Assembly (NCBI GenBank): GCA_019359125.1
Contig: JAHHHY010000003.1
Span: 215,853 to 279,852, forward strand
Direction of reading: 5' to 3'
Source of the DNA: Pleurocapsa minor GSE-CHR-MK 17-07R
GTDB taxonomy: Bacteria > Chloroflexota > Anaerolineae > Aggregatilineales > Phototrophicaceae
Length of the DNA: 64,000 nucleotides
Part shown: positions 1-64,000 of the stretch, one piece after another
Numbering within the stretch: the first letter of the stretch is position 1
How the letters are laid out: each line of letters opens with the position of its first letter
Notes under the pieces: model-generated
Told to the model about the DNA's origin: nothing
What the model saw: the letters and a program-made list of their open reading frames with translations, nothing else
Databases searched by the model: none
Translations under genes and position numbers: made by a program

Positions 1-637
1 CAACAGCGGCCAGCAGGGTGGTGAATTCCGGAGCTTCTTCGGCGCTGGCCAGGTCGGTGACCAGCTCAGCCAGGGTGCGGCTTTCCGGCAGAATCACACC
101 GGTGATGACGTGAATCACGCCGTTGGCAGCGGTGATGTCGACGGTCTCGATGATGGCTTCGCCACCATCAACTTCGATGACATTGTCTTCACGCAGAGTG
201 AAGTCGATGTACTGGCCCTGGAGGGATTCCACCGAGATGGTGCTGTTGGCGCCTTCGAACAGGCTGATCAGGTCAGCGCTGGGGACGGTGCCCGAAACGA
301 CGTGGTACAGCAGGATGTTGGTCAGAGCAGCCTGATCTTCCAGCAGAGCAGCGAAAGCTTCTTCACCGAGGGCTTCGGCCACCGCTGCGAAAGCAGCGTC
401 GGTCGGGGCGAACACGGTCAGTTCGGCTTCGGGATCGCTCAGGGCTTCGAGAACTGCGGGATCAGCGAGGCCCACGGCAGCGAGCAGGGTGGAGAATTCC
501 GGGGTTTCTGCGCTGGCGGAAGCGACAACGATTTCAGCAATCGTCAGTTCGCTCATGTCATCCTGTGCGCTGATCGGTGCGGCAAAGGCCGTTACCGAAA
601 GCGCGAGTGCCGAAGCGGCGAGCAATACTTTACGCAT
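1..637 (-). CDS. Secreted fasciclin (FAS1) domain protein, at least two FAS1 repeats; 3' end truncated by window start
   Basis: Minus-strand reading from ATG at 637: MRKVLLAASALALSVTAFAAPISAQDD (signal peptide), then ...SDPEAELTVFAPTDAAFAAV...NILLYHVVSGTVPSADL...IETVDITAANGVIHVITGVILPE, typical FAS1 motifs, followed by the start of a second repeat. Open at window edge, so absent from the ORF track. Confidence 0.9.
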   Translation of the reverse strand, partial: MRKVLLAASALALSVTAFAAPISAQDDMSELTIAEIVVASASAETPEFSTLLAAVGLADPAVLEALSDPEAELTVFAPTDAAFAAVAEALGEEAFAALLEDQAALTNILLYHVVSGTVPSADLISLFEGANSTISVESLQGQYIDFTLREDNVIEVDGGEAIIETVDITAANGVIHVITGVILPESRTLAELVTDLASAEEAPEFTTLLAAV

Positions 638-850
638 ATTCAAGTGCTCCTCAATCTCAAGATACCGTTAAAAGTCATCGACAGATCATTTCCGTCGAAC
701 TGCCACCATATTGCCTTTGCAATCTAAGTCGAAATCGTGCTGGTCATAAAAATTACGTGAGTAATAATCGGGAGTATTCAGCAAAATTTTCATAAAACGT
801 AGGCTGTTACCTTAAGGAAAACCCTCAATGCCGACTAAACCGCTCATAAA

Positions 851-893
851 GCAAAAAGCTCCCCTGCACGGGAAGCACAGGGGAGCTTTTTGC
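851..893. terminator. Bidirectional intrinsic terminator between convergent-side gene ends
   Basis: gcaaaaagctcccctg - cacgggaagca - caggggagctttttgc: perfect stem flanked by A and T tracts, just beyond the amt stop. Confidence 0.85.
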
Positions 894-931
894 TTTGTAT
901 CAGCGTTTATTCTTGTGCTGCTGTCTGTCCG

Positions 932-2401
932 CTAGTCGGCGGCGGCGGGGGCAGCGCTGGGGCTGCGGCCACCGACAGGCCCCGAATGCGCATCGATTTC
1001 CGTCAGCGGCAGAACATCCGGCCAGGCGCTGACACCGTGCTCATAGGCATCGATGTGATCTTCACCGGCGGCATGCACACGCAGGCGCTTGACGGCTTTC
1101 AGGGCCAGGAACACGCCACCCATCGTGACTGCGACCCAGGCGACCGTGCTGACCGAGCCGATCAGCTGCGTGACCAGGATCTGGGCGCTGCCACCGGCCA
1201 CCAGCAGGCCACCAAGGCCGCTGTTGACGTTGGCCGCAAACGGGGTCAGGCTGGGCTCAGCGAACAGGCCAATCGCCAGCGTGCCGAAGATACCGCAGGC
1301 ACCGTGCACCGCGAAGGCACCCACCGGGTCGTCGATCTTGAGCTTCTCCATCAGGTCGGTCACCAGCAGCACCAGCACGCCGCCCAGCACACCGATAATC
1401 AGGCTGGCGACCGGGCTGACGAAGGCGCAGCCAGCGGTGATGGCCACCAGGCCAGCCAGCGAGCCGTTCATCGCGGCCATCAGGTCCCACTTCTTGGTGC
1501 GGAAGTACTGGAACACCATGGCGATCAGCGCGCCAGCGCCAGCGGCCAGCGTAGTATTCAGGGCGACGATGCCCACGACACCCGCATTGCCATACATGCC
1601 CAGCGTGGAGCCGGGGTTAAAGCCGTACCAGCCGAACCACAGAATCATGGTACCAATGACCGCCAGGCCAAAGTTGTGCGGCGCAGTCGCCTTGCCCCAC
1701 ACCTTGCCCTTGCGCGGGCCCAGCAGAATGGCACCCACCAGCGCCGTCACACCACCAACCGTATGGACCACGGTGCTGCCTGCGAAGTCGAAGAAGCCCT
1801 GCTGGAACAGCCAGCCGCCGCCCCACACCCAGTGCACCACCACGGGGTAAACGACTGCCGCGATGATGCCAGAGTAGATCAGGTCACCGACAAAGTCGGT
1901 ACGTTCAGCCATAGCGCCGGTGGCGATCGTGGACGCCGTGGCCGCAAAAGCAAACTGGAAGAAGAACATCGTGAGAACGCTGATATTGCCGTAGTAGATG
2001 GTATCCGCAGCATCTAGACCCGGCATAAACAACGTCGTGCCGAATAACCCGCTGCCATTATCGGCGCCGAAGGCGATGCCGAAACCGACCAGCCAGAAGA
2101 CCACGGCTGTCAGCGCCGCATCGATGAAGTTTTCCAGCAGCGCGTTGACCACGCTGGTCTGGCGGATGAGCCCTGCTTCCAGCATCGCGAAACCGGCCTG
2201 CATGAAGAAGACGATAAAGCCCGCCAGCAGCACCCACGTGGTATCGATGGCGATCTTAAGGGTATTGAATTCATCGAGCGTCACAGTTGCTACAGCGTCG
2301 GCATCCTGTGCGAATGCAAACTGTGTCCCAAATACTGCCATGATTAAGGTGGCGATGCCGATGAACAGTATACGCCGCCAGGTCCGTGCTGATTTGTTCA
2401 T
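932..2401 (-). CDS. amt: Ammonium transporter (Amt/MEP/Rh family)
   Basis: FMQAGFAMLEAGLIRQTSVVNALLENFIDAALTAVVFWLVGFGIAFG...VHTVGGVTALVGAILLGPRKGK...WFGWYGFNPGSTL...DDPVGAFAVHGACGIFGTLAIGLFA; start taken at MNKSARTW with signal peptide. Confidence 0.95.
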   Translation of the reverse strand: MNKSARTWRRILFIGIATLIMAVFGTQFAFAQDADAVATVTLDEFNTLKIAIDTTWVLLAGFIVFFMQAGFAMLEAGLIRQTSVVNALLENFIDAALTAVVFWLVGFGIAFGADNGSGLFGTTLFMPGLDAADTIYYGNISVLTMFFFQFAFAATASTIATGAMAERTDFVGDLIYSGIIAAVVYPVVVHWVWGGGWLFQQGFFDFAGSTVVHTVGGVTALVGAILLGPRKGKVWGKATAPHNFGLAVIGTMILWFGWYGFNPGSTLGMYGNAGVVGIVALNTTLAAGAGALIAMVFQYFRTKKWDLMAAMNGSLAGLVAITAGCAFVSPVASLIIGVLGGVLVLLVTDLMEKLKIDDPVGAFAVHGACGIFGTLAIGLFAEPSLTPFAANVNSGLGGLLVAGGSAQILVTQLIGSVSTVAWVAVTMGGVFLALKAVKRLRVHAAGEDHIDAYEHGVSAWPDVLPLTEIDAHSGPVGGRSPSAAPAAAD

Positions 2402-2724
2402 GTCCCCATACTCCCGTTGCTGAGATGCCTGCCTATGCAGCACAACGCCGTTTGTTTCGGCATTTGCGCATGTGTGGCATCACTATAGCGGGTGCGATTG
2501 GTGACATTTCACATCAAGAAGACATAAATTTTAGGGAGTCCTTTTGTGAGATTGTCACATTCGCACGATGGCATAGCGAAACTGCACAATCACTTTATGA
2601 GCGACTCGTGAAATCTGCCTTGATTTTTGCGCTTCACTTGTGCAGTTTATATACAGACCTTGTAAGAACACCTAAATGACCGGGCAGGCCTGTGCCGACC
2701 GTCCGCGCGCCCGGCTGGGGGTTA

Positions 2725-4389
2725 TCAGGAGATATCGCCAAACAGGCGCAGCAGCTTGACGGCCACCTGGGCATTGGTGCGCGTCAGCGGGTCGCCCAGG
2801 TCGATCTGGCAGATTTCACTGATGCGCGCCAGCCGATAGTTCAGCGTGCTGCGGTGAATCATGAGCGTCTCGGCGGTCTGTACGCCGCTGCCGCCCGCAT
2901 CAACGAAGGTCTCCAGCGTGCGGAACAGGTCGGCTCCCTGCTCGTTCTGTAACAGGCGCAGCGCGTCCGTCAGCGGATTGGCCGCCAGGCTGTCCGGCCC
3001 GGCGCGATACAGCGTGTGCAGAAAGCCCAGCCGCTCGAACGATACCACCGGCTGCGTCATGCCCATACGCGAGGCAATCGCCAGCGCGTCCAGGCACTGC
3101 TGATAAGCTGCGGGTGCGTCGTCTGCATGGCGCACCGGCGCGCTGACCGCTACAAACAAGGATGGGGCCTGTGCGTCGGGCGCATCCGGCAGGAACGCCG
3201 CCCCCAGCTCGGCGGCAATCGACTGTGCAGCACCAGCCGCGGCCACCAGCACCACCTGCCCGGCAAACTGCCCCGCGACCACGTTCCAGGCGCGTTCAGT
3301 CGCCAGCCGGTTGACGCGCCGCAGCAGCCCGCTGGACAGGCCCACATCCGGTCGCCCGGGCGCAGCGGCCAGCAGCGCAAACGGCGCGGCCAGGTTCACG
3401 CCATAGCGCAAGGCCTGGTCGATCAGCGCGGCCTGCCGGGCGGGATCGCCGACATCGTCGCCTTTGAGGAGCTGCGAAATCAGCCCGCCTTTCAGCGATG
3501 CCTCGGCGTTCTGCGTGGCCTCTCGGTAGAGCAGCATCAGCGCGGCAATCGTCGCGCCCGTCTCCACCGCCATCTGGTCGAGGTCGGACAGCGGCCGGTC
3601 ATCGGCGATGATCCACACGTAGCCATAGATTTCGCCATGCACGACGATCGGCGCCAGGATGCGCTCCATTTCCAGCCCGACCTCAGGAATCTGCGGCAGA
3701 TGGACAGGCCGCAGCGTGCGCCGGATCGTCTCCAGCACGCCGCGTTCTTCGAGTGTGCGAATCAGGTGCGGATTGGTGCGGCCTTCGCTGAGCGTATAGC
3801 GGCGCGCCTCGTCCACATCGGCGATATTGTGGCTGGCCAGGCTCTCGAAGCTCTCGTTCTCGATGCTGATGCTCTGGCCGATCAGCCCGGCCAGCGTTTC
3901 GGCCAGCTCCTGCAAGTCACCGCCGTCCAGCACCAGCCGCGTGAGCTGCGAATTGATATCCATGGCGCGCTGCTTGAGCAGCATCGTCTGCTGCGAGATG
4001 CGCTCGTTGATGGCGCGTGCCACCTCGACAAAGCGGGTGGTATACGGGATTTCGATCAGGGGGAAGCCGCATGCCTCGGCAGTCTCGCGTAATACGGCGG
4101 GTGTCGCCTCGGAATAGCGGCCGACCGCCACGACCAGCCCGGCGACGTCTTTATCGGCCATCGCCCGGACATAGGCCTGTTGTTCGCCCTCGGTTTCGGG
4201 CAGCGTGTACGGCGTGGTCAGCACCAGCTCGCCGCCATTCAGCCAGTCCGGCGCATCCGGCACACCGGCGACATGCACCCAGCCGACGCGGCGCGACAGT
4301 CCTGCGCGTCCGGCGACCACCTGCGCCCCGGCAAACACGGGCATGCCCAGCGCGTCGGATACAGTCAGCACGATGGATTGATCGGTCAT
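2725..4389 (-). CDS. PucR-family transcriptional regulator (purine catabolism-like N-terminal domain plus C-terminal PucR HTH)
   Basis: N-term TVSDALGMPVFAGAQVVAGRAGLSRRVGWVHVAGVPDAPDWLNGGELVLTT; C-term LLQNEQGADLFRTLETFVDAGGSGVQTAETLMIHRSTLNYRLARISEICQIDLGDPLTR. Confidence 0.92.
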   Translation of the reverse strand: MTDQSIVLTVSDALGMPVFAGAQVVAGRAGLSRRVGWVHVAGVPDAPDWLNGGELVLTTPYTLPETEGEQQAYVRAMADKDVAGLVVAVGRYSEATPAVLRETAEACGFPLIEIPYTTRFVEVARAINERISQQTMLLKQRAMDINSQLTRLVLDGGDLQELAETLAGLIGQSISIENESFESLASHNIADVDEARRYTLSEGRTNPHLIRTLEERGVLETIRRTLRPVHLPQIPEVGLEMERILAPIVVHGEIYGYVWIIADDRPLSDLDQMAVETGATIAALMLLYREATQNAEASLKGGLISQLLKGDDVGDPARQAALIDQALRYGVNLAAPFALLAAAPGRPDVGLSSGLLRRVNRLATERAWNVVAGQFAGQVVLVAAAGAAQSIAAELGAAFLPDAPDAQAPSLFVAVSAPVRHADDAPAAYQQCLDALAIASRMGMTQPVVSFERLGFLHTLYRAGPDSLAANPLTDALRLLQNEQGADLFRTLETFVDAGGSGVQTAETLMIHRSTLNYRLARISEICQIDLGDPLTRTNAQVAVKLLRLFGDIS

Positions 4390-4690
4390 GAGTGGGCGGG
4401 CCTCCGGACGATGGGGCCAGGCTGCGTCACGGCATGGTTTCAGGGCAGCGGCGACCGTCGTCGACCCTCATTTATACCGCATCGCGCCTGCCCCGGCGAA
4501 GGCTGTGCGGGAACGGCGCACTCAGGGGATGCTGAAGATTTCCTCAGCGATGGCCAACCTATTGGCAATAATGAGCAACGCCCAGCCTGCACTTCCCCAA
4601 CAAATCGGCACCGTCGCGTTCGCCATGATGAAAAACAGGGGACAATGTCGTTGGGTATGGTTTAGCCTAGCAGAATGCAGGGTGCCAGAA

Positions 4691-5785
4691 ATGAACAAGA
4701 CGCTGATCTTTCACAGGCGCTGGCGCAATGCGCTCGTCATCGTTGTGATGCTGTTGATTCTGCTGGGTATCGGGGTGGTGCTGTTGGTTCGGCCTGAGAT
4801 GCCTCCCAGCGGCAGCCTCCTGATTTCTGTGGAAGAAAACATTGTGCGGCGATGGATCCTGGTAGATATAGCCACTGGAACCTATCACGACTGGGCGGAT
4901 GACATTGACGTTGTACTGCCAGCAGGAAGTTCAGACCTGCAAATCTCGCCCGATCGTCGTCAGATTGCGTTCCCAGTTTTCGATGCACCGTCAGACACGA
5001 TGCGCATCTTCCTCGTGAATGCTGACGGCTCAAACCTGCATCCGATTTCTGCAGGCGATGGGCGCGACCACAGTCCGCAATGGTCACCAGACAGCCGCAC
5101 GATCGTGTTTTCACGCAGCAGCAATTACCTTTCAGCCCTGTTCCTGCTGGATGTCGCCACCCAGACCGAGGAGCAGATCACAGCTTTCACCAATGATATT
5201 CATGCGAACTGGTCACCGGACGGCGCACGCATCGTCTTTACAACGTCGCGTGACGGATTTCAGGAACTCTACAGCTATGAGATGGCAAGCGGGGAATCCA
5301 TACGTTTGACACGCAATGAATTGCAGAATGACCTTAATGCTGCTTTCTCACCTGATGGAAGGCACATCGCCTACATGAGCAATTATTCGGTAGGTGATGG
5401 CACAGGTGAAATCTGGGTCATGGATGCTGATGGCACCAACCAACAACGCATCACCGACAATGAAGTCGATGATGTCAATCCAGTATGGACTCCAGATAGC
5501 CGTGCTATCGTGTTTACACAAACGAGCAGCGACCGTACAGGCGGTGATCTTTGGCGGTACTGGATACAGACAGGTGAGTCTGAGCGGCTCACGAATGCCG
5601 GCGGATATGAATTGGCGCCTGTATTTTCCGCAGACTCGAACTATATGGCATACATCACTGATATACGTGGGCGCGAACGCGGGCTGGATTTGCTCAATCT
5701 GAGAACACTGGAGTCAAAGCCGCTGTTTGCTGAAGAGAATGTCCGAGTCTGGTTTATCAGTCGCTGGATGAATCCGTCGCCATAG
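4691..5785 (+). CDS. TolB-like PD40/WD40 beta-propeller protein with N-terminal membrane anchor
   Basis: Repeated SPDGxxIxF/SPDSRxIVF blades (HSPQWSPDSRTIVFSR, HANWSPDGARIVFTT, NAAFSPDGRHIAYMS); internal ATG at 4691 followed by TM helix NALVIVVMLLILLGIGVVLLV. Confidence 0.85.
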   Translation: MNKTLIFHRRWRNALVIVVMLLILLGIGVVLLVRPEMPPSGSLLISVEENIVRRWILVDIATGTYHDWADDIDVVLPAGSSDLQISPDRRQIAFPVFDAPSDTMRIFLVNADGSNLHPISAGDGRDHSPQWSPDSRTIVFSRSSNYLSALFLLDVATQTEEQITAFTNDIHANWSPDGARIVFTTSRDGFQELYSYEMASGESIRLTRNELQNDLNAAFSPDGRHIAYMSNYSVGDGTGEIWVMDADGTNQQRITDNEVDDVNPVWTPDSRAIVFTQTSSDRTGGDLWRYWIQTGESERLTNAGGYELAPVFSADSNYMAYITDIRGRERGLDLLNLRTLESKPLFAEENVRVWFISRWMNPSP

Positions 5786-5787
5786 CA

Positions 5788-6282
5788 TCATTCCGGCAGG
5801 GCGCGCACGCGGCGGATCAGTTCTGAGGTGCTGTGGCCCGGCAGATAGTCGATCAGCACCACGCGCCCGCCGTAGGCTTCCACGGGGGCACGCTCTGGCA
5901 GCGGCTTGGCATCAGCACCAGGCACGGGCGCATAATCCCCACCCTTCACGTAGATGTCCGGGCGCAGCGTCTCCACCACGGCAATCGCGGTATCCGCCTC
6001 GAAAATCAGCACGCCAGACACAGGGGCCAGCGCAGCCAGCAGGCGGGCGCGCTCGTGGGCGGGCACCAGCGGGCGCCCTGCCCCCTTCAGCCGCGTCGTG
6101 CTGGCATCGCCATTGACAGCCACCAGCAGCGCATCGCCCAGCGCGCGCGCCTTCTCCAGATAATCGAGATGGCCCACATGCAGCAGGTCAAAGTGGCCGT
6201 TGGTCAGCACCAGCGCGCCGCCCGCGTCGTGCACGGACTGGCGAAATGCGACCGCCTCGGAAAGCGTCAGGATGCGCGACAT
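5788..6282 (-). CDS. Adenylyltransferase/cytidyltransferase family (RfaE/HldE C-terminal domain-like)
   Basis: VLTNGHFDLLHVGHLDYLEKARALGDALLVAVNGDASTTRLKGAGRPLVPAHERARLLAAL...DIYVKGGDY...GRVVLIDYLPGHSTSELIRR; start at MSRILTL, because the longer ORF runs into the tRNA. Confidence 0.88.
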   Translation of the reverse strand: MSRILTLSEAVAFRQSVHDAGGALVLTNGHFDLLHVGHLDYLEKARALGDALLVAVNGDASTTRLKGAGRPLVPAHERARLLAALAPVSGVLIFEADTAIAVVETLRPDIYVKGGDYAPVPGADAKPLPERAPVEAYGGRVVLIDYLPGHSTSELIRRVRALPE

Positions 6283-6332
6283 GGCCTCAGGGTCAGTTGA
6301 AAGGATGCAAGGGTATTCAGAAAGGATGTCAT

Positions 6333-6418
6333 TGGTGAGGCTGGTGGGACTCGAACCCACACGCTCGTAGGAGCAAAAGTTTTTAAGACTTTCGTGTCTG
6401 CCGTTCCACCACAGCCCC
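6333..6418 (-). tRNA. tRNA-Leu (anticodon TAA), CCA encoded
   Basis: Reverse complement GGGGCTGTGGTGGAACGGCAGACACGAAAGTCTTAAAAACTTTTGCTCCTACGAGCGTGTGGGTTCGAGTCCCACCAGCCTCACCA: acceptor GGGGCTG/CAGCCTC, anticodon loop CTTAAAA, variable arm, T-arm GTGGGTTCGAGTCCCAC. Confidence 0.93.
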
Positions 6419-6555
6419 CAATTGCGGTTCAGTCTAGCATGAACGCGCGCGCATCGTCAATTGTGCGGGGGAAAGACTGGCTGTCGTCATCTGGCGCTGC
6501 GGGCGTATAATATTCCGCAGTGAAAAATGAACCTGATAGTCGCGAGGAATATCAC

Positions 6556-7119
6556 ATGGCTGTGCGTGAAATTGTGCGCCTGGACAACCCGGTGCTGCGC
6601 AAGCGTGCGCTCAAAGTAACCGCTTTCGACAACAGTCTTCAGCGTCTGGTGGATGACATGCTCGACACGCTGGACAAGGCCGAGGGCGTCGGCCTGGCTG
6701 CCCCGCAGGTCGCTGTGCCGCAGCGCCTGATCATCGTGCGCCTGGGCGACGACGAGGCCAGCCGCGAGGAATATGGCGAGGACGCCGGCAAGCTGTTTGT
6801 CGTCGCCAACCCCGAATATGTCAAGGTGAGCAAGAAGCAGGTCGAAGGCGTCGAGGCCTGCCTGAGCATCCCTGGCTTCTTCGGCACGGTCGACCGCCAC
6901 GAAGAAGTGATCGTGCGCGGGCTGGACCGCTACGGCAAGCCGCAGCGCATCAAGGCCAAAGGCTGGCTGGCGCGCGTCTTCCAGCACGAAATCGACCATC
7001 TGGACGGGCGCCTGTATATCGATATCGCCTCGGACGTGTGGTCTGAAAAAGATATCGAGGAAGCCGAGGCTGAAAAGGCCGCCGCCGCGCAGGAAGAACA
7101 GCAGTCCGCACAATCCTAA
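6556..7119 (+). CDS. def: Peptide deformylase
   Basis: MAVREIVRLDNPVLRKRALKV; GVGLAAPQV; EACLSIPGFFGTVDR; FQHEIDHLDGRLYID (HExxH). Confidence 0.95.
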   Translation: MAVREIVRLDNPVLRKRALKVTAFDNSLQRLVDDMLDTLDKAEGVGLAAPQVAVPQRLIIVRLGDDEASREEYGEDAGKLFVVANPEYVKVSKKQVEGVEACLSIPGFFGTVDRHEEVIVRGLDRYGKPQRIKAKGWLARVFQHEIDHLDGRLYIDIASDVWSEKDIEEAEAEKAAAAQEEQQSAQS

Positions 7120-7140
7120 CTTAACCTTCAGGGAGGCCCC

Positions 7141-7986
7141 ATGCCATCTGCCACACTGGTAAAGCCAGGCTCAAAAGTCAGCCTGAAAGACATCTCGCCG
7201 GATTACGCGGGTCCGCAGACCAAAGAGGAAGCCGAGGCCCGCCTGAATACCCTGCGCGGTGAGCTGGAAGCCCAGCAGGAGATCATGTATGCGGCAGGAG
7301 AGCACAGCCTGCTGGTGATCTTTCAGGGCATGGACACATCGGGCAAAGATGGCGCGATTCGCGGGGTATTTGGCGATGTCAACCCGGCCGGCTGCCGCGT
7401 CGAGTCGTTCAAGGTGCCCACGGAAGAAGAACGCGCCCACGATTTCCTGTGGCGCGTGCACAAGGTGACGCCGCGCCGGGGCATGACCGCCGTGTTCAAC
7501 CGGTCACATTATGAGGATGTGCTGGTGGTGCGCGTGCACGACCTGGTGCCGAAAAAGGTGTGGAAGAAACGCTACGACACGATCAACCAGTTTGAGGCGA
7601 TGCTGGCCGACAGCAACACCATCATCCTGAAGTTTTTCCTGCATATCTCCAAAGAGGAACAGGAAAAACGCCTGATCGCGCGCGAAGGTGATGTCGAGAA
7701 GGCCTGGAAGCTGTCCGCCGCCGACTGGCGCGAGCGCGACTACTGGGACGAGTACCAGGCAGCCTACGAAGATGCCCTGGGCAAATGCAGCACAGACGTC
7801 GCCCCGTGGTACATCGTGCCCGCCAACCGCAAGTGGTACCGCAATCTGGTCATCGCCGAAACGGTGGTGGAGGCCGTCAAAGGCTATCGGAAAGAATGGG
7901 CCAGGACGCTGGAGATGATGAGCCAGGAACGCCTGGCCGAGCTGCACGCGTATCGCGCCCAACAGCAGGCACAGCAGAAAGGCTGA
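7141..7986 (+). CDS. Polyphosphate kinase 2 (PPK2) family protein
   Basis: LLVIFQGMDTSGKDGAIRGVFGDVNPAGCRVESFKVPTEEERAHDFLWRVHKVTPRRGMTAVFNRSHYEDVLVVRVH. Confidence 0.95.
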   Translation: MPSATLVKPGSKVSLKDISPDYAGPQTKEEAEARLNTLRGELEAQQEIMYAAGEHSLLVIFQGMDTSGKDGAIRGVFGDVNPAGCRVESFKVPTEEERAHDFLWRVHKVTPRRGMTAVFNRSHYEDVLVVRVHDLVPKKVWKKRYDTINQFEAMLADSNTIILKFFLHISKEEQEKRLIAREGDVEKAWKLSAADWRERDYWDEYQAAYEDALGKCSTDVAPWYIVPANRKWYRNLVIAETVVEAVKGYRKEWARTLEMMSQERLAELHAYRAQQQAQQKG

Positions 7987-7993
7987 ACGGAGC

Positions 7994-8521
7994 ATGGTGC
8001 AGTTTGAAGGCAAAAAGGACGCGCAGAAGATCACGGCGGAGGGCAAGCCAGTCCATAAACTGATCGATGGCGTGGTCATGCGCCAGACGATCACCCATAT
8101 GGACAACCGCGGCACGCTGTGCGAGGTGTATGACCCGCGCTGGGCCATCAGTGATCTGCCCGTCGTGTATATCTACCAGTTCACCATTATGCCAGGCATC
8201 GTCAAAGGCTGGGCCAAACACCTGAAGAAAGACGACCGCATTTTCGTGACCAAAGGGCGCGTGCGCATCGGCCTGTACGACGATCGGCCAGAATCGCCCA
8301 CCTATAAAATGACCAATGACCTGTACCTGAGCGACCTGCACCGCTCGCTGATTATCATCCCAAAGGGTGTGTATCACGCGTTGCAATGCGTGGGCAGCGA
8401 AGAAGCCATGTGCATCAGCATGCCCACCGTGGCCTATGCGTACGAGGACCCGGATGTGTATCGCCTGCCGCCGGATACCGACCTGATCCCGCTCGATTTC
8501 AGGCCTATCCTGGGTGGCTGA
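7994..8521 (+). CDS. dTDP-4-dehydrorhamnose 3,5-epimerase-like (RmlC/cupin) protein
   Basis: RGTLCEVYDPRWAISDLPVVYIYQFTIMPGIVKGWAKHLKKDDRIFVTKGRVRIGLYDDR...LIIIPKGVYHALQCVGSEEAM. Confidence 0.75.
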   Translation: MVQFEGKKDAQKITAEGKPVHKLIDGVVMRQTITHMDNRGTLCEVYDPRWAISDLPVVYIYQFTIMPGIVKGWAKHLKKDDRIFVTKGRVRIGLYDDRPESPTYKMTNDLYLSDLHRSLIIIPKGVYHALQCVGSEEAMCISMPTVAYAYEDPDVYRLPPDTDLIPLDFRPILGG

Positions 8522-8540
8522 GGCCCGGCCTTAAAGATCA

Positions 8541-8702
8541 AGTGAACCGCCAGGACGCCAAGAGTGCCAAGGCTTGATAGATAGAAGCGGTTTGGTCGCA
8601 GAACAGCCAAATCAACCGTCTGTAATGAAAGTCAATATTTACTAAGTCGCCTCTTGTTCTTTATGTCCTGGCGCTCTTGGCGTCCTGGCGGTTAATCGTT
8701 CT
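8541..8702. repeat. Inverted repeat pair (accgccaggacgccaagagtgcca ... ggcgctcttggcgtcctggcggt), MITE/REP-like
   Basis: Left arm near 8541-8572 is almost the reverse complement of right arm near 8667-8694. Confidence 0.7.
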
Positions 8703-8756
8703 TTCGCTTCCCAAGCGTAACGCCGTTGGGCGGCTGACGGCCCCACACGAGCATAC

Positions 8757-8801
8757 AAAAAGCCCCTCAAGCTTGATTGCAAGCTGAGGGGCTTTTTCAT
8801 C
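8757..8801. terminator. Intrinsic terminator downstream of pepF
   Basis: aaaaagcccctcaagcttgattgcaagctgaggggcttttt: long stem with A/T tracts. Confidence 0.85.
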
Positions 8802-8809
8802 TCTTCAGG

Positions 8810-10633
8810 CTAGAACTTGTCGGGGAAGACTTCGCGGGCCAGCTTTTCTTCCTGGGTCACCAGGTCGCTCAGCGTTTGCAGGCCTTCGTTCCAGAACGAC
8901 GGATCGCTCAGGTTGACGCCGGCCTTGGCCAGAATATTCTCGGGGTAATCGCTATCGCCCGCGCCCAGCACTTCCAGATAGGCGGGCACGAATTCGGCGC
9001 CACGCTTCTGGTACACATTGAACAGCGCCAGCACCAGCAGCTCGCCAAAGGCATAGGCATACACGTAGCCGGGCGTGTTCAGGAAGTGCGGGATGTAGCT
9101 CCACCACAGGCCATAATCCTCGCGCAGCGTCACGCTGTCGCCAAACATCGACCGCTGGGTGTCCAGCCAGATCTGGCTCAGGCGTTCGGTGCTCAGCTCG
9201 CCTTCGGTGCGGCGTGCCGTGTGATAGCCATGCTCGAAGCGGTTCATGCTGGTCTGGCGGAAGATGGTGGCGAAGCTGTCCTCGATCTTGCTGGCGGTCA
9301 TCGCCAGGCGGGCAGCCGCATCCGTCTCGCGCGACAGCAGGTCATTGAAAACCAGCATCTCGCCAAACACAGACGCCATCTCGGCGGTCGTCAGCGGCGT
9401 ATACACATACGACATCGGCTGCTTCTGGTTGGTCAGGTACATATGCAGGCCGTGGCCCAGCTCATGCGCCAGCGTCGAGACATCGCGGCCCTTGCCCGTA
9501 TAATTCATGAACACGAACGGGTGCGCCGACGGCACGGTCGGGCTGGCGAAGGCCCCGCCCCGCTTGTTTGGCTGAAGCGCCGCGTCGATCCAGTTTTCAT
9601 CGAAGAAGCGTTTGACCGCGGCGCCCGTGATCGGGCTGAAACGCTCGTAGGCATTGGTGACGATCTCGCGCGCTTCCGACCACGAGTAATCGCGCTCGGC
9701 GCCCTTGATATTGAGCGGCGCATAGCGGTCATACTCAAACAGCTCGTCCAGCCCCAGCAGCGTGCGCTTCAGGCGATAGTGGCGCGCCACAATCTCGTAA
9801 TTGCTGGTGACCGCATTCACCAGCGCATCGACCACGGCATCCGGCGCCTTGTTCGACAGGTTGCGCGAGGAAATCCATGACGGATAGCCACGGCGCGCAT
9901 CGTCGCTGGCCTTATCTGCCGCCAGCACGTTGAAGATGAAGGTCGTCTGCATGCTGTACTCGCGCAGCGTGGTCGTGACGGCATCGGCGGCCTTCTGGCG
10001 CACCGCCCGGTCGCCGTCATAGCTCAGCTTCAGCACCTGCGACTGGGTCAGCTTTTCGCCGTCCACGTCAAAGCGCATGGCGCTGTTGAGCTGGGTGAAC
10101 AGGCGCGTCCACGAGCTGCTGCCAGTAACGCTCTTTTCGACCAGCAGTTGTTCTTCCGGCTCGCTGAGCATGTATTTCTTGTAGCGCAGGTCGGCCTCCA
10201 GCACATGGCGATACGCGCCCAGCGCTGGGTCCTTCAGGATCTTCTGCTGGTGCGCATCGTCCAGCGCCTTCCATTCCAGCCCGAAGAACATCATCTTCTG
10301 CGAGAAGGTGGAGCCAAATTCCTGCACCTTCTGCATCAGCGCGCCGTAACGCGGATCGTTGGTGTCGGTGGAATACAGCAGCCCGGCATACGAGCCGATG
10401 CGCCCGGCAAAGTCTTCAATCGCCTCGCTGTCGCGCACGGCCGAGGCAATCTCGGCAGCCGACAGGTCTTTCACGCGCCCGCGATACAGCTTGGCATACT
10501 CGTCGGCCATTTCCAGCGCCTTGGCGATATCGGCGGCGATTGCCGGGTCATCGACACTGGCATAAAAGACCGACAGATCCCACAGGACGTTCTCGGCCCC
10601 GGTCGTTTTCTGAACGCTTGCTTCCGCCATCAT
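8810..10633 (-). CDS. pepF: Oligoendopeptidase F (M3 family)
   Basis: VSTLAHELGHGLHMYLTNQKQPMSYVYTPLTTAEMASVFGEMLVFNDLL (HExxH plus downstream E); MAEASVQKTTGAENVLWDLSVFYAS N-terminus. Confidence 0.93.
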   Translation of the reverse strand: MMAEASVQKTTGAENVLWDLSVFYASVDDPAIAADIAKALEMADEYAKLYRGRVKDLSAAEIASAVRDSEAIEDFAGRIGSYAGLLYSTDTNDPRYGALMQKVQEFGSTFSQKMMFFGLEWKALDDAHQQKILKDPALGAYRHVLEADLRYKKYMLSEPEEQLLVEKSVTGSSSWTRLFTQLNSAMRFDVDGEKLTQSQVLKLSYDGDRAVRQKAADAVTTTLREYSMQTTFIFNVLAADKASDDARRGYPSWISSRNLSNKAPDAVVDALVNAVTSNYEIVARHYRLKRTLLGLDELFEYDRYAPLNIKGAERDYSWSEAREIVTNAYERFSPITGAAVKRFFDENWIDAALQPNKRGGAFASPTVPSAHPFVFMNYTGKGRDVSTLAHELGHGLHMYLTNQKQPMSYVYTPLTTAEMASVFGEMLVFNDLLSRETDAAARLAMTASKIEDSFATIFRQTSMNRFEHGYHTARRTEGELSTERLSQIWLDTQRSMFGDSVTLREDYGLWWSYIPHFLNTPGYVYAYAFGELLVLALFNVYQKRGAEFVPAYLEVLGAGDSDYPENILAKAGVNLSDPSFWNEGLQTLSDLVTQEEKLAREVFPDKF

Positions 10634-10791
10634 TTGATTCCTTTAGAATGTTCAAAATCGATCAACAAGCGCTAGTATAGCGCAAAAGAAAAGCCATCGG
10701 CAATGCGCGCCTGCCGTATCGTGCGCCACCCGGCACGACATGTGTTACACTGGCATAAGAATGATCGCTGAGCAGAAAATGTGACACCCAC

Positions 10792-11094
10792 ATGGCATCG
10801 ACACCCCTGAACGAAAGCCGCATCACCGAGCGCCTGGCAAAGCTGGACGGCTGGAAGCGCGACAACGGCGCGATCAGCAAGACTTTTTCGCTAGACAGCT
10901 ATGTCGCCGGGCTGGCGTTTGCCACCGCTGTCGGCGTGCTGTGCGACGGCCTGGACCATCATCCGGACATGAGCATCGGCTGGAAGAAAGTCACCGTGAC
11001 ATTCACGACGCACGACGCCGGCAGCCAGCTTACCGCCAAAGATTTTGACGCCGCCGACGCTATGGAAGCCCTCGGATATCCGCGAAAGAAGTAG
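10792..11094 (+). CDS. 4a-hydroxytetrahydrobiopterin dehydratase (pterin-4a-carbinolamine dehydratase) family
   Basis: LDGWKRDNGAISKTFSLDSYVAGLAFATAVGVLCDGLDHHPDMSIGWKKVTVTFTTHDAGSQLTAKDFDAADAME. Confidence 0.92.
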   Translation: MASTPLNESRITERLAKLDGWKRDNGAISKTFSLDSYVAGLAFATAVGVLCDGLDHHPDMSIGWKKVTVTFTTHDAGSQLTAKDFDAADAMEALGYPRKK

Positions 11095-11104
11095 ACCCGG
11101 CGTG

Positions 11105-11458
11105 ATGACCCGTGTGATTGGTATTCCCCATGAACTGCTCCATGTGCTGGCGCTGCTGCTGATCCGTCGTCGGCCGACCGGCATTGGCCTGAAGCATGTG
11201 GATGTGCCGGACGATTTGTCCACCAGGCAATATATCTTTGTGGCCGCCTTCCCCACGCTGGCCTTTCTGCTGCTGGCCGCCGTCGGGCTCGTGCTGCTGA
11301 TGAACGCCGCGTCGGTGCTGACGGCGCTGGCGGGCATCGTGCTGGTGCTGCTGGGCATGCTGGGCATGGCCGGCGGCGTGGGCGACGTGCAGTTGATTCA
11401 GTTACGACTGGCGCGCGACCGTATGGAAAGGTCACCTGAAGACACGCAGTTTCGCTGA
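11105..11458 (+). CDS. Small membrane protein with HExxH motif (DUF3267/zincin-like)
   Basis: MTRVIGIPHELLHVLALLLIRRRPTGIGLKHV..., two TM segments; HELLH motif. Confidence 0.6.
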   Translation: MTRVIGIPHELLHVLALLLIRRRPTGIGLKHVDVPDDLSTRQYIFVAAFPTLAFLLLAAVGLVLLMNAASVLTALAGIVLVLLGMLGMAGGVGDVQLIQLRLARDRMERSPEDTQFR

Positions 11459-11488
11459 TTTCCCGGCCCATCGCACACGCAGGATGTC

Positions 11489-13546
11489 ATGACAGACGCT
11501 CAGACAGTGACACCCTCTCCAAAGTCCCACACCGAGGCAGGCAGCGATGCTACCGTGGTCGCGTCTGCGCGCCTGACTAACTCGCCGCCACCGCTGGACG
11601 GCCGCCGCCTGAAAATTGCGCGCCTGGTGTGGGCGGGCATCGCCCTGCTCTCGCTGTGCATCTTCCTGGCCGCCATCCCGTCACGCGTAAACCTGCTGCT
11701 TAACCCGGCTGATGGGCTGCGGGCGCAGCTGGATGGCGCTGGCATCAGCATCGCGGTTTACGCCGCGCTCGTCACCATCCGCGAGCTGCTGTTCGTGGTG
11801 GCATTCGCCAGCATCGGCGTCATTATCTTCTGGCGGCGTTCGACGTCGGGCGTGGCCATCTTCACCTCGATCGTGTTCATCACCTTCGCGGCGTCGTTCT
11901 TCGGTATCTACCGCACCGTCTTTCTCGACTTCAGCCCGCTGCTGTATACGCTGGCCCGCATCGTGCTGATTATTGGCTTCGGCAGCGCGCCGGTGCTGAT
12001 CTACACATTTCCAGACGGGCGTTTCGTGCCGTCATGGCTGCGCTATGCCACGGTCGTGTGGCTGGCCGTGATCCTGCTGCAATTTCCCACTCACGAGGGC
12101 CTGTTTGTGTATGTGGAGGGCGTGCGCCGCGTGCTGCCGACGACGCTGGCGCTGTACGCGACCTTCCTGCTGATCGCCCTGTACGGGCAGGTGTTCAGGT
12201 ATCGGCGCTATGCCGATGGCGCCACCCGCCAGCAGACCAAATGGGTCGTCATCGGCTTCATCACGGGCATCCTCGGGCTGGTGCTGTGGTATGGCTCGCA
12301 GCTCATCTTTCCGCTGGACAATGACCCACTGGCGCTGCGCATGACGCGCCTGCTGGTGGGCGAGACACTGTATCTGTTCGCCTTCATCGCCATCCCGCTG
12401 GGCATGGCCTTCTCGATCCTGCGCTACCGGCTGTACGACATCAATGTGCTGGTCTCGCGCGGTATCGTGTACTCGCTGCTGACGATCGTGCTGGGCGCGG
12501 CCTTTGCCGGCACGCTGGTCGCCCTGCGCGCGCTGCTGGAGCTGATTCTGGGCGGCGACCAGGACGTGAATGCCGCGATTATCGCCACAGCGGTGGTCGT
12601 CGCGTTGTTTGCGCCCACGCGGCGGCGCATCCAGCGGCAGATCGACCTGCGTTTCTTCCGCACACACCTGCTGCTGACCGAACAGCAGGCGCGCAATCAG
12701 CCCACGCTGCACAGCACCGGCGAGCTTAGCGGGCAGGTCATCGGCGATTACACGCTGGGCGGCCTGCTGGGGCGCGGCGGCATGGGCGAGGTGTATCTGG
12801 CGACGCAGAACAGCCTGAAACGGCAGGTGGCGCTGAAGCTGCTGCCGAGCGACCTGGCCAGCAAGCCGGAAATGAAAGCCCGCTTCGAGCGTGAGGCGCA
12901 GATCATCGCCGGTATCCGCCACCCGAATATCGTCTCGGTGTATGCCTATGGCGAGCACGAGGGGAACCTGTTTATCGTGATGGAGTATCTGGACGGCGAG
13001 CTGCTCAGCCATGCTATCCGCGGACAGCGCATGCCGCTGGAGAAAGCGCTGGCCGTGCTGCGTGATATCGCCTCGGCGCTGGACTATGCGCATGCCCGCG
13101 CACTGGTACACCGCGACGTCAAGCCGTCGAATATCATGCTGATGCACGAGAACGGTACGACGCGCGCCATGCTGATGGACTTCGGCATCGCCAAGATTAT
13201 CGAGGAAGGCACGGGCATCACCCACACCGGCATGCTGGGCACGATCGACTATGCAGCGCCGGAACAGATTATGTCCGCCGCCGCTGTGGACCAGCGCGCA
13301 GACATCTATTCCCTGGGCGTGGTCGCCTACCAGCTGCTGACAGGCTGGCTGCCGTTTTCCGGTTTAAGCGCGGGACAGGTGCTGTATGCCCACTTGCAGC
13401 AGTCGCCCACCGACCCGCGCCTGATCGCGCCCGAGCTGCCGGAAACTGCCAGTATCGCCATCAGGCGGGCGATGGAAAAATCACCCGACAAGCGCCCGCA
13501 GTCTGCCGGAGAATTTATCGATTTGCTGGGCGCGAAGCAGGGGTAG
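11489..13546 (+). CDS. Ser/Thr protein kinase with N-terminal multi-TM sensor-like module
   Basis: N-term about 7 TM segments and RQQTKWVVIGF...LRYRLYDINVLVSRGIVYSLLTIVL...FAPTRRRIQRQIDLRFFR; C-term kinase YTLGGLLGRGGMGEVYLATQ...VALKLL...LVHRDVKPSNIML...MDFGIAK...GTIDYAAPEQ. Confidence 0.92.
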   Translation: MTDAQTVTPSPKSHTEAGSDATVVASARLTNSPPPLDGRRLKIARLVWAGIALLSLCIFLAAIPSRVNLLLNPADGLRAQLDGAGISIAVYAALVTIRELLFVVAFASIGVIIFWRRSTSGVAIFTSIVFITFAASFFGIYRTVFLDFSPLLYTLARIVLIIGFGSAPVLIYTFPDGRFVPSWLRYATVVWLAVILLQFPTHEGLFVYVEGVRRVLPTTLALYATFLLIALYGQVFRYRRYADGATRQQTKWVVIGFITGILGLVLWYGSQLIFPLDNDPLALRMTRLLVGETLYLFAFIAIPLGMAFSILRYRLYDINVLVSRGIVYSLLTIVLGAAFAGTLVALRALLELILGGDQDVNAAIIATAVVVALFAPTRRRIQRQIDLRFFRTHLLLTEQQARNQPTLHSTGELSGQVIGDYTLGGLLGRGGMGEVYLATQNSLKRQVALKLLPSDLASKPEMKARFEREAQIIAGIRHPNIVSVYAYGEHEGNLFIVMEYLDGELLSHAIRGQRMPLEKALAVLRDIASALDYAHARALVHRDVKPSNIMLMHENGTTRAMLMDFGIAKIIEEGTGITHTGMLGTIDYAAPEQIMSAAAVDQRADIYSLGVVAYQLLTGWLPFSGLSAGQVLYAHLQQSPTDPRLIAPELPETASIAIRRAMEKSPDKRPQSAGEFIDLLGAKQG

Positions 13547-13565
13547 AAGGGGGAAGGCTACTACA

Positions 13566-13648
13566 GCCTCAACCTGCGTCGCTGCGCTCCGCCGTCCCTC
13601 TCCGCTGCGCAGAGAGGGACAAAACGCTTATTCCCGGAGTGAGGTTGG
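13566..13648. repeat. Degenerate terminal-inverted-repeat-like intergenic element
   Basis: gcctcaacc ... gtgaggttgg ends, internal gtccctctc...gagagggac hairpin; resembles the element at 35020-35131. Confidence 0.45.
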
Positions 13649-13670
13649 TTCAGGAATCACCCGGCGAAGA

Positions 13671-14207
13671 TTACGCCTTCACGCGGGCGAAGAACTTCTG
13701 GCGGAACTTGGCCACCTTGGGCGCCACGACCACGCGGCAGTAGCCTGCGTTCGGGTTGTGCGCGTAGTATTCCTGATGATAATCCTCGGCCGGATACCAG
13801 TTCTTCAGCGGCTCCAGCTCGGTCACGATCGGGTCGCGGTACAGGCCCTCGGCCTTGATTTCGTCAATCACCTGGCGGGCGACGGCTTCCTGCTCCGGCG
13901 TGTGGGTGTAGATGCCGCTGCGATACTGCGTGCCCACATCCGCGCCCTGGCGGTTGAGCGTGGTCGGGTCGTGGATGGTGAAGAACACGCGCAGCAGGTC
14001 GGCGAAGCTGGCTTCCTCCGGGTTGTACTTGATCTGCACGGCCTCGGCATAGCCCGTGCGCCCGCTGCACACCGCCTCGTAGGTCGGGTTCGGCGCGCGG
14101 CCGTTGGCATAGCCGCTGACCACATCGGTCACGCCCTTCATCTGGTCATATACGGCTTCGAGGCACCAGAAACAGCCTCCTGCCAGTGTTACCGTCTCTG
14201 TCGTCAT
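13671..14207 (-). CDS. msrA: Peptide-methionine (S)-S-oxide reductase
   Basis: VTLAGGCFWCLEAVYDQMKGVTDVVSGYANGRAPNPTYEAVCSGRTGYAEAVQIKYNP; HQEYYAHNPNAGYCRVVVAPKVAKF. Confidence 0.96.
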   Translation of the reverse strand: MTTETVTLAGGCFWCLEAVYDQMKGVTDVVSGYANGRAPNPTYEAVCSGRTGYAEAVQIKYNPEEASFADLLRVFFTIHDPTTLNRQGADVGTQYRSGIYTHTPEQEAVARQVIDEIKAEGLYRDPIVTELEPLKNWYPAEDYHQEYYAHNPNAGYCRVVVAPKVAKFRQKFFARVKA

Positions 14208-14324
14208 AGTGTCGTCCTGCCCTTTCAAGTCAGTGCATTGTCACATGGTTCAGACGCCATGCAGCATACTGAAATTTCATGAGCAGGTGCTGTGAAAGCA
14301 GGTGCGTATAATCTTTGTTAGAAA

Positions 14325-14351
14325 TTAGCACTCTCTGTTAAAGTCTGCTAA
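14325..14351. promoter_or_regulatory. Second, degenerate CIRCE-like operator upstream of the groES -35
   Basis: TTAGCACTC-N9-GTCTGCTAA: perfect left half, 7/9 right half, exact 9-nt spacer. Confidence 0.7.
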
Positions 14352-14358
14352 AATGCAC

Positions 14359-14387
14359 TTGACGCGTATATCCCCCTCTAATATACT
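14359..14387 (+). promoter_or_regulatory. Sigma-70-type promoter of groESL
   Basis: TTGACG (14359-14364), 17-nt spacer, TATACT (14382-14387). Confidence 0.85.
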
Positions 14388-14398
14388 GTGAGCAGTCA

Positions 14399-14425
14399 TT
14401 AGCACTCTATCAGTGCGAGTGCTAA
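14399..14425. promoter_or_regulatory. CIRCE element (HrcA operator)
   Basis: TTAGCACTC-TATCAGTGC-GAGTGCTAA, a perfect match to TTAGCACTC-N9-GAGTGCTAA. Confidence 0.97.
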
Positions 14426-14473
14426 TCCTTTCGTGAATAGCTGTTCATCACGTACTATTTTGGAGGTTCTCAC

Positions 14474-14761
14474 ATGAACATTCGCCCCCTGGGTGACCGC
14501 GTTTTGATCGAACCGCAGGAGCAGGAAGAAAAGACTGCCAGCGGTATCTACATCCCCGAAACTGCCAAGGAAAAACCGCAGGAAGGCACCGTGATCGCCG
14601 CCGGTGAAGGCCGCCGTGATGAAGATGGCGAGCGTATCGCCATGGACGTGAAGGTGGGCGACCGCGTGCTGTTCGCCAAGTATGCCGGCACGGAAATCAA
14701 GCTTGATGGCAAGAAACTGCTCATCATGAAGGAAGCCGACATCCTCGGCATTCTCGGCTAG
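14474..14761 (+). CDS. groES: Co-chaperonin GroES
   Basis: [48 protein letters not shown]...[34 protein letters not shown]. Confidence 0.98.
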
Positions 14762-14816
14762 TCATCTCAACCAGAATTCATCAGGCGAATTAGCCTTACA
14801 CAGGAGATAATCAACC

Positions 14817-16460
14817 ATGGCAGCGAAACAGTTGCTGTTCCGTGAAGAAGCCCGCCGCGATTTGCAGCGTGGTGTGGACAAGGTCGCTGAAGCTGTTGCG
14901 ACCACCCTCGGCCCCAAGGGCCGCAACGTGGCCCTGGACAAGAAGTTCGGCGCCCCCACCGTCACCCACGACGGCGTGACCGTGGCCAAGGAAATCGAGC
15001 TGGAGAACCCGTTTGAAAACATGGGCGCCCAGCTGCTGAAGGAAGCCGCCACCAAGACCAACGACATCGCCGGTGACGGCACCACCACCGCGACCGTGCT
15101 GGCCCAGGCGATCGTCAACGAAGGCCTGAAGAACGTGGCCGCCGGCGCCAACCCGATGCTGCTGAAGCGTGGCATCATGGCCGCCGCTGAGGTCGTGGCC
15201 AAGAACATCAAGAGCCAGGCCACCTCGATCAGCACCAAGGAAGAAATCGCCCAGGTCGCCAGCGTGTCGGCCCAGGACGATGAAATCGGCAACCTGATCG
15301 CCGAAGTGATGGACAAGGTCGGCAAGGATGGCGTGGTGACGGTCGAGGAGAGCAAGGGCCTCGAATTCGAAACCGAATACGTCGAAGGTATGCAGTTCGA
15401 CCGTGGCTACATCAGCCCGTACTTCATCACCGCCCCCGACTCGATGGAAGCGGTCATCCAGGAACCCTACATCCTGATCTACGAAAAGAAGATCAGCGCC
15501 GCCCAGGACATCGTCCCCCTGCTGGAGAAGATGGTCCAGATCGGCAAGCGTGATGTGGTGCTCATCGCCGAAGACGTGGACGGCGAAGCGCTGGCCACCC
15601 TCGTGCTGAACAAGCTGCGCGGCATGCTGAACGTGCTGGCGATCAAGGCCCCTGGCTTTGGTGACCGCCGCAAGGCCATGCTGCGTGACATCGCCGTGCT
15701 GACCGGCGGCACCGTCATCAGCGAAGAAACCGGCCGCAAGCTGGAAACCGTGACGCTGCAGGACCTGGGCCGCGCTGGCAAGGTTGTCTCGACCAAGGAC
15801 AACACCGTCATCGTGGACGGCTCTGGCGACGAAGCGCTCATCAAGGGCCGCATCGAAGAAATCCGCAAGGAAATCGACCTGAGCACCAGCGATTACGATC
15901 GTGAAAAGCTGCAGGAACGCCTGGCCAAGCTGAGCGGTGGTGTGGCCGTCATCCGTGTGGGTGCCGCTACCGAAACCGAACTCAAGGAAAAGAAGCACCG
16001 CGTGGAAGACGCCCTCAGCGCCACCCGCGCCGCCGTTGAAGAAGGTATCGTTCCCGGTGGTGGTGTGGCCCTGATCAACGCCATTGCCGCGCTGGACGGC
16101 CTGAAGCTGGAAGTGGAAGACGAAGCCACCGGCGTGCAGATCGTGCGCCGCGCCCTGAGCGTGCCGATGCGCAAGATTGCCGCCAACGCCGGCGTCGATG
16201 GCGCCGTCGTCATCGAGGAAGTGCGCCGCGCCCAGAAGGCCCAGAAGAACCACAACATCGGCTACAACGTGGTGACGGGCGAATATGGCGACATGATCAA
16301 GATGGGCATCCCCGATCCCGCCAAGGTGACCCGTGGCGCCGTGGAAAATGCCGCCTCGATCGCCGCCATGATCCTGACGACCGAAGTCCTGATCACCGAC
16401 GCGCCGGAAAAGAACCCGGCCCCGTCGATGCCGCAGGGTGGTATGGGCGGCGACTTCTAG
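14817..16460 (+). CDS. groEL: Chaperonin GroEL
   Basis: [61 protein letters not shown]...[16 protein letters not shown]-terminal [12 protein letters not shown]. Confidence 0.99.
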
Positions 16461-16500
16461 TCCACGCCCCACCGCAAGCAATCACCAACATACAACAGGA

Positions 16501-16530
16501 AGCCAGTCACGCGACTGGCTCCCTGTTTTT
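16501..16530 (+). terminator. Intrinsic terminator of groESL
   Basis: agccagtc-acgc-gactggct followed by ccctgttttta. Confidence 0.8.
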
Positions 16531-16554
16531 ATATGCCTGCGGCTTTTTGCAGGG

Positions 16555-17040
16555 GACGGACGATGTGGGTGCCGGACGATGCAGGCATCGTCCCTACAAC
16601 AGGCATTCGGTTGATCAAGAACACATTTGGTGGGATTTGGCGTCAAAACAGCCCGTGATCACCTGCGCAACGTGTCCGGTAGGGACGCGGCCCGCCGCGT
16701 CCGCTGATGCCAGCGACGGACGATGCGGGTATCGTCCCTGAAACAGGCATCCGGTTGGTCGAGAACCCATTTGGTGGGATTTGGCGTCAAAACAGCCCGT
16801 GATCACCTGCGCAACGTGGCACTGTAGGGACGCGGCCCGCCGCGTCCGCTGATGCCAGTGACGGACAATGCAGGCATCGTCCCTACAACAGGCATCCGGT
16901 TGGTCGAGAACCCATTTGGTGGGATTTGGCGTCAAAACAGCCCATGATCACCTGCGCAACGTGGCACTGTAGGGACGCGGCCCGCCGCGTCCGCTGATGC
17001 CAGTGACGGACGATGCAGGCATCGTCCCTACAACAGGCAC
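16555..17040. repeat. About 3.3 copies of a ~145-bp tandem repeat carrying two internal palindromes
   Basis: The junction motif caggcat(t/c)cggttg and its terminal variant recur at 16600, 16744, 16889 and 17034 (spacing 144/145/145). Units contain ggacgatgc-ag-gcatcgtcc and gacgcgg-cccg-ccgcgtc. Confidence 0.95.
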
Positions 17041-18515
17041 CCGGCGTCCTGCTGAGCCATGCGCGCGGCCACCTTGCCTGACAGCGTGACCATCGGCACG
17101 CCGCCGCCTGGATGCGTGGTGCCGCCGGCAAAATACAACCCGCGCACATGCGGCGACCGGTTGTGCGGCCGGCGCAGCGCATTGAAGCGATCATTGGACG
17201 ACGTGCCGTACAACGCGCCGCGCCGCGCGCCCGTCAGCCGCTCGATATCGACTGGCGTGAGCATCTGCTCGCTCACAATGTGTTCGCGCACATCCAGCCC
17301 ACGACGCGCCAGCGCCGCCAGCACGCGATCGCGGTATTCCCCTGCCCCGGCCGCCCAGTCAAAGCTCTCGCCCAGCGGCGGCGCATTCACCAGCACGAAC
17401 CAGTTCTCGCTGCCATCCGGCGCGTGGCTGGCATCGGTCTTGCTGGTGATCGAGATATAAATCGTCGGGTCGTCGGGCGGCACCCCGCGCCGGAAAATAT
17501 CGTCAAATTCGCGCGCGTAGTCCGACGAAAACACGATGTTGTGGTGGGCCAGCTCCGCATGCTTCCTGTTCACTCCCAGCAGCAGGATGAAACCGCTGCA
17601 TGATGGCTCGGTCCGCACCAGTTGGTTCAACTGCGCTGCCGGATACGACCCGCGCGGCAGAAGCTTTTCATAGACCGTGGCCACGTCGATATCCGCGACC
17701 ACGGCATCGGCAGGCAGCATGTCTACCCCGCTGCGGACGCCGGTCACACGGCCAGCCTCGACGCAGATTTCATCCACGCGCACACCTGTCCGAATCTCGA
17801 CGCCCAGCTCGCGCGCCAGCTTTTCAAACGCCCGCGCAATTTCGAAGATGCCGCCCTGCGGATACCACACCCCGCCGGACAGCTCGACATGCGCGATCAC
17901 GTTCAGCGTGGCCGGGGCCAGATACGGGCTGGCGCCGACGTAAGTGGCAAAGCGCCCAAGCAGCTGCCGCATCTTGGGCGACTTCACAAAGCCGCGAATC
18001 GCGCTCTGCATCGAACGCAGCGGGTCGACCGCCGGGATATCCCACAGGCGGGTGCGCGCCAGCTTCAGCAGCGACGGCGGATCATTGTAGATGAAGACCG
18101 GCCCGGTGATGTCGTGGATGCGCTGGGCATATTTCAGGTAGCGCAGATAGCCGTCCGCATCGGCCTGGCCGGAAAACTCGCGGATGCGCGCTGCCATGAT
18201 AGTGGGCAGGCGGCTGGCATCCAGCAGCGTGCCGTCGGGATAGAAATAGCGCGTCAATGGGTCAACCGGCAGCAGCGTCAGATAATCGCGCAGGTCGCGC
18301 CCCGCCACCGCAAACAGGTCTTCAAAGGCCTGGCGCATGGTGATGACCGACGGGCCGGTATCCCAGCGGAAGTCGCCCGCCCGAATCTCGCCCATCTTGC
18401 CACCAACGGCGCTGTTCTGCTCCAGCACGGTCACCTGCCAGCCAGCCGCCGCCAGATGAATGGCCGCTGACAGGCCGCCGATGCCGCCGCCCGCCACAAT
18501 CACGCGGCGCGTCAC
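17028..18515 (-). CDS. Phytoene desaturase/CrtI-family FAD-dependent oxidoreductase
   Basis: MTRRVIVAGGGIGGLSAAIHLAAAGWQVTVLEQNSAVGGKMGEIRAGDFRWDTGPSVITM...; C-term NRSPHVRGLYFAGGTTHPGGGVPMVTLSGKVAARM. Confidence 0.9.
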   Translation of the reverse strand: MTRRVIVAGGGIGGLSAAIHLAAAGWQVTVLEQNSAVGGKMGEIRAGDFRWDTGPSVITMRQAFEDLFAVAGRDLRDYLTLLPVDPLTRYFYPDGTLLDASRLPTIMAARIREFSGQADADGYLRYLKYAQRIHDITGPVFIYNDPPSLLKLARTRLWDIPAVDPLRSMQSAIRGFVKSPKMRQLLGRFATYVGASPYLAPATLNVIAHVELSGGVWYPQGGIFEIARAFEKLARELGVEIRTGVRVDEICVEAGRVTGVRSGVDMLPADAVVADIDVATVYEKLLPRGSYPAAQLNQLVRTEPSCSGFILLLGVNRKHAELAHHNIVFSSDYAREFDDIFRRGVPPDDPTIYISITSKTDASHAPDGSENWFVLVNAPPLGESFDWAAGAGEYRDRVLAALARRGLDVREHIVSEQMLTPVDIERLTGARRGALYGTSSNDRFNALRRPHNRSPHVRGLYFAGGTTHPGGGVPMVTLSGKVAARMAQQDAGCLL

Positions 18516-19822
18516 GGCGACGCCTCAGTCGCTTCAGGCTCCGGCAGCACCTGGAAGACGATGCTGTCGAGGATGGCCTGAAGCTCGTCTTCGGCCACGT
18601 TCATGGCATCAATCGGCTCGGCATAGGTAAAGAACACATAGTTCAGGCCCTGCTGCTCCAGCCCGGCGAACCAGCCGCGGGTATCGGGCAGCTCCGGGCA
18701 GTCAACCGCCGAGAAGGCAGTGCCCACGGCGGCCAGCCCGCCAACGCTGTATTCGCGGCGCAGGTCGGTGCCAATATTGCAGCCTTCCTCGATCAGCACC
18801 AGCCGCAGCAGGCGCAGGCCATCCAGCCACAGGTCGGTGGTGAAGCTGCCGTTCTCGGTCTGCGTGGCCACATTGGGGAACGCCCACAGCAGCACGATCG
18901 TGCCGGTGCCGCCCGTGACCGGGCCGGTATAAATTGCCAGCGGAATCGCACGCAGCATGTCGACATCCTGCACGATCATCGTGTCGTAGCCGGCACGCCA
19001 GCCTTCCGGCAGGCCGATGTCCAGCGGCGGAACCGTGCGATCGCCGGTCAGCGGGTCAATTTCGATGACTTCCGGCGTCGCTTCGGCGGTGCTCTCGACC
19101 AGCGACTGGTTGAGCGCCACATTGAGCTGCAACAGGGCGCGGTCGATGGTGAAGTTCAGGCTCTCCGGGTCCGTCAGCGAGGCGTCGCTGCCGACAGTGA
19201 CCAGCGGCAGGTTCCCGCCGTAGGGCAGCTCGGCAAACAGGCGCGCCGCCTCGCCAATGGCCTCATCCGGGCGGGCGGTCACCATGCAGGCATTCCACGC
19301 GCCCATGTCGATATCCAGCAGGCCGATGCCCTCCACCAGCCGCGATCCGCTGTAGGCGCTGTCGCCAAACTCCCTGTACCACGCGAACAACTGCGCCACG
19401 TACTGGAAGAAATAGCCCTGTTCGCCGGCACACAGGGCGGCCCGCGCCGCGCCACGCGCATCGGTGCTGCCCTCCACTTTGAGCAGCGGCAGGCCGGTCA
19501 GGAGCACTTCAGAGCCGCGGGCGCGGGCCAGCAGCGTCGGGAACGAATTGACAAAAAACTGGGCCGAAGCGGCATCGTCCAGCGCGATATAGACCGCCAC
19601 CGAGACGGGCGCATTTTCAAATCCGAGGCGCGGCAAGCCGTTCAGCCCGGCCGACGTGGGCAGGATTCCATAATCCAGCGCGGCCGGCGGGACGGGTGTG
19701 GCAGTCGGCGGAACCGATGTAGCAGCGGGAACGGTCGGCGTGGGGGTTGCGGCGGGCGCCCCGCCACAGCCAGCGGCCAGCAGCATCAGCACGGCGGCCA
19801 TTCCCAGGAGGCTGTTTTTCAA
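18512..19822 (-). CDS. Lipoprotein with thioredoxin/DsbA-like domain lacking CXXC
   Basis: Lipobox LMLLAAGCGG; LGFENAPVSVAVYIALDDAASAQFFVNSFP...GAARAALCAGEQGYFFQYVAQLFAW...LPLVTVG. Overlaps the downstream CrtI-like start by 4 nt. Confidence 0.65.
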   Translation of the reverse strand: MKNSLLGMAAVLMLLAAGCGGAPAATPTPTVPAATSVPPTATPVPPAALDYGILPTSAGLNGLPRLGFENAPVSVAVYIALDDAASAQFFVNSFPTLLARARGSEVLLTGLPLLKVEGSTDARGAARAALCAGEQGYFFQYVAQLFAWYREFGDSAYSGSRLVEGIGLLDIDMGAWNACMVTARPDEAIGEAARLFAELPYGGNLPLVTVGSDASLTDPESLNFTIDRALLQLNVALNQSLVESTAEATPEVIEIDPLTGDRTVPPLDIGLPEGWRAGYDTMIVQDVDMLRAIPLAIYTGPVTGGTGTIVLLWAFPNVATQTENGSFTTDLWLDGLRLLRLVLIEEGCNIGTDLRREYSVGGLAAVGTAFSAVDCPELPDTRGWFAGLEQQGLNYVFFTYAEPIDAMNVAEDELQAILDSIVFQVLPEPEATEASP

Positions 19823-19942
19823 GGTGGCTTTATCCTGCGTGTAATCAGGGTATCAGCCAACTATAGTACCCAATTCGCATGAGAATGGGGTTTGAGCGTG
19901 GGATTTGGCAAGAGCCTATGCCATGCGTTGGCACGTGCATCC

Positions 19943-20100
19943 GCCGCCTGCGGTTCAAAACCGCAGGCTACAAAAAGCCCAAGTCCCTGAAGGGACTGAA
20001 AAAGCGCCATCCTGAGATGCGCATCCAGGGAAGCAACCTCAGAATAGTCCCTTTAGGGACTTGGGGGGTTGGTAGCCCCGGGCTTTGAGCCCGGGGCGGC
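19943..20100. repeat. Dispersed palindromic element, copy A
   Basis: gccgcctgcggttcaaaaccgcaggctacaaaaagcccaagtccctgaagggact ... agtccctttagggacttggggggttggtagccccgggctttgagcccggggcggc. Confidence 0.9.
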
Positions 20101-20109
20101 ACTGCCCGT

Positions 20110-20967
20110 TTATTCCGCGGCCTCGGCCACAAAGTCGATGGCCAGCAGCACTTCTTCTTCCACATTGGCCACGCTGGGCACGCTGGGGATCGTCAGGCCA
20201 AAGTCACCGCGCAGGATAATCGCCTCGGCCGAGCCTTCCAGGCGCGTCTCGCTGACGGGCGTCACCGTCACCTGGAACGTGACCGGATTGGTGGTCGATT
20301 GCAGGGTCAGGTCGCCCACCAGCTCAAACGTGAACGACTCGCCCACGGCGACCGAGGCGGGCATGTTGTTCAGCGCCGTCGGCGTGAAGATGGCAAATTC
20401 GTTGGCATCGTCGGCAGAGCGCAGGATCTGGCTGCGGATGGCGCGGTCGCGAAACTGGCTGTCGGTTTGCAGCGAGCGCACATTGATCGCCAGCGTGCCC
20501 ACCGACGAAGCAGACGGATCCGCCGCGTTGACGACCAGTTCACCAGCGATATCTTCGTCACCCTGGGTGGTGCCCACCACGGTGATACGGTTCCCGCTCA
20601 GGTCTTCGTCCAGCTCAAAGCGGGCGCTCGACTCCGCGCCAACGATGGTGAACGTGACGGGCTCACCCGCCGGGGCACTTGCCTCAGCGACTGCTTCTTC
20701 AGTCGGCATGGCTTCCACAATTTCAACGGCTTCGGTGGCCACAGCTTCGGCCTGTTCCACGACTTCCGTAGCTGCTTCGACAACCTCGGTGGCGACAGCT
20801 TCAGCCTGGGCACGTACCGCATCCGCCGTGGCGACAGCATCGGCCGCGCTCTGCGACTGCGACCCGTCGCCGCCGCTCAGCCACAGTGCGGCCAGGCCAC
20901 CGATAAGACCACCGACCACAATCAACGCCACAATGATGATATTGCGAGTAGTTTTCGACATGGGCAT
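20110..20967 (-). CDS. YceI family protein with N-terminal TM anchor and Ala/Val/Glu-rich linker
   Basis: FTIVGAESSARFELDEDLSGNRITVVGTTQGDEDIAGELVVN...LAINVRSLQTDSQFRDRAIRSQIL...TFELVGDLTLQSTTNPVTFQVTVTP. Confidence 0.9.
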   Translation of the reverse strand: MPMSKTTRNIIIVALIVVGGLIGGLAALWLSGGDGSQSQSAADAVATADAVRAQAEAVATEVVEAATEVVEQAEAVATEAVEIVEAMPTEEAVAEASAPAGEPVTFTIVGAESSARFELDEDLSGNRITVVGTTQGDEDIAGELVVNAADPSASSVGTLAINVRSLQTDSQFRDRAIRSQILRSADDANEFAIFTPTALNNMPASVAVGESFTFELVGDLTLQSTTNPVTFQVTVTPVSETRLEGSAEAIILRGDFGLTIPSVPSVANVEEEVLLAIDFVAEAAE

Positions 20968-21159
20968 CCTTACTGTAAATATGACGATAGTCCGTTTAGT
21001 GACTAGAATCGTATGGAGAACGGCAAAATTTGTCCAGCAAGTTTACACTTAATTTACAGCGCACTATGCCGATACTCATCCACAGCGCGGCCTGTGCGCG
21101 GCATCAGGTACAATGGCCGCATACACCGTGGCATTCAGTTGACAGGACGGGACGGACCC

Positions 21160-21900
21160 ATGAAGGAATCTCAGGCACTGATCCAGCGCGTGCGCCGCGT
21201 GAATGATACCCATCAGCACATCACGATGAGCGTGGACGCCTCGCTGCTGCAACTGAAAGCGGGCCAGGCGATGCTGCGCCGGCCGGACGCAAACGGCTGG
21301 CAGCCCTACCTGCCGGAGCTGTGGTTTCCGGTGGCGCTGGAAAAAGACATGCTGACGGTCGAGCGCCCGCTGAGCGAGCATTACGAGCCGGGCGCGGTGG
21401 TGACGCTGGCTGGCCTGCTGGGCAAGCCCTTCCGCTTTCGGCGCACGCTGCGCAATGTGCTGCTGATCGCGCACGACACCGCGCCCACCCCGCTGCTGAT
21501 GCCCGTGCAGCCGCTGCTGAACAGCAAGGTCAATGTTACGCTGCTGCTGCTGGGCACGGCCGCCGACTATCAGACGACGCATCTGCCCGAAGAAGTGGAA
21601 ATCATCAAAGGCGGGGCGGATTTCGACTGGCCGAACAAGCTGACGACGATTGGCTGGGCGGACCAGGTGTTCGTGACGGTCTCGCCGTCCTCCGAGATGT
21701 CGAGCTTCCGGAAGTTCTGGAAGATTTTCAGCGAGCTGCGTTCAGACGCGCCGGCCGGATACATCTTCGGCGTGTTTCAGATGCCGATGCCGTGCGGCGT
21801 GGGCGCGTGCGATGCCTGCCTGGTCAAATGCCGCAGCGGCGAGGTGGCCGCCTGTATCGACGGCCCCTCGCTGGACCTGACCGATGTGCGGATGGACTAG
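21160..21900 (+). CDS. PyrK-like iron-sulfur electron transfer subunit family protein
   Basis: C-terminal MPCGVGACDACLVKCRSGEVAACIDGPSLDLTD [2Fe-2S] motif; internal ATG start MKESQALIQRVRRV. Confidence 0.75.
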   Translation: MKESQALIQRVRRVNDTHQHITMSVDASLLQLKAGQAMLRRPDANGWQPYLPELWFPVALEKDMLTVERPLSEHYEPGAVVTLAGLLGKPFRFRRTLRNVLLIAHDTAPTPLLMPVQPLLNSKVNVTLLLLGTAADYQTTHLPEEVEIIKGGADFDWPNKLTTIGWADQVFVTVSPSSEMSSFRKFWKIFSELRSDAPAGYIFGVFQMPMPCGVGACDACLVKCRSGEVAACIDGPSLDLTDVRMD

Positions 21901-24194
21901 TCGGCCACCTGCGCGGCCGTCACGGTGAAAGGCAGCGCGGCGCCCGTCCAGGCATTGGTCGCGCTGACCGCGACAATCAGCGTCTCGTTGCGGCCCAGGG
22001 CATAACGGCGCGTGACCGTGTTGGCGTCGTCTCCGCTGCCGATGAGCTGCGTCACGCGCGGCGGCGACGCGCCCACGATGCCAGTCGTCACCGTCTGCAC
22101 CAGCCATTCCGCCGACAGCGCGCTGCTGATGGTGCTGAAGCCCTCGAATGACCAGCCGATGCCGGTGCCTTCATCCTCGAAACCGATGTCCTCCAGCCGG
22201 ATATTCGCCACGGCCGCGCCCCAGTTCTCGCGGTTGGGCAGCAGCACCGCCTCAAAGCGCAGCAGAATCTCGCTTCCCGCATAGGCCGACAGGTCGACCG
22301 AGCGCGGCTGCCACAGCGGCTCCGGCACGCGAATACGCGTAGGATGCGCGCCCAGCACGACCGGCACATCGATCTGTTCGCCATCGCGCATGATCATCAG
22401 CGTAACGGTGTCGCCGGGGGAATAATTCGCCAGCAGCCCGACGATATTCGGCTGCGTCTGCCACGGCTGGCCGTCGGCGCCCATCACCACATCACCAGGC
22501 AGCACGCCGGCCTGTTCAGCCGCCCCGCCGGGGGACACATCGCCCACGGTGACGCCGTCGGCAGACACGATGATGCCCAGGATCGGGAATGGCTCGGCCG
22601 GGCGCGGATTGCTGACGCCGGTGAAGCCGGGGCCATAAGCCGCGCCGTAGCTATCCGGCACGGGAATTGGCTGGCCCTCGCCGTCCAGCAGCGGCTGGGG
22701 CTGCCAGGTCGCGCCGCCGTCCGTGCTCACGCTGACATAGCCGTAGTCCCAGCCCAGCGACAGGTCGTGCCACAGGTCAAACGTGAGCATCGCTGAATCT
22801 GCATCGGTCAGGTCAAACGCGCGCGTCATGTGGGTGTCAGAGCCGGGCGCACGCCCAGACCAGTAGGCGGTGTCATGCGGTGTGTCCGCGGGCAGGCGCA
22901 GGCTGGGGATGCTCGCCGCGCCCTCAAAGGTCAGGTCAATCGTGACTGCTTCTTCGGCCGTCAGGAAGAAATAGGTCGAGCCAAACGGGCTGATTTCGCC
23001 CTCTGCGCCGCTGTCGGGCACCAGCCGCGTGGCCGCAGCGCCCATCTCGGGGGTCACATTGGGCACGTCAAAAGCATAGCGCCCGTCGCCAAAGACCGCG
23101 TTGATGATGGCCGTCACCACATAATCGGCATACAGCGCGCGCGCATCCGGCACGGCGCCGGTGGCCGGGTCGACCAGGCCAGCCGCCGCAATCGCCTGGT
23201 CGAGCATGGCAAACGGATCGCCGCTTTCGGGGATCGTCAGCGCCAGGCCAGACAGCGCGTCAGGCCCCAGCCGCTGGCGCAGGTAGCCCAGGAACAGGCC
23301 GTGTGCCCCGCGCACCACCTCGCGGGTGGTGAATGTCGGGCTGGCGGTAATCGGCGTGGACGGCACAGCCAGATAAGCATTGAACACGTTCGCGCCGATC
23401 TCTGACCCCGCCAGGCGCGCCTGAATATCGCTGGAAACGAGCGCGTGCATCCAGGCCGGCATGTGCGGATTGTTGGCCTCCAGCACCAGATCGATGAAAG
23501 CAACGGCCGCCGCGTTCAGATAGAGCGCGTCGTTAATGGGCACATCCGCGCCATATGGCGTCGTATTGATGATGATCATCTCGCGGGCATTGGCGCCCTC
23601 GCCCGCCACATACGCAGTCGGCAGACCGTCGATCGGGCTCACCCATGCGTCACGGTCATTGGCGATATTCTGCGCGTACACCACATGGATAAAGCCGTCC
23701 TGGTCGATATCCGGCACGCGAATCGGGCTGGCAGGTATGGTGCTGTTTGTGCCCGGAAAAAGCTCCGACGGGGCGTAATAGGCCCGGTTCGACAGCTCGG
23801 CAAACAGCCCGGCCAGCGACTGCGCCGCCTGGCTGGCGACCACATCGCTCACCTCGACGCCGTCGACCGCCCACACCAGCGCGCCGGGCACGTTCAGGCT
23901 GGCGCGTGCGCCGCTGAGCAGCGTGATGCCAACCGGCGTCGGGGCATCCGCCCCCTGCAACGGCAGGCTGACAGTGTCTTCAGACCCGGCCTCCATGTCG
24001 CGCAGGTCGGGAATCGGCAGGCTGTGCGCCTCCGGCAGGCCCAGATAGCGAACCGCCAGGTCGGCCGGGTCGCGCAGGGGCAACCCCCCGCCATCCCCCT
24101 GGGCGACTGCCGCAGGCATGAAGCCCGCCAGCACCGCCAGCACCCCGCACAAAATCACCCACTGTCGCCGCGCCTGCGTTGTAACATTCATCAC
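21897..24194 (-). CDS. Secreted immune-inhibitor-A-like protein with PDZ domain inserted in MAM-like domain; no HExxH seen
   Basis: Signal peptide; YWSGRAPGSDTHMTRAFDLTDADSAMLTFDLWHDLSLGWDYGYVSVSTDGGATWQ ... PDZ GDVSPGGAAEQAGVLPGDVVMGADGQPW ... RSVDLSAYAGSEILLRFEAVLLP. Confidence 0.75.
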   Translation of the reverse strand: MMNVTTQARRQWVILCGVLAVLAGFMPAAVAQGDGGGLPLRDPADLAVRYLGLPEAHSLPIPDLRDMEAGSEDTVSLPLQGADAPTPVGITLLSGARASLNVPGALVWAVDGVEVSDVVASQAAQSLAGLFAELSNRAYYAPSELFPGTNSTIPASPIRVPDIDQDGFIHVVYAQNIANDRDAWVSPIDGLPTAYVAGEGANAREMIIINTTPYGADVPINDALYLNAAAVAFIDLVLEANNPHMPAWMHALVSSDIQARLAGSEIGANVFNAYLAVPSTPITASPTFTTREVVRGAHGLFLGYLRQRLGPDALSGLALTIPESGDPFAMLDQAIAAAGLVDPATGAVPDARALYADYVVTAIINAVFGDGRYAFDVPNVTPEMGAAATRLVPDSGAEGEISPFGSTYFFLTAEEAVTIDLTFEGAASIPSLRLPADTPHDTAYWSGRAPGSDTHMTRAFDLTDADSAMLTFDLWHDLSLGWDYGYVSVSTDGGATWQPQPLLDGEGQPIPVPDSYGAAYGPGFTGVSNPRPAEPFPILGIIVSADGVTVGDVSPGGAAEQAGVLPGDVVMGADGQPWQTQPNIVGLLANYSPGDTVTLMIMRDGEQIDVPVVLGAHPTRIRVPEPLWQPRSVDLSAYAGSEILLRFEAVLLPNRENWGAAVANIRLEDIGFEDEGTGIGWSFEGFSTISSALSAEWLVQTVTTGIVGASPPRVTQLIGSGDDANTVTRRYALGRNETLIVAVSATNAWTGAALPFTVTAAQVAD

Positions 24195-24304
24195 TATTGA
24201 TCCTTAAGGTATGCACCGCACAGCATAACACACTGCAAAGCCGCGCGGTCATTTGCAACAAATGAAGATATACTAAGGCGAGTTTTCACTTGCAGTCACC
24301 ATAA

Positions 24305-27106
24305 ATGACGCCCGTGGGGGGCCGCCAGATGGATGTAGGCAGCGAATTCAGCAATTATCGCGTCATCGAGCATATCGGGCGTGGCGGTATGGCGGACGTG
24401 TGGAGCGCGCGCGACAAGCGCCTGGCGCGCACGGTCGCCGTCAAGACGATCGCCGGTGACCTGTCGAATGACATGAACCCGATCCAGTTATTCGAGCGCG
24501 AGGCGCAGACGATCGCGGCGCTGGAGCATCCGCACATCCTGCCGATTTACGAGTTTGGCGAGTTTGATAACCAGCTCTACATCGTCATGCGCTATGTCAG
24601 CGGCGGCTCGCTGGAAGACCTGCTGGAAAAAGGCCCGCTGAGCGTGGAAGAAACGCTGCGCGTGGTGCGGGCTGTCGGCCAGGCGCTGGACTACGCGCAT
24701 CAGAGCAAGGTCATCCACCTCGACCTGAAGCCGTCGAACATCCTGCTCGACAGCTATCAGTCGCCCTACCTGGCGGACTTTGGCCTGGCAACCATGCTGG
24801 GGCCGGAAGGCCGCGCCCAGAATCCGGGCAGCGGCACCCTGCTGTATATGGCGCCGGAGCAGCTCACCGCCGATATGCTGGACAGCCGCGCCGACATCTA
24901 CAGCTTCGCCATCCTCGTCTTTCACATGCTCACCGGCCAGCTTCCGTTTGACGGCGCCATCCCGCTGGCCATCCGCCAGCTGCAAAGCGGCGATTCGATG
25001 CCCGATGTCACCCAGCTTCGGCCCGGCCTGCCAGAGCTGGTCAATGTCGTGCTTCAGCATGCCAGCATGCTCGACATCGGCAGCCGCGCCGAATCACTGA
25101 AAGACGTGATGAACCAGCTGGAACAGGTGTTGGGCGGCGGGCGACGGCTGGTGCTGAGCAGCGATACACGCGGTATGCCCTCGAACAACCCGGAGACGCG
25201 CGGCATCTCCACCCTGCCGCTCGACCAGTTGATTTCCGGCCCGCTCGACGGGCTGGTGTCGCGGCCAATTTCACCCTCAACGTCGCCAGTCAAGCCGGAT
25301 GACATGGACGCGCTCATCACCGGCCCGATTGACGGGCTGGTGTCGCGGCCGCTTTCACCCTCGACCCTGCCGGTCAAGCCGGATGACCTGGATGCGCTCA
25401 TCACTGGCCCGATTGACGGACTGGTGAAGAAGACGAGCGAAATCCCGTCCGCGTCAGACCTGGACAGCCTGATCACCGGTCCAATCGACGGGCTGGTCAA
25501 GAAGACGAGCGAGATTCCGTCTGCATCTGAGCTGGACAGCCTGATTACCGGCCCGATCGACGGACTGGTCAAGAAGACAGGCGAGCTTCCGGCGGTGTCG
25601 CGCGAAAGCATCGCGCTGGAAAAGCTGATCAGCGGGCCAATTGGCAACCTGATCAGCAAGATCGGCCAGGCGCACATCGAGCCGACTGCCCCGCCCGCGC
25701 CCGTCACCTTTGAAGACGAGGCCGTGCGCGAGGCCTACGATATCTATGTCCGCGCCCGCCGTGCATTTGCCGGCGGCCAGGGCAAATTCATCCTCGGCGT
25801 GACCGATTTCATCCTGATTGCCGATACCTATGCCGAGGCAGACAGGCATCATCTGGAGCTGGACGAGAGCGGCCTGGGCATGCTGCTGCGCGGCGCGCTG
25901 GAATACGACTATCAGCTGGCGGCATGGTGGGGCCGCGCCGACGACGAAGGCCGCCGCTGGGTCAGCCTGCATGCGCTGCGCAGCGAAAATGCACCCGCCC
26001 GCCAGCGCGCCATCGAGCGCCTGACGCACCTGCCGGACACCGAATCGCCGCAGATTCCGCGTCTGGTGGGCCAGGCGCTGAACGTGGAAACCAACCGCCC
26101 CGCCCTGGTGGCCGGGCTGCATCTGCTGGGCGCGCGCAGCCCGCTGCCGCAGCGCGTCCGCGCGTGGTGGGAAACGCTGGGGCTGGCGACGGCGCGTGAC
26201 TGGCGTCCGCTGGCCTACTCGCGCGAGATCGATCACTTGCTGGCGCGCAAGGCGCTGGACCACGACGAACCGGAAGCCGCAGCGCTGGCCGCCCGCATCA
26301 TCGGCCGCGTGCGTTCAGAAGCCGCTGCTCAGGCCCTCAGTGAAGCACGTGCCGCCGGCCACAAAGGGGCGTTAAGCGCGCTGGCCATCGCCCGCGACGA
26401 GGCCAACAGCCTGCCCGCCAGCATCAGCGGGGGCGAGCGATTCATCTCGTGGCTGGCGAATACCTCGCGGCGCTGGCGCGAAAATCCGATGGGCTATGTG
26501 TGGCGCTTTGTGGCTGCGCTGCTGTTTTCGATCGCGGGCATGGGGCTGTTTTTGTACCTGTCGCTGTCGGCCTTCAGCCAGGTGCTGTTCGCCCAGGTCT
26601 ATGGCCGCACCGTCTCAGTCGGGCTGATGTTCGGCACGCTGCTGGCGCTGTCCGTGCTGGTGGCAGACGAGATGCCGCAGCGCCTGCGCGGCTTCTGGAC
26701 GTGGTGGCTGCGCGCCATCTGGGCATTCGCCTTCGGGCTGGTCCTGGTCACGGCGACATGGGGCGCGTACAACTATCTGATCCTAGAAATTAATGACCTG
26801 GCGTGGAATGTACTGGCGCTGGGCGGGCTGGGCGCGGCGGTGGCCTTCGCGCTGATGAACATCGTGCGCCTGCCCGGCATCGCCCGGACAGCGATCACGT
26901 TCGTCGGGCTGTACCTGCCGATTGTGCTCACCTTCCAGAATGCGTGGAACAGCAGCTATGCCGAGCCAGCTATCATGTATTTCACCGACCTGGATACGCT
27001 GGTGCAGTGGGGCGTGCCGATGTTCATCCTGATCGCCATCGGCGTGAATTTCCATGCGCTGCTGCGCGACATCCGCTGGGTGATCGGCCGCCTGAAGCGC
27101 GGCTAA
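24305..27106 (+). CDS. Ser/Thr protein kinase with tandem GPIDGLV repeat linker and C-terminal TM helices
   Basis: YRVIEHIGRGGMADVWSARD...VAVKTI...VIHLDLKPSNILLD...ADFGLAT...GTLLYMAPEQ; repeats at 25229-25660; several hydrophobic segments at C-terminus. Alternative start 24329. Confidence 0.92.
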   Translation: MTPVGGRQMDVGSEFSNYRVIEHIGRGGMADVWSARDKRLARTVAVKTIAGDLSNDMNPIQLFEREAQTIAALEHPHILPIYEFGEFDNQLYIVMRYVSGGSLEDLLEKGPLSVEETLRVVRAVGQALDYAHQSKVIHLDLKPSNILLDSYQSPYLADFGLATMLGPEGRAQNPGSGTLLYMAPEQLTADMLDSRADIYSFAILVFHMLTGQLPFDGAIPLAIRQLQSGDSMPDVTQLRPGLPELVNVVLQHASMLDIGSRAESLKDVMNQLEQVLGGGRRLVLSSDTRGMPSNNPETRGISTLPLDQLISGPLDGLVSRPISPSTSPVKPDDMDALITGPIDGLVSRPLSPSTLPVKPDDLDALITGPIDGLVKKTSEIPSASDLDSLITGPIDGLVKKTSEIPSASELDSLITGPIDGLVKKTGELPAVSRESIALEKLISGPIGNLISKIGQAHIEPTAPPAPVTFEDEAVREAYDIYVRARRAFAGGQGKFILGVTDFILIADTYAEADRHHLELDESGLGMLLRGALEYDYQLAAWWGRADDEGRRWVSLHALRSENAPARQRAIERLTHLPDTESPQIPRLVGQALNVETNRPALVAGLHLLGARSPLPQRVRAWWETLGLATARDWRPLAYSREIDHLLARKALDHDEPEAAALAARIIGRVRSEAAAQALSEARAAGHKGALSALAIARDEANSLPASISGGERFISWLANTSRRWRENPMGYVWRFVAALLFSIAGMGLFLYLSLSAFSQVLFAQVYGRTVSVGLMFGTLLALSVLVADEMPQRLRGFWTWWLRAIWAFAFGLVLVTATWGAYNYLILEINDLAWNVLALGGLGAAVAFALMNIVRLPGIARTAITFVGLYLPIVLTFQNAWNSSYAEPAIMYFTDLDTLVQWGVPMFILIAIGVNFHALLRDIRWVIGRLKRG

Positions 27107-28077
27107 CGGCCAAGCGCGGCGATCAGCATATCGATGGCCAGCACGGGGTCGATGCCGCCCGTCTTGATTTTCACGTCGTAGTCGAGCAGCTGGCGGTAAA
27201 TGCGTTCGAGCTGCTCCAGCGTGAACGGGCGCGACTGGCTGCTCAGTTTGTCGGCTGCAAACGGATGGATGCCCAGCGCCTGCGCGATCACATTTTTGTC
27301 GCGCGAGCCGCCCGTGCTCAGGTGTTCTTTCACCAGCAGCAGATTGCGAAACTGGCGCACGATCATGCCATACAACGGGAAAATATCGCCGGTCTGCTCG
27401 ATCATGCGGTGCGCCAGCCGCGCGGCCACGTCGGCGCGGCCCATGCCCATCGCATCCACCATCTCGAACATGTTCGCTTCGGCCACATAAGGCGTCATCA
27501 GCGCGACATCTTCTTCGCGCACCGGGCGCTCGCCATTGACATAGGCATGCAGCTTTTCCAGCTCATTGGCCGCCGTGCGCGGGTCATTGTTGGTGGTCAG
27601 CGCCAGCGCATGCGCCGCAGATGGCTCGATGGCGATGCCGTGCGCTTTGGCCCATTTCATGATCCAGTCGGTGCCGTCACGCGGGGCGCTGAAGAGGCGC
27701 ACGCTGGTCGCCGGGACTGCCTTCAGCACCGCATGCGAGTCGGCCAGCTTGCCGCGTTCGGTAAACAGCAGCGTGGTCGAGTCTGGCAGGCCGGGCAGAG
27801 CGCGCACGAGCTGTTCGGTCGCCTTCTTCGCGGTCTCGCCGCCGCCCTTGCGCGCCAGATGCGCCAGCAGCCCCTTGACCACGATTAGCCGCTGGTCGGC
27901 CAGAAACGGCAGTGAACCAGCCGCGCTGAGGATTTCCGGCACGGGCGTCTCGGTGCCGCGATAGACCGCCATATTGAAGTCAGCATTCGGGCGGGCGCGA
28001 TGCGCGCTCGTCAGCGCGTCGGCCGCTTCCTCGATGCTGTAATCATCGTCGCCGTGGAAAATGAGGATATTCGCCAT
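27103..28077 (-). CDS. holA: DNA polymerase III subunit delta
   Basis: MANILIFHGDDDYSIEEAADAL...LPFLADQRLIVVKGLL...STTLLFTERGKL...NNDPRTAANELEKLHAYVNGERPVREEDV...SQSRPFTLEQLERIYRQLLDYDVKIKTGGIDPVLAIDMLIA. Confidence 0.9.
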   Translation of the reverse strand: MANILIFHGDDDYSIEEAADALTSAHRARPNADFNMAVYRGTETPVPEILSAAGSLPFLADQRLIVVKGLLAHLARKGGGETAKKATEQLVRALPGLPDSTTLLFTERGKLADSHAVLKAVPATSVRLFSAPRDGTDWIMKWAKAHGIAIEPSAAHALALTTNNDPRTAANELEKLHAYVNGERPVREEDVALMTPYVAEANMFEMVDAMGMGRADVAARLAHRMIEQTGDIFPLYGMIVRQFRNLLLVKEHLSTGGSRDKNVIAQALGIHPFAADKLSSQSRPFTLEQLERIYRQLLDYDVKIKTGGIDPVLAIDMLIAALGR

Positions 28078-28081
28078 CGCT

Positions 28082-28636
28082 TTATTCCGATCGCAGCGTG
28101 ACGCGATGCACGACAATCCTGCCCCGGCCAAACGGCGACCGCATCTCGGAGCGCGCAATTTCGACCAGCTCCAGGTCGGCCGGGTCGCCATCGGTGGTGA
28201 TATGGCGCTGGAGCGAGAAGCCGAGCGGCTGCGACAGCACCACGGCGACGGCCACCAGCCCCATCACCACGGGCAGTCGGTTCGTGAAACCAGATGAGCG
28301 CGTGACCTTCATGCCAAGCATGGCAGCTACGCTGGCACAAAAGCTGGTCGTGACCAGGTTGGTGCCGCAGTTCGGGTGGATCGCCAGCGATTTTTCGCCC
28401 TGCTGCATCCGCCGCAGCGCCTCCAGCACGGCACTGCGCACCGCCTCGGTGGGCACATCGCCAAACAGCACGAAGCCGCTCTGGTCGCTGCGACCGGCCA
28501 TGCTGAGCGATTTAACGCGGTTGCTGAGCACGGTGATCGTGGCATGTTCCAGCGCATGGTTGCGCCGCGTACGCCGCACAATCGGCAGGCGCAAAACGGG
28601 ATGAATCATTTCGGCAAACTGCTGAACCATCGACAT
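28082..28636 (-). CDS. DUF6391-like membrane protein
   Basis: RRTRRNHALEHATITVLSNRVKSLSMAGRSDQSGFVLFGDVPTEAV...LAIHPNCGTNLVTTSF. Confidence 0.65.
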   Translation of the reverse strand: MSMVQQFAEMIHPVLRLPIVRRTRRNHALEHATITVLSNRVKSLSMAGRSDQSGFVLFGDVPTEAVRSAVLEALRRMQQGEKSLAIHPNCGTNLVTTSFCASVAAMLGMKVTRSSGFTNRLPVVMGLVAVAVVLSQPLGFSLQRHITTDGDPADLELVEIARSEMRSPFGRGRIVVHRVTLRSE

Positions 28637-28802
28637 GATAAACGTCTCTTTAGAACGGGCATTTACACGTTATTTACAGCGTGTCACGCTCACTCTACCA
28701 CATTCGCCCGGTCAGCGGCCATAGGCGCGGATTGTCAATTAAATACATTCGACTCATAATGAAGAAGGTTATAGTTGTTTCACGAGAAAACGAGGGAACT
28801 CA

Positions 28803-31490
28803 ATGCGCAAGCGTGTTTTGTTAGGGGGTATTCTGACGGCGGCACTGCTGGCACTGCCAGTGGGGGCATCCGCACAGACAGTTTGTCCGCCGGGTCTGAC
28901 GGGCGACGACTGCTCTGCTTTTCAGTTCTTCTTTGATGGGATTGCCGGCTTAGGCAGTGTTGAGTTTGGATTTGAGGTCGACAATCAGACGACATCAATG
29001 GGCATGGTCGTCAGCGGCGTCAGTGCCAACGGCACCATCCGTGCCCAGCTCAGCGGTGGCGCGATCAGCGCGATTGAAGTGCTGATGCCTACCGTCACCA
29101 TCCCCAGCATGTTTGGCGGGGAAACATCCGCCGCGGCAGGTTATGTGTTCGTCGATGGCGCACATTATGTTGGCCTCGGCGCGAGCATCGATACGCTGGC
29201 GTGGCAGACCGCCAGCGCCGGCGCCAGCACCCTGCCGCTGGGCAACCTGTTCTCTGAGGCTGTGCTGGCCAATACCTGGTCACGCCAGGAAGGCACCGAA
29301 ACCACTCCCAACGGCACCGAAGCATTCCTGCTGCTGACCACGCTCAGCGAGACGCTGACCGGCGTGGAAGGCATGGCGGCACTGGGCGGCATGATGGGCG
29401 GCGCGGCGAGTGCCATGCCAGGCATGGACCTGAGCGGGGTCGACCTGGGGGCGCTGAGCCCTGAACTGGGCGCGCTGATGGGCGGCATGGAAGGCATGTC
29501 GGTCACGGTGGATACGATCGCCGGAATCGGCTTCGACGTCGCCACGGGCGCTCCTGCCATCGTCGGCGTGTCGACCACCACCTCTGGCGACTTGTCGGCC
29601 ATGCTGGGTGGCCTGGGCGGTGGCGATGCAGCCGCCGCGCTGGGCGACCAGGGGCTGGCAGTCACCAGCTCTTCATCGCTGGCGTTGTATGTCGCCGGCA
29701 TCAACAGCGTGACCGACATCAGCGCCCCGGCGGGTGCAACGCCGATGCCAGCCGAACAGAGCGGTCTGCTGATCGGCTCGGCCTCGCTTGGTCTTCCGTC
29801 CATGCTGAGCACTTATTTCAGCACCCAGGCGGCGCTGGCCGCTGCGGGCGCTCTCGGCAGCATTGCGGGCATAGACGGTGGTGACCTGGGCGGACTGCTC
29901 GGCTCACTGACGGGTGGCGACACGGGCACCCCCTCCGCGGGTGGCGACCTGGGCGGCCTGCTAGGCGCACTGACGGGCACGACGGGTACCGGCAGCACCG
30001 ACGCACTCGGCGCGACCACGGTCAATCAGATCGGCTTCCTGGTCGTTGGGGCGTCGTCCACGGGCACGCTGGCCGCTGGCGCCGCTGACAATTACACCTT
30101 CAACGCTGAGGCGGGCCAAAGCTACACCATCTCGCTGTCCTCGCCCGAATTTGACACCTATCTGGCCGTGCTGGATGCCAGTGGCACGGTTATCGCCAGC
30201 AATGACGACACCAACGGCACCGACTCGCTGCTGGAAAACCTGACCGTGCCCGCGGGCGAAACCACCGTACGCGTGGGTTCGTTTGCAAACTTTGGCGCGG
30301 GCACCTATACAATCCTGATCAGCCCGGCGGGCAGCAGCGCAGTTGGGCAGCCGACAGCGCCGGCCGCTACCCCGGCAACCGCCCCTGCTGGCGATGCCAT
30401 CGTCTTCACCGGCAGCCGCAGCGCGAATGTCGACGACACCTACACCTTCCAGGGCAACGCGGGCGATACCGTCACCATCGATATGATCAGCGATGCGTTT
30501 GATACGCTGCTGCGCCTGAATTCGCCGAGTGGTATTGAAGTGGCCACCGACGATGACAGCGGCGATGTCTTCAATGCCCAGATCGTGACGACGCTGCCCG
30601 AAACCGGCGAATACACCATCGTCGCCACCTCGTTCAGCGCGGCCAGCTCCGGCGCCTACACCATCACCGTGACCGGCGCAGCAGGCGGAGGCAGCTCGCT
30701 CAGCTCGAGCAGCGCAGCAGAACCCCAGATCATCACCGGCACCCGCGAAAGCGGCGTGGACAATGACTTCCCGGTGGCAGCGACGGCCGGCGACACGCTC
30801 GTTATCAGCCTGGTCAGCACCTACGACAACCAGGTGCGCCTGCTGGACGAGAGCGGCACGGAAATCGGCTTTGACGATGATTCGGGCGACGACTTCAACG
30901 CGCTGCTCACCATCACCGTGCCGGAAACCGGCGTGTATACCGTGCGCGCTGGCGCGTTCAGCTCGCTCAGCGAAGGCGATTTCATCCTCACCATCAGCGG
31001 CATGACCAGCGGCGAAGCCACCGCGTCTGTGGGCGGCGGTGAAGTCATCCGCCAGTGGGCGTCTGACGCCAGCGCCACCAGCAGCTATGGTGAAGTCAAC
31101 TGGGGCCCGGTGCAGGCCACCGGCGAGCCCGACACCGACCGCTGCGGCGATGTGTCCACGGCGTGGGCCAGCTCCAGCTCGAATGAAGCGGCCACGCTGA
31201 CCGTGATGTTCGACACGGCGGTCATCGCGACCGAGGTCAACATCTACCAGACCTACAATCCAGGCTCGATCACCGGCATCGAACTGCTGCTGTCCGATGG
31301 CAAGACCGTCATCGTGCCCGACAGCTCCGACCCGGTGGGCAATACCGACTGCCCGGGCGTGTTCACCGTCGATGTCACCGGCCAGAGCGAAGTGGCCGTG
31401 GTGGGCGTGGCGATCAACCTCGACCAGGCTGCCGTGGGCAACTGGAATGAAATCGACGCCGTCGAGCTGGTGGGCGTTGCCGCCGGCTAG
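28803..31490 (+). CDS. Large secreted protein with three PPC (pre-peptidase C-terminal) domains and a C-terminal F5/8-like region
   Basis: Signal peptide; GTLAAGAADNYTFNAEAGQSYTISLSSPEFDTYLAVLDASGTVIASNDD and two further copies (ITGTRESGVDNDFPVAATAGDTLVISLVS...); C-term WGPVQATGEPDTDRCGDVSTAWASSSSNE. Confidence 0.85.
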   Translation: MRKRVLLGGILTAALLALPVGASAQTVCPPGLTGDDCSAFQFFFDGIAGLGSVEFGFEVDNQTTSMGMVVSGVSANGTIRAQLSGGAISAIEVLMPTVTIPSMFGGETSAAAGYVFVDGAHYVGLGASIDTLAWQTASAGASTLPLGNLFSEAVLANTWSRQEGTETTPNGTEAFLLLTTLSETLTGVEGMAALGGMMGGAASAMPGMDLSGVDLGALSPELGALMGGMEGMSVTVDTIAGIGFDVATGAPAIVGVSTTTSGDLSAMLGGLGGGDAAAALGDQGLAVTSSSSLALYVAGINSVTDISAPAGATPMPAEQSGLLIGSASLGLPSMLSTYFSTQAALAAAGALGSIAGIDGGDLGGLLGSLTGGDTGTPSAGGDLGGLLGALTGTTGTGSTDALGATTVNQIGFLVVGASSTGTLAAGAADNYTFNAEAGQSYTISLSSPEFDTYLAVLDASGTVIASNDDTNGTDSLLENLTVPAGETTVRVGSFANFGAGTYTILISPAGSSAVGQPTAPAATPATAPAGDAIVFTGSRSANVDDTYTFQGNAGDTVTIDMISDAFDTLLRLNSPSGIEVATDDDSGDVFNAQIVTTLPETGEYTIVATSFSAASSGAYTITVTGAAGGGSSLSSSSAAEPQIITGTRESGVDNDFPVAATAGDTLVISLVSTYDNQVRLLDESGTEIGFDDDSGDDFNALLTITVPETGVYTVRAGAFSSLSEGDFILTISGMTSGEATASVGGGEVIRQWASDASATSSYGEVNWGPVQATGEPDTDRCGDVSTAWASSSSNEAATLTVMFDTAVIATEVNIYQTYNPGSITGIELLLSDGKTVIVPDSSDPVGNTDCPGVFTVDVTGQSEVAVVGVAINLDQAAVGNWNEIDAVELVGVAAG

Positions 31491-31512
31491 TCTGCGCTGA
31501 AATCCCTGTCAT

Positions 31513-31551
31513 AAAAAAGGCGAACCGGGATACGGTTCGCCTTTTTTTATG
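31513..31551 (+). terminator. Intrinsic terminator
   Basis: aaaaaaggcgaaccgggatacggttcgccttttttt. Confidence 0.88.
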
Positions 31552-31576
31552 GTGCACAAGTGGTGTTCGGCATACA

Positions 31577-32092
31577 ATGAGACAGGCAGGTTCCTTCACC
31601 GGGCGGCCGAAAACGACACACTGTGCGGAGGGATGCGTGACACAATCGCTTGAGAATGACGCCCAGCAGCTCTTCGCCCTGCTGTTTGGCATTGTGCTGG
31701 AAGGCGAGAAACGCCTGGCCGAACACCTGACCGCGCATGACTTATCCGCCCCGCAGTTTTATGTCCTCAAGACGCTGAGCGAGCACGACGGCCGCATGGC
31801 CATCGGTGAAATCGCCCGCCAGCACGGCCTGACCAACGCCACCATGACCGGCATCATCAAGCGCATGGAGGCCAGCAGCGTGCCGCTGGTGGCCCGCGAA
31901 AGCAACGCCTCTGACCGGCGCGGCGTGGATGTGCTGCTGCTGCCCGCCGGCCGTCTGCGCCTGGACGCAGTGCAGAAGGCCATCATCGACCAGCTGCGGA
32001 CGGTCTTCAGCCTGTTTCCCGAAGACGAACGCGCGCGCCTGCTGACCGAGCTGAATCATTACATGGGGCTGGTGCTGGCGACCGGCCGCTGA
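31577..32092 (+). CDS. MarR family transcriptional regulator
   Basis: LSAPQFYVLKTLSEHDGRMAIGEIARQHGLTNATMTGIIKRMEASSVPLVARESNASDRRGVDVLLLPAGRLRLD (winged HTH). Confidence 0.9.
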   Translation: MRQAGSFTGRPKTTHCAEGCVTQSLENDAQQLFALLFGIVLEGEKRLAEHLTAHDLSAPQFYVLKTLSEHDGRMAIGEIARQHGLTNATMTGIIKRMEASSVPLVARESNASDRRGVDVLLLPAGRLRLDAVQKAIIDQLRTVFSLFPEDERARLLTELNHYMGLVLATGR

Positions 32093-32192
32093 CAGCCGCG
32101 CTTTCACATCAAACGCTCCCTGTTCGGGGGCGCGCAGGTGTGGCACAGTCTGTACATGGTGCTGACATCAGGCAAAGAGAAGACGAATCCCT

Positions 32193-32741
32193 ATGAAAAT
32201 TTATACCAGAACAGGCGACACCGGCGAGACCAGCCTGTTTTCAGGCGGGCGTGTGCGCAAAGACCATCTGCGCGTGGAAAGCTACGGCACGGTGGACGAG
32301 CTGAATTCGCTGCTGGGGCTGGCGCGCACCTATCCGCTGCGCGAGGACCTTCAGGGGTGGCTGGAACGGGTGCAGAACGAGCTGTTTGCCGTCGGCGCGG
32401 ACCTGGCCACGCCTAACGACGCAGCCGCCGCGTGGCTGACGCGCCTGGATGATGCGCCGACCGCGCTGCTGGAAGCAGAAATCGACCGGATGACCGCCGA
32501 GCTGCCCGAACTGAAAAACTTCATCCTGCCGGGTGGCACCCCGGCCGCGGCGACCATCCATGTGGCGCGCACGGTGTGCCGCCGCGCCGAGCGCATGTGC
32601 GTGCAGTTACATGGCGAAGAAGCCATCAACGAGCGCGTGATTACCTACCTGAACCGCCTGTCGGACTGGCTGTTCACGCTGGCGCGTTATATCAATTTGC
32701 TGGCCGGGGAATCCGAGACGAAGTGGTCGGCGCGCGGCTAG
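32193..32741 (+). CDS. Cob(I)yrinic acid a,c-diamide adenosyltransferase (PduO type)
   Basis: MKIYTRTGDTGETSLFSGGRVRKDHLRVESYGTVDELNSLLGLAR...FILPGGTPAAATIHVARTVCRRAER...YLNRLSDWLFTLARYIN. Confidence 0.95.
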   Translation: MKIYTRTGDTGETSLFSGGRVRKDHLRVESYGTVDELNSLLGLARTYPLREDLQGWLERVQNELFAVGADLATPNDAAAAWLTRLDDAPTALLEAEIDRMTAELPELKNFILPGGTPAAATIHVARTVCRRAERMCVQLHGEEAINERVITYLNRLSDWLFTLARYINLLAGESETKWSARG

Positions 32742-33148
32742 TCGCGCACCAGCACGCGCACCACGCCAGGGACAGCGGCGACTGTCGCGCCCATCGCGTC
32801 GACATCCACGCCATCCAGCTCACCAGACAGCACCACCACGCCGTTGGTCACATTGACCATCACGCCGGGGGGCAGCACACGCCCGGTATGCAGGCGAATG
32901 GTCTCGTCATCAAACAGCGCATCGGTGTTAACGCCGGTCACGCCTTCCACCTTTACGGCTTCCGCATTCAGATAGGTGCGGTTGATGGGGGTGCGCAGGT
33001 TGCCGGTCAGCGTGACGAGGCCGTTTTCCACCTGCACATCGATATAGTGACGGTCATAGGCCAGCGGCGGATAAGTGGCAATCAGCCCGATCACATCCTT
33101 GCGGATGTCGATATCGGAACGTGTGCTGATGGAGTGGTGGTCTGTCAT
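32738..33148 (-). CDS. BON domain protein (two BON repeats)
   Basis: IDVQVENGLVTLTGNLRTPINRTYLNAEAVKVEGVTGVNTDALFDDE... VMVNVTNGVVVLSGELDGVDVDAMGATVAAVPGVVRV. Confidence 0.82.
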   Translation of the reverse strand: MTDHHSISTRSDIDIRKDVIGLIATYPPLAYDRHYIDVQVENGLVTLTGNLRTPINRTYLNAEAVKVEGVTGVNTDALFDDETIRLHTGRVLPPGVMVNVTNGVVVLSGELDGVDVDAMGATVAAVPGVVRVLVRD

Positions 33149-33360
33149 GCTGGAAAGCGCCCCCATAGGTTTTTATCGTTCAAAACATGCCTGAATTGTG
33201 CCCAGTGACGCGCATTTCTACAAGTGCGCCACGCGTCATTTGGCGGTTTTGCACGCATCTGCACAAATTGCCCGCGATTTTTACACTTCATTCACCAGTA
33301 AAAGCGACTAAAGCAACGTACAATGGGGACAATTATCTAGTTACTGGAGCATAGCGCATC

Positions 33361-34998
33361 GTGAAAAATCGACTCTTTCGCTTGCTGGGGATCACCGCGT
33401 TCGCAGGTGTGGTGCTGGTGTCAGCTGTCAGCGCACAGTCTGATGAGCAGGTGTTCACCGGCACCATCAACAGCGGCACGCCCGACACCTATGAGATTTC
33501 CCTCACGGCAGGCCAGGCCGTCCTGATTACCGCCGAGGCTACCTCAGGCGATCTGGATACCTACCTGCGCCTGCTCGATCCCAATCGGGCGATTGTGGGC
33601 GAAAACGATGACCGCCGCCTCGGCGTCATCACCGACTCGGCGCTGGGCGTCGTGGCAGAGATCACCGGCACCTACACCATCGAGATGACGCGCTATCCCG
33701 AAGCGCCCAGCAGCGGCAACTACGAGCTGGTCGTGCGCACGGGCGATCCCTCGATCCTGAGCGCGCTGAATGAGCTGATGACGCGCATTGAGTTCACCGG
33801 CCCGGCCGAGTTTATCGACACGCAGCACTTCCGCATCCACTACACCACCAGCGGCGCCGATGCCGTCACCGCCGAGTATCTGGATGAAGTGGCCAAGGCC
33901 GCTGAGGAATTCTATAACATTCAGGTCAATCAGCTCGGTTTTGCCGCGCCCCCGTCCGACGAACAGATGGGTGGTAACAGCCTGATCGACGTGTACGTCA
34001 CCGATCTGCTGGGCGAAGAAGAGGGCGGCGCGCTCGGTTACGTCAGCCCGGAAACTGTCATCGGCGATAACCCGAATACCCAGCAGACGGAAACCGGCGC
34101 CACCGCCACCTACATGGTGATCGACAACGACTATGATCCGTCGCAGGCTGATACCAGCAATTCGGCCGATTCGATCGCCCTGATGCGCACCACCTTCACC
34201 CACGAGCTGAACCATGTGCTCCAGTTTGGCTATGATGGCAATGACTCGCATGGCTGGTTCTTCGAGGCGACTGCCTCGTGGATTGAAACCATCACCGCTG
34301 GTGAGGACGAAGATGCCACTGGCTACGTGGCCTACAACTACACCTATCCGGAAATCTGCTTCGGCACGCTGACAGATCCTGAAGCCGGTTCGCTGCAATA
34401 TGGCGACTGGACGTTCATGCAGATGCTGGCCGACCAGTTTGGCACCGACAGCGTGCGCCAGTACTGGGAATTCATCGCCCAGTTTGACGGCTGGGGATCG
34501 CTGGAGCAGTTCAGCGCGGCACGCGGCCTGACGGTGCCCGACCTGGTGGAGGCCTATCGCCTGAAGAACCTGGCGCGCGATTACGCGCTGGCGCCCTCGT
34601 TCAACGCGACCGTGTATCTGGAAAACACGATTGCCGATGTCGGCCTGTGGACGTTCAGCGGGCTGGGCATTCAGGAGCTGGGCGCCAATTACTTCCGCCT
34701 GGATCTGCCGCCGGGACAGTACAATGCTGCCCTGGTGGGTGCTGGCAGCGGCCTGGAAATCTGGGCGGCTGGCGTGATCGGCACGGAAAAAGTCGAGGCG
34801 ATTCGCCTGTCCACCGGCGGTACCTTTGACACCACGCCGTACGATGAAACCTACCTGATGGTGTTCAACCGCAGCTACAATGCCGATGCCGACGCGTGCA
34901 GCTACGCTAACTATGACATCGAAGTCAGCGCCGGCAAGAGCGCGCCCGCCCCGATCACCTACGTGTTCCCGGCGACGCATTTCGAGACGCTGCGCTAG
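33361..34998 (+). CDS. Secreted metalloprotease-like protein (PPC domain plus HELNH zincin)
   Basis: Signal peptide; FTGTINSGTPDTYEISLTAGQAVLITAEATSGDLDTYLRLLDP; LMRTTFTHELNHVLQFGYDGNDSHGWFFEATASWIE; GTG start. Confidence 0.82.
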   Translation: MKNRLFRLLGITAFAGVVLVSAVSAQSDEQVFTGTINSGTPDTYEISLTAGQAVLITAEATSGDLDTYLRLLDPNRAIVGENDDRRLGVITDSALGVVAEITGTYTIEMTRYPEAPSSGNYELVVRTGDPSILSALNELMTRIEFTGPAEFIDTQHFRIHYTTSGADAVTAEYLDEVAKAAEEFYNIQVNQLGFAAPPSDEQMGGNSLIDVYVTDLLGEEEGGALGYVSPETVIGDNPNTQQTETGATATYMVIDNDYDPSQADTSNSADSIALMRTTFTHELNHVLQFGYDGNDSHGWFFEATASWIETITAGEDEDATGYVAYNYTYPEICFGTLTDPEAGSLQYGDWTFMQMLADQFGTDSVRQYWEFIAQFDGWGSLEQFSAARGLTVPDLVEAYRLKNLARDYALAPSFNATVYLENTIADVGLWTFSGLGIQELGANYFRLDLPPGQYNAALVGAGSGLEIWAAGVIGTEKVEAIRLSTGGTFDTTPYDETYLMVFNRSYNADADACSYANYDIEVSAGKSAPAPITYVFPATHFETLR

Positions 34999-35019
34999 AA
35001 CTCAGGCGCACAACCACTA

Positions 35020-35131
35020 GCCTCACCCCGGACTTCGTCCGACCCGCTCTTTCGAGAGCCTCCGAAAACAGACAGTCTTTGCCCTCTCCATTTTCATGGA
35101 GAGGGCGGCTTGCGCAGCAAGCGGGTGAGGC
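35020..35131. repeat. Intergenic inverted-repeat element (gcctcaccc...gggtgaggc) with internal hairpin
   Basis: Terminal inverted repeats gcctcaccc/gggtgaggc; internal ccctctcca-ttttca-tggagaggg. Confidence 0.65.
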
Positions 35132-35152
35132 TGCTGTCTGATCTTCCAGCAA

Positions 35153-36100
35153 TTACCCCGGCAGCGTGTACCGACTGAAAAACGCCCACATCGCCTCGCT
35201 GGCGTCGATACTGTCGGTGATGCGCCCCAGCGGCGAACGATTGACAGCAGTGCTGCCCGGCCATGTGTGGCCGCCTTCCGCCACGGTATACAGCACCACT
35301 TCCACGTCCGCATCACAGCCAGAATACGACGTCATGCTGACATCGTCCGCGATGAACACATCCGCTTCGGTGATGGTGCAGCCGTCGCGCTCGGCCCACT
35401 CACGCGCCCAGTCCTCCACCGGCGGCAGAATGCCGAACTGCCCGTCGTATGGCACGATGCGGTCGGCTGTACCGTGAAAGGCGATGACCGGCATCGGGCG
35501 CGCCGGGGCACATTCGCCGAAGCTGCCATACGCCCCGGCCACGCTGCCAAAGGCCGCCACAGTATCGGCCATCTGGCAGGCGAAACGATTGCTCATGCCG
35601 CCGCCGTTGCTCAGCCCGTTGATGTACACGCGCGCTGTATCGACACAGCCGGTCTGCACCAGCGCATCAATCAGCGCCGACAGAAAGCCAACATCGTCCG
35701 CCGTATTCGGGGCGATCAGCCCCAGCAGGCCGATGCTGCCCGAATTCCAGCGCGCCGGCTCGCCCAGCCCCTGCGGATAAACCGCCATCAGGCCATATGA
35801 TTCCGCGAGGCGGTTCCACTGGCTGTACGCTTCCTGTTCGGGCGCGCCGCTGGCGAAGCCATGCAGCGTCAGCACCAGCGGATAACGTTCGCCGTCCGGG
35901 GGCGTGTCCGGAAGGTACAGCCGATAGCTGCGCTCCACGCCATCGACGCTCAGCGTATACACCGTTGTCTGCCCGCGCGAGTCATCCGGCAGGGCACAGC
36001 CGGCCTGCGCGCTGACTGGCAGGGCGCCCGGCCAAAGCATGAGCATCACGCACAACCCTGCAAACACCGTGACCCACAGGCGCATTCTGTTGACTGGCAT
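35153..36100 (-). CDS. Secreted PHB depolymerase/feruloyl esterase-like alpha/beta hydrolase (LpqC type)
   Basis: RSYRLYLPDTPPDGERYPLVLTLHGFAS...DDVGFLSALIDALVQTGCVDTARVYINGLSNGGGMSNRFACQMAD...MPVIAFHGTADRIVPYDG...EGGHTWPGS. Confidence 0.9.
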   Translation of the reverse strand: MPVNRMRLWVTVFAGLCVMLMLWPGALPVSAQAGCALPDDSRGQTTVYTLSVDGVERSYRLYLPDTPPDGERYPLVLTLHGFASGAPEQEAYSQWNRLAESYGLMAVYPQGLGEPARWNSGSIGLLGLIAPNTADDVGFLSALIDALVQTGCVDTARVYINGLSNGGGMSNRFACQMADTVAAFGSVAGAYGSFGECAPARPMPVIAFHGTADRIVPYDGQFGILPPVEDWAREWAERDGCTITEADVFIADDVSMTSYSGCDADVEVVLYTVAEGGHTWPGSTAVNRSPLGRITDSIDASEAMWAFFSRYTLPG

Positions 36101-36148
36101 ATGTCCCTCAAATGGTATGTCTGACCGAATATCCCAATGGTAGCGGAT

Positions 36149-36583
36149 TTACGCGTCAGGTGTGCTGGCGACTTCGCGGGGTGCGGGCATAGCCGCGCGC
36201 ACCGGGGGCGCAAAGCCAAGCGCGTCGATCTGGGCGGCATATGATTCCGGGGTGAGCGATTTGTCGCGGCGAGCGCGCTTTTGCAAATAGCTGAGGCGAT
36301 ACAGGCGCGCGGCATGCGCGGCGTCCTCGGCCGTGCGGATGTAAAACGTAATCCAGCCACTGTCGCGCAGCAGGTGATGCAGGCCAGCCGCGCCACTGGC
36401 GACCAGCGCCTCGCGCAGCTTCACCGTGTAGGGAATATCGACCATGCCATTGTTCAGATGCACATGCCCGACTTCCACATTGCCCAGCGAAAACTCAACG
36501 CCGCCAAAGCGGTGCGGCGCTGCCGAAATGCCATCCCAGCCGCTGACTGTTTCGATAACCTGATTGACCCATTCACGCATCAT
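36149..36583 (-). CDS. DUF5519-like (luciferase-family) protein
   Basis: MREWVNQVIETVSGWDGISAAPHRFGGVEFSLGNVEVGHVHLNNGMVDIPYTVKLREALVASGAAGLHHLLRDSGWITFYI. Confidence 0.7.
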   Translation of the reverse strand: MMREWVNQVIETVSGWDGISAAPHRFGGVEFSLGNVEVGHVHLNNGMVDIPYTVKLREALVASGAAGLHHLLRDSGWITFYIRTAEDAAHAARLYRLSYLQKRARRDKSLTPESYAAQIDALGFAPPVRAAMPAPREVASTPDA

Positions 36584-36643
36584 GATTGACCTCTATCACT
36601 ACAGCCAATCAGACGCATTTTCCCCGCAGCTTCTTTCGGGCGA

Positions 36644-39106
36644 TCACGCGGCCGGGCCGATCAGCGGCTCCTCGGCAGTGGCCTGCGCCACCCAGCCCAG
36701 CAGATTCTCAAAGGTGCGCACCTGCCACCAGCGCAGGCCGTCAGCCTCAACCGGCCCGCCAATGATGGTGACCTGTTCGTTGAAGTCCAGCCCGTCGATG
36801 CTGTTGGCGAAGATGGTAGGCGCATCGCGCAGGTTGATGCCATCGAAGTAGACCACGCGCACAATCTGCCCCACCACAAAGTCAGTCGCGGGGGGCGCCC
36901 CGCCCGTATCCGGCTGTCCCACCGGCGCAAACGTCGGCTGTGCAGCATTTGGCTGGGCAGGCGGGACGGCCGGCGGTACGTCCAGCGTGCTGGTCACCCA
37001 TTCCACGGCCAGCGCATCAGCCACCTGCGCGGTGATTTCCTCGGCATTGCCATTGACCTCGGCTACGAAGTAGCGGCGTGCACCATTTTCTTCAGTGACG
37101 ACCAGCACGGCATCGCGCACCGGGCTCCATTCCACGCGCACAGGCGCGCTATTCCCCAGCACGCTCGTCACCGGCACGCCGTCCGCGCGATAGAGCTGCA
37201 CCGCGCCGCCCGCCCCGCCAGACGACGCCAGCATGTAGACCTGCCCGTTGGTGCGCTCGACCGCGTTACGCACATACAGCCCGGCTGCGCTGCCGTTATA
37301 AATCACCGATTCGGCACGTGTCGCCCGGTCGATGCGGCGCACAGCCGACACGCCATCGGGGCCGATGCCGCTGACGATCACGCTCTGCCCGTCCGCATTC
37401 CACGACGCAAATTCATAGCGATAGACGGGCGGCGGTGAGCTGGCGGTCGTAGCCCCCGGCACGGTATCGACAATCACGAAGGCGCGGCGGCCCTCGTCCA
37501 CCAGGTCGATCGTGACCAGCAGCGCATTGCTCTGGTAATTCCACTCGAAGTACACGCTGCGGCGGCGTTCCGGCGGATTGACCAGCGCGCATCCGGCATC
37601 CGGCGGGCAGTCGCGCGTGAGCTGATACGTCGGGTCGGTCGACGATGCAGTGATCGGCTCCAGGTACCACACGCCATCGTTGGACGAGTCATTCTGGCCC
37701 GCGCCGTCGCTGAAGGTGTCCACCAGGAAGGCCAGCAGGCGGCCATCCGGCGACCAGGCGAGCTGGCGCACGCGGGCGTTATTGTTCTCGGCATTTTCGG
37801 GCGGGAACTGCGAGAACGGGCTGGCCTGCAGGCGGTCGCCCGCCTCCCCGGCAGACCCCGCCAGATAAATCGCCCCGGCGGTGTCCACCCGCGCCACCTG
37901 CCCGGTGATGCTGTTTACGGCGAAGGTGGTCGCGCCGCCGGGCGGCGAATCGAACAGCGTGCCCACCAGCGAACCGCCCAGCGTGGTCAGCGCAAATGAG
38001 CGAATGCCCGGCACCGACGAGGTGGGCACGGGCGGCTGATTCAGGATCAGGTTGATATCGGTCGCGGCGGCCGTCTGAGTGGGCGGGATGGGCGTCTGCG
38101 TGACATCGCCAATCGACTGCGGCGTGGGCTGCGGGCCGCCCGGCGTGGGCGTGAACACCAGCGCGACCACGGTGCCCGGCTCCGGCGTGATAAAGGTCAG
38201 CGTGGGCGGCGCGACCAGCGGCGTCTGCGAGGCCAGCGCATTGACCGTGGCCGCGATGTCATTGATGGCATTGGCGGTGGCCAGCAGCGCGGCAGCCGTC
38301 GCCGTGCCCGCATCATCCTGACGCTGGCCAATCGGCGCGAACGTCGACGTGGCCTGCACAGCCGTCGCCGGGATGGGCGTCGGGAACAGCGTCGGCGAGG
38401 GTACCGGCGTGAAGGTCGACGGCGGCAGCGTGGGCAGCACGACCAGCGCCAGCGTCGCGGTATCTGTCGGGCGCGGCGTAAACGTGAGCGTTGGGCTGGG
38501 TGTCGATGTACTGGTCGGCGGCGGCGTGCGCGTCAGCGTGCTGGTGGGGATAATCGGCAGCGGCGTGGGCGATGGCAGCGCGGTCGGCGTATTCGTCGGG
38601 CTGGGCGTATACGTCGCGGTCGCCGTGTCCGTCGGACGCGGCGTGAAGGTGCTGGTGCTGGTCGGCGTCGGGCTGGACGTATCGGTGGCACGCGGCGTAT
38701 TGCTGGGCGTGCGCGTGGCTGTCGGCGTGGGTGTCGCAGTATTCGTTGGCGTATTGCTGGGCGTGTTCGTGGCGGTGGCCGTCGGCGAAGGCGTCAGCGT
38801 GCCCGTCGGCGTACTGCTGGGCGTGAAAGTGCTGCTGGGCGTCAGTGTGTGTGTGCTGGTCAGGCTGGGGGTGGCCGTCAGCGTCGCCGACGCGGTGCCG
38901 GTCAGCGTCAAAGTGGGTGGGACGACGGTCGCGCTGGGCGTGGCCGACTGGGTCTCGGTTGGCAAGGTAGTGAGGGTGGGCGGCTGCGTCTGGCTGGCGG
39001 TCAGCGTGGGCGCCACGGTGGGCGTGACCGCCTCAGGGACAGCAAAATTGCATGCGGCAAGCATCAGTCCGGCAGCGCACAACAGCCCTGCACACGCCTT
39101 GCGCAT
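36644..39106 (-). CDS. Lipoprotein with long Thr/Pro/Ser-rich stalk, beta-propeller-like core and C-terminal SH3 domain
   Basis: Lipobox GLMLAAC; (TPTxTxTxTPSxTPT)n low-complexity N-terminus; C-term [64 protein letters not shown]. Confidence 0.8.
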
Positions 39107-39219
39107 GGCCTATCCCCCTTACAGCAGTCGATTCACGTCATTGTTTCAGTATACAGCCGCACAGTCTTTGCCGCCCGCCGCGCGCTTCACGGCTGTCCTG
39201 CGCAACCCATGCGCCGGGC

Positions 39220-40452
39220 TTACTCCAGCCGCCGCAGCACCTCGTCGGCCACCGTCATGATCGACTGGGCCTTGTCGCGCATGTCGCGGCTTGGCGCATT
39301 TTCATACACCGATTGGGCGGCCTGTCGCATCGCCAGGGCGGCGCTGCGGGTCGATTTCCAGATATCGGGCACGGGCGGCGGCGGCGTCTGCGGCTCGACA
39401 AACGAGACGATGCTGGAGGCCACATAGCCCGTCCGGCCGTCATGCTCCAGCTTGTACCAGGTATAGCCGGTCAGCGGAGGGCTGATATTCGGATAGATTA
39501 CAACCGCGTCGCCCGTGCGCAGCACATCGAGGATGGTGCCGTTCAGGCTGGGCAGCGACCGAAAGCGCGCGCCCGTGGGCGGGGCCTTGATGAGGGCATC
39601 CCGCGGCGTGCCAAAATTCCAGTTGGGGCCGGGGGCGGGATAATCGCGGTTGTTGTCGCTGGCCAGAATCTGGCGCAGATTCAGCGCGCCCTGCACGTTG
39701 TACGTCTGCCAGCGGCGGTTGAAGCCGGGGCCATGCGAGAAAATGCACGCGCCAATCACATTGGGGAAGCGCCGCCAGACAGACGCGGCCAGAATCAGCC
39801 GGGAGGCGTAATCGGCATCGCTCCAGCCGGCAGCGCGCCAGCCGTCATAGCCGCCCGCCACATCGCGCCCGACTTCCGTCAGCACAATCGGCGGTGGGGG
39901 AAGCCCCAGCCGTGCCGCGCGCGCATTCCAGATTTCCAGGCGGCCGATGTGATTCGGCTCGCGCAGCGGCTGGTCATTGAAGTATTCATGCAGGCCCAGC
40001 ACATGCTGGCCACGGTGGCGCGCCAGCTCGTGCAGCAGCAGGTCAAACATGCCGCTGTTCACCAGCACCGGGTCCGGCTGGCTGAGGCCAAAGTTGCCCA
40101 CGCACAGGCGAATCCCGCGTGAGGCCGCCAGCTGCATCACGTCGGCCAGCCACGCCATCAGGCCGGGCACGCGCTCCGGATTATGGCCGTCCGGCTCGTT
40201 CAGCACCTGATGGGCGATATTGTTATACGGGCGCAGCGTGCTGACGAAGTCAGCGGGGCGCGTTTTCAGGTCCAGCTCGTGGTCATCGGGGCGATAGGCG
40301 CGATGAATGACGAGGGCATCAATTTTGGCGGCCAGCCCGACGGCCCAGGCCAGATCGTCCATGACCAGCACCACGCGTGGCCGCATCAGGCGGATCGCAT
40401 CGACGGCCTCGGCTTTATCGGTGGTATTTGCGAGGATATTGAGGCCAAACAT
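39220..40452 (-). CDS. Putative clan GH-A glycoside hydrolase-like protein with C-terminal SH3 domain
   Basis: AHQVLNEPDGHNPE (NEP), PPPPIVLTEVGRDVAGGYDGW (TE) TIM-barrel-like motifs; FRSLPSLNGTILDVLRTGDAVVIYPN...YTWYKLEHDGRTGYVASSIVSF SH3. Confidence 0.65.
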   Translation of the reverse strand: MFGLNILANTTDKAEAVDAIRLMRPRVVLVMDDLAWAVGLAAKIDALVIHRAYRPDDHELDLKTRPADFVSTLRPYNNIAHQVLNEPDGHNPERVPGLMAWLADVMQLAASRGIRLCVGNFGLSQPDPVLVNSGMFDLLLHELARHRGQHVLGLHEYFNDQPLREPNHIGRLEIWNARAARLGLPPPPIVLTEVGRDVAGGYDGWRAAGWSDADYASRLILAASVWRRFPNVIGACIFSHGPGFNRRWQTYNVQGALNLRQILASDNNRDYPAPGPNWNFGTPRDALIKAPPTGARFRSLPSLNGTILDVLRTGDAVVIYPNISPPLTGYTWYKLEHDGRTGYVASSIVSFVEPQTPPPPVPDIWKSTRSAALAMRQAAQSVYENAPSRDMRDKAQSIMTVADEVLRRLE

Positions 40453-40547
40453 GGGTGCCCCTGTTCGCCCCCTGGTGAAGGCGCGGGGCGCACATGTTTG
40501 GCGCGCCCCGCGAACAGTCGATTAAAAGGTGTGCTGCATCACCCGCA

Positions 40548-42797
40548 CTAGAACGGCTCGGTTGGCTCCAGCGTGGGCGTTGGGCCTTGCGGCGCCTGGC
40601 CGAACGGCGTCACCGTGGCACCGGGCACCGGCGTAATCACCGGCGCGCCGATATTCGGATTGGTAATCACGTTGCCATTGGCATCCAGCGCGATCCCCTG
40701 CCCTACGGCGCCGGCAAACAGCGTCAGGTCGGTCAGCATGAGCGCAAGGTCACCTTCCAGCCCCAGATCAGGGTTGCTGGTGTCGCTGATAATCAGCAGA
40801 TACTGGCCCGTCTCCGGAATCAGAATCTGCGGCAGCGAGAAGTAATCCACGTCACGGTTCAGCGAACCATTGGCGAAGAACGAAGTCGGGTTGTTGAACG
40901 CGCTGATCGAGAAGGTCGGCGCGATATTGCCGCGCACGCGCAGCGCCTCCAGGCGGAAGGTCTGCCCGGCGGTGCCGTCAAAGCAGAAGCCCAGCACGCG
41001 CTCATTCGAGTCCAGCGGCACTACTACCGGCGTCAGGTTGACCAGGCGCGGCAGAATCTGCACGCGCGTCTCAAACTGGAAGACACATTCGTTCTCGCCC
41101 ACGGGGCGGTCGGGCGGCAGCAGCGCGATGATGTTGGCGCGCACGATGCCAAACAGCGCATCCGCCTCATTCACCTGCCCCAGCGCCAGCGCGATCGTGC
41201 CTTCACCGACAGAGCCGGCGGCGGGCTGCGCGAAGCTGCACGACTCGATCAGCAGGCGCACGGCCTCGCGGATGTTGGTCATGATGCTGTTGAAGTCTTC
41301 CTGCAGCGGGAACAACTGCGGGTTGAACGTGCTCAGCAGCGAATTCGGGATGCTGATATTGCTCGGCTGAATCGGATACGCGCCGCACTGGATCGGCTGG
41401 CCAAGGGCCGCGTTCGTCCAGATGGTGCGAATTTCAGTCAGGGCCTGCCCGGCGATGTCCAGGCGCGCCAGCATCAGCCGCAGCGTATCGACATAGCTGT
41501 CAAACGTATTGTCCGAGAACGGCACGGCGTCGGCGATGATGCCGTCCAGCGGCGTCTCAAAGGCCGCCTGCGAGCTGAATTCCATCACGTCCGGGAAGAA
41601 CCGGATCCAGCCCAGCGTGCCTTCAAAATTGACCTGCAACCAGGTGTTGCCGTCCACGCGCCCCAGCACCGGCATGACGCTGTAGCGCGGCGGATTGGCC
41701 AGCACGGGATAGGCGATGCTCGGGCCAGCACGCAGACGCACGCCGCTGTTGACCAGGCGCACGGTCGTCGGGCTGGTCACTTCTGTCAGGCCTGCACGCG
41801 GATTTTCGAAGCCGCCATAAGGCACGGTGCGCGGATCGGCCACCGGCAGCGCGTTGATGTCGCCAGCCAGCAGCGTGACGACCGCCGTGCCGATCCAGCC
41901 CTGCTCGCCCAGCAGGGTGACGCGCAGCCATTCGCCATCGGCCGTGCGCGCCTGCACATCTTCAAATACCGTGGCGGCGTTGACAGTAGCCACCAGCTCC
42001 GCGCCAATGGCCGGGCTGATGCGCACATTCACGCCATCGCGATTGACCACGATATCCACGCCAGACGGCGGAATCGGGAACGACTGACCGGCATTGGGCG
42101 GGCGCGGGAACGGCGTGCGCGTGGGCGGCGCCGGGATAAATGTCGCCGTAGACGTAAACGTCGCCGTGGGCACCAGCGTCAGGCTGGGCAGCGGCGTCAG
42201 GCTGATGGTGGGCGTCAGCGTGATCGTCGGGGTAATCGTGGGCGCATTGATGCTGTACGCCTGGCTCTCGGTGAAGGTATTGCCGGGATTGGTGGTCGGG
42301 TCGCTGGGCGCGCTGACCGACGAGGTCAGCGTGGTATTGGTGACGAACGAGGCCGCGCGCACGCGGAAAATGATCGTCTCCAGGCTGGTGGCCGGCACCG
42401 GGCCCAGCAGGTTCGGGCACAATACGGTATTCGTATTCAGGAAGCACGAGTACAGGTTGCCCGGCGTGCTGCTGATCATGCTGACGAACTCGAAGCCCTT
42501 GTTCGTCAAATCGGTCGAGAGCGTCACCGTGCTTTGCGCGGCGGCGGCAGCGCCCACGTTGCGCAGCTCGATGATGATATTGACCAGGTCATTCTGGTTA
42601 TAGGTGGTCTGGTTGGGCGAGCGCGTGATGCTCTGAATCGTGAAGTCAGCTGTCTGGAAGCGGGCCGCCGCCACAGGCGCGGGGCTGGCAAACACATTGG
42701 CGCCCAGCACCAGCATGAGGGCCAGGGCAGCCATCAGCAGCAGGCCGCGCGGACGCGCCATCGCCTTGAAAAGTCTGCTCATCATTAAAGCTGGCAT
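40548..42797 (-). CDS. Secreted protein with DUF11-like N-terminal domain, Pro/Thr-rich linker and SH3-like domains
   Basis: Signal-like N-terminus; DFTIQSITRSPNQTTYNQNDLVNIIIELRNVG; TITPTITLTPTISLTPLPSLT; VNVRISPAIGAELVATVNAATVFEDV...WLRVTLLGEQGWIGTAVV; VRLRAGPSIAYPVLANPPRYSVMPVLGRVDGNTWLQVNFEGTLGWI. Confidence 0.8.
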   Translation of the reverse strand: MPALMMSRLFKAMARPRGLLLMAALALMLVLGANVFASPAPVAAARFQTADFTIQSITRSPNQTTYNQNDLVNIIIELRNVGAAAAAQSTVTLSTDLTNKGFEFVSMISSTPGNLYSCFLNTNTVLCPNLLGPVPATSLETIIFRVRAASFVTNTTLTSSVSAPSDPTTNPGNTFTESQAYSINAPTITPTITLTPTISLTPLPSLTLVPTATFTSTATFIPAPPTRTPFPRPPNAGQSFPIPPSGVDIVVNRDGVNVRISPAIGAELVATVNAATVFEDVQARTADGEWLRVTLLGEQGWIGTAVVTLLAGDINALPVADPRTVPYGGFENPRAGLTEVTSPTTVRLVNSGVRLRAGPSIAYPVLANPPRYSVMPVLGRVDGNTWLQVNFEGTLGWIRFFPDVMEFSSQAAFETPLDGIIADAVPFSDNTFDSYVDTLRLMLARLDIAGQALTEIRTIWTNAALGQPIQCGAYPIQPSNISIPNSLLSTFNPQLFPLQEDFNSIMTNIREAVRLLIESCSFAQPAAGSVGEGTIALALGQVNEADALFGIVRANIIALLPPDRPVGENECVFQFETRVQILPRLVNLTPVVVPLDSNERVLGFCFDGTAGQTFRLEALRVRGNIAPTFSISAFNNPTSFFANGSLNRDVDYFSLPQILIPETGQYLLIISDTSNPDLGLEGDLALMLTDLTLFAGAVGQGIALDANGNVITNPNIGAPVITPVPGATVTPFGQAPQGPTPTLEPTEPF

Positions 42798-43040
42798 AGC
42801 CCCCCTTTGTACCGACAGGCAAGCGCACGGCGCCGCGCCGACACCTGTGCGCTTTCTCGCGCTTTATCATTCCGATAATAACGAGATTTGGCCGTGCGCG
42901 CCAATGAGACGGCTGTCCTAATGAGTATGTTGTTAGAAGTGCCTGATGATCACGGGAAGCAGTCGCTAATTTTTCAGCGCCGTTCACGATACAGGGCTAC
43001 AGTGGTAGATGACGCAATATTATGGCAGGAGAAATTTGCA

Positions 43041-44471
43041 ATGCGTAAAGCAGGACTTTTTACAGCAAGTTGTATGGTCGCGGCAGCGCTGATGGTATCA
43101 GCGGCAGCCGCCCAGGACGCGGGCTTCACGCCCGCCGTAGACGTGAGCTCCCAGGTCGTATTCAATGGCACGGTGACGATTGACCGCGTGGTCTCGAATG
43201 GCCCCGGCTTCATCGTGATTCATGTGAACAACAACGGCGGACCCGGCCCCGTCATCGGTTACAGCGCCGTGAACACGGGTGAAAACCTGAATGTGGCGGT
43301 GGACGTGGATACGGCTGGCATCACCAGCACGATGTTCGCCATGCTGCACACCGACGATGGCATGGTCGGCGCGTATGAATTCGATGGCGCCAGCGGCCTG
43401 GACAACCCGGTCTCCGTGGATGGCGCGGTCATCACCCCGGCGTTCGATGTCTCGGCAATGGCCGTCAGCGACCAGTTCCTGGCTGGCGACACCGTCACCA
43501 TCGATTCCGTCACCGTCTCGGCCCCGTCGTGGGTCGTGATTCACAATGACAATGGCGGATCCCCCGGCCCCGTGCTGGGCCAGACGCTGGTGCCCGCGGG
43601 CACCACGGCCAATGTCGTCGTGACGCTGGCCGCCGAGGGCCGCACCGGCTCACTGTGGCCGATGCTGCATGTGGATGACGGCACTGCCGGCACCTATGAG
43701 TTCGACGGCGCCAGCGGCCTGGACAACCCGATCATCGCCGGCGGACGCGTGGCCACCAGCCAGCTGTGGACCGTGCCGCACGTGCGCATGGGCGACCAGA
43801 TCGTGCTGAATGGCGATAACTCGATGGTGATGTCTGACCGCATGGCGCTGATGGTCACGGCCGAAAGCGTGCTGTGCGCGGCCGAATGCGTGCTGGTGAT
43901 GCACACCGACAACGGTGGCAGCCCCGGCCCGGTGCTGGGCGCGACCGTGCTGCCCGCGGGCCTGTCCCGCGATGTGATCGTCACCTTCTCGATGCCCGAT
44001 ATCGCGGCGACGCCGGTCATGTGGCCGATGCTGCACGTGGACGATGGCCAGGTGGGCGTGTACGAATTTGACGGCGCCAGCGGCCTGGACAACCCGGTCA
44101 CGGTGGACGGCGCAGTGCTGACCTTCCCGATCAATATCGCCCCGAGCATGGATTATGAGGGACAGGCCGCCGCCGATGGCGTGATCCGCATCGACAGCGC
44201 CCTGATCGACGCGGCTGGCTGGCTGGTGATTCACCAGTCTGCCGATGGCCAGCCCGGCCCGGTGCTGGGCCAGGTGCCGCTGCGCGCCGGCCTGAACAGC
44301 GGCATTGAAGTGACCGTGGATGCTGAGCTGGCGGGGACGGAAGTCTTCCCGATGCTGCACTACGACACCAACGCTGCCGGCGTGTACGAATTCGGCACGG
44401 TCGAGGGCGCGGATGCCCCGGTCTTCTTCGGTGGCAACGTGGTCGTCTCGCCGCTGGGCATCGCCCAGTAG
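43041..44471 (+). CDS. Secreted protein with four DUF7282-like repeats
   Basis: Signal peptide MRKAGLFTASCMVAAALMVSAAAAQ; repeated (W/F)(V/I)VIHxDNGGxPGPVLGxxxVPAG...MLHxDDGxxGxYEFDGASGLDNPV. Confidence 0.82.
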   Translation: MRKAGLFTASCMVAAALMVSAAAAQDAGFTPAVDVSSQVVFNGTVTIDRVVSNGPGFIVIHVNNNGGPGPVIGYSAVNTGENLNVAVDVDTAGITSTMFAMLHTDDGMVGAYEFDGASGLDNPVSVDGAVITPAFDVSAMAVSDQFLAGDTVTIDSVTVSAPSWVVIHNDNGGSPGPVLGQTLVPAGTTANVVVTLAAEGRTGSLWPMLHVDDGTAGTYEFDGASGLDNPIIAGGRVATSQLWTVPHVRMGDQIVLNGDNSMVMSDRMALMVTAESVLCAAECVLVMHTDNGGSPGPVLGATVLPAGLSRDVIVTFSMPDIAATPVMWPMLHVDDGQVGVYEFDGASGLDNPVTVDGAVLTFPINIAPSMDYEGQAAADGVIRIDSALIDAAGWLVIHQSADGQPGPVLGQVPLRAGLNSGIEVTVDAELAGTEVFPMLHYDTNAAGVYEFGTVEGADAPVFFGGNVVVSPLGIAQ

Positions 44472-44484
44472 CACCACGCTTCAC

Positions 44485-44540
44485 GCATAAACAATACGCG
44501 CCCGCCGGGAAAACTTCCGGCGGGCGCGTATTGTTTATGC
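44485..44540. terminator. Bidirectional terminator, perfect 24-bp stem
   Basis: gcataaacaatacgcgcccgccgg-gaaaactt-ccggcgggcgcgtattgtttatgc between convergent genes. Confidence 0.88.
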
Positions 44541-44554
44541 CGAGCGAAATCGTG

Positions 44555-46150
44555 TTAATCAGGGAAACGGGCGTTGGCGCTGACGATGGCCAGGTCATAG
44601 ATATTCACCACCTGATCGCCATTCAGGTCAGCGTGGCTCGCGACAGCAGGCATGGCCACCCCAAACTGGGCCATCACCAGCGCGACATCCGCGCCGTCCA
44701 CCACCCCGTTTTCGTCGGCATCGCCGCCGGTCAGCGTGACGGCTGGCAGGGTGAGCGTCCCCTCCGGGAAATAGCCTTCCAGGCTGTATGACAGGTAATG
44801 CGGCGCAGAAAAGACCAGCGCATACTGCCCGGCAGGCAGGTCCAGGGCGAAACTGCCATCCACATTCACGTCGACGGCGAACTGCGTTTCTGGCCCGATG
44901 ACCGTCACGACGGCCCGCATCAGCGGCTGCGATACCGTGACCGTGCCGGTCACGCGAGACAGGCCAGCGACCTCGGCGACGGGTTCGATGACAGGGTCAG
45001 GCGTTGTCTCCGGCGTGACTTCGGGCGTGGCTTCCGGCGTCACCTCAGGCAGCAGTATGCCATCCGTGCTCTCAGGTGTTGTCTCCGGCGTGGCTTCGGG
45101 CGTGGCTTCGGGCATCGCGGTGTCAGTCGGCAGCGCCGTGGGCATCTCGGTCGGCACGGTGACAGCTTCTTCGGTTGGGGGCGCGTCTGCGGCCCGCGCA
45201 ATACCCTCCACCGAAAGCGACATCGACGCGGCGGCTGGCAGCAGCGGCGCACCACTCGCGTCAAAGGCCTGCGCCTCGCATAGAATTTGCGCTGGCCCCT
45301 GGGCGATCAGCTTGTAATTGAGCGCCCATAATTCGCCGGAATCGGCAGTCGCGGTGCCGGGCAGCGTCGCCACCAGCAGCCACTGGCCATCCGGCTTGAA
45401 ACCGCTGTCATTGACCGCCGCGCCGTTGGCCGATAACAGCCCGCCCGTCGATGCTGTCAGGCCAGCGAGCAGAGCGGCGTCAGCGCGACAGGCGACGGCC
45501 ACGGTGCTTACATCGGCAAAGCCATACGCCCCCAGCGTGACCGTGAATGCATCCCCTTCTGGCACAGCCGACGCGCCGGACAGCAGCAGGAAACCGGGCG
45601 GCACATGCGGGGGATCCGTAACGGGCGTCTCCGTCGGCGGCAGCAGCTCGACAGTCGGCGTCTCGCTGGCGATCACGTCACCCGGAACGCCCGTCATTTC
45701 GGCGGTCTGTTCGGGCGGCAGTTCAGGCAGCACGACCGGAGTAGCCTCAGCGGTCGACAGGCTCATGGCCGGATCGTCTGTCGGGAGCATGACCTCGGTC
45801 GGAACGGGCGCGCCGTCTACCGGTGCTTCGTCTGCGGGAGCCGGGTCAGTAGGGGCTGGCAGACTGTCAGCGGGCGGCACGTCCGTGGGCGAGACATCCG
45901 TGGGAAGCGGCGGGATGATATCGGCAGGCGGCGCGCTGGTGGGGGCTGGCAGGATGTCGGCCGGAGCAGCCTCGGTGGGAGGCAGGATAATCTCGGCGGG
46001 CGGCATATCGGTCGGGTCAGCGACCGGATTGTCGACGGGGGCTGAATCCTGCGCGATGACCGCCTGCACCACCACAATGACCAGCAGCAGGCTGACCAGC
46101 AGCAGCCAGCGGCGGACGGGTGAAGCGAGAAACTTTCGGTACTGCGTCAT
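44555..46150 (-). CDS. Membrane-anchored protein with Pro-rich region, cohesin-like domain, CarboxypepD_reg-like domain and C-terminal dockerin
   Basis: N-terminal TM WLLLVSLLLVIVVVQAVIAQ; PAD/PT-rich stalk; LLSGASAVPEGDAFTVTLGAYGFADVSTVAVACRADAALLAGL; dockerin GDADENGVVDGADVALVMAQFG...HADLNGDQVVNIYDLAIVSANAR. Confidence 0.72.
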   Translation of the reverse strand: MTQYRKFLASPVRRWLLLVSLLLVIVVVQAVIAQDSAPVDNPVADPTDMPPAEIILPPTEAAPADILPAPTSAPPADIIPPLPTDVSPTDVPPADSLPAPTDPAPADEAPVDGAPVPTEVMLPTDDPAMSLSTAEATPVVLPELPPEQTAEMTGVPGDVIASETPTVELLPPTETPVTDPPHVPPGFLLLSGASAVPEGDAFTVTLGAYGFADVSTVAVACRADAALLAGLTASTGGLLSANGAAVNDSGFKPDGQWLLVATLPGTATADSGELWALNYKLIAQGPAQILCEAQAFDASGAPLLPAAASMSLSVEGIARAADAPPTEEAVTVPTEMPTALPTDTAMPEATPEATPETTPESTDGILLPEVTPEATPEVTPETTPDPVIEPVAEVAGLSRVTGTVTVSQPLMRAVVTVIGPETQFAVDVNVDGSFALDLPAGQYALVFSAPHYLSYSLEGYFPEGTLTLPAVTLTGGDADENGVVDGADVALVMAQFGVAMPAVASHADLNGDQVVNIYDLAIVSANARFPD

Positions 46151-46190
46151 CAGATTCTGCCCGATTCTGCACGGTGCTGAAGAAGACCGA

Positions 46191-46220
46191 GGGTGCCCCG
46201 CGAAAGCTGACGGGGCACCC
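46191..46220 (-). terminator. Hairpin downstream of the cohesin-like gene
   Basis: gggtgccccg-cgaaagctga-cggggcaccc perfect 10-bp stem. Confidence 0.65.
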
Positions 46221-46240
46221 TGTGGACTCAGCAGTCTGCC

Positions 46241-46975
46241 TTATTGCTGGTCGTCCACGCGACGGCGGCGCACGATCACGATCACGATGAACAGGCCAGC
46301 CAGGACGATGCCGACGCACAGGACGGCGAGCGCGATTTGCGCAAACGGCTGTGTCTGTACCTGCGCGCTGGTCTCAGCCGGTGCGACGGCCGATGGCGTG
46401 GCGCTGGACTGATCCGGCGCATCCGCTGTCACAGCGGCAGCAGACTGGCCGCCAATCACAAGCTGCGTGTTGACTGCGACCACGGTCCCGCCATCCAGCC
46501 GATAGGTGACATAGACATTATCTTCAACAGACGGATCGACAATCCCGGTCAGCTCGGCAAAGGTCACCGTGAGCGGGGCGATGCCGGTTTCACAGGTCAC
46601 CTTGAGCACGGCCCGGAAGAACAGGCCATCGCCATTGGCAATCGGCCCGCCCTGAAGCAGCGCTGCCGCCAGGCGCGTGTCGTGTTCATTCAGCTCGGAG
46701 AATATTGAAAATCCGCCCTGTTCAGATTCGATGGGCAGAAAAGTGCCAGTCTGGCGTTCGAGGACGCTCAGGCACAGCGGGTCAACGCTGATGCCGATGT
46801 CCGTCCCGGCCATATTGACCGCCCCACGGACAAATACGTCAGCCGTGACGGTGTCCCCGATCTGGGCCATCGGCTGGCTGAGGACAATTTCGACGGTGGG
46901 GCCAGATTGGGCGAGTGCAGGGACGATGATCCCCATGAAAATGAGTGCGATGGCGACGATCCGCTTGCTGAACAT
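46241..46975 (-). CDS. Cohesin-like domain protein with signal peptide and C-terminal TM anchor
   Basis: GPTVEIVLSQPMAQIGDTVTADVFVRGAVNMAGTDIGISVDPLCLSVLE...GLFFRAVLKVTCETGIAPLTVTFAELTGIVD; C-terminal TM IALAVLCVGIVLAGLFIVIVIVRRRR. Confidence 0.72.
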   Translation of the reverse strand: MFSKRIVAIALIFMGIIVPALAQSGPTVEIVLSQPMAQIGDTVTADVFVRGAVNMAGTDIGISVDPLCLSVLERQTGTFLPIESEQGGFSIFSELNEHDTRLAAALLQGGPIANGDGLFFRAVLKVTCETGIAPLTVTFAELTGIVDPSVEDNVYVTYRLDGGTVVAVNTQLVIGGQSAAAVTADAPDQSSATPSAVAPAETSAQVQTQPFAQIALAVLCVGIVLAGLFIVIVIVRRRRVDDQQ

Positions 46976-47087
46976 ATGCCTCCAAAGGGGGTAACGCTGC
47001 GATCCTGTAAAAAGGCATATTCGGGCGGGCCGGCTGTAAGAGAATAATTTTGTGCGGCCCGTTTCTGTTGCACTTGCCTGGCAATAC

Positions 47088-47123
47088 GGGAAGCGCGGAG
47101 TGCTTTTCTACTCCGCGCTTCCC
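47088..47123 (-). terminator. Hairpin downstream of dockerin gene
   Basis: gggaagcgcggagt-gcttttct-actccgcgcttccc perfect stem. Confidence 0.75.
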
Positions 47124-47134
47124 TGAATATTCAG

Positions 47135-48229
47135 CTAGTCGCAGGCGCTCGTCGCGGTAGTCGCGTCGAAGTTGCGGCCCACATGGACCAGGTCAAAGAT
47201 ATTGACCGTGGTATCAAGGTTCATGTCACCTTCGTACGACGCGTTGATGTCTACGCCGCTGTCGCCAAAGTCTCCACCGATGATGGTGGCGTCGGTATTG
47301 CTGATGACGCCATCATCATTGGCATCGCCCGCCAGCAGCGTGATCACGCCCGACGTGCCGATGAGCGAATCCGCATTCTGCGCTGAGCCGGTGTCGCCCA
47401 GGTTGACCGGGCTGGTGCTGCACGCCAGGTGTCCCCACATATCGGCGGCCACGTCGATATTCAACGTGTTGTTCGAGTCATTCGCCGTGGCATAGCTGCC
47501 ACCGACAACACCACTGCCATTTTCGACATACAGATAACCGGCATCCATGGTGAGCGAGGTCTGGTAGCTGCCTTCGGCAGCGTCGGTATACTGCTTTGGC
47601 CCTAGATCAAGCGTGACCGTGCTCAGGCTGCCAATTGAGTCCGAGTCACTGCGCACCGTGACATCGCCCGACAGCCAGGCCAGGTCAATATCGTTGACCG
47701 TGACGTTCAGGTCGTTGACCGTACGCAGCCAGCCGGTCAGGGGTGCGCCATACTGGTCAGACAGCTTGAAGGTGTCGTCGACAAACGTAACACTCACGCT
47801 GCCGTCGGCGCTGGTGAGGTCGGTGTCTGCCGTCAGCGAATAGCTGCCGAGCGTGAAATCGGTCACGTTGACAACATCGGCGTTCTGGCGGCTGACGCCA
47901 TACAGCGCGAGGGTATTCTCGCCAATCAGCAGGCCATCGCTCGCCAGCGAGCTGAACGTGCCTGGCGTGTAACTGGTCGGCTCAGAACCCGAGTAATCGC
48001 CTGCCGAGATGCTGGTGCCAAACTGGAAGCCGAACACATTGTTGTCGGTATAGACGCCAGAACATTCGGCTACCACCGGGATCGTGTCGCCTTCATTGAT
48101 GGACGTCACCGTGGAGTCAAGGTAACACCCATTGACATCGGCATCCGGGTTGGATGTGCCGGCACTAACGCTGGTGACGAGGACGAACAGACCGAGAATC
48201 CCGAGGATAACACTTACTTTGCGGAGCAC
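47135..48229 (-). CDS. Secreted protein with C-terminal type-I-like dockerin
   Basis: Signal peptide; C-term LLAGDANDDGVISNTDATIIGGDFGDSGVDINASYEGDMNLDTTVNIFDLVHVGRNFD (two DxNxDGxxxxxD-like Ca loops). Confidence 0.78.
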   Translation of the reverse strand: MLRKVSVILGILGLFVLVTSVSAGTSNPDADVNGCYLDSTVTSINEGDTIPVVAECSGVYTDNNVFGFQFGTSISAGDYSGSEPTSYTPGTFSSLASDGLLIGENTLALYGVSRQNADVVNVTDFTLGSYSLTADTDLTSADGSVSVTFVDDTFKLSDQYGAPLTGWLRTVNDLNVTVNDIDLAWLSGDVTVRSDSDSIGSLSTVTLDLGPKQYTDAAEGSYQTSLTMDAGYLYVENGSGVVGGSYATANDSNNTLNIDVAADMWGHLACSTSPVNLGDTGSAQNADSLIGTSGVITLLAGDANDDGVISNTDATIIGGDFGDSGVDINASYEGDMNLDTTVNIFDLVHVGRNFDATTATSACD

Positions 48230-48564
48230 AATTCACCTTCCTTCTTGATGGACTGACAAGGTCAGCACCGAATACTTGTCTCGCTGAATTCATACCCCTA
48301 ACGCTACCTCATAATTGTCAATACATTAATTGATGCTCCGTAAATTTTATGCACTTAATTCTATGAACTCATGATTTCACAGTGGGCTTATTTGCCCAGA
48401 CATAGCAATCAGCGCGCCTTCAGCGTGCATTTCAGGCAACGGGACGTGGCTGCCCGGCCATCATGACGACGCTACCAAACGCCGCGTAATACATCATTTA
48501 TAGATAATATGCACAAACGGGGCGCTGTTCTGTGGGGGTCGGGCGATGGCAGCGAGGCAAATAA

Positions 48565-48602
48565 AAACGCGCCCGCCGGGAAAACTTCCGGCAGGCGCGT
48601 TT
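48565..48602. terminator. Terminator sharing its core hairpin with 44485-44540
   Basis: aaacgcgcccgccgg-gaaaactt-ccggcaggcgcgttt. Confidence 0.8.
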
Positions 48603-48621
48603 CTGTGTCAGTGGGTGACGC

Positions 48622-49182
48622 TTATTCCTTCGGCTTGCTCGCGTCGTCCATCGCATCTTCCACGGCGGACTTCGCATCAGCGACGGCCTCATCGACCTTT
48701 TCGCCAGCCTTGTGTACCGACGCCTCGGCCTGCTTGGACTTTTCAGCCATGGTCGACTGGATGCCTTCGATGGCCTTCTTCGCGGCGCTGGTGGCCGATT
48801 CCACGGCGGACTTCACATCGTCGGCAATCGCGCCGCTGTCGATGTTGACTTCCGACACCTTGCCTTCTTCCACTTCGCGCACCACTTCAATGCGGACGCG
48901 GGCGATGGCCGCGCCAATCGCACCGAGGGCCGACAGCACGGGCGTGAAGAAAATCAGCGCGCCGCCCACCAGAGCGCCCACCGTCAGCGGGATCTCCATG
49001 TAGACGCGGCCTTCCTGGCTGCGCACGATCACGCGGCGCACATTGCCCGCCTGGATCAGCTCACGCACCTTCTGCACCAGCTGGTCGCCGGCCACTTCCA
49101 GTTCTTCGGTGAATGTACGGGTGTTCTTGTTTTCGGCGGATTCCGACGGATTATGGTCGTTATGGTTGTTGTGCTCGGTCAC
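48622..49182 (-). CDS. DUF4342 domain protein with Lys/Ala-rich C-terminal helical tail
   Basis: FTEELEVAGDQLVQKVRELIQAGNVRRVIVRSQEGRVYMEIPLTVGALVGGALIFFTPVLSALGAIGAAIARVRIEVVRE; GTG start at 49182 preceded by AGGGAGAG. Confidence 0.8.
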   Translation of the reverse strand: MTEHNNHNDHNPSESAENKNTRTFTEELEVAGDQLVQKVRELIQAGNVRRVIVRSQEGRVYMEIPLTVGALVGGALIFFTPVLSALGAIGAAIARVRIEVVREVEEGKVSEVNIDSGAIADDVKSAVESATSAAKKAIEGIQSTMAEKSKQAEASVHKAGEKVDEAVADAKSAVEDAMDDASKPKE

Positions 49183-49217
49183 GATATACTCTCCCTGAAT
49201 GTTCATGGCTTGCGCTT

Positions 49218-49238
49218 GTACTACTGTATACGTAGTAC
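49218..49238. promoter_or_regulatory. Candidate palindromic operator GTACTAC-N7-GTAGTAC
   Basis: Perfect 7-bp inverted arms in the intergenic region between divergent genes (48622-49182 minus and 49347-50396 plus). Confidence 0.4.
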
Positions 49239-49346
49239 TATTCGTAAAGTTTCAGCACAAATCTGATTCAGGTATACTATGGACACCAATTACTGAAGAA
49301 GTGCCATGTGGCCCATTTTCACCTCTAAACTATGAGGGAGCAGGCG

Positions 49347-50396
49347 ATGAAGACTCGCACCATCCGCATTCAGGTTGTTATTTTGCTGGTGCTTGCCCTG
49401 TTAAGCACAAGTGTATTTATGGCTCAGGCAGATTTTGGCACCGGCTGGACAGCGGAGTATTTCGCGAATGCGAATCTGCAGCCACCTGCCGTGTTCCAGC
49501 AGGGCGAGCCGAACGGCGTCAACCTGAACTGGGGCTTTGGGTCGCCGAATCCCGCCGTGCCGATAGATAACTTCTCGGCCCGCTTCACCTCCACCCAGAT
49601 TTTCAACCAGGGCACCTATGAATTCGTGGTGACGTCGGACGACGGCATCCGCGTGTTCATCGACAACGTGCTGGTGCTGGACAAGTTCATCGGCCGCCCG
49701 CAAACGACCGACCGCTTCCAGATCGCGCTGACAGCCGGCGCGCACAACCTGGTCGTGGAATATTTCGAGAGCATCGACACGGCGCTGGTGCAGGTGCAGT
49801 GGTTCCAGATCGCCGGGGCCACCCCGACCGCTATCATCGGCGGCGGCGGCACGGTCGCCACGCCATTCGGCACCCCGCCGCCCACCGTCGTCTATACCGG
49901 GCCGCTGGCCACCGTCAGCGGCGTGCGTGGCCTGGCGCTGCGTACCGGCCCGTATGTGGGCGCCAGCTTCATCACCACGCTGCCAGGCGAAACATCCTAC
50001 CCCGTGCTGGCGCGCAATATCGATGAAGGGGTCTACAACTGGTATCTGCTGCGTGTGGGCGAACGCACCGGCTGGGCCAGCGGGCGCTTCCTGCAGGTGA
50101 GCGTGCCACCGGAAGCCCTGCCGCTTCAGGGCAGCATCTTCGACCAGATCAATGACGTGCCAGAACGCAACGCGACCGCCATCACCCGCGCCGTGATGCG
50201 CCTGCGCTCCCGCCCCAGCGACCGCGTGCCGGTGCTGGCCGAACTGCCGTGGGGCGCAGTCGTCCCCATCCTGGGGCGCACCGTGCAGGCCGGCACGAAT
50301 CGCTGGTACCAGGTGCGCTATGAAGGCCAGATCGGCTGGATCGCCGCGCCCTGGGTGACCGCACAGGGCGAAATCTTCTCCGTGCCGATTCGCTGA
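49347..50396 (+). CDS. Secreted PA14-domain and SH3-domain protein
   Basis: Signal peptide; FGTGWTAEYFANANLQPPAVFQQGEPNGVNLNWGFGSPNPAVPIDNFSARFTSTQIFNQGTYEFVVTSDDGIRVFIDNVLVLD (PA14); LALRTGPYVGASFITTLPGETSYPVLAR...YNWYLLRVGERTGWASGRFL SH3. Confidence 0.88.
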   Translation: MKTRTIRIQVVILLVLALLSTSVFMAQADFGTGWTAEYFANANLQPPAVFQQGEPNGVNLNWGFGSPNPAVPIDNFSARFTSTQIFNQGTYEFVVTSDDGIRVFIDNVLVLDKFIGRPQTTDRFQIALTAGAHNLVVEYFESIDTALVQVQWFQIAGATPTAIIGGGGTVATPFGTPPPTVVYTGPLATVSGVRGLALRTGPYVGASFITTLPGETSYPVLARNIDEGVYNWYLLRVGERTGWASGRFLQVSVPPEALPLQGSIFDQINDVPERNATAITRAVMRLRSRPSDRVPVLAELPWGAVVPILGRTVQAGTNRWYQVRYEGQIGWIAAPWVTAQGEIFSVPIR

Positions 50397-50404
50397 TTCC
50401 CGGC

Positions 50405-51136
50405 ATGATCGGACGCGCGTTTTCCGCCTTTGCCGCGCTGCTGAGCGAGCTTGAAGCGCGCAATGCAGACGCACTGGAACGCGCAGCGCAGCAGATGGCG
50501 GATGCCCTCGCGTCTGACCACCTGCTGTACACCTTCGGCACCGGCCACAGCGCCTCGGTCGCCGCAGAATTCTTCCATCGGGCTGGCGGGTTAGTCCCCG
50601 TCAGCCCCATCCACGACGACACCCTCATCCTCACCAGCGGCGCCCGCCGTGCCACAGCCCTCGAACGCCAAAGCGGATTCATGAGCACGGTGCTGGCGCG
50701 CTATCCCCTGCGCGCTGGTGACCTGATCGTGATTATCAGCAGCAGCGGCCGCAATGCCGCCTGCGTGGAGACGGCGCTGTACGCGCGCGAACGCGGCGTC
50801 GGCGTGATCGCCATCACCTCGGTAGAGCACTCGAGCGCCCTGCCCGCCAGCCACGCCTCCGGCCTGCGCCTGATGGATGCCGCCGATATCGTGCTCGACA
50901 ATGGGGCCATACAAGGCGATACCCTGCTTGCGCTGGGCGAAACAGGGTATCGGGTCGGGTCGGGCTCGACAATGGCGGGGGTTTTGCTGGCGCAGGCGCT
51001 GGTCTGCCGGGCGGCAGAGCTACTGACCGAGCGCGGCCTGACAGCACCGCTGTGGGTCAGCTCGAATACCGCGCAGGGCGATGCGCTGAACGAGGCCAGC
51101 GAACAGGGCTACGCGCCGCGCATCCCGTCGCTTTAG
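50405..51136 (+). CDS. SIS domain sugar-phosphate isomerase/binding protein
   Basis: LLYTFGTGHSASVAAEFFHRAGGLVPVSPI...LRAGDLIVIISSSGRNAACVETALYARERGVGVIAITS. Confidence 0.88.
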   Translation: MIGRAFSAFAALLSELEARNADALERAAQQMADALASDHLLYTFGTGHSASVAAEFFHRAGGLVPVSPIHDDTLILTSGARRATALERQSGFMSTVLARYPLRAGDLIVIISSSGRNAACVETALYARERGVGVIAITSVEHSSALPASHASGLRLMDAADIVLDNGAIQGDTLLALGETGYRVGSGSTMAGVLLAQALVCRAAELLTERGLTAPLWVSSNTAQGDALNEASEQGYAPRIPSL

Positions 51137-52638
51137 TTCAGCGCCTGCAATTCATCGAGCAGCACATAGCCGCGCCGAATCGCGGTCAGGGCCGCGGCAT
51201 TGCGGTCACGGGCGCCCAGCTTGTCCATCACGCTGGCCAGCGCCTCGATGACATCCATCAACGGCAGGCCCAGGCGCGCAGCAATGTCTTCGTTGTCCAG
51301 CCCCGCGGCCACCAGCAGCAATAACTGGCGCTCCTGCTCGGTCGGGCGATCATTCACACGCACTGCGCCGGAAATCACTTTCTCCGCCACACCGCTGCCC
51401 AGCACCATACCCCCCTGCGCCACCTTGAAGATGCCGTCCACCAGGTCGGTTTCTTCAGACGACTTGAGCATGTAGCCATGCGCGCCGAGGCGCAGCGCCT
51501 GCATGATATAGAATTCCTCGTCGCGACCCGTCAGGATGAGCACTTTCATAGACGGGATGCGACGGCGCAGCTCCGGCAGGGCTTCCATACCGCTGCGGCG
51601 CGGCATATTCAGGTCCAGCAGCAGCACATCCGGCTGCAAATCCAGCGCCGTGGTGATGGCGGCATCGCCGTCGCCCGCCTCCCCCACGATCATCAGGCCT
51701 TCCTGCTCAGACAAAAAGCTGGCCAGCGACTTGCGCAGGATCGTGTGGTCATCGGCCAGCATGATGCGCAGCGAAGCGCGCACCGGCCGCGCGGGCTGTG
51801 TCGAGCTGGGCAGACGCGTCTGGTCCAGCGGGCCTGTATCCTTGCGATAAACCGATTCGAGCGCATTGGCCATTGATTCAGCCGTCTGAAAACGCTTGGC
51901 CGGGTTCTTCTCCAGCGCCTTCAGGATGACGCTCTCCAGCGCCGGGGGAATCGACGGGTTGATCGAGCGCGGCATCGGCGGCGCATCCTTGACATGCTGA
52001 AGCAGCAGCGCCGGAATATCGTCCTGCGAGAACGGCAGCTCGCCGGTGGCCAGCTCAAACAGCACCACGCCGAGCGAATAAATGTCGGTGCGGCGGTCAA
52101 GCGGCTGGGCCTGCGCCTGCTCTGGCGACAGATAGGCGGGCGTGCCAATAATCATGCCTGCGGCGGTGACGCGCTTGGCCTCGCGCGGCAGCGCCAGCCC
52201 CAGGTCCATGATCTTGATCTGGCCCTCAGGCGTAATTTTGATATTGGCCGGTTTCACGTCGCGGTGGATGATATTGCGTTCGTGGGCATGGTGCAGCGCC
52301 AGCGCGATCTGCCGGCCCATCTCGACCACCTGCTCTGGTGGCGACGGCACGCGGTCGCTCAGCGTATCGCCTTCCACGTACTCCACCACCAGCATATTCA
52401 TGCCATCTTCATCGAGTACGTCGTACAGCAGCATGATATTGGGGTGAGAAAGCTGCGCGGCGGCAGTGGCCTCCTGCACGAAACGCCGCTGCACGCTTTC
52501 ACGCACATGCGGCAGCAGCACCTTCAGCGCCACCTGACGATTGAGTCGACGGTCATGCACCAGGTAAACGGTCGCGGTGGACCCTTCACCAAGCAGCTTG
52601 AGAACCTCGTAGCGATTGCGAAATACTCTACCGATCAT
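51133..52638 (-). CDS. Ser/Thr kinase fused to response-regulator receiver and LuxR-like HTH
   Basis: YEVLKLLGEGSTATVYLVHD...VALKVLL...IIHRDVKPANIKI...MDLGLAL; then LRIMLADDHTILRKSLASFLSEQEGLMIVGEAGDGDAAITTALDLQPDVLLLDLNMPRRSGMEALPELRRRIPSMKVLILTG; C-term RPTEQERQLLLLVAAGLDNEDIAARLGLPLMDVIEALASVMDKLGARDRNAA. Confidence 0.92.
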   Translation of the reverse strand: MIGRVFRNRYEVLKLLGEGSTATVYLVHDRRLNRQVALKVLLPHVRESVQRRFVQEATAAAQLSHPNIMLLYDVLDEDGMNMLVVEYVEGDTLSDRVPSPPEQVVEMGRQIALALHHAHERNIIHRDVKPANIKITPEGQIKIMDLGLALPREAKRVTAAGMIIGTPAYLSPEQAQAQPLDRRTDIYSLGVVLFELATGELPFSQDDIPALLLQHVKDAPPMPRSINPSIPPALESVILKALEKNPAKRFQTAESMANALESVYRKDTGPLDQTRLPSSTQPARPVRASLRIMLADDHTILRKSLASFLSEQEGLMIVGEAGDGDAAITTALDLQPDVLLLDLNMPRRSGMEALPELRRRIPSMKVLILTGRDEEFYIMQALRLGAHGYMLKSSEETDLVDGIFKVAQGGMVLGSGVAEKVISGAVRVNDRPTEQERQLLLLVAAGLDNEDIAARLGLPLMDVIEALASVMDKLGARDRNAAALTAIRRGYVLLDELQALN

Positions 52639-52788
52639 GCATCCGGCCTGTTGTGCACCAATCTGTCCTAGAGCATAGCACACGGCGCACAATACGGAAA
52701 AAAGCTCTTATTTGGCGGCTTCTCACATGGCTCTCAACTTGCGGACGTATCATTCGTGACAAATTGCACAAGAAAGTCAGGGTAGGCT

Positions 52789-53961
52789 ATGTGGCGTTGG
52801 GGCGTGCTGGGCATCATCGGCCTGGTGATTGTGATTGGCGGATTCAGCCTGCTGGATACCAGCGGCAATGGCGCGGCGTCGGCCAGCGCGGTGCTGCCTG
52901 CACCGGCCGCCGATATCAGCGGCTTCGACCGCGCCGTGGAGCCGTGGGCGTGGCAGTTCCCCGCTGATTATGCCGCGCATGACGGCTTCCAGACCGAGTG
53001 GTGGTATTACACCGGCAATCTGGTCAGCGACGACGGCCGCCGCTTTGGCTTCCAGTTCACCGTGTTCAGGCGTGCCATCACCCCGCCGGACGCAAGTGCA
53101 GCGGATGCCTCGGCTGACAGCGAGTGGCGCAGCAATCAGCTGTATATGGCGCATTTTGCCGTCAGCGATATCGGCGGCGGGCAGTTCTATCACAGCGAAC
53201 GCTTCAGCCGTGGCGGGGCCGGGCTGGCTGGCGCGACCTGCGAGCCGGTTTGCCGCGTCTGGCTGCAGGACTGGGAAGTGCTGGCGCAGGATGCCGACAG
53301 CCTGATCACGCGCCTGTCCGCCGACGCGGGCGACTTCGCGCTGAATCTGACGCTGGAGCAGGTCAAGCCGCCTGCCCTGCAGGGCGTCGACGGGCTGAGC
53401 GCCAAGAGCGAAGAAGAAGGCAACGCCAGCTACTATTACTCGCTGACACGCCTGCCTTCTGAAGGCACCGTGCGCATCGGCGACGAAACTTTCACCGTGA
53501 CCGGGAATAGCTGGAAAGATCACGAGTTCAGCACCAGCGCGCTGGGCGCTAATGCGCTGGGCTGGGACTGGTTTGGCCTGCAACTGGACGACAACCGCGA
53601 GCTGATGGTCGGGCAGATTCGCCTGACCGACGGCGGGCGCGACCCATACTTTGGCGGCCTGCTGGTGAACGCCGACGGCACGACCGAATACCTGCCCGCC
53701 GAGTCGTTCACGATCACGCCCAGTGGCGAGACCTGGATCAGCCCACACACCGGCGCGGAGTATCCGGCCGGCTGGGAGATTGCCATTCAGCCGCAGGGCG
53801 AGCCGATCACGCTGACGCTCACCCCCCTGCTGGCCGACCAGGAACTGAACGGTGGCGGCATCGCCTACTGGGAAGGCGCGGTCCAAATCACGGGCAGCGC
53901 CACTGGCTATGGCTATGCCGAGCTGACTGGCTATGTCGATGCGATGACCGGGCGCTTTTAG
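52789..53961 (+). CDS. Lipocalin-like/carotenoid 1,2-hydratase (CrtC)-family protein
   Basis: WQFPADYAAHDGFQTEWWYYTGNLVSDDGRRFGFQFTVFRRAI...QLYMAHFAVSDIGGGQFYHSERFSRGGAGLAG...GNSWKDHEFSTSALGANALGWDWFGLQLDDNRELMV. Confidence 0.88.
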   Translation: MWRWGVLGIIGLVIVIGGFSLLDTSGNGAASASAVLPAPAADISGFDRAVEPWAWQFPADYAAHDGFQTEWWYYTGNLVSDDGRRFGFQFTVFRRAITPPDASAADASADSEWRSNQLYMAHFAVSDIGGGQFYHSERFSRGGAGLAGATCEPVCRVWLQDWEVLAQDADSLITRLSADAGDFALNLTLEQVKPPALQGVDGLSAKSEEEGNASYYYSLTRLPSEGTVRIGDETFTVTGNSWKDHEFSTSALGANALGWDWFGLQLDDNRELMVGQIRLTDGGRDPYFGGLLVNADGTTEYLPAESFTITPSGETWISPHTGAEYPAGWEIAIQPQGEPITLTLTPLLADQELNGGGIAYWEGAVQITGSATGYGYAELTGYVDAMTGRF

Positions 53962-53983
53962 CGAGCGCGTCACGCATGTATGC

Positions 53984-54128
53984 GCCACCTGGGGCTCAAA
54001 GCCCCAGGCTACGAGAAGCCCAAGTCCCTGAAGGGACTGAAAAGCCGGATTTGTTGAACTACGCCCTCAGAATTGCCGTTTTTGGAACTTGTCGGATAAG
54101 TAGCCCTGGGTTTTGAACCCAGGGCGGC
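53984..54128. repeat. Dispersed palindromic element, copy B
   Basis: gccacctggggctcaaagccccaggctacgagaagcccaagtccctgaagggactga ... agtagccctgggttttgaacccagggcggc. Confidence 0.9.
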
Positions 54129-54230
54129 GGCGCAAGGCAGCGCCACCTGGCGCTTTTAGGGCGCCCGTCATGCATCCCCCGCACTTCATGCTAGAATACG
54201 GGCAGTGTTGCGGCAAACGATGGAGCGGGG

Positions 54231-54908
54231 ATGGCTGAACAATACCAGGCCTCTGAATCGGTTGAGAACTTTCTAAAAGCGGTATATGCGCTCCAGCCAG
54301 CAGACGGGCGCGTATCGACCAATGACCTGAGCGAACGGCTGGGCATCTCCGCGCCATCGGTGACGGATATGGCCCAGCGCATGATGAATGAGGGGCTGGT
54401 CGATTATCAGAAGTATCGCGGGGTGCGGCTGACCGGCGACGGCGAGCGCATAGCCCTGCACGTGGTGCGGCGGCATCGCCTGATCGAGCTGTTTCTGGTG
54501 CGCGAGCTGGATTATCCGCTGGCCGATGTGCATGCCGAGGCCGAGGCGCTGGAACATGCCGTCAGCGACCGCTTTATCGACGCGCTGGCCGCCAAGCTGG
54601 GCGATCCGGTGTTTGACCCGCACGGCGAATCGATCCCCACGGCCGACGGCGTGGTGGACGAGCGCGAGCTGATCCGCCTGTCCGACCTGCCGGTGGGCGC
54701 GCCGGCCAAAATCAGCCAGTTCAGCACGCGCAGCTCAGACATGCTCCAGCATATTCTGGACCGCGGCTTTGAGATTGACCGCGCCGTGGTCATCACCGCG
54801 CGCGACCCGTTCGACGGCCCGATCAGCGCGCTGATCGATCAGCAGCGCACGATCATCGGGCGACAGGCCGCCTCCTGCATTTATGTGGAGCGCACGCCAC
54901 AGGCCTGA
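54231..54908 (+). CDS. DtxR/MntR-family metal-dependent transcriptional regulator
   Basis: SVENFLKAVYALQPADGRVSTNDLSERLGISAPSVTDMAQRMMNEGLVDYQKYRGVRLTGDGERIALHVVRRHRLIELFLVRELDYPLADVHAEAEALEHAVSD. Confidence 0.93.
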   Translation: MAEQYQASESVENFLKAVYALQPADGRVSTNDLSERLGISAPSVTDMAQRMMNEGLVDYQKYRGVRLTGDGERIALHVVRRHRLIELFLVRELDYPLADVHAEAEALEHAVSDRFIDALAAKLGDPVFDPHGESIPTADGVVDERELIRLSDLPVGAPAKISQFSTRSSDMLQHILDRGFEIDRAVVITARDPFDGPISALIDQQRTIIGRQAASCIYVERTPQA

Positions 54909-54910
54909 GC

Positions 54911-55441
54911 TCAGGCGGTGACGCGCTCGATGTCGCGGGCCAGCCGCAGCGTATTCAGTACCGGGCAGTTGGCATCGACGGCGGCATGCAGCCAGTCGAG
55001 CGCATCGGCCGACGCCGGGCTTTCGATATGCGCGTTATAGCGGATATTCTCGATGACCGGCGCTTTGCCCGGCGCGCCAATCACGACGGTCATGTCCAGC
55101 GTACCAGTCACATCCACACGCACACTGTCCAGCGGAACTTCCAGCAGCACCGCCTGAATCACATAGGTATGCACCAGGCAGCTTGCCAGCGCGCCCAGCA
55201 GCAGCTCCGGCGCAGTCGGCCCCAGCCCATGACCTGCCAGCGCGGGCGCGGAATCGCTGACGATGCGATGTTCGCCCATTTGCGTGGGGCGAGCGCCGGT
55301 ATTCCCGGCCAGCGCTGAGCTGGCATTAATCGTGACGACGCCCGCAGCGGCCGAGCCTTCATCGCGGGCCGCCTGCCATGTCTCGCGCTTTTCACTCATG
55401 GCGGCGGATTTGCGCGCCAGATATTCAGTCAGGTAGGCCAT
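54911..55441 (-). CDS. OsmC family protein
   Basis: HRIVSDSAPALAGHGLGPTAPELLLGALASCLVHTYVIQAVLLEVPLDSVRVDVTGTLDM...IENIRYNAHIESPASADALDWLHAAVDANCPVLNTLR. Confidence 0.9.
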   Translation of the reverse strand: MAYLTEYLARKSAAMSEKRETWQAARDEGSAAAGVVTINASSALAGNTGARPTQMGEHRIVSDSAPALAGHGLGPTAPELLLGALASCLVHTYVIQAVLLEVPLDSVRVDVTGTLDMTVVIGAPGKAPVIENIRYNAHIESPASADALDWLHAAVDANCPVLNTLRLARDIERVTA

Positions 55442-56826
55442 CAGGGCTGATCCTTTGGTTTGTCAGGCGTGCTGGCGGACTGGGCAGACATGCCCAGCGG
55501 CGGGACAACAATCGGGTCGCGCACGACGGGCGTCTTGCCCGTGCGGTCGCGCTGCTTGGCGACGCCGCTTTCGGCCAGCCCGCGAATGGTCGCGCGCAGG
55601 TCGTCCGAAATGCTGATCTTGTCCAGCGTCTCATCGAGCTGGTCGAGCAGCGCGGTACGCGAATTGAGCGAGGGCGCCTGCAATACGTCCTGGCCCCACT
55701 GGTCGCTCTCGGACGTGAAAACCATCTCGGCGGCCACGACAGCCTCGGCCACTTCGCGCTCATTGTCCACGGTCGGGTCATCCAGCTTGAGCATAATCTT
55801 GACGTCGTTCAGGCGGATGAGCGTGTCCTCGTACAGCGCGATCTGCCGGTCCCAGCCGTAAATCTGCTGCACCGAGACGAACGTAGCAGCCACACCGGGC
55901 AGCACCGCGATCAGCACCTGAAAGACTTCGCCCTCGTTGAAGGCCGAAAAGACCGAGATGACCGACGTCATCGACAGCATGATGCCGGCGGTCAGCGTGG
56001 TGAAGCTGGAATTGGTCTCGAACTCCAGCACGCGCGCCCGATACCAGGCGATCTGCCGGTCGAAGCGGCGGCGGATGTACGAATCCTTGACGAATTCGGT
56101 CTCCCATTCCTCATGCTCAGACGTGGCCGATGCCACTTCATCGGTAGAGGCGGCGTTGATTTCGGCCGTCGATGAGACCAGCTTGCCGATCGTGCTGATC
56201 TGCGCCACGGTGGACAGCAGGCGGCGCTGGCGCTGATAGTCGGTGCCGCGATACGGGCGCGAATGGGCAAAATACAGAAAGTAGTGGCTGCGCAGCGCTT
56301 CAGTGCGGCGGCGGGCCGCATACCAGCGGCGCTGGGGCTGCACCGAGCGCATACGCGTGCTGAGGAAGGTCGCAGCAGCACCGGCGACGGCTGCCAGCAC
56401 GGCGGTGGTCACGCGCGCCGCCGACTGGGCGGGCTGATCGGCCACGCTCAGCGTCAGCACGGTGGAAATCGTCGTCAGGATGGCGAAGATGGCGAACCAC
56501 CATTGATAGCCGTAGTACACATTCTGATAGTGCGCCGATTCCTGCTCATTCTGGAAATACTGGCCGATGAAGTCGGGCGAATGCAGGAATTCCAGGTCTT
56601 TGCGCACGGTGGCGAAGTCCTGCGCCGTGACGCGATTGGTGTTGGGCATGGCCGGCTTGACGCGGCCAAGATACTCGGCGATATCGTCCTCGGTGATGAA
56701 GCCGTGCTCGCGCAGGGCATTGTTGAAGGCCTCCGGCGTGGTGGGCGGATCATACGTGCGCGGCACATTCCAGCGCGGGCGGCGCTTCACAAAGAACAAA
56801 TCAGACATTCTGAGCATTTTGGCCAT
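55441..56826 (-). CDS. Membrane protein with two DUF4231/SLATT-like modules
   Basis: YYGYQWWFAIFAILTTISTVLTLSV...AVLAAVAGAAATFLSTRMRSVQPQRRWYAARRRTEALRSHYFLYFAH; second module FDRQIAWYRARVLEFETNSSFTTLTAGIMLSMTSVISVF...LPGVAATFVSVQQIYGWDRQIALYEDT. Confidence 0.7.
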   Translation of the reverse strand: MAKMLRMSDLFFVKRRPRWNVPRTYDPPTTPEAFNNALREHGFITEDDIAEYLGRVKPAMPNTNRVTAQDFATVRKDLEFLHSPDFIGQYFQNEQESAHYQNVYYGYQWWFAIFAILTTISTVLTLSVADQPAQSAARVTTAVLAAVAGAAATFLSTRMRSVQPQRRWYAARRRTEALRSHYFLYFAHSRPYRGTDYQRQRRLLSTVAQISTIGKLVSSTAEINAASTDEVASATSEHEEWETEFVKDSYIRRRFDRQIAWYRARVLEFETNSSFTTLTAGIMLSMTSVISVFSAFNEGEVFQVLIAVLPGVAATFVSVQQIYGWDRQIALYEDTLIRLNDVKIMLKLDDPTVDNEREVAEAVVAAEMVFTSESDQWGQDVLQAPSLNSRTALLDQLDETLDKISISDDLRATIRGLAESGVAKQRDRTGKTPVVRDPIVVPPLGMSAQSASTPDKPKDQP

Positions 56827-57034
56827 CGTCCGCCTCATCCAGCATACGGTCGCGCAGGGGTCGCAGCGAGCATTCACAAACCGCGTTCAAACACGTTTGT
56901 CTGTAGTATAGCCTCAAAACACGCACGCGCAGTGGCTTTTCAGTCGGACGGGCGTTCAGCGTTTGGCAGCACGCCAAACGGAGACCAGCCGTAGCTCATC
57001 AGGTGCGCGGCGTTGTGGTACACTAATCCGCGCT

Positions 57035-58432
57035 ATGAAGAATCATCATTCCCTCACACGACTGTTTTATCCGGCTGGCGCGATGCTTGCGATCGTGCTG
57101 GTGTCGCTTGCCTGCAACCTGAGCAGCGAGACCCGCCCGCCCACGATTATCCCGCGTGCCTCGGCCACGCCACCGCCCACCATCGGCTATCCCACCCTGC
57201 AACCGGACGAGCTGCCCCAGGAAGCGACCCTGACCGCGCCCAACCGCGACGAGATGGTGCTGCTGAACACGCTCAACCAGGTGGAGGCAGACCGGCTGTT
57301 CATCCATGTAAATACGCTGCAGGGCTTCGGCTCGCGCCATGTCAACAGCCCGTATGGCAATCCGTCGTTTGGCATCGGCGCGGCGGCCGATTACGTGCAG
57401 CGCCAGTTTGAACAGATCCGCGTGGAATCGCAGGGGCGCTTCGCCGTGCTGCAACCGCAGCAGTTCAGCGTGGAATATGAAGGCGTGAGCAGCGTCGGTC
57501 GCAATATCATCGGCGTGCTGGCTGGGCGCGAGACTGGCGCGGGCGTCATCCTGATTGGCGCGCACTACGACAGCATTTCGGTCGACCGGCAGAACAGCGC
57601 GGCGTCCGCCCCCGGCGCCAACGACAATGCGACAGGCACGGCGGCGCTGATCGAAATCGCCCGCATCATGAGCCAATACACGCCCCGCTCGACCATCATG
57701 TTCGTGGCCTTCGGCGTGGAAGAAATCAACCGGCGCGGCAGCATCGCGTTCGTGGAAGAGTACCTGAAGCCGAACGGCATCGTGATTGATGCCATGCTCA
57801 ACATGGACATCATCGGCAGCAGCACCGGCCCCAACGGCGCCACGATTGACGACCAGATCCGCCTGTTCTCGGCCGAGCCCAATACATCGGGATCGCGCCA
57901 GCTTGCGCGCTCGATCAACCTGATCACCTCGCGCCACGTGCCGATGATGAGCGTGTCGGTGGAGGCCACAGGCGACCGTGAAGGCCGCTACAGCGACCAT
58001 CTGTCGTTCAGCGATGGCGGCTTCCCGGCGGTGCGCTTCATTGAATATCTGGAAGACCCCACGCGACAGCATACCGACCGCGATGTGATCGATGCCATTC
58101 GCCCCAGCTATCTGGTGCGCGCCACGCAGACGGTGCTGGCCTCGGCTATGGCGCTGGCCGACGGGCCGCGTGCGCCGCGCTCGATCAGCCTGCGCCCGAA
58201 TGACAGCGGCACGCGCACGCTGGTGTGGGAGACCACGCTCGACGCGACCTCGTATGTGGTCGCGCTGCGCCAGCCCGGCTCGCTGGTGTATAACTACTAC
58301 TTCGACGTCAACAGCAACACGGTCACCTGGGACGGCTTCACGCCAGACCGCTGGGAGGCCATCAGCATCGCCGCGCGCGACAGTGCCGGCCTGATGGGTC
58401 CGCTGTCAAACGAGTTCTTCATCACCAACTAA
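57035..58432 (+). CDS. M28-family zinc peptidase lipoprotein
   Basis: Lipobox VSLAC; GVILIGAHYDSISVDRQNSAASAPGANDNATGTAALIEIARIMSQYTPRSTIMFVAFGVEEINRRGSIAFVEEYL; SDHLSFSDGGFPAVRFIEY. Confidence 0.93.
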   Translation: MKNHHSLTRLFYPAGAMLAIVLVSLACNLSSETRPPTIIPRASATPPPTIGYPTLQPDELPQEATLTAPNRDEMVLLNTLNQVEADRLFIHVNTLQGFGSRHVNSPYGNPSFGIGAAADYVQRQFEQIRVESQGRFAVLQPQQFSVEYEGVSSVGRNIIGVLAGRETGAGVILIGAHYDSISVDRQNSAASAPGANDNATGTAALIEIARIMSQYTPRSTIMFVAFGVEEINRRGSIAFVEEYLKPNGIVIDAMLNMDIIGSSTGPNGATIDDQIRLFSAEPNTSGSRQLARSINLITSRHVPMMSVSVEATGDREGRYSDHLSFSDGGFPAVRFIEYLEDPTRQHTDRDVIDAIRPSYLVRATQTVLASAMALADGPRAPRSISLRPNDSGTRTLVWETTLDATSYVVALRQPGSLVYNYYFDVNSNTVTWDGFTPDRWEAISIAARDSAGLMGPLSNEFFITN

Positions 58433-58447
58433 GCAGGGATTGCCGCC

Positions 58448-58783
58448 ATGACGCTCACCCCTCCCCCCACCGATAGCGGCCGCGACCCGATCTCGCCGGA
58501 GCAGGCACGCGCCGCGCTGGACGCGGCCATGGCCGAGCGACTGGGCGATAACTGGGCCGACGAAGACAGCTTCTGGGTGCTGGTGACCGGCCACGATTAC
58601 ATGGCGCGGGTGAACGGCTTCGGCAAAAACATCGACTTTTATGTCGACCTGCTGGGCAATGTCACGATTGAGGAAAAGCCGCTCGACCCCACCCAGTCCA
58701 GCGGGCGCACGATCGCCTGGGTCATCCTGATTCTGGCGCTGGGCATCGCCTATTTGTTCGCGCGCGCGGTGGGCTGGCTGTGA
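58448..58783 (+). CDS. Small protein with C-terminal TM helix
   Basis: MTLTPPPTDSGRDPISPEQARAALDAAMAERLGDNWADEDSFWVLVTGHDYMARVNGFGKNIDFYVDLLGNVTIEEKPLD...TM; overlaps next start by 4 nt. Confidence 0.7.
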   Translation: MTLTPPPTDSGRDPISPEQARAALDAAMAERLGDNWADEDSFWVLVTGHDYMARVNGFGKNIDFYVDLLGNVTIEEKPLDPTQSSGRTIAWVILILALGIAYLFARAVGWL

Positions 58784-60312
58784 CCATGCTGGCCTGGCGG
58801 CCGCGCCGGGAAAGCCTGTGGCTGGCCGCGCTGATTGGCCTGGTGCTGCTGGCCGCGCTGCCGATGCTGACCTATCCGCTGGGCCGCGACCAGGGCGAAT
58901 TTGCCACCATCGGGCGCGGACTGTTGCAGGGGCGCGTGCCCTATATCGACCTGTGGAATCCCAAACCCCCGGCTGTGTTCTGGGTGTATGCCGGGGCCAT
59001 CAGCCTGTTCGGTCAGACGGCCGCCGCGATTCGCGCCATCGACCTGGTGCTGGTGCCACTGCTGCTCATCCCAATCGCACTGATTGGGCGCAGGCTGAGC
59101 GGACAGGCGTGGGTCGGCCTGTTGGCTGCCGGCCTGCTGGCGGCGTTCTATTTCAGCGAAACCTTCTGGACGCTCTCGCAAAACGACGGCATCGCGCTGG
59201 CGCCGATGCTGTGGGCGCTGGTCTTTGCCCTCAACGCTGCCGCTGCGCCGCGCCGGTCGTGGCCCTGGGCGCTGGCCAGCGGCATCCTGTGCGGCTATTC
59301 CTTCTGGTACAAGTATCCGTTTGCCCTATTCGCCGGGGCATGCGTCATCGCCTACTGCGCCTTTGTGCCGCGACCGCGCTGGCGTGACGCATTCAGCTTC
59401 GCGCTGGGCGCGCTGATCGTCGTGCTGGGCGGCGCGGGCATCCTGGCAGCACGCGGCGCGCTGTCCGCGCTGATCGAATCGGCGCAGGTGACCAGCGCGT
59501 ATACGGCGCTCGGCCTGAACCTGCCCGACCTGCTGGAGGCGCTCGGCCTGGCGCTGGGCTATCGCTGGGCACACTGGGGCCTGTTATTCGCGCTGGCCGC
59601 CATTGGGCTGGTGCTGGTAATCCGCCAGCAGCGCGTGAGCCTCACGCTGGGCGCGTGGCTGGCGCTGTCGACCGCGATCATGCTGTCGCAGGCCAAGGCT
59701 TATGACTATCACTGGCTGCCGATGCTGCCGCCGCTGGCGCTGCTGGGCGCGCTTGGCCTGCATGGTCTGGTGACCCGCCTGCCGGGGCGCGCCCATTCCC
59801 CGGCGATGATCGCGGCGCTGGCTGGCCTGCTGCTGCTGATCACGGTCAATACGTGGGGTCGTGCGCTGCCCTATCTGACCGGCGCGCAGACGCAAAGCGC
59901 GTATTATCGCGGCTTTCAGGCGGGCGAATTCGTGGCCGATGAAAGCCAGGCCGCGGCCGATTTCCTGGCAGCGCATGTGCTGCCCGGCGACTCGCTGTAT
60001 ATCTGGGGCTTCCGGCCAGAAATTTACTTCCTGAGTCGGCTGAACCCGCCCACGCGCTTCATCTTTCAGTTTCCGCTGGTGGCGGACTGGTATCCGCAGG
60101 CTTGGCGCGAGGAAAATGTTGATATCCTGTGGGCGGCCCTGCCCCCGTATGTGCTGGTGGCGCAGGTGGATTACATGCCGTGGGTGACCGGCAGCGAAGA
60201 GGATTCCAACACGCTGCTCCAGTCGTATGAGGAATTAAACGACTGGCTGATTTATAATTACGAACAGGACACTCAGATTGGCAATTTATTCGTATGGCGG
60301 CGTAAACCCTAG
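58780..60312 (+). CDS. Glycosyltransferase family 39-like integral membrane protein
   Basis: RDQGEFATIGRGLLQGRVPYIDLWNPKPPAVFWVYAGAISLFGQTAAAIRAIDLVLVPLLLIPIALIGRRL..., multiple TM helices, GT-C-like. Confidence 0.85.
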   Translation: MTMLAWRPRRESLWLAALIGLVLLAALPMLTYPLGRDQGEFATIGRGLLQGRVPYIDLWNPKPPAVFWVYAGAISLFGQTAAAIRAIDLVLVPLLLIPIALIGRRLSGQAWVGLLAAGLLAAFYFSETFWTLSQNDGIALAPMLWALVFALNAAAAPRRSWPWALASGILCGYSFWYKYPFALFAGACVIAYCAFVPRPRWRDAFSFALGALIVVLGGAGILAARGALSALIESAQVTSAYTALGLNLPDLLEALGLALGYRWAHWGLLFALAAIGLVLVIRQQRVSLTLGAWLALSTAIMLSQAKAYDYHWLPMLPPLALLGALGLHGLVTRLPGRAHSPAMIAALAGLLLLITVNTWGRALPYLTGAQTQSAYYRGFQAGEFVADESQAAADFLAAHVLPGDSLYIWGFRPEIYFLSRLNPPTRFIFQFPLVADWYPQAWREENVDILWAALPPYVLVAQVDYMPWVTGSEEDSNTLLQSYEELNDWLIYNYEQDTQIGNLFVWRRKP

Positions 60313-60813
60313 ATGAACATCACCATTCGTGCAGCACGCACCAGCGACATCCCCGGCCTCATCGCGCTGATTGACCCGTTTGTGGAAGGCGGCAATGTGC
60401 TGCGCCGCACCTATCAGGAGCTGGGCGAGCTGCTGCCAAACTTTTTTGTCGCGGTGCTGGAGACCAGCCAGAACGGCACCGACGGCATGGGCGAAATCGT
60501 GGGCTGTGCCGCGCTGGAGATTTACTCGCCCAAGCTGGCCGAGGTACGCAGCCTGGCCGTGGCCAGCAAAATTCAGGGCCAGGGCATCGGCCGGCGGCTG
60601 GTCAGCGTGTGCGTGGAGCGCGCGCGCATCAAGAATGTGCTGGAAGTGATGGCCATCACCACATCAGACGAATTCTTCATGAAGTGCGGCTTTGACTATT
60701 CGCTGCCGGGGGCGAAGCGTGCTCTGTTCGTGCAGACGCGCGAGACCAAGGACGCGATGCATCCCACGCTCGAACAGTCCGCGCCTACAGATACTGCGCC
60801 ACGATCCCCTTAA
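60313..60813 (+). CDS. GNAT-family N-acetyltransferase (ArgA-like)
   Basis: MNITIRAARTSDIPGLIALIDPFVEGGNVLRRTYQELGELLPNFFVAVLE...IVGCAALEIYSPKLAEVRSLAVASKIQGQGIGRRLVSVCVERAR. Confidence 0.9.
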   Translation: MNITIRAARTSDIPGLIALIDPFVEGGNVLRRTYQELGELLPNFFVAVLETSQNGTDGMGEIVGCAALEIYSPKLAEVRSLAVASKIQGQGIGRRLVSVCVERARIKNVLEVMAITTSDEFFMKCGFDYSLPGAKRALFVQTRETKDAMHPTLEQSAPTDTAPRSP

Positions 60814-61966
60814 GCTGGGCGGCGCGGTGGCGGAAGGTGTGCTCTTTCAGCAGGCGTTCGCGGGCGGCATGGCCCACGGCCCGGCGCTCGTCGTCATGGG
60901 CCAACAGCCAGCGATAGCGGTCGATCGCTTCCTCGCGGCTGGATACGATAAACACCTCTTTGCCCGGCTCGAACCACGTCTCCAGCCCGTCATACGGATT
61001 GGCGACGATGCAGCGCGCCATGCCCGCCAGCTCGAACGGGCGGCTGGATGACGAGGCAAAGACCCCGGCATGCGCGCCGCGCGTGATGCACAGGTTGATT
61101 TTGCTGCGGCAGGCGTATTCCCTCAATTTACTAAATGACATATAGGGCAGCAGGCGCGTCGGCCCCAGATCGCCCAGGTGGGTGCCGCGCACGGCAAAGT
61201 GCGCCTCAGGCATCGCTCTGGCAGGCTCGGCCAGCATGGCGTCGATCCAGGTATCGCGGTATTCGCGCCCGTGTCCGTAAAAAAACACGTCGATGTCTTC
61301 AGCCCCTTCGACCGGCGCAAACACGTCCGGGTCGGCCCCGTAAAAAAGCGGATGCGCCGCGCGCGCGCCCAGGTTCAGCAGGGACTGGCAGCCGCCCGCG
61401 CTGTTCGAGATGAAGGCGGTGTATTCGCTCAGGTCGGCGCCCTGATAAATGCGAAAGCCGGTCGCGAAGCCCTGCATGTTGGGCAGGCTGGCCGGGACAT
61501 CGCCATCATAATAGAAGACCGGCTTGTGGTGTCTGGCCTGAAGCTGGGCGGCCACGCCATTCAGGTGATTGAGCGGCACGGTGAGGAAAATGACCGCGTC
61601 GATGTCGGGTTCACGGGTGAGCAGGTTGTCGAGATGGCGCGCCCACAGCGGGGCGACCAGCTTCTGGGCGGCCTGCCGCGTCAGCCGGTCGGCGGCGCTT
61701 TCGCCCTCAGCCGGGCGAGCATCGGCGCGGGCAGGCTTCATGAAGCGGCGGCTCAGGTCGCGCCCGGCCTTGAAGGTATCGCCCAGAAATTGCGCCGGAT
61801 TATCCGCCGCACGCCACCACAGCGTCTCCACCGGCGGCCCCTGATACGGTGCCGCGATGACCTCCACGCCAATCTCATACAGGCCCTTCAACAGTTGCCA
61901 CCAGGCGGGTGTCGCGCTGAAAGGCTGGGTAAGGTCCAGGCTGGAGACGACGAATAACAGCTTCAT
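60785..61966 (-). CDS. Glycosyltransferase family 1-like (CgeB-like) protein
   Basis: MKLLFVVSSLDLTQPFSATPAWWQLLKGLYEIGVEVIAAPYQ...; C-term GAHAGVFASSSSRPFELAGMARCIVANPYDGLETWFEPGKEVFIVSSREEAIDRYRWLLAHDDERRAVGHAARERLLKEHTFRHRAAQL. Confidence 0.85.
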   Translation of the reverse strand: MKLLFVVSSLDLTQPFSATPAWWQLLKGLYEIGVEVIAAPYQGPPVETLWWRAADNPAQFLGDTFKAGRDLSRRFMKPARADARPAEGESAADRLTRQAAQKLVAPLWARHLDNLLTREPDIDAVIFLTVPLNHLNGVAAQLQARHHKPVFYYDGDVPASLPNMQGFATGFRIYQGADLSEYTAFISNSAGGCQSLLNLGARAAHPLFYGADPDVFAPVEGAEDIDVFFYGHGREYRDTWIDAMLAEPARAMPEAHFAVRGTHLGDLGPTRLLPYMSFSKLREYACRSKINLCITRGAHAGVFASSSSRPFELAGMARCIVANPYDGLETWFEPGKEVFIVSSREEAIDRYRWLLAHDDERRAVGHAARERLLKEHTFRHRAAQLKGIVAQYL

Positions 61967-62189
61967 GGCGGATGATCTTTCCATGCGGCGAGACGTCGTC
62001 TATCGTAATCGCTGATATGGGGGGCGGCAAGTGCGCCGCACGTAGTTCAGGCAAAAAAAGACCGCAGGGGTGCGCCTGAAGCCGCCCACCAACAGGGCGA
62101 TGGATCGCAAGAGATACGCATCCACCAGCTTCAGACGTCCCGGCGGCCTTTGCATTGCGAACAGGCAGGGACCGCAGATCCGGCGTGAG

Positions 62190-62417
62190 CTAGCCGAACA
62201 CGCGATGCGGATGCAGATGCAGCATCGGGGTATCCGAATTCGTCGTATGCATGCGCCGCGTCGGCTGGTCAGCCGGCGGGCTGATATGACGTTCTTCAAC
62301 CAGCACAAGCCGCTGATCCTGAGTAGCCAGATGGGCAAGATGCTCCATCTCCACCATCCGGGCCAGATCCTGCATATGCAGTTCATTCAATTCGATCAGC
62401 AGGTAAGTGTTCATCAT
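62190..62417 (-). CDS. Hypothetical small protein (75 aa)
   Basis: MMNTYLLIELNELHMQDLARMVEMEHLAHLATQDQRLVLVEERH...; upstream AAAGGA Shine-Dalgarno-like. Confidence 0.45.
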   Translation of the reverse strand: MMNTYLLIELNELHMQDLARMVEMEHLAHLATQDQRLVLVEERHISPPADQPTRRMHTTNSDTPMLHLHPHRVFG

Positions 62418-62631
62418 GCAGTCCTTTGTTTACCCACCTCTACTGTGCAGTATACCATACGCACACAAGAGCATTCAGTAAGGGCATTCATGCATAGTAT
62501 ACAAATAGGGGCATTCCGCGACTACTCAGTTCACAGCCTGAGAAACACATGAATTCACGGGAACCAGCGGCCAAAAACACCCTTGACCGTCCCCACAGCT
62601 TCGGCTATATTTATGGGTGTAAGCGCAGTAT

Positions 62632-62703
62632 GCGGGTGTAATTCAGCGGTAGAATGCTTCCTTGCCAAGGAAGATGTCGTGAGTTCGAATCTCATCGCCC
62701 GCT
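62632..62703 (+). tRNA. tRNA-Gly (anticodon GCC)
   Basis: GCGGGTGTAATTCAGCGGTAGAATGCTTCCTTGCCAAGGAAGATGTCGTGAGTTCGAATCTCATCGCCCGCT: anticodon stem CTTCC-TTGCCAA-GGAAG, T-arm GAGTTCGAATCTC. Confidence 0.95.
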
Positions 62704-62708
62704 CAATA

Positions 62709-62739
62709 CAAAAAAGCCACCAGGTCCGGTGGCTTTTTT
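62709..62739 (+). terminator. Intrinsic terminator of tRNA-Gly
   Basis: aaaaaagccaccaggtccggtggctttttt. Confidence 0.9.
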
Positions 62740-62863
62740 GTTTGCCTGGGGTTCCCATTTGCGGGCGTTGTCTGCGCCCCGGAACAGCTCCTCAAGTCAT
62801 GGCAAAATTCTGGATTTACCCCCGATGAAACGAGGGGTTCGACGGTTCAGCCAGCCCTCTCGT

Positions 62864-63012
62864 GCCGCCTGGGGTTCAAAACCCCAGGCTACAAAAAGCC
62901 AAGTCCCTGAAGGGACTGAATGCTGATGTGCAAGCCCGTTTTCTCTCAATATCAGTTAGTCCGTTTACGGATGTATCGGTTGGGTAGCCTTGGGTTTTGA
63001 ACCGAGGGCCGG
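62864..63012. repeat. Dispersed palindromic element, copy C
   Basis: gccgcctggggttcaaaaccccaggctacaaaaagccaagtccctgaagggactgaa ... agtccgtttacggatgtatcggttgggtagccttgggttttgaaccgagggccggc. Confidence 0.9.
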
Positions 63013-63117
63013 CAGGGAAGACCTGTAAACGAGGCATCATCACCCGCGAACAATGGAGCAGTGGCCCACGGCGCGCTATACTCCGCGCAGTTCCTCGTCT
63101 TGTGATTAGGTCTTCCC

Positions 63118-64000
63118 ATGTCTGACTTCAACCCGCTTGACCATCCGCATCGCCGCTATAACCCGCTGCTGGCCGAATGGATCCTGGTCTCGCCGCACCG
63201 CACCAAGCGGCCGTGGCAGGGACAGGTGGAAAAGCTGCCACCGGATACCCGTCCGCAGCACGACCCGACCTGCTATCTGTGCCCTGGCAACGAACGGGCG
63301 GGCGGCGTGCACAATCCCGCCTATAGCGAGACCTTCGTCTTCACCAACGACTTCGCCGCCATGATGGAAGACACCCCGCTGGACGGCCAGGTGCAGGACG
63401 GCCTGCTGCGCGGCGAGCCGGTGCGCGGCACCTCACGCGTGATCTGCTTTCATCCGCGCCACGACCTGACGCTGCCGCAGATGGCCCTGCCCGATATCCG
63501 CCGCGTCGTCAATCTGTGGGCCGACCAGGTGGCCGAGCTGGGCGCGAACTATCACTGGGTGCAGGTGTTCGAGAACAAAGGCTCGGCGATGGGCGCCAGC
63601 AATCCGCATCCGCATGGCCAGATCTGGGCCAGCGACTTCCTGCCGAATTATCCGCGCCGCGAAGATGAGGCCCAGCGCGCTTACTACGCCAAGCACGGGA
63701 CGCCCATGCTGCTCGATTATGCCGTCCAGGAAGCGTCTGCCGACGAGCGCATTGTGGTGGACAACGAACACTGGATGGCCGTCGTGCCGTACTGGGCGGT
63801 CTGGCCATTCGAGACGATGCTGCTGCCGCGCGCGCATGTGCAGCGCATGACCGGCCTGAACGATGCCCAGCGCGATGCCCTGGCCGATGTGCTGAAGCGG
63901 CTGACGACGCGCTACGACAACCTGTTCGAGACCTCGTTCCCGTATTCGATGGGCTGGCACGGCGCACCCACCGGCCCGGCACTGGGACACGACCAGTCCC
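63118..64000 (+). CDS. galT: Galactose-1-phosphate uridylyltransferase, truncated at window end
   Basis: [38 protein letters not shown]...[15 protein letters not shown]...[37 protein letters not shown] (HPHGQ). Open at window edge, absent from ORF track. Confidence 0.96.

Follow-up and report, generated by a model that had tools for sequence, protein, structure and literature searches.

A conserved three-gene cohesin-dockerin unit in an Anaerolineae family, probably encoding a membrane-tethered assembly

Introduction

Cohesins and dockerins are the plug-and-socket modules of cellulosomes. They have also been widely noted outside cellulosomes, where their partners and purpose are mostly obscure. 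What, then, might three neighbouring genes with such modules be doing in an uncultured Chloroflexota (Anaerolineae) bacterium? The window in which they lie, a stretch of 64,000 nucleotides, had been given a first-pass annotation from its letters alone. There, the three genes were read as a noncellulosomal surface scaffold, with a membrane receptor, a bridging adaptor and a secreted ligand. In the following, we ask which modules the three proteins contain, whether the genes belong together, and in which order their products could be joined.

Gene layout of the locus

The ORF check finds three neighbouring minus-strand genes exactly where the annotation had placed them, and we name them P3 (47135-48229, the first transcribed), P2 (46241-46975) and P1 (44555-46150). 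The features of the locus are the following, with the basis of each assignment in brackets.

47135-48229, minus: P3 gene, 364 aa; signal peptide, cohesin-like domain, X-like domain, dockerin (ORF, profiles)
47690-48148, minus: P3 cohesin-like domain, residues 28-180, divergent (hhalign; low-confidence AF2 model)
47339-47689, minus: P3 X-like beta domain, residues 181-297 (weak profile similarity to P1 X)
47159-47338, minus: P3 dockerin, residues 298-357, Ca loops 47291-47326 and 47192-47227 (profile, Pfam)
47088-47123, minus: hairpin between P3 and P2, 14-bp stem, no T run (sequence)
46241-46975, minus: P2 gene, 244 aa; signal peptide, cohesin, linker, TM helix, RRRR (ORF, profiles)
46478-46903, minus: P2 type-II-like cohesin, residues 25-166 (PDB, family profile and Pfam searches)
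46271-46345, minus: P2 C-terminal transmembrane helix, residues 211-235 (sequence; KD19 3.30)
46190-46221, minus: terminator-like hairpin between P2 and P1 (sequence)
44555-46150, minus: P1 gene, 531 aa; signal peptide or anchor, Pro/Thr stalk, cohesin, linker, X, dockerin
46052-46150, minus: P1 N-terminal hydrophobic segment, residues 1-33 (AVIA|QD; KD19 2.92)
45599-46051, minus: P1 Pro/Thr/Ala-rich stalk, residues 34-184 (sequence)
45194-45598, minus: P1 cohesin, residues 185-319 (AF2, Foldseek, profile)
44729-44974, minus: P1 X module, CarboxypepD_reg-like, residues 393-474 (PF13620, AF2, profile)
44567-44728, minus: P1 dockerin, residues 475-528, Ca loops 44687-44722 and 44594-44629 (Pfam, profile)
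44485-44540, minus: hairpin 3' of P1, 24-bp stem (sequence)

Shine-Dalgarno-like sequences, both good, precede P3 and P2. Co-transcription of the triad is likely, judging from synteny in relatives. That said, because both gaps contain hairpins and a sigma-70 promoter search at the triad gave nothing above chance, a single transcript stays a prediction. The neighbours of the triad encode SH3, DUF7282, DUF4342, PA14, SIS, kinase and lipocalin proteins, and a domain scan of eight of them finds no glycoside hydrolase domain, in agreement with the earlier statement that no cellulase is adjacent. The DUF7282 protein, predicted to be secreted and built with four such repeats (window 42888-44471, plus strand), adjoins P1 and converges with it. 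As a separate observation, the hairpin core GCCGGAAGTTTTCCCGGC is found identically at 44504-44521, after P1, and at 48575-48592, beyond the DUF4342 gene that lies upstream of P3; the two copies frame the triad, and 0.01 such identical pairs would be expected by chance.

Module composition of the three proteins

Searching with the Pfam models for Cohesin and Dockerin_1, which had been proposed as a check of the annotation, finds both. Namely, the P1 dockerin reaches 26.9 bits against PF00404 (cut-off 22.9, residues 476-524), PF00963 is matched by 9 of the 11 P2 family members, and PF00404 by 4 of the 11 P3 family members.

The assignment is most direct for P2. Its single sequence has no match in Pfam; it does match PDB cohesins (E 8e-6, ScaB cohesin), and its family profile finds solved structures at E 1.7e-14, with type II cohesins ranked first. 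At the C-terminus, a 25-residue hydrophobic helix is followed by RRRR. Because of these matches and this C-terminus, P2 is to be seen as a type-II-like cohesin whose membrane localisation we infer, much as it had first been described.

In P1, the order of modules is seen both in profiles and in the predicted fold. The profile search gives the ScaA X-Doc at E 4.3e-12 and the ScaB cohesin at 6.7e-11, and a CarboxypepD_reg match (PF13620, 9.8e-7, just under the cut-off) lies directly before the dockerin. An AF2 model of residues 178-531, built from a 10-sequence alignment, has an overall pLDDT of 74; most of the cohesin reaches about 82-94, and the X domain about 79-90. Its best four PDB matches in Foldseek are the Coh9-X-DocII tail of CipA (3kcp, 4fl4; E 4.9e-14 to 3.1e-13). 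Lower down, the model matches the single cohesins 2vo8 (TM 0.78) and archaeal 2xdh (0.71) and X-Doc dyads (5k39_B, 0.70), with other surface beta-sandwich proteins interspersed among these lower matches. The annotation was correct about the Pro-rich stalk, the cohesin and the C-terminal dockerin, and less secure about an N-terminal anchor. AVIA|QD also fits signal peptidase, yet it lies in a long segment of high hydrophobicity; instead of an anchor, this segment may be a signal peptide that is cleaved off.

P3 is the most divergent of the three. Its dockerin, taken alone, scores 16.4 bits, below the Pfam cut-off, and matches solved dockerins at E 0.0018-0.0028. The description of P3 as a secreted protein ending in a dockerin holds. 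What had been overlooked is its N-terminal domain (residues 28-180), which hhalign relates to the P1 and P2 cohesins with probability 86-87. The scores are about 34-40; 60 column shuffles reach 17 at the highest, and X or dockerin modules give no more than 13. By profile, the middle domain weakly resembles the X domain of P1, scoring higher than all 60 shuffles; an X-like beta domain, missing from the original domain list, precedes the dockerin in both P1 and P3. The AF2 model of P3 (11-sequence alignment) is poor, with pLDDT 47, and the best ten PDB matches of this low-confidence model are all cohesin-containing structures, which lends the cohesin assignment weak support. P3 is therefore best read as a Coh-X-Doc protein with a divergent, putative cohesin-like domain. 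We also considered chance matches as the source of the module assignments, and rejected them, as profile, fold and synteny agree.

Conservation across the family

Full-length P3 is found at 11 places in 9 of the 98 genomes of the GTDB family, with a P2 homologue adjoining each time. Among 396 genomes of the class it occurs in this family only, the remaining matches covering the dockerin end, and P2-like proteins in other families of the class match at lower scores. We examined 32 P2-like loci in the family. In 24 of them a dockerin gene lies directly on either side of P2, on one strand and in constant order, and the gaps measure -6 to 212 bp. Beyond these 24, one locus (L067) qualifies by inspection and another stops at the contig end; the P1 homologue of L067 (G002:C42, 9779-11039) lies in two frames, reflecting either a frameshift or a sequencing error. 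By gene order, the three genes are a conserved stand-alone unit. Its named carriers are MAGs called Anaerolineae or Anaerolineaceae. One further MAG is labelled Bacteroidetes (L113, JAPUDW010000186.1); the label is probably wrong, and the MAG more likely belongs to this Anaerolineae family.

The first gene of the triad is of the P3 type in 9 cases (window-type) and another protein ending in Coh-X-Doc in 15 (payload-type), the latter with a large N-terminal region that has no Pfam match in those scanned. In L069, L071, L072 and L105 this payload is a conserved secreted region with an H-x-H-G type motif (CHYDHHHGDDP or CWYGHEHGADP), to which no Pfam family corresponds in L069 and L072, the two scanned. 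The P3 cohesin, X and dockerin are present in every window-type triad. P1 keeps its X-Doc in nearly all triads, and its cohesin is absent from L065, from one of the two L104 triads and from all 15 payload-type triads; P3's dockerin remains conserved where the P1 cohesin is missing. Both Ca loops are kept in most dockerins of the family triads, and the first loop of the P1 dockerin is lost in two window-type relatives, L066 and L068. At yet another locus (L070, G017:C405), the stalk gene gives way to one for an S8 protease whose C-terminus is dockerin-like, and across the P3 gene from it is an M23 protease that likewise has a dockerin-like end.

Two dockerin classes

Do the two dockerins of the triad have different partners? 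In an alignment of all 48 dockerins from the family triads (24 P3 and 24 P1), all 24 P3 dockerins have Gly at position 17 of the first Ca repeat and none of the 24 P1 dockerins does; this is the single well-filled column that parts the two groups completely. This position is among those that we take to be the recognition positions of dockerins (10, 11, 17, 18 and 22). The split suggests two binding specificities; it could also arise simply because the two groups descend as separate paralogous lineages. Mirror-tree correlations of distance matrices over the window-type triads do not separate the pairings (P2-P3, r 0.72 vs P2-P1, 0.73).

Other cohesin-dockerin sets in the genome

A search of the rest of the genome for more dockerins, which the annotation had proposed, gives two further self-contained sets. 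The first (G000:C17:189046-199181, L062) comprises a protein with a cohesin and three LysM domains, a second cohesin protein and three dockerin proteins. The cohesin of the LysM protein is over the cut-off, and one of the dockerin proteins is a Pfam beta-helix. From its domains, the cohesin-LysM x3 protein is likely a wall-bound receptor. The dockerin repeats of this set are near-identical (VVTLLDFSLLA) and unlike those of the triad, and because of this difference its specificity is likely separate from the triad's. The second set (G000:C2:35264-37304, L063) is a cohesin-like protein divergent from a Pro/Thr-rich protein with a dockerin at its end. A GH48 search gave no match, and its control search matched nowhere either.

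Proposed assembly and alternatives

How could the three products be joined? We propose that the triad is one conserved unit that would make a calcium-dependent, membrane-tethered assembly that combines type-II-like cohesins with X-dockerin dyads. P2 would serve as the anchor, the helix held in the membrane and the cohesin facing outwards. P3 would be a two-headed link, obligate because its cohesin, X and dockerin recur in every window-type triad, and its dockerin would plug into the P2 cohesin. The P1 dockerin would in turn plug into the P3 cohesin, giving the order P2 <- P3 <- P1. P1 itself would be a Pro-rich stalk ending in X-Doc, whose extra cohesin could here accept a further dockerin. 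The reasoning is as follows. P3 always keeps its cohesin and P1 does not, so the obligatory cohesins are those of P2 and P3 only; the obligatory dockerins are those of P3 and P1, and the simplest wiring that would use each of them once is P2 <- P3 <- P1. We regard the overall explanation, a conserved triad forming a membrane-tethered assembly, as reasonably probable, while the exact order, taken by itself, is tentative and falls somewhat short of an even chance. The modules, the conservation of the gene unit and the two dockerin classes are observed; binding, localisation, cargo and biological role are inferred. The unit would probably display or organise extracellular proteins on the cell, since the P3 position in related loci also bears a large payload domain. 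A bolder proposal, to our minds slightly more doubtful than the exact order, is that this is a general, exchangeable surface-display system of the Anaerolineae family, in which the TM cohesin and the stalk-X-Doc protein would stay constant on either side of a variable Coh-X-Doc payload gene, with residue 17 of the first Ca repeat keeping the dockerins apart and thus fixing the order of assembly.

One alternative is the wiring first suggested for the locus, in which P1 is an adaptor scaffoldin, its X-Doc binding the P2 cohesin and its cohesin binding the P3 dockerin. It draws on a real likeness: P1 shares the Coh-X-Doc order and fold with the CipA C-terminus, where the X-Doc is what binds anchoring cohesins of type II; the X-Doc of P1 is closest to those of ScaA and CipA, and P2 is closest to type II cohesins. 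As a general rule, with P1 bridging and P3 as the ligand, this arrangement fails because of the triads listed above in which P1 has no cohesin; since the P3 dockerin is conserved there, its partner cannot generally be P1. We consider this wiring unlikely. Still less likely is a head-to-tail polymer, in which P3 (and P1) would insert its own dockerin into its own kind of cohesin to form a surface fibre tethered by P2. Both modules are always on P3, with X-Doc and Coh in one chain, which is what such a fibre would use; the P3 AF2 model, itself poor, has no intramolecular pairing. Finally, the modules could be structural remnants, with beta sandwiches and EF-hand-like ends of stalks that stabilise secreted proteins without pairing as cohesin and dockerin. 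This would agree with the divergent P3 cohesin and the loop lost in some P1 dockerins, and is highly improbable given that most dockerins keep both Ca loops and that cohesin-TM and dockerin genes are conserved together in one unit.

Such a unit would endow a common, uncultured Chloroflexota group with a defined system of surface assembly and would yield new orthogonal Coh-Doc pairs. What is more, receptor, linker and stalk adjoin in a recurrent gene unit, and for this reason the pairing rules are testable on just three small proteins and on the many variants found in nature.

Comparison with known systems

The triad has the cohesin and dockerin modules that characterise cellulosomes. Profile searches of its own genome give single-cohesin ORFs only and no scaffoldin with several cohesins per chain, and domain searches find no CBM on P1, P2 or P3. 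With single cohesins, no CBM and no cellulase among the eight neighbours scanned, we rejected the triad as a true cellulosome; the noncellulosomal reading of the annotation is upheld, the modules being present and the locus having no link to cellulose degradation. Among cellulosomal parts, the likeness is to the type II cohesin and X-dockerin pair, as the cohesin is closest to type II and an X module precedes the dockerin. In module order and fold, P1 resembles the C-terminus of Clostridium thermocellum CipA (Coh9-X-DocII; 3kcp, 4fl4, 2b59), and the P2 cohesin resembles the anchoring type II cohesins of the SdbA kind. Unlike CipA, however, the triad scaffold has one cohesin rather than nine, no CBM and no cellulase partner at the locus; the anchor is a C-terminal TM helix, unlike in CipA and SdbA, where P3 has no counterpart either.

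Outside cellulose degradation, the planctosome proposed for Nemodlikiaceae (Planctomycetes) is noncellulosomal, with peptidases as its proposed load and a lamin-tail anchor (PMC6461901). Like the triad, it combines a cohesin anchor with an adaptor bearing dockerin and cohesin; the anchor of the triad is a TM cohesin instead of a lamin-tail protein. The window triad has no dockerin-bearing peptidase; only the relative G017 has proteases, of the S8 and M23 kinds, that end in a dockerin or dockerin-like module. ANME archaea have noncellulosomal dockerin and cohesin proteins whose domain sets vary between species (PMC9012536). These proteins and the Archaeoglobus fulgidus cohesin (2xdh) share with the triad the use of Coh-Doc outside cellulose degradation and the presence of Doc and Coh in one protein, whereas the triad is a fixed three-gene order that recurs in a family. 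The closest isolated fold match to the P1 cohesin is to the glycosidase cohesins of Clostridium perfringens (2vo8, 2jh2), which are fused to enzymes and have no membrane receptor gene.

Within the Chloroflexi, earlier work on five Anaerolineae genomes and strain UNI-1 found no cohesin or dockerin (PMC4877987), and searches of the open-access literature, judged by titles, abstracts and selected passages, give no description of the triad arrangement. The kind of system, noncellulosomal Coh-Doc, is thus known; what is new is the fixed three-gene unit with its TM cohesin, its obligate Coh-X-Doc link and its stalk-X-Doc protein.
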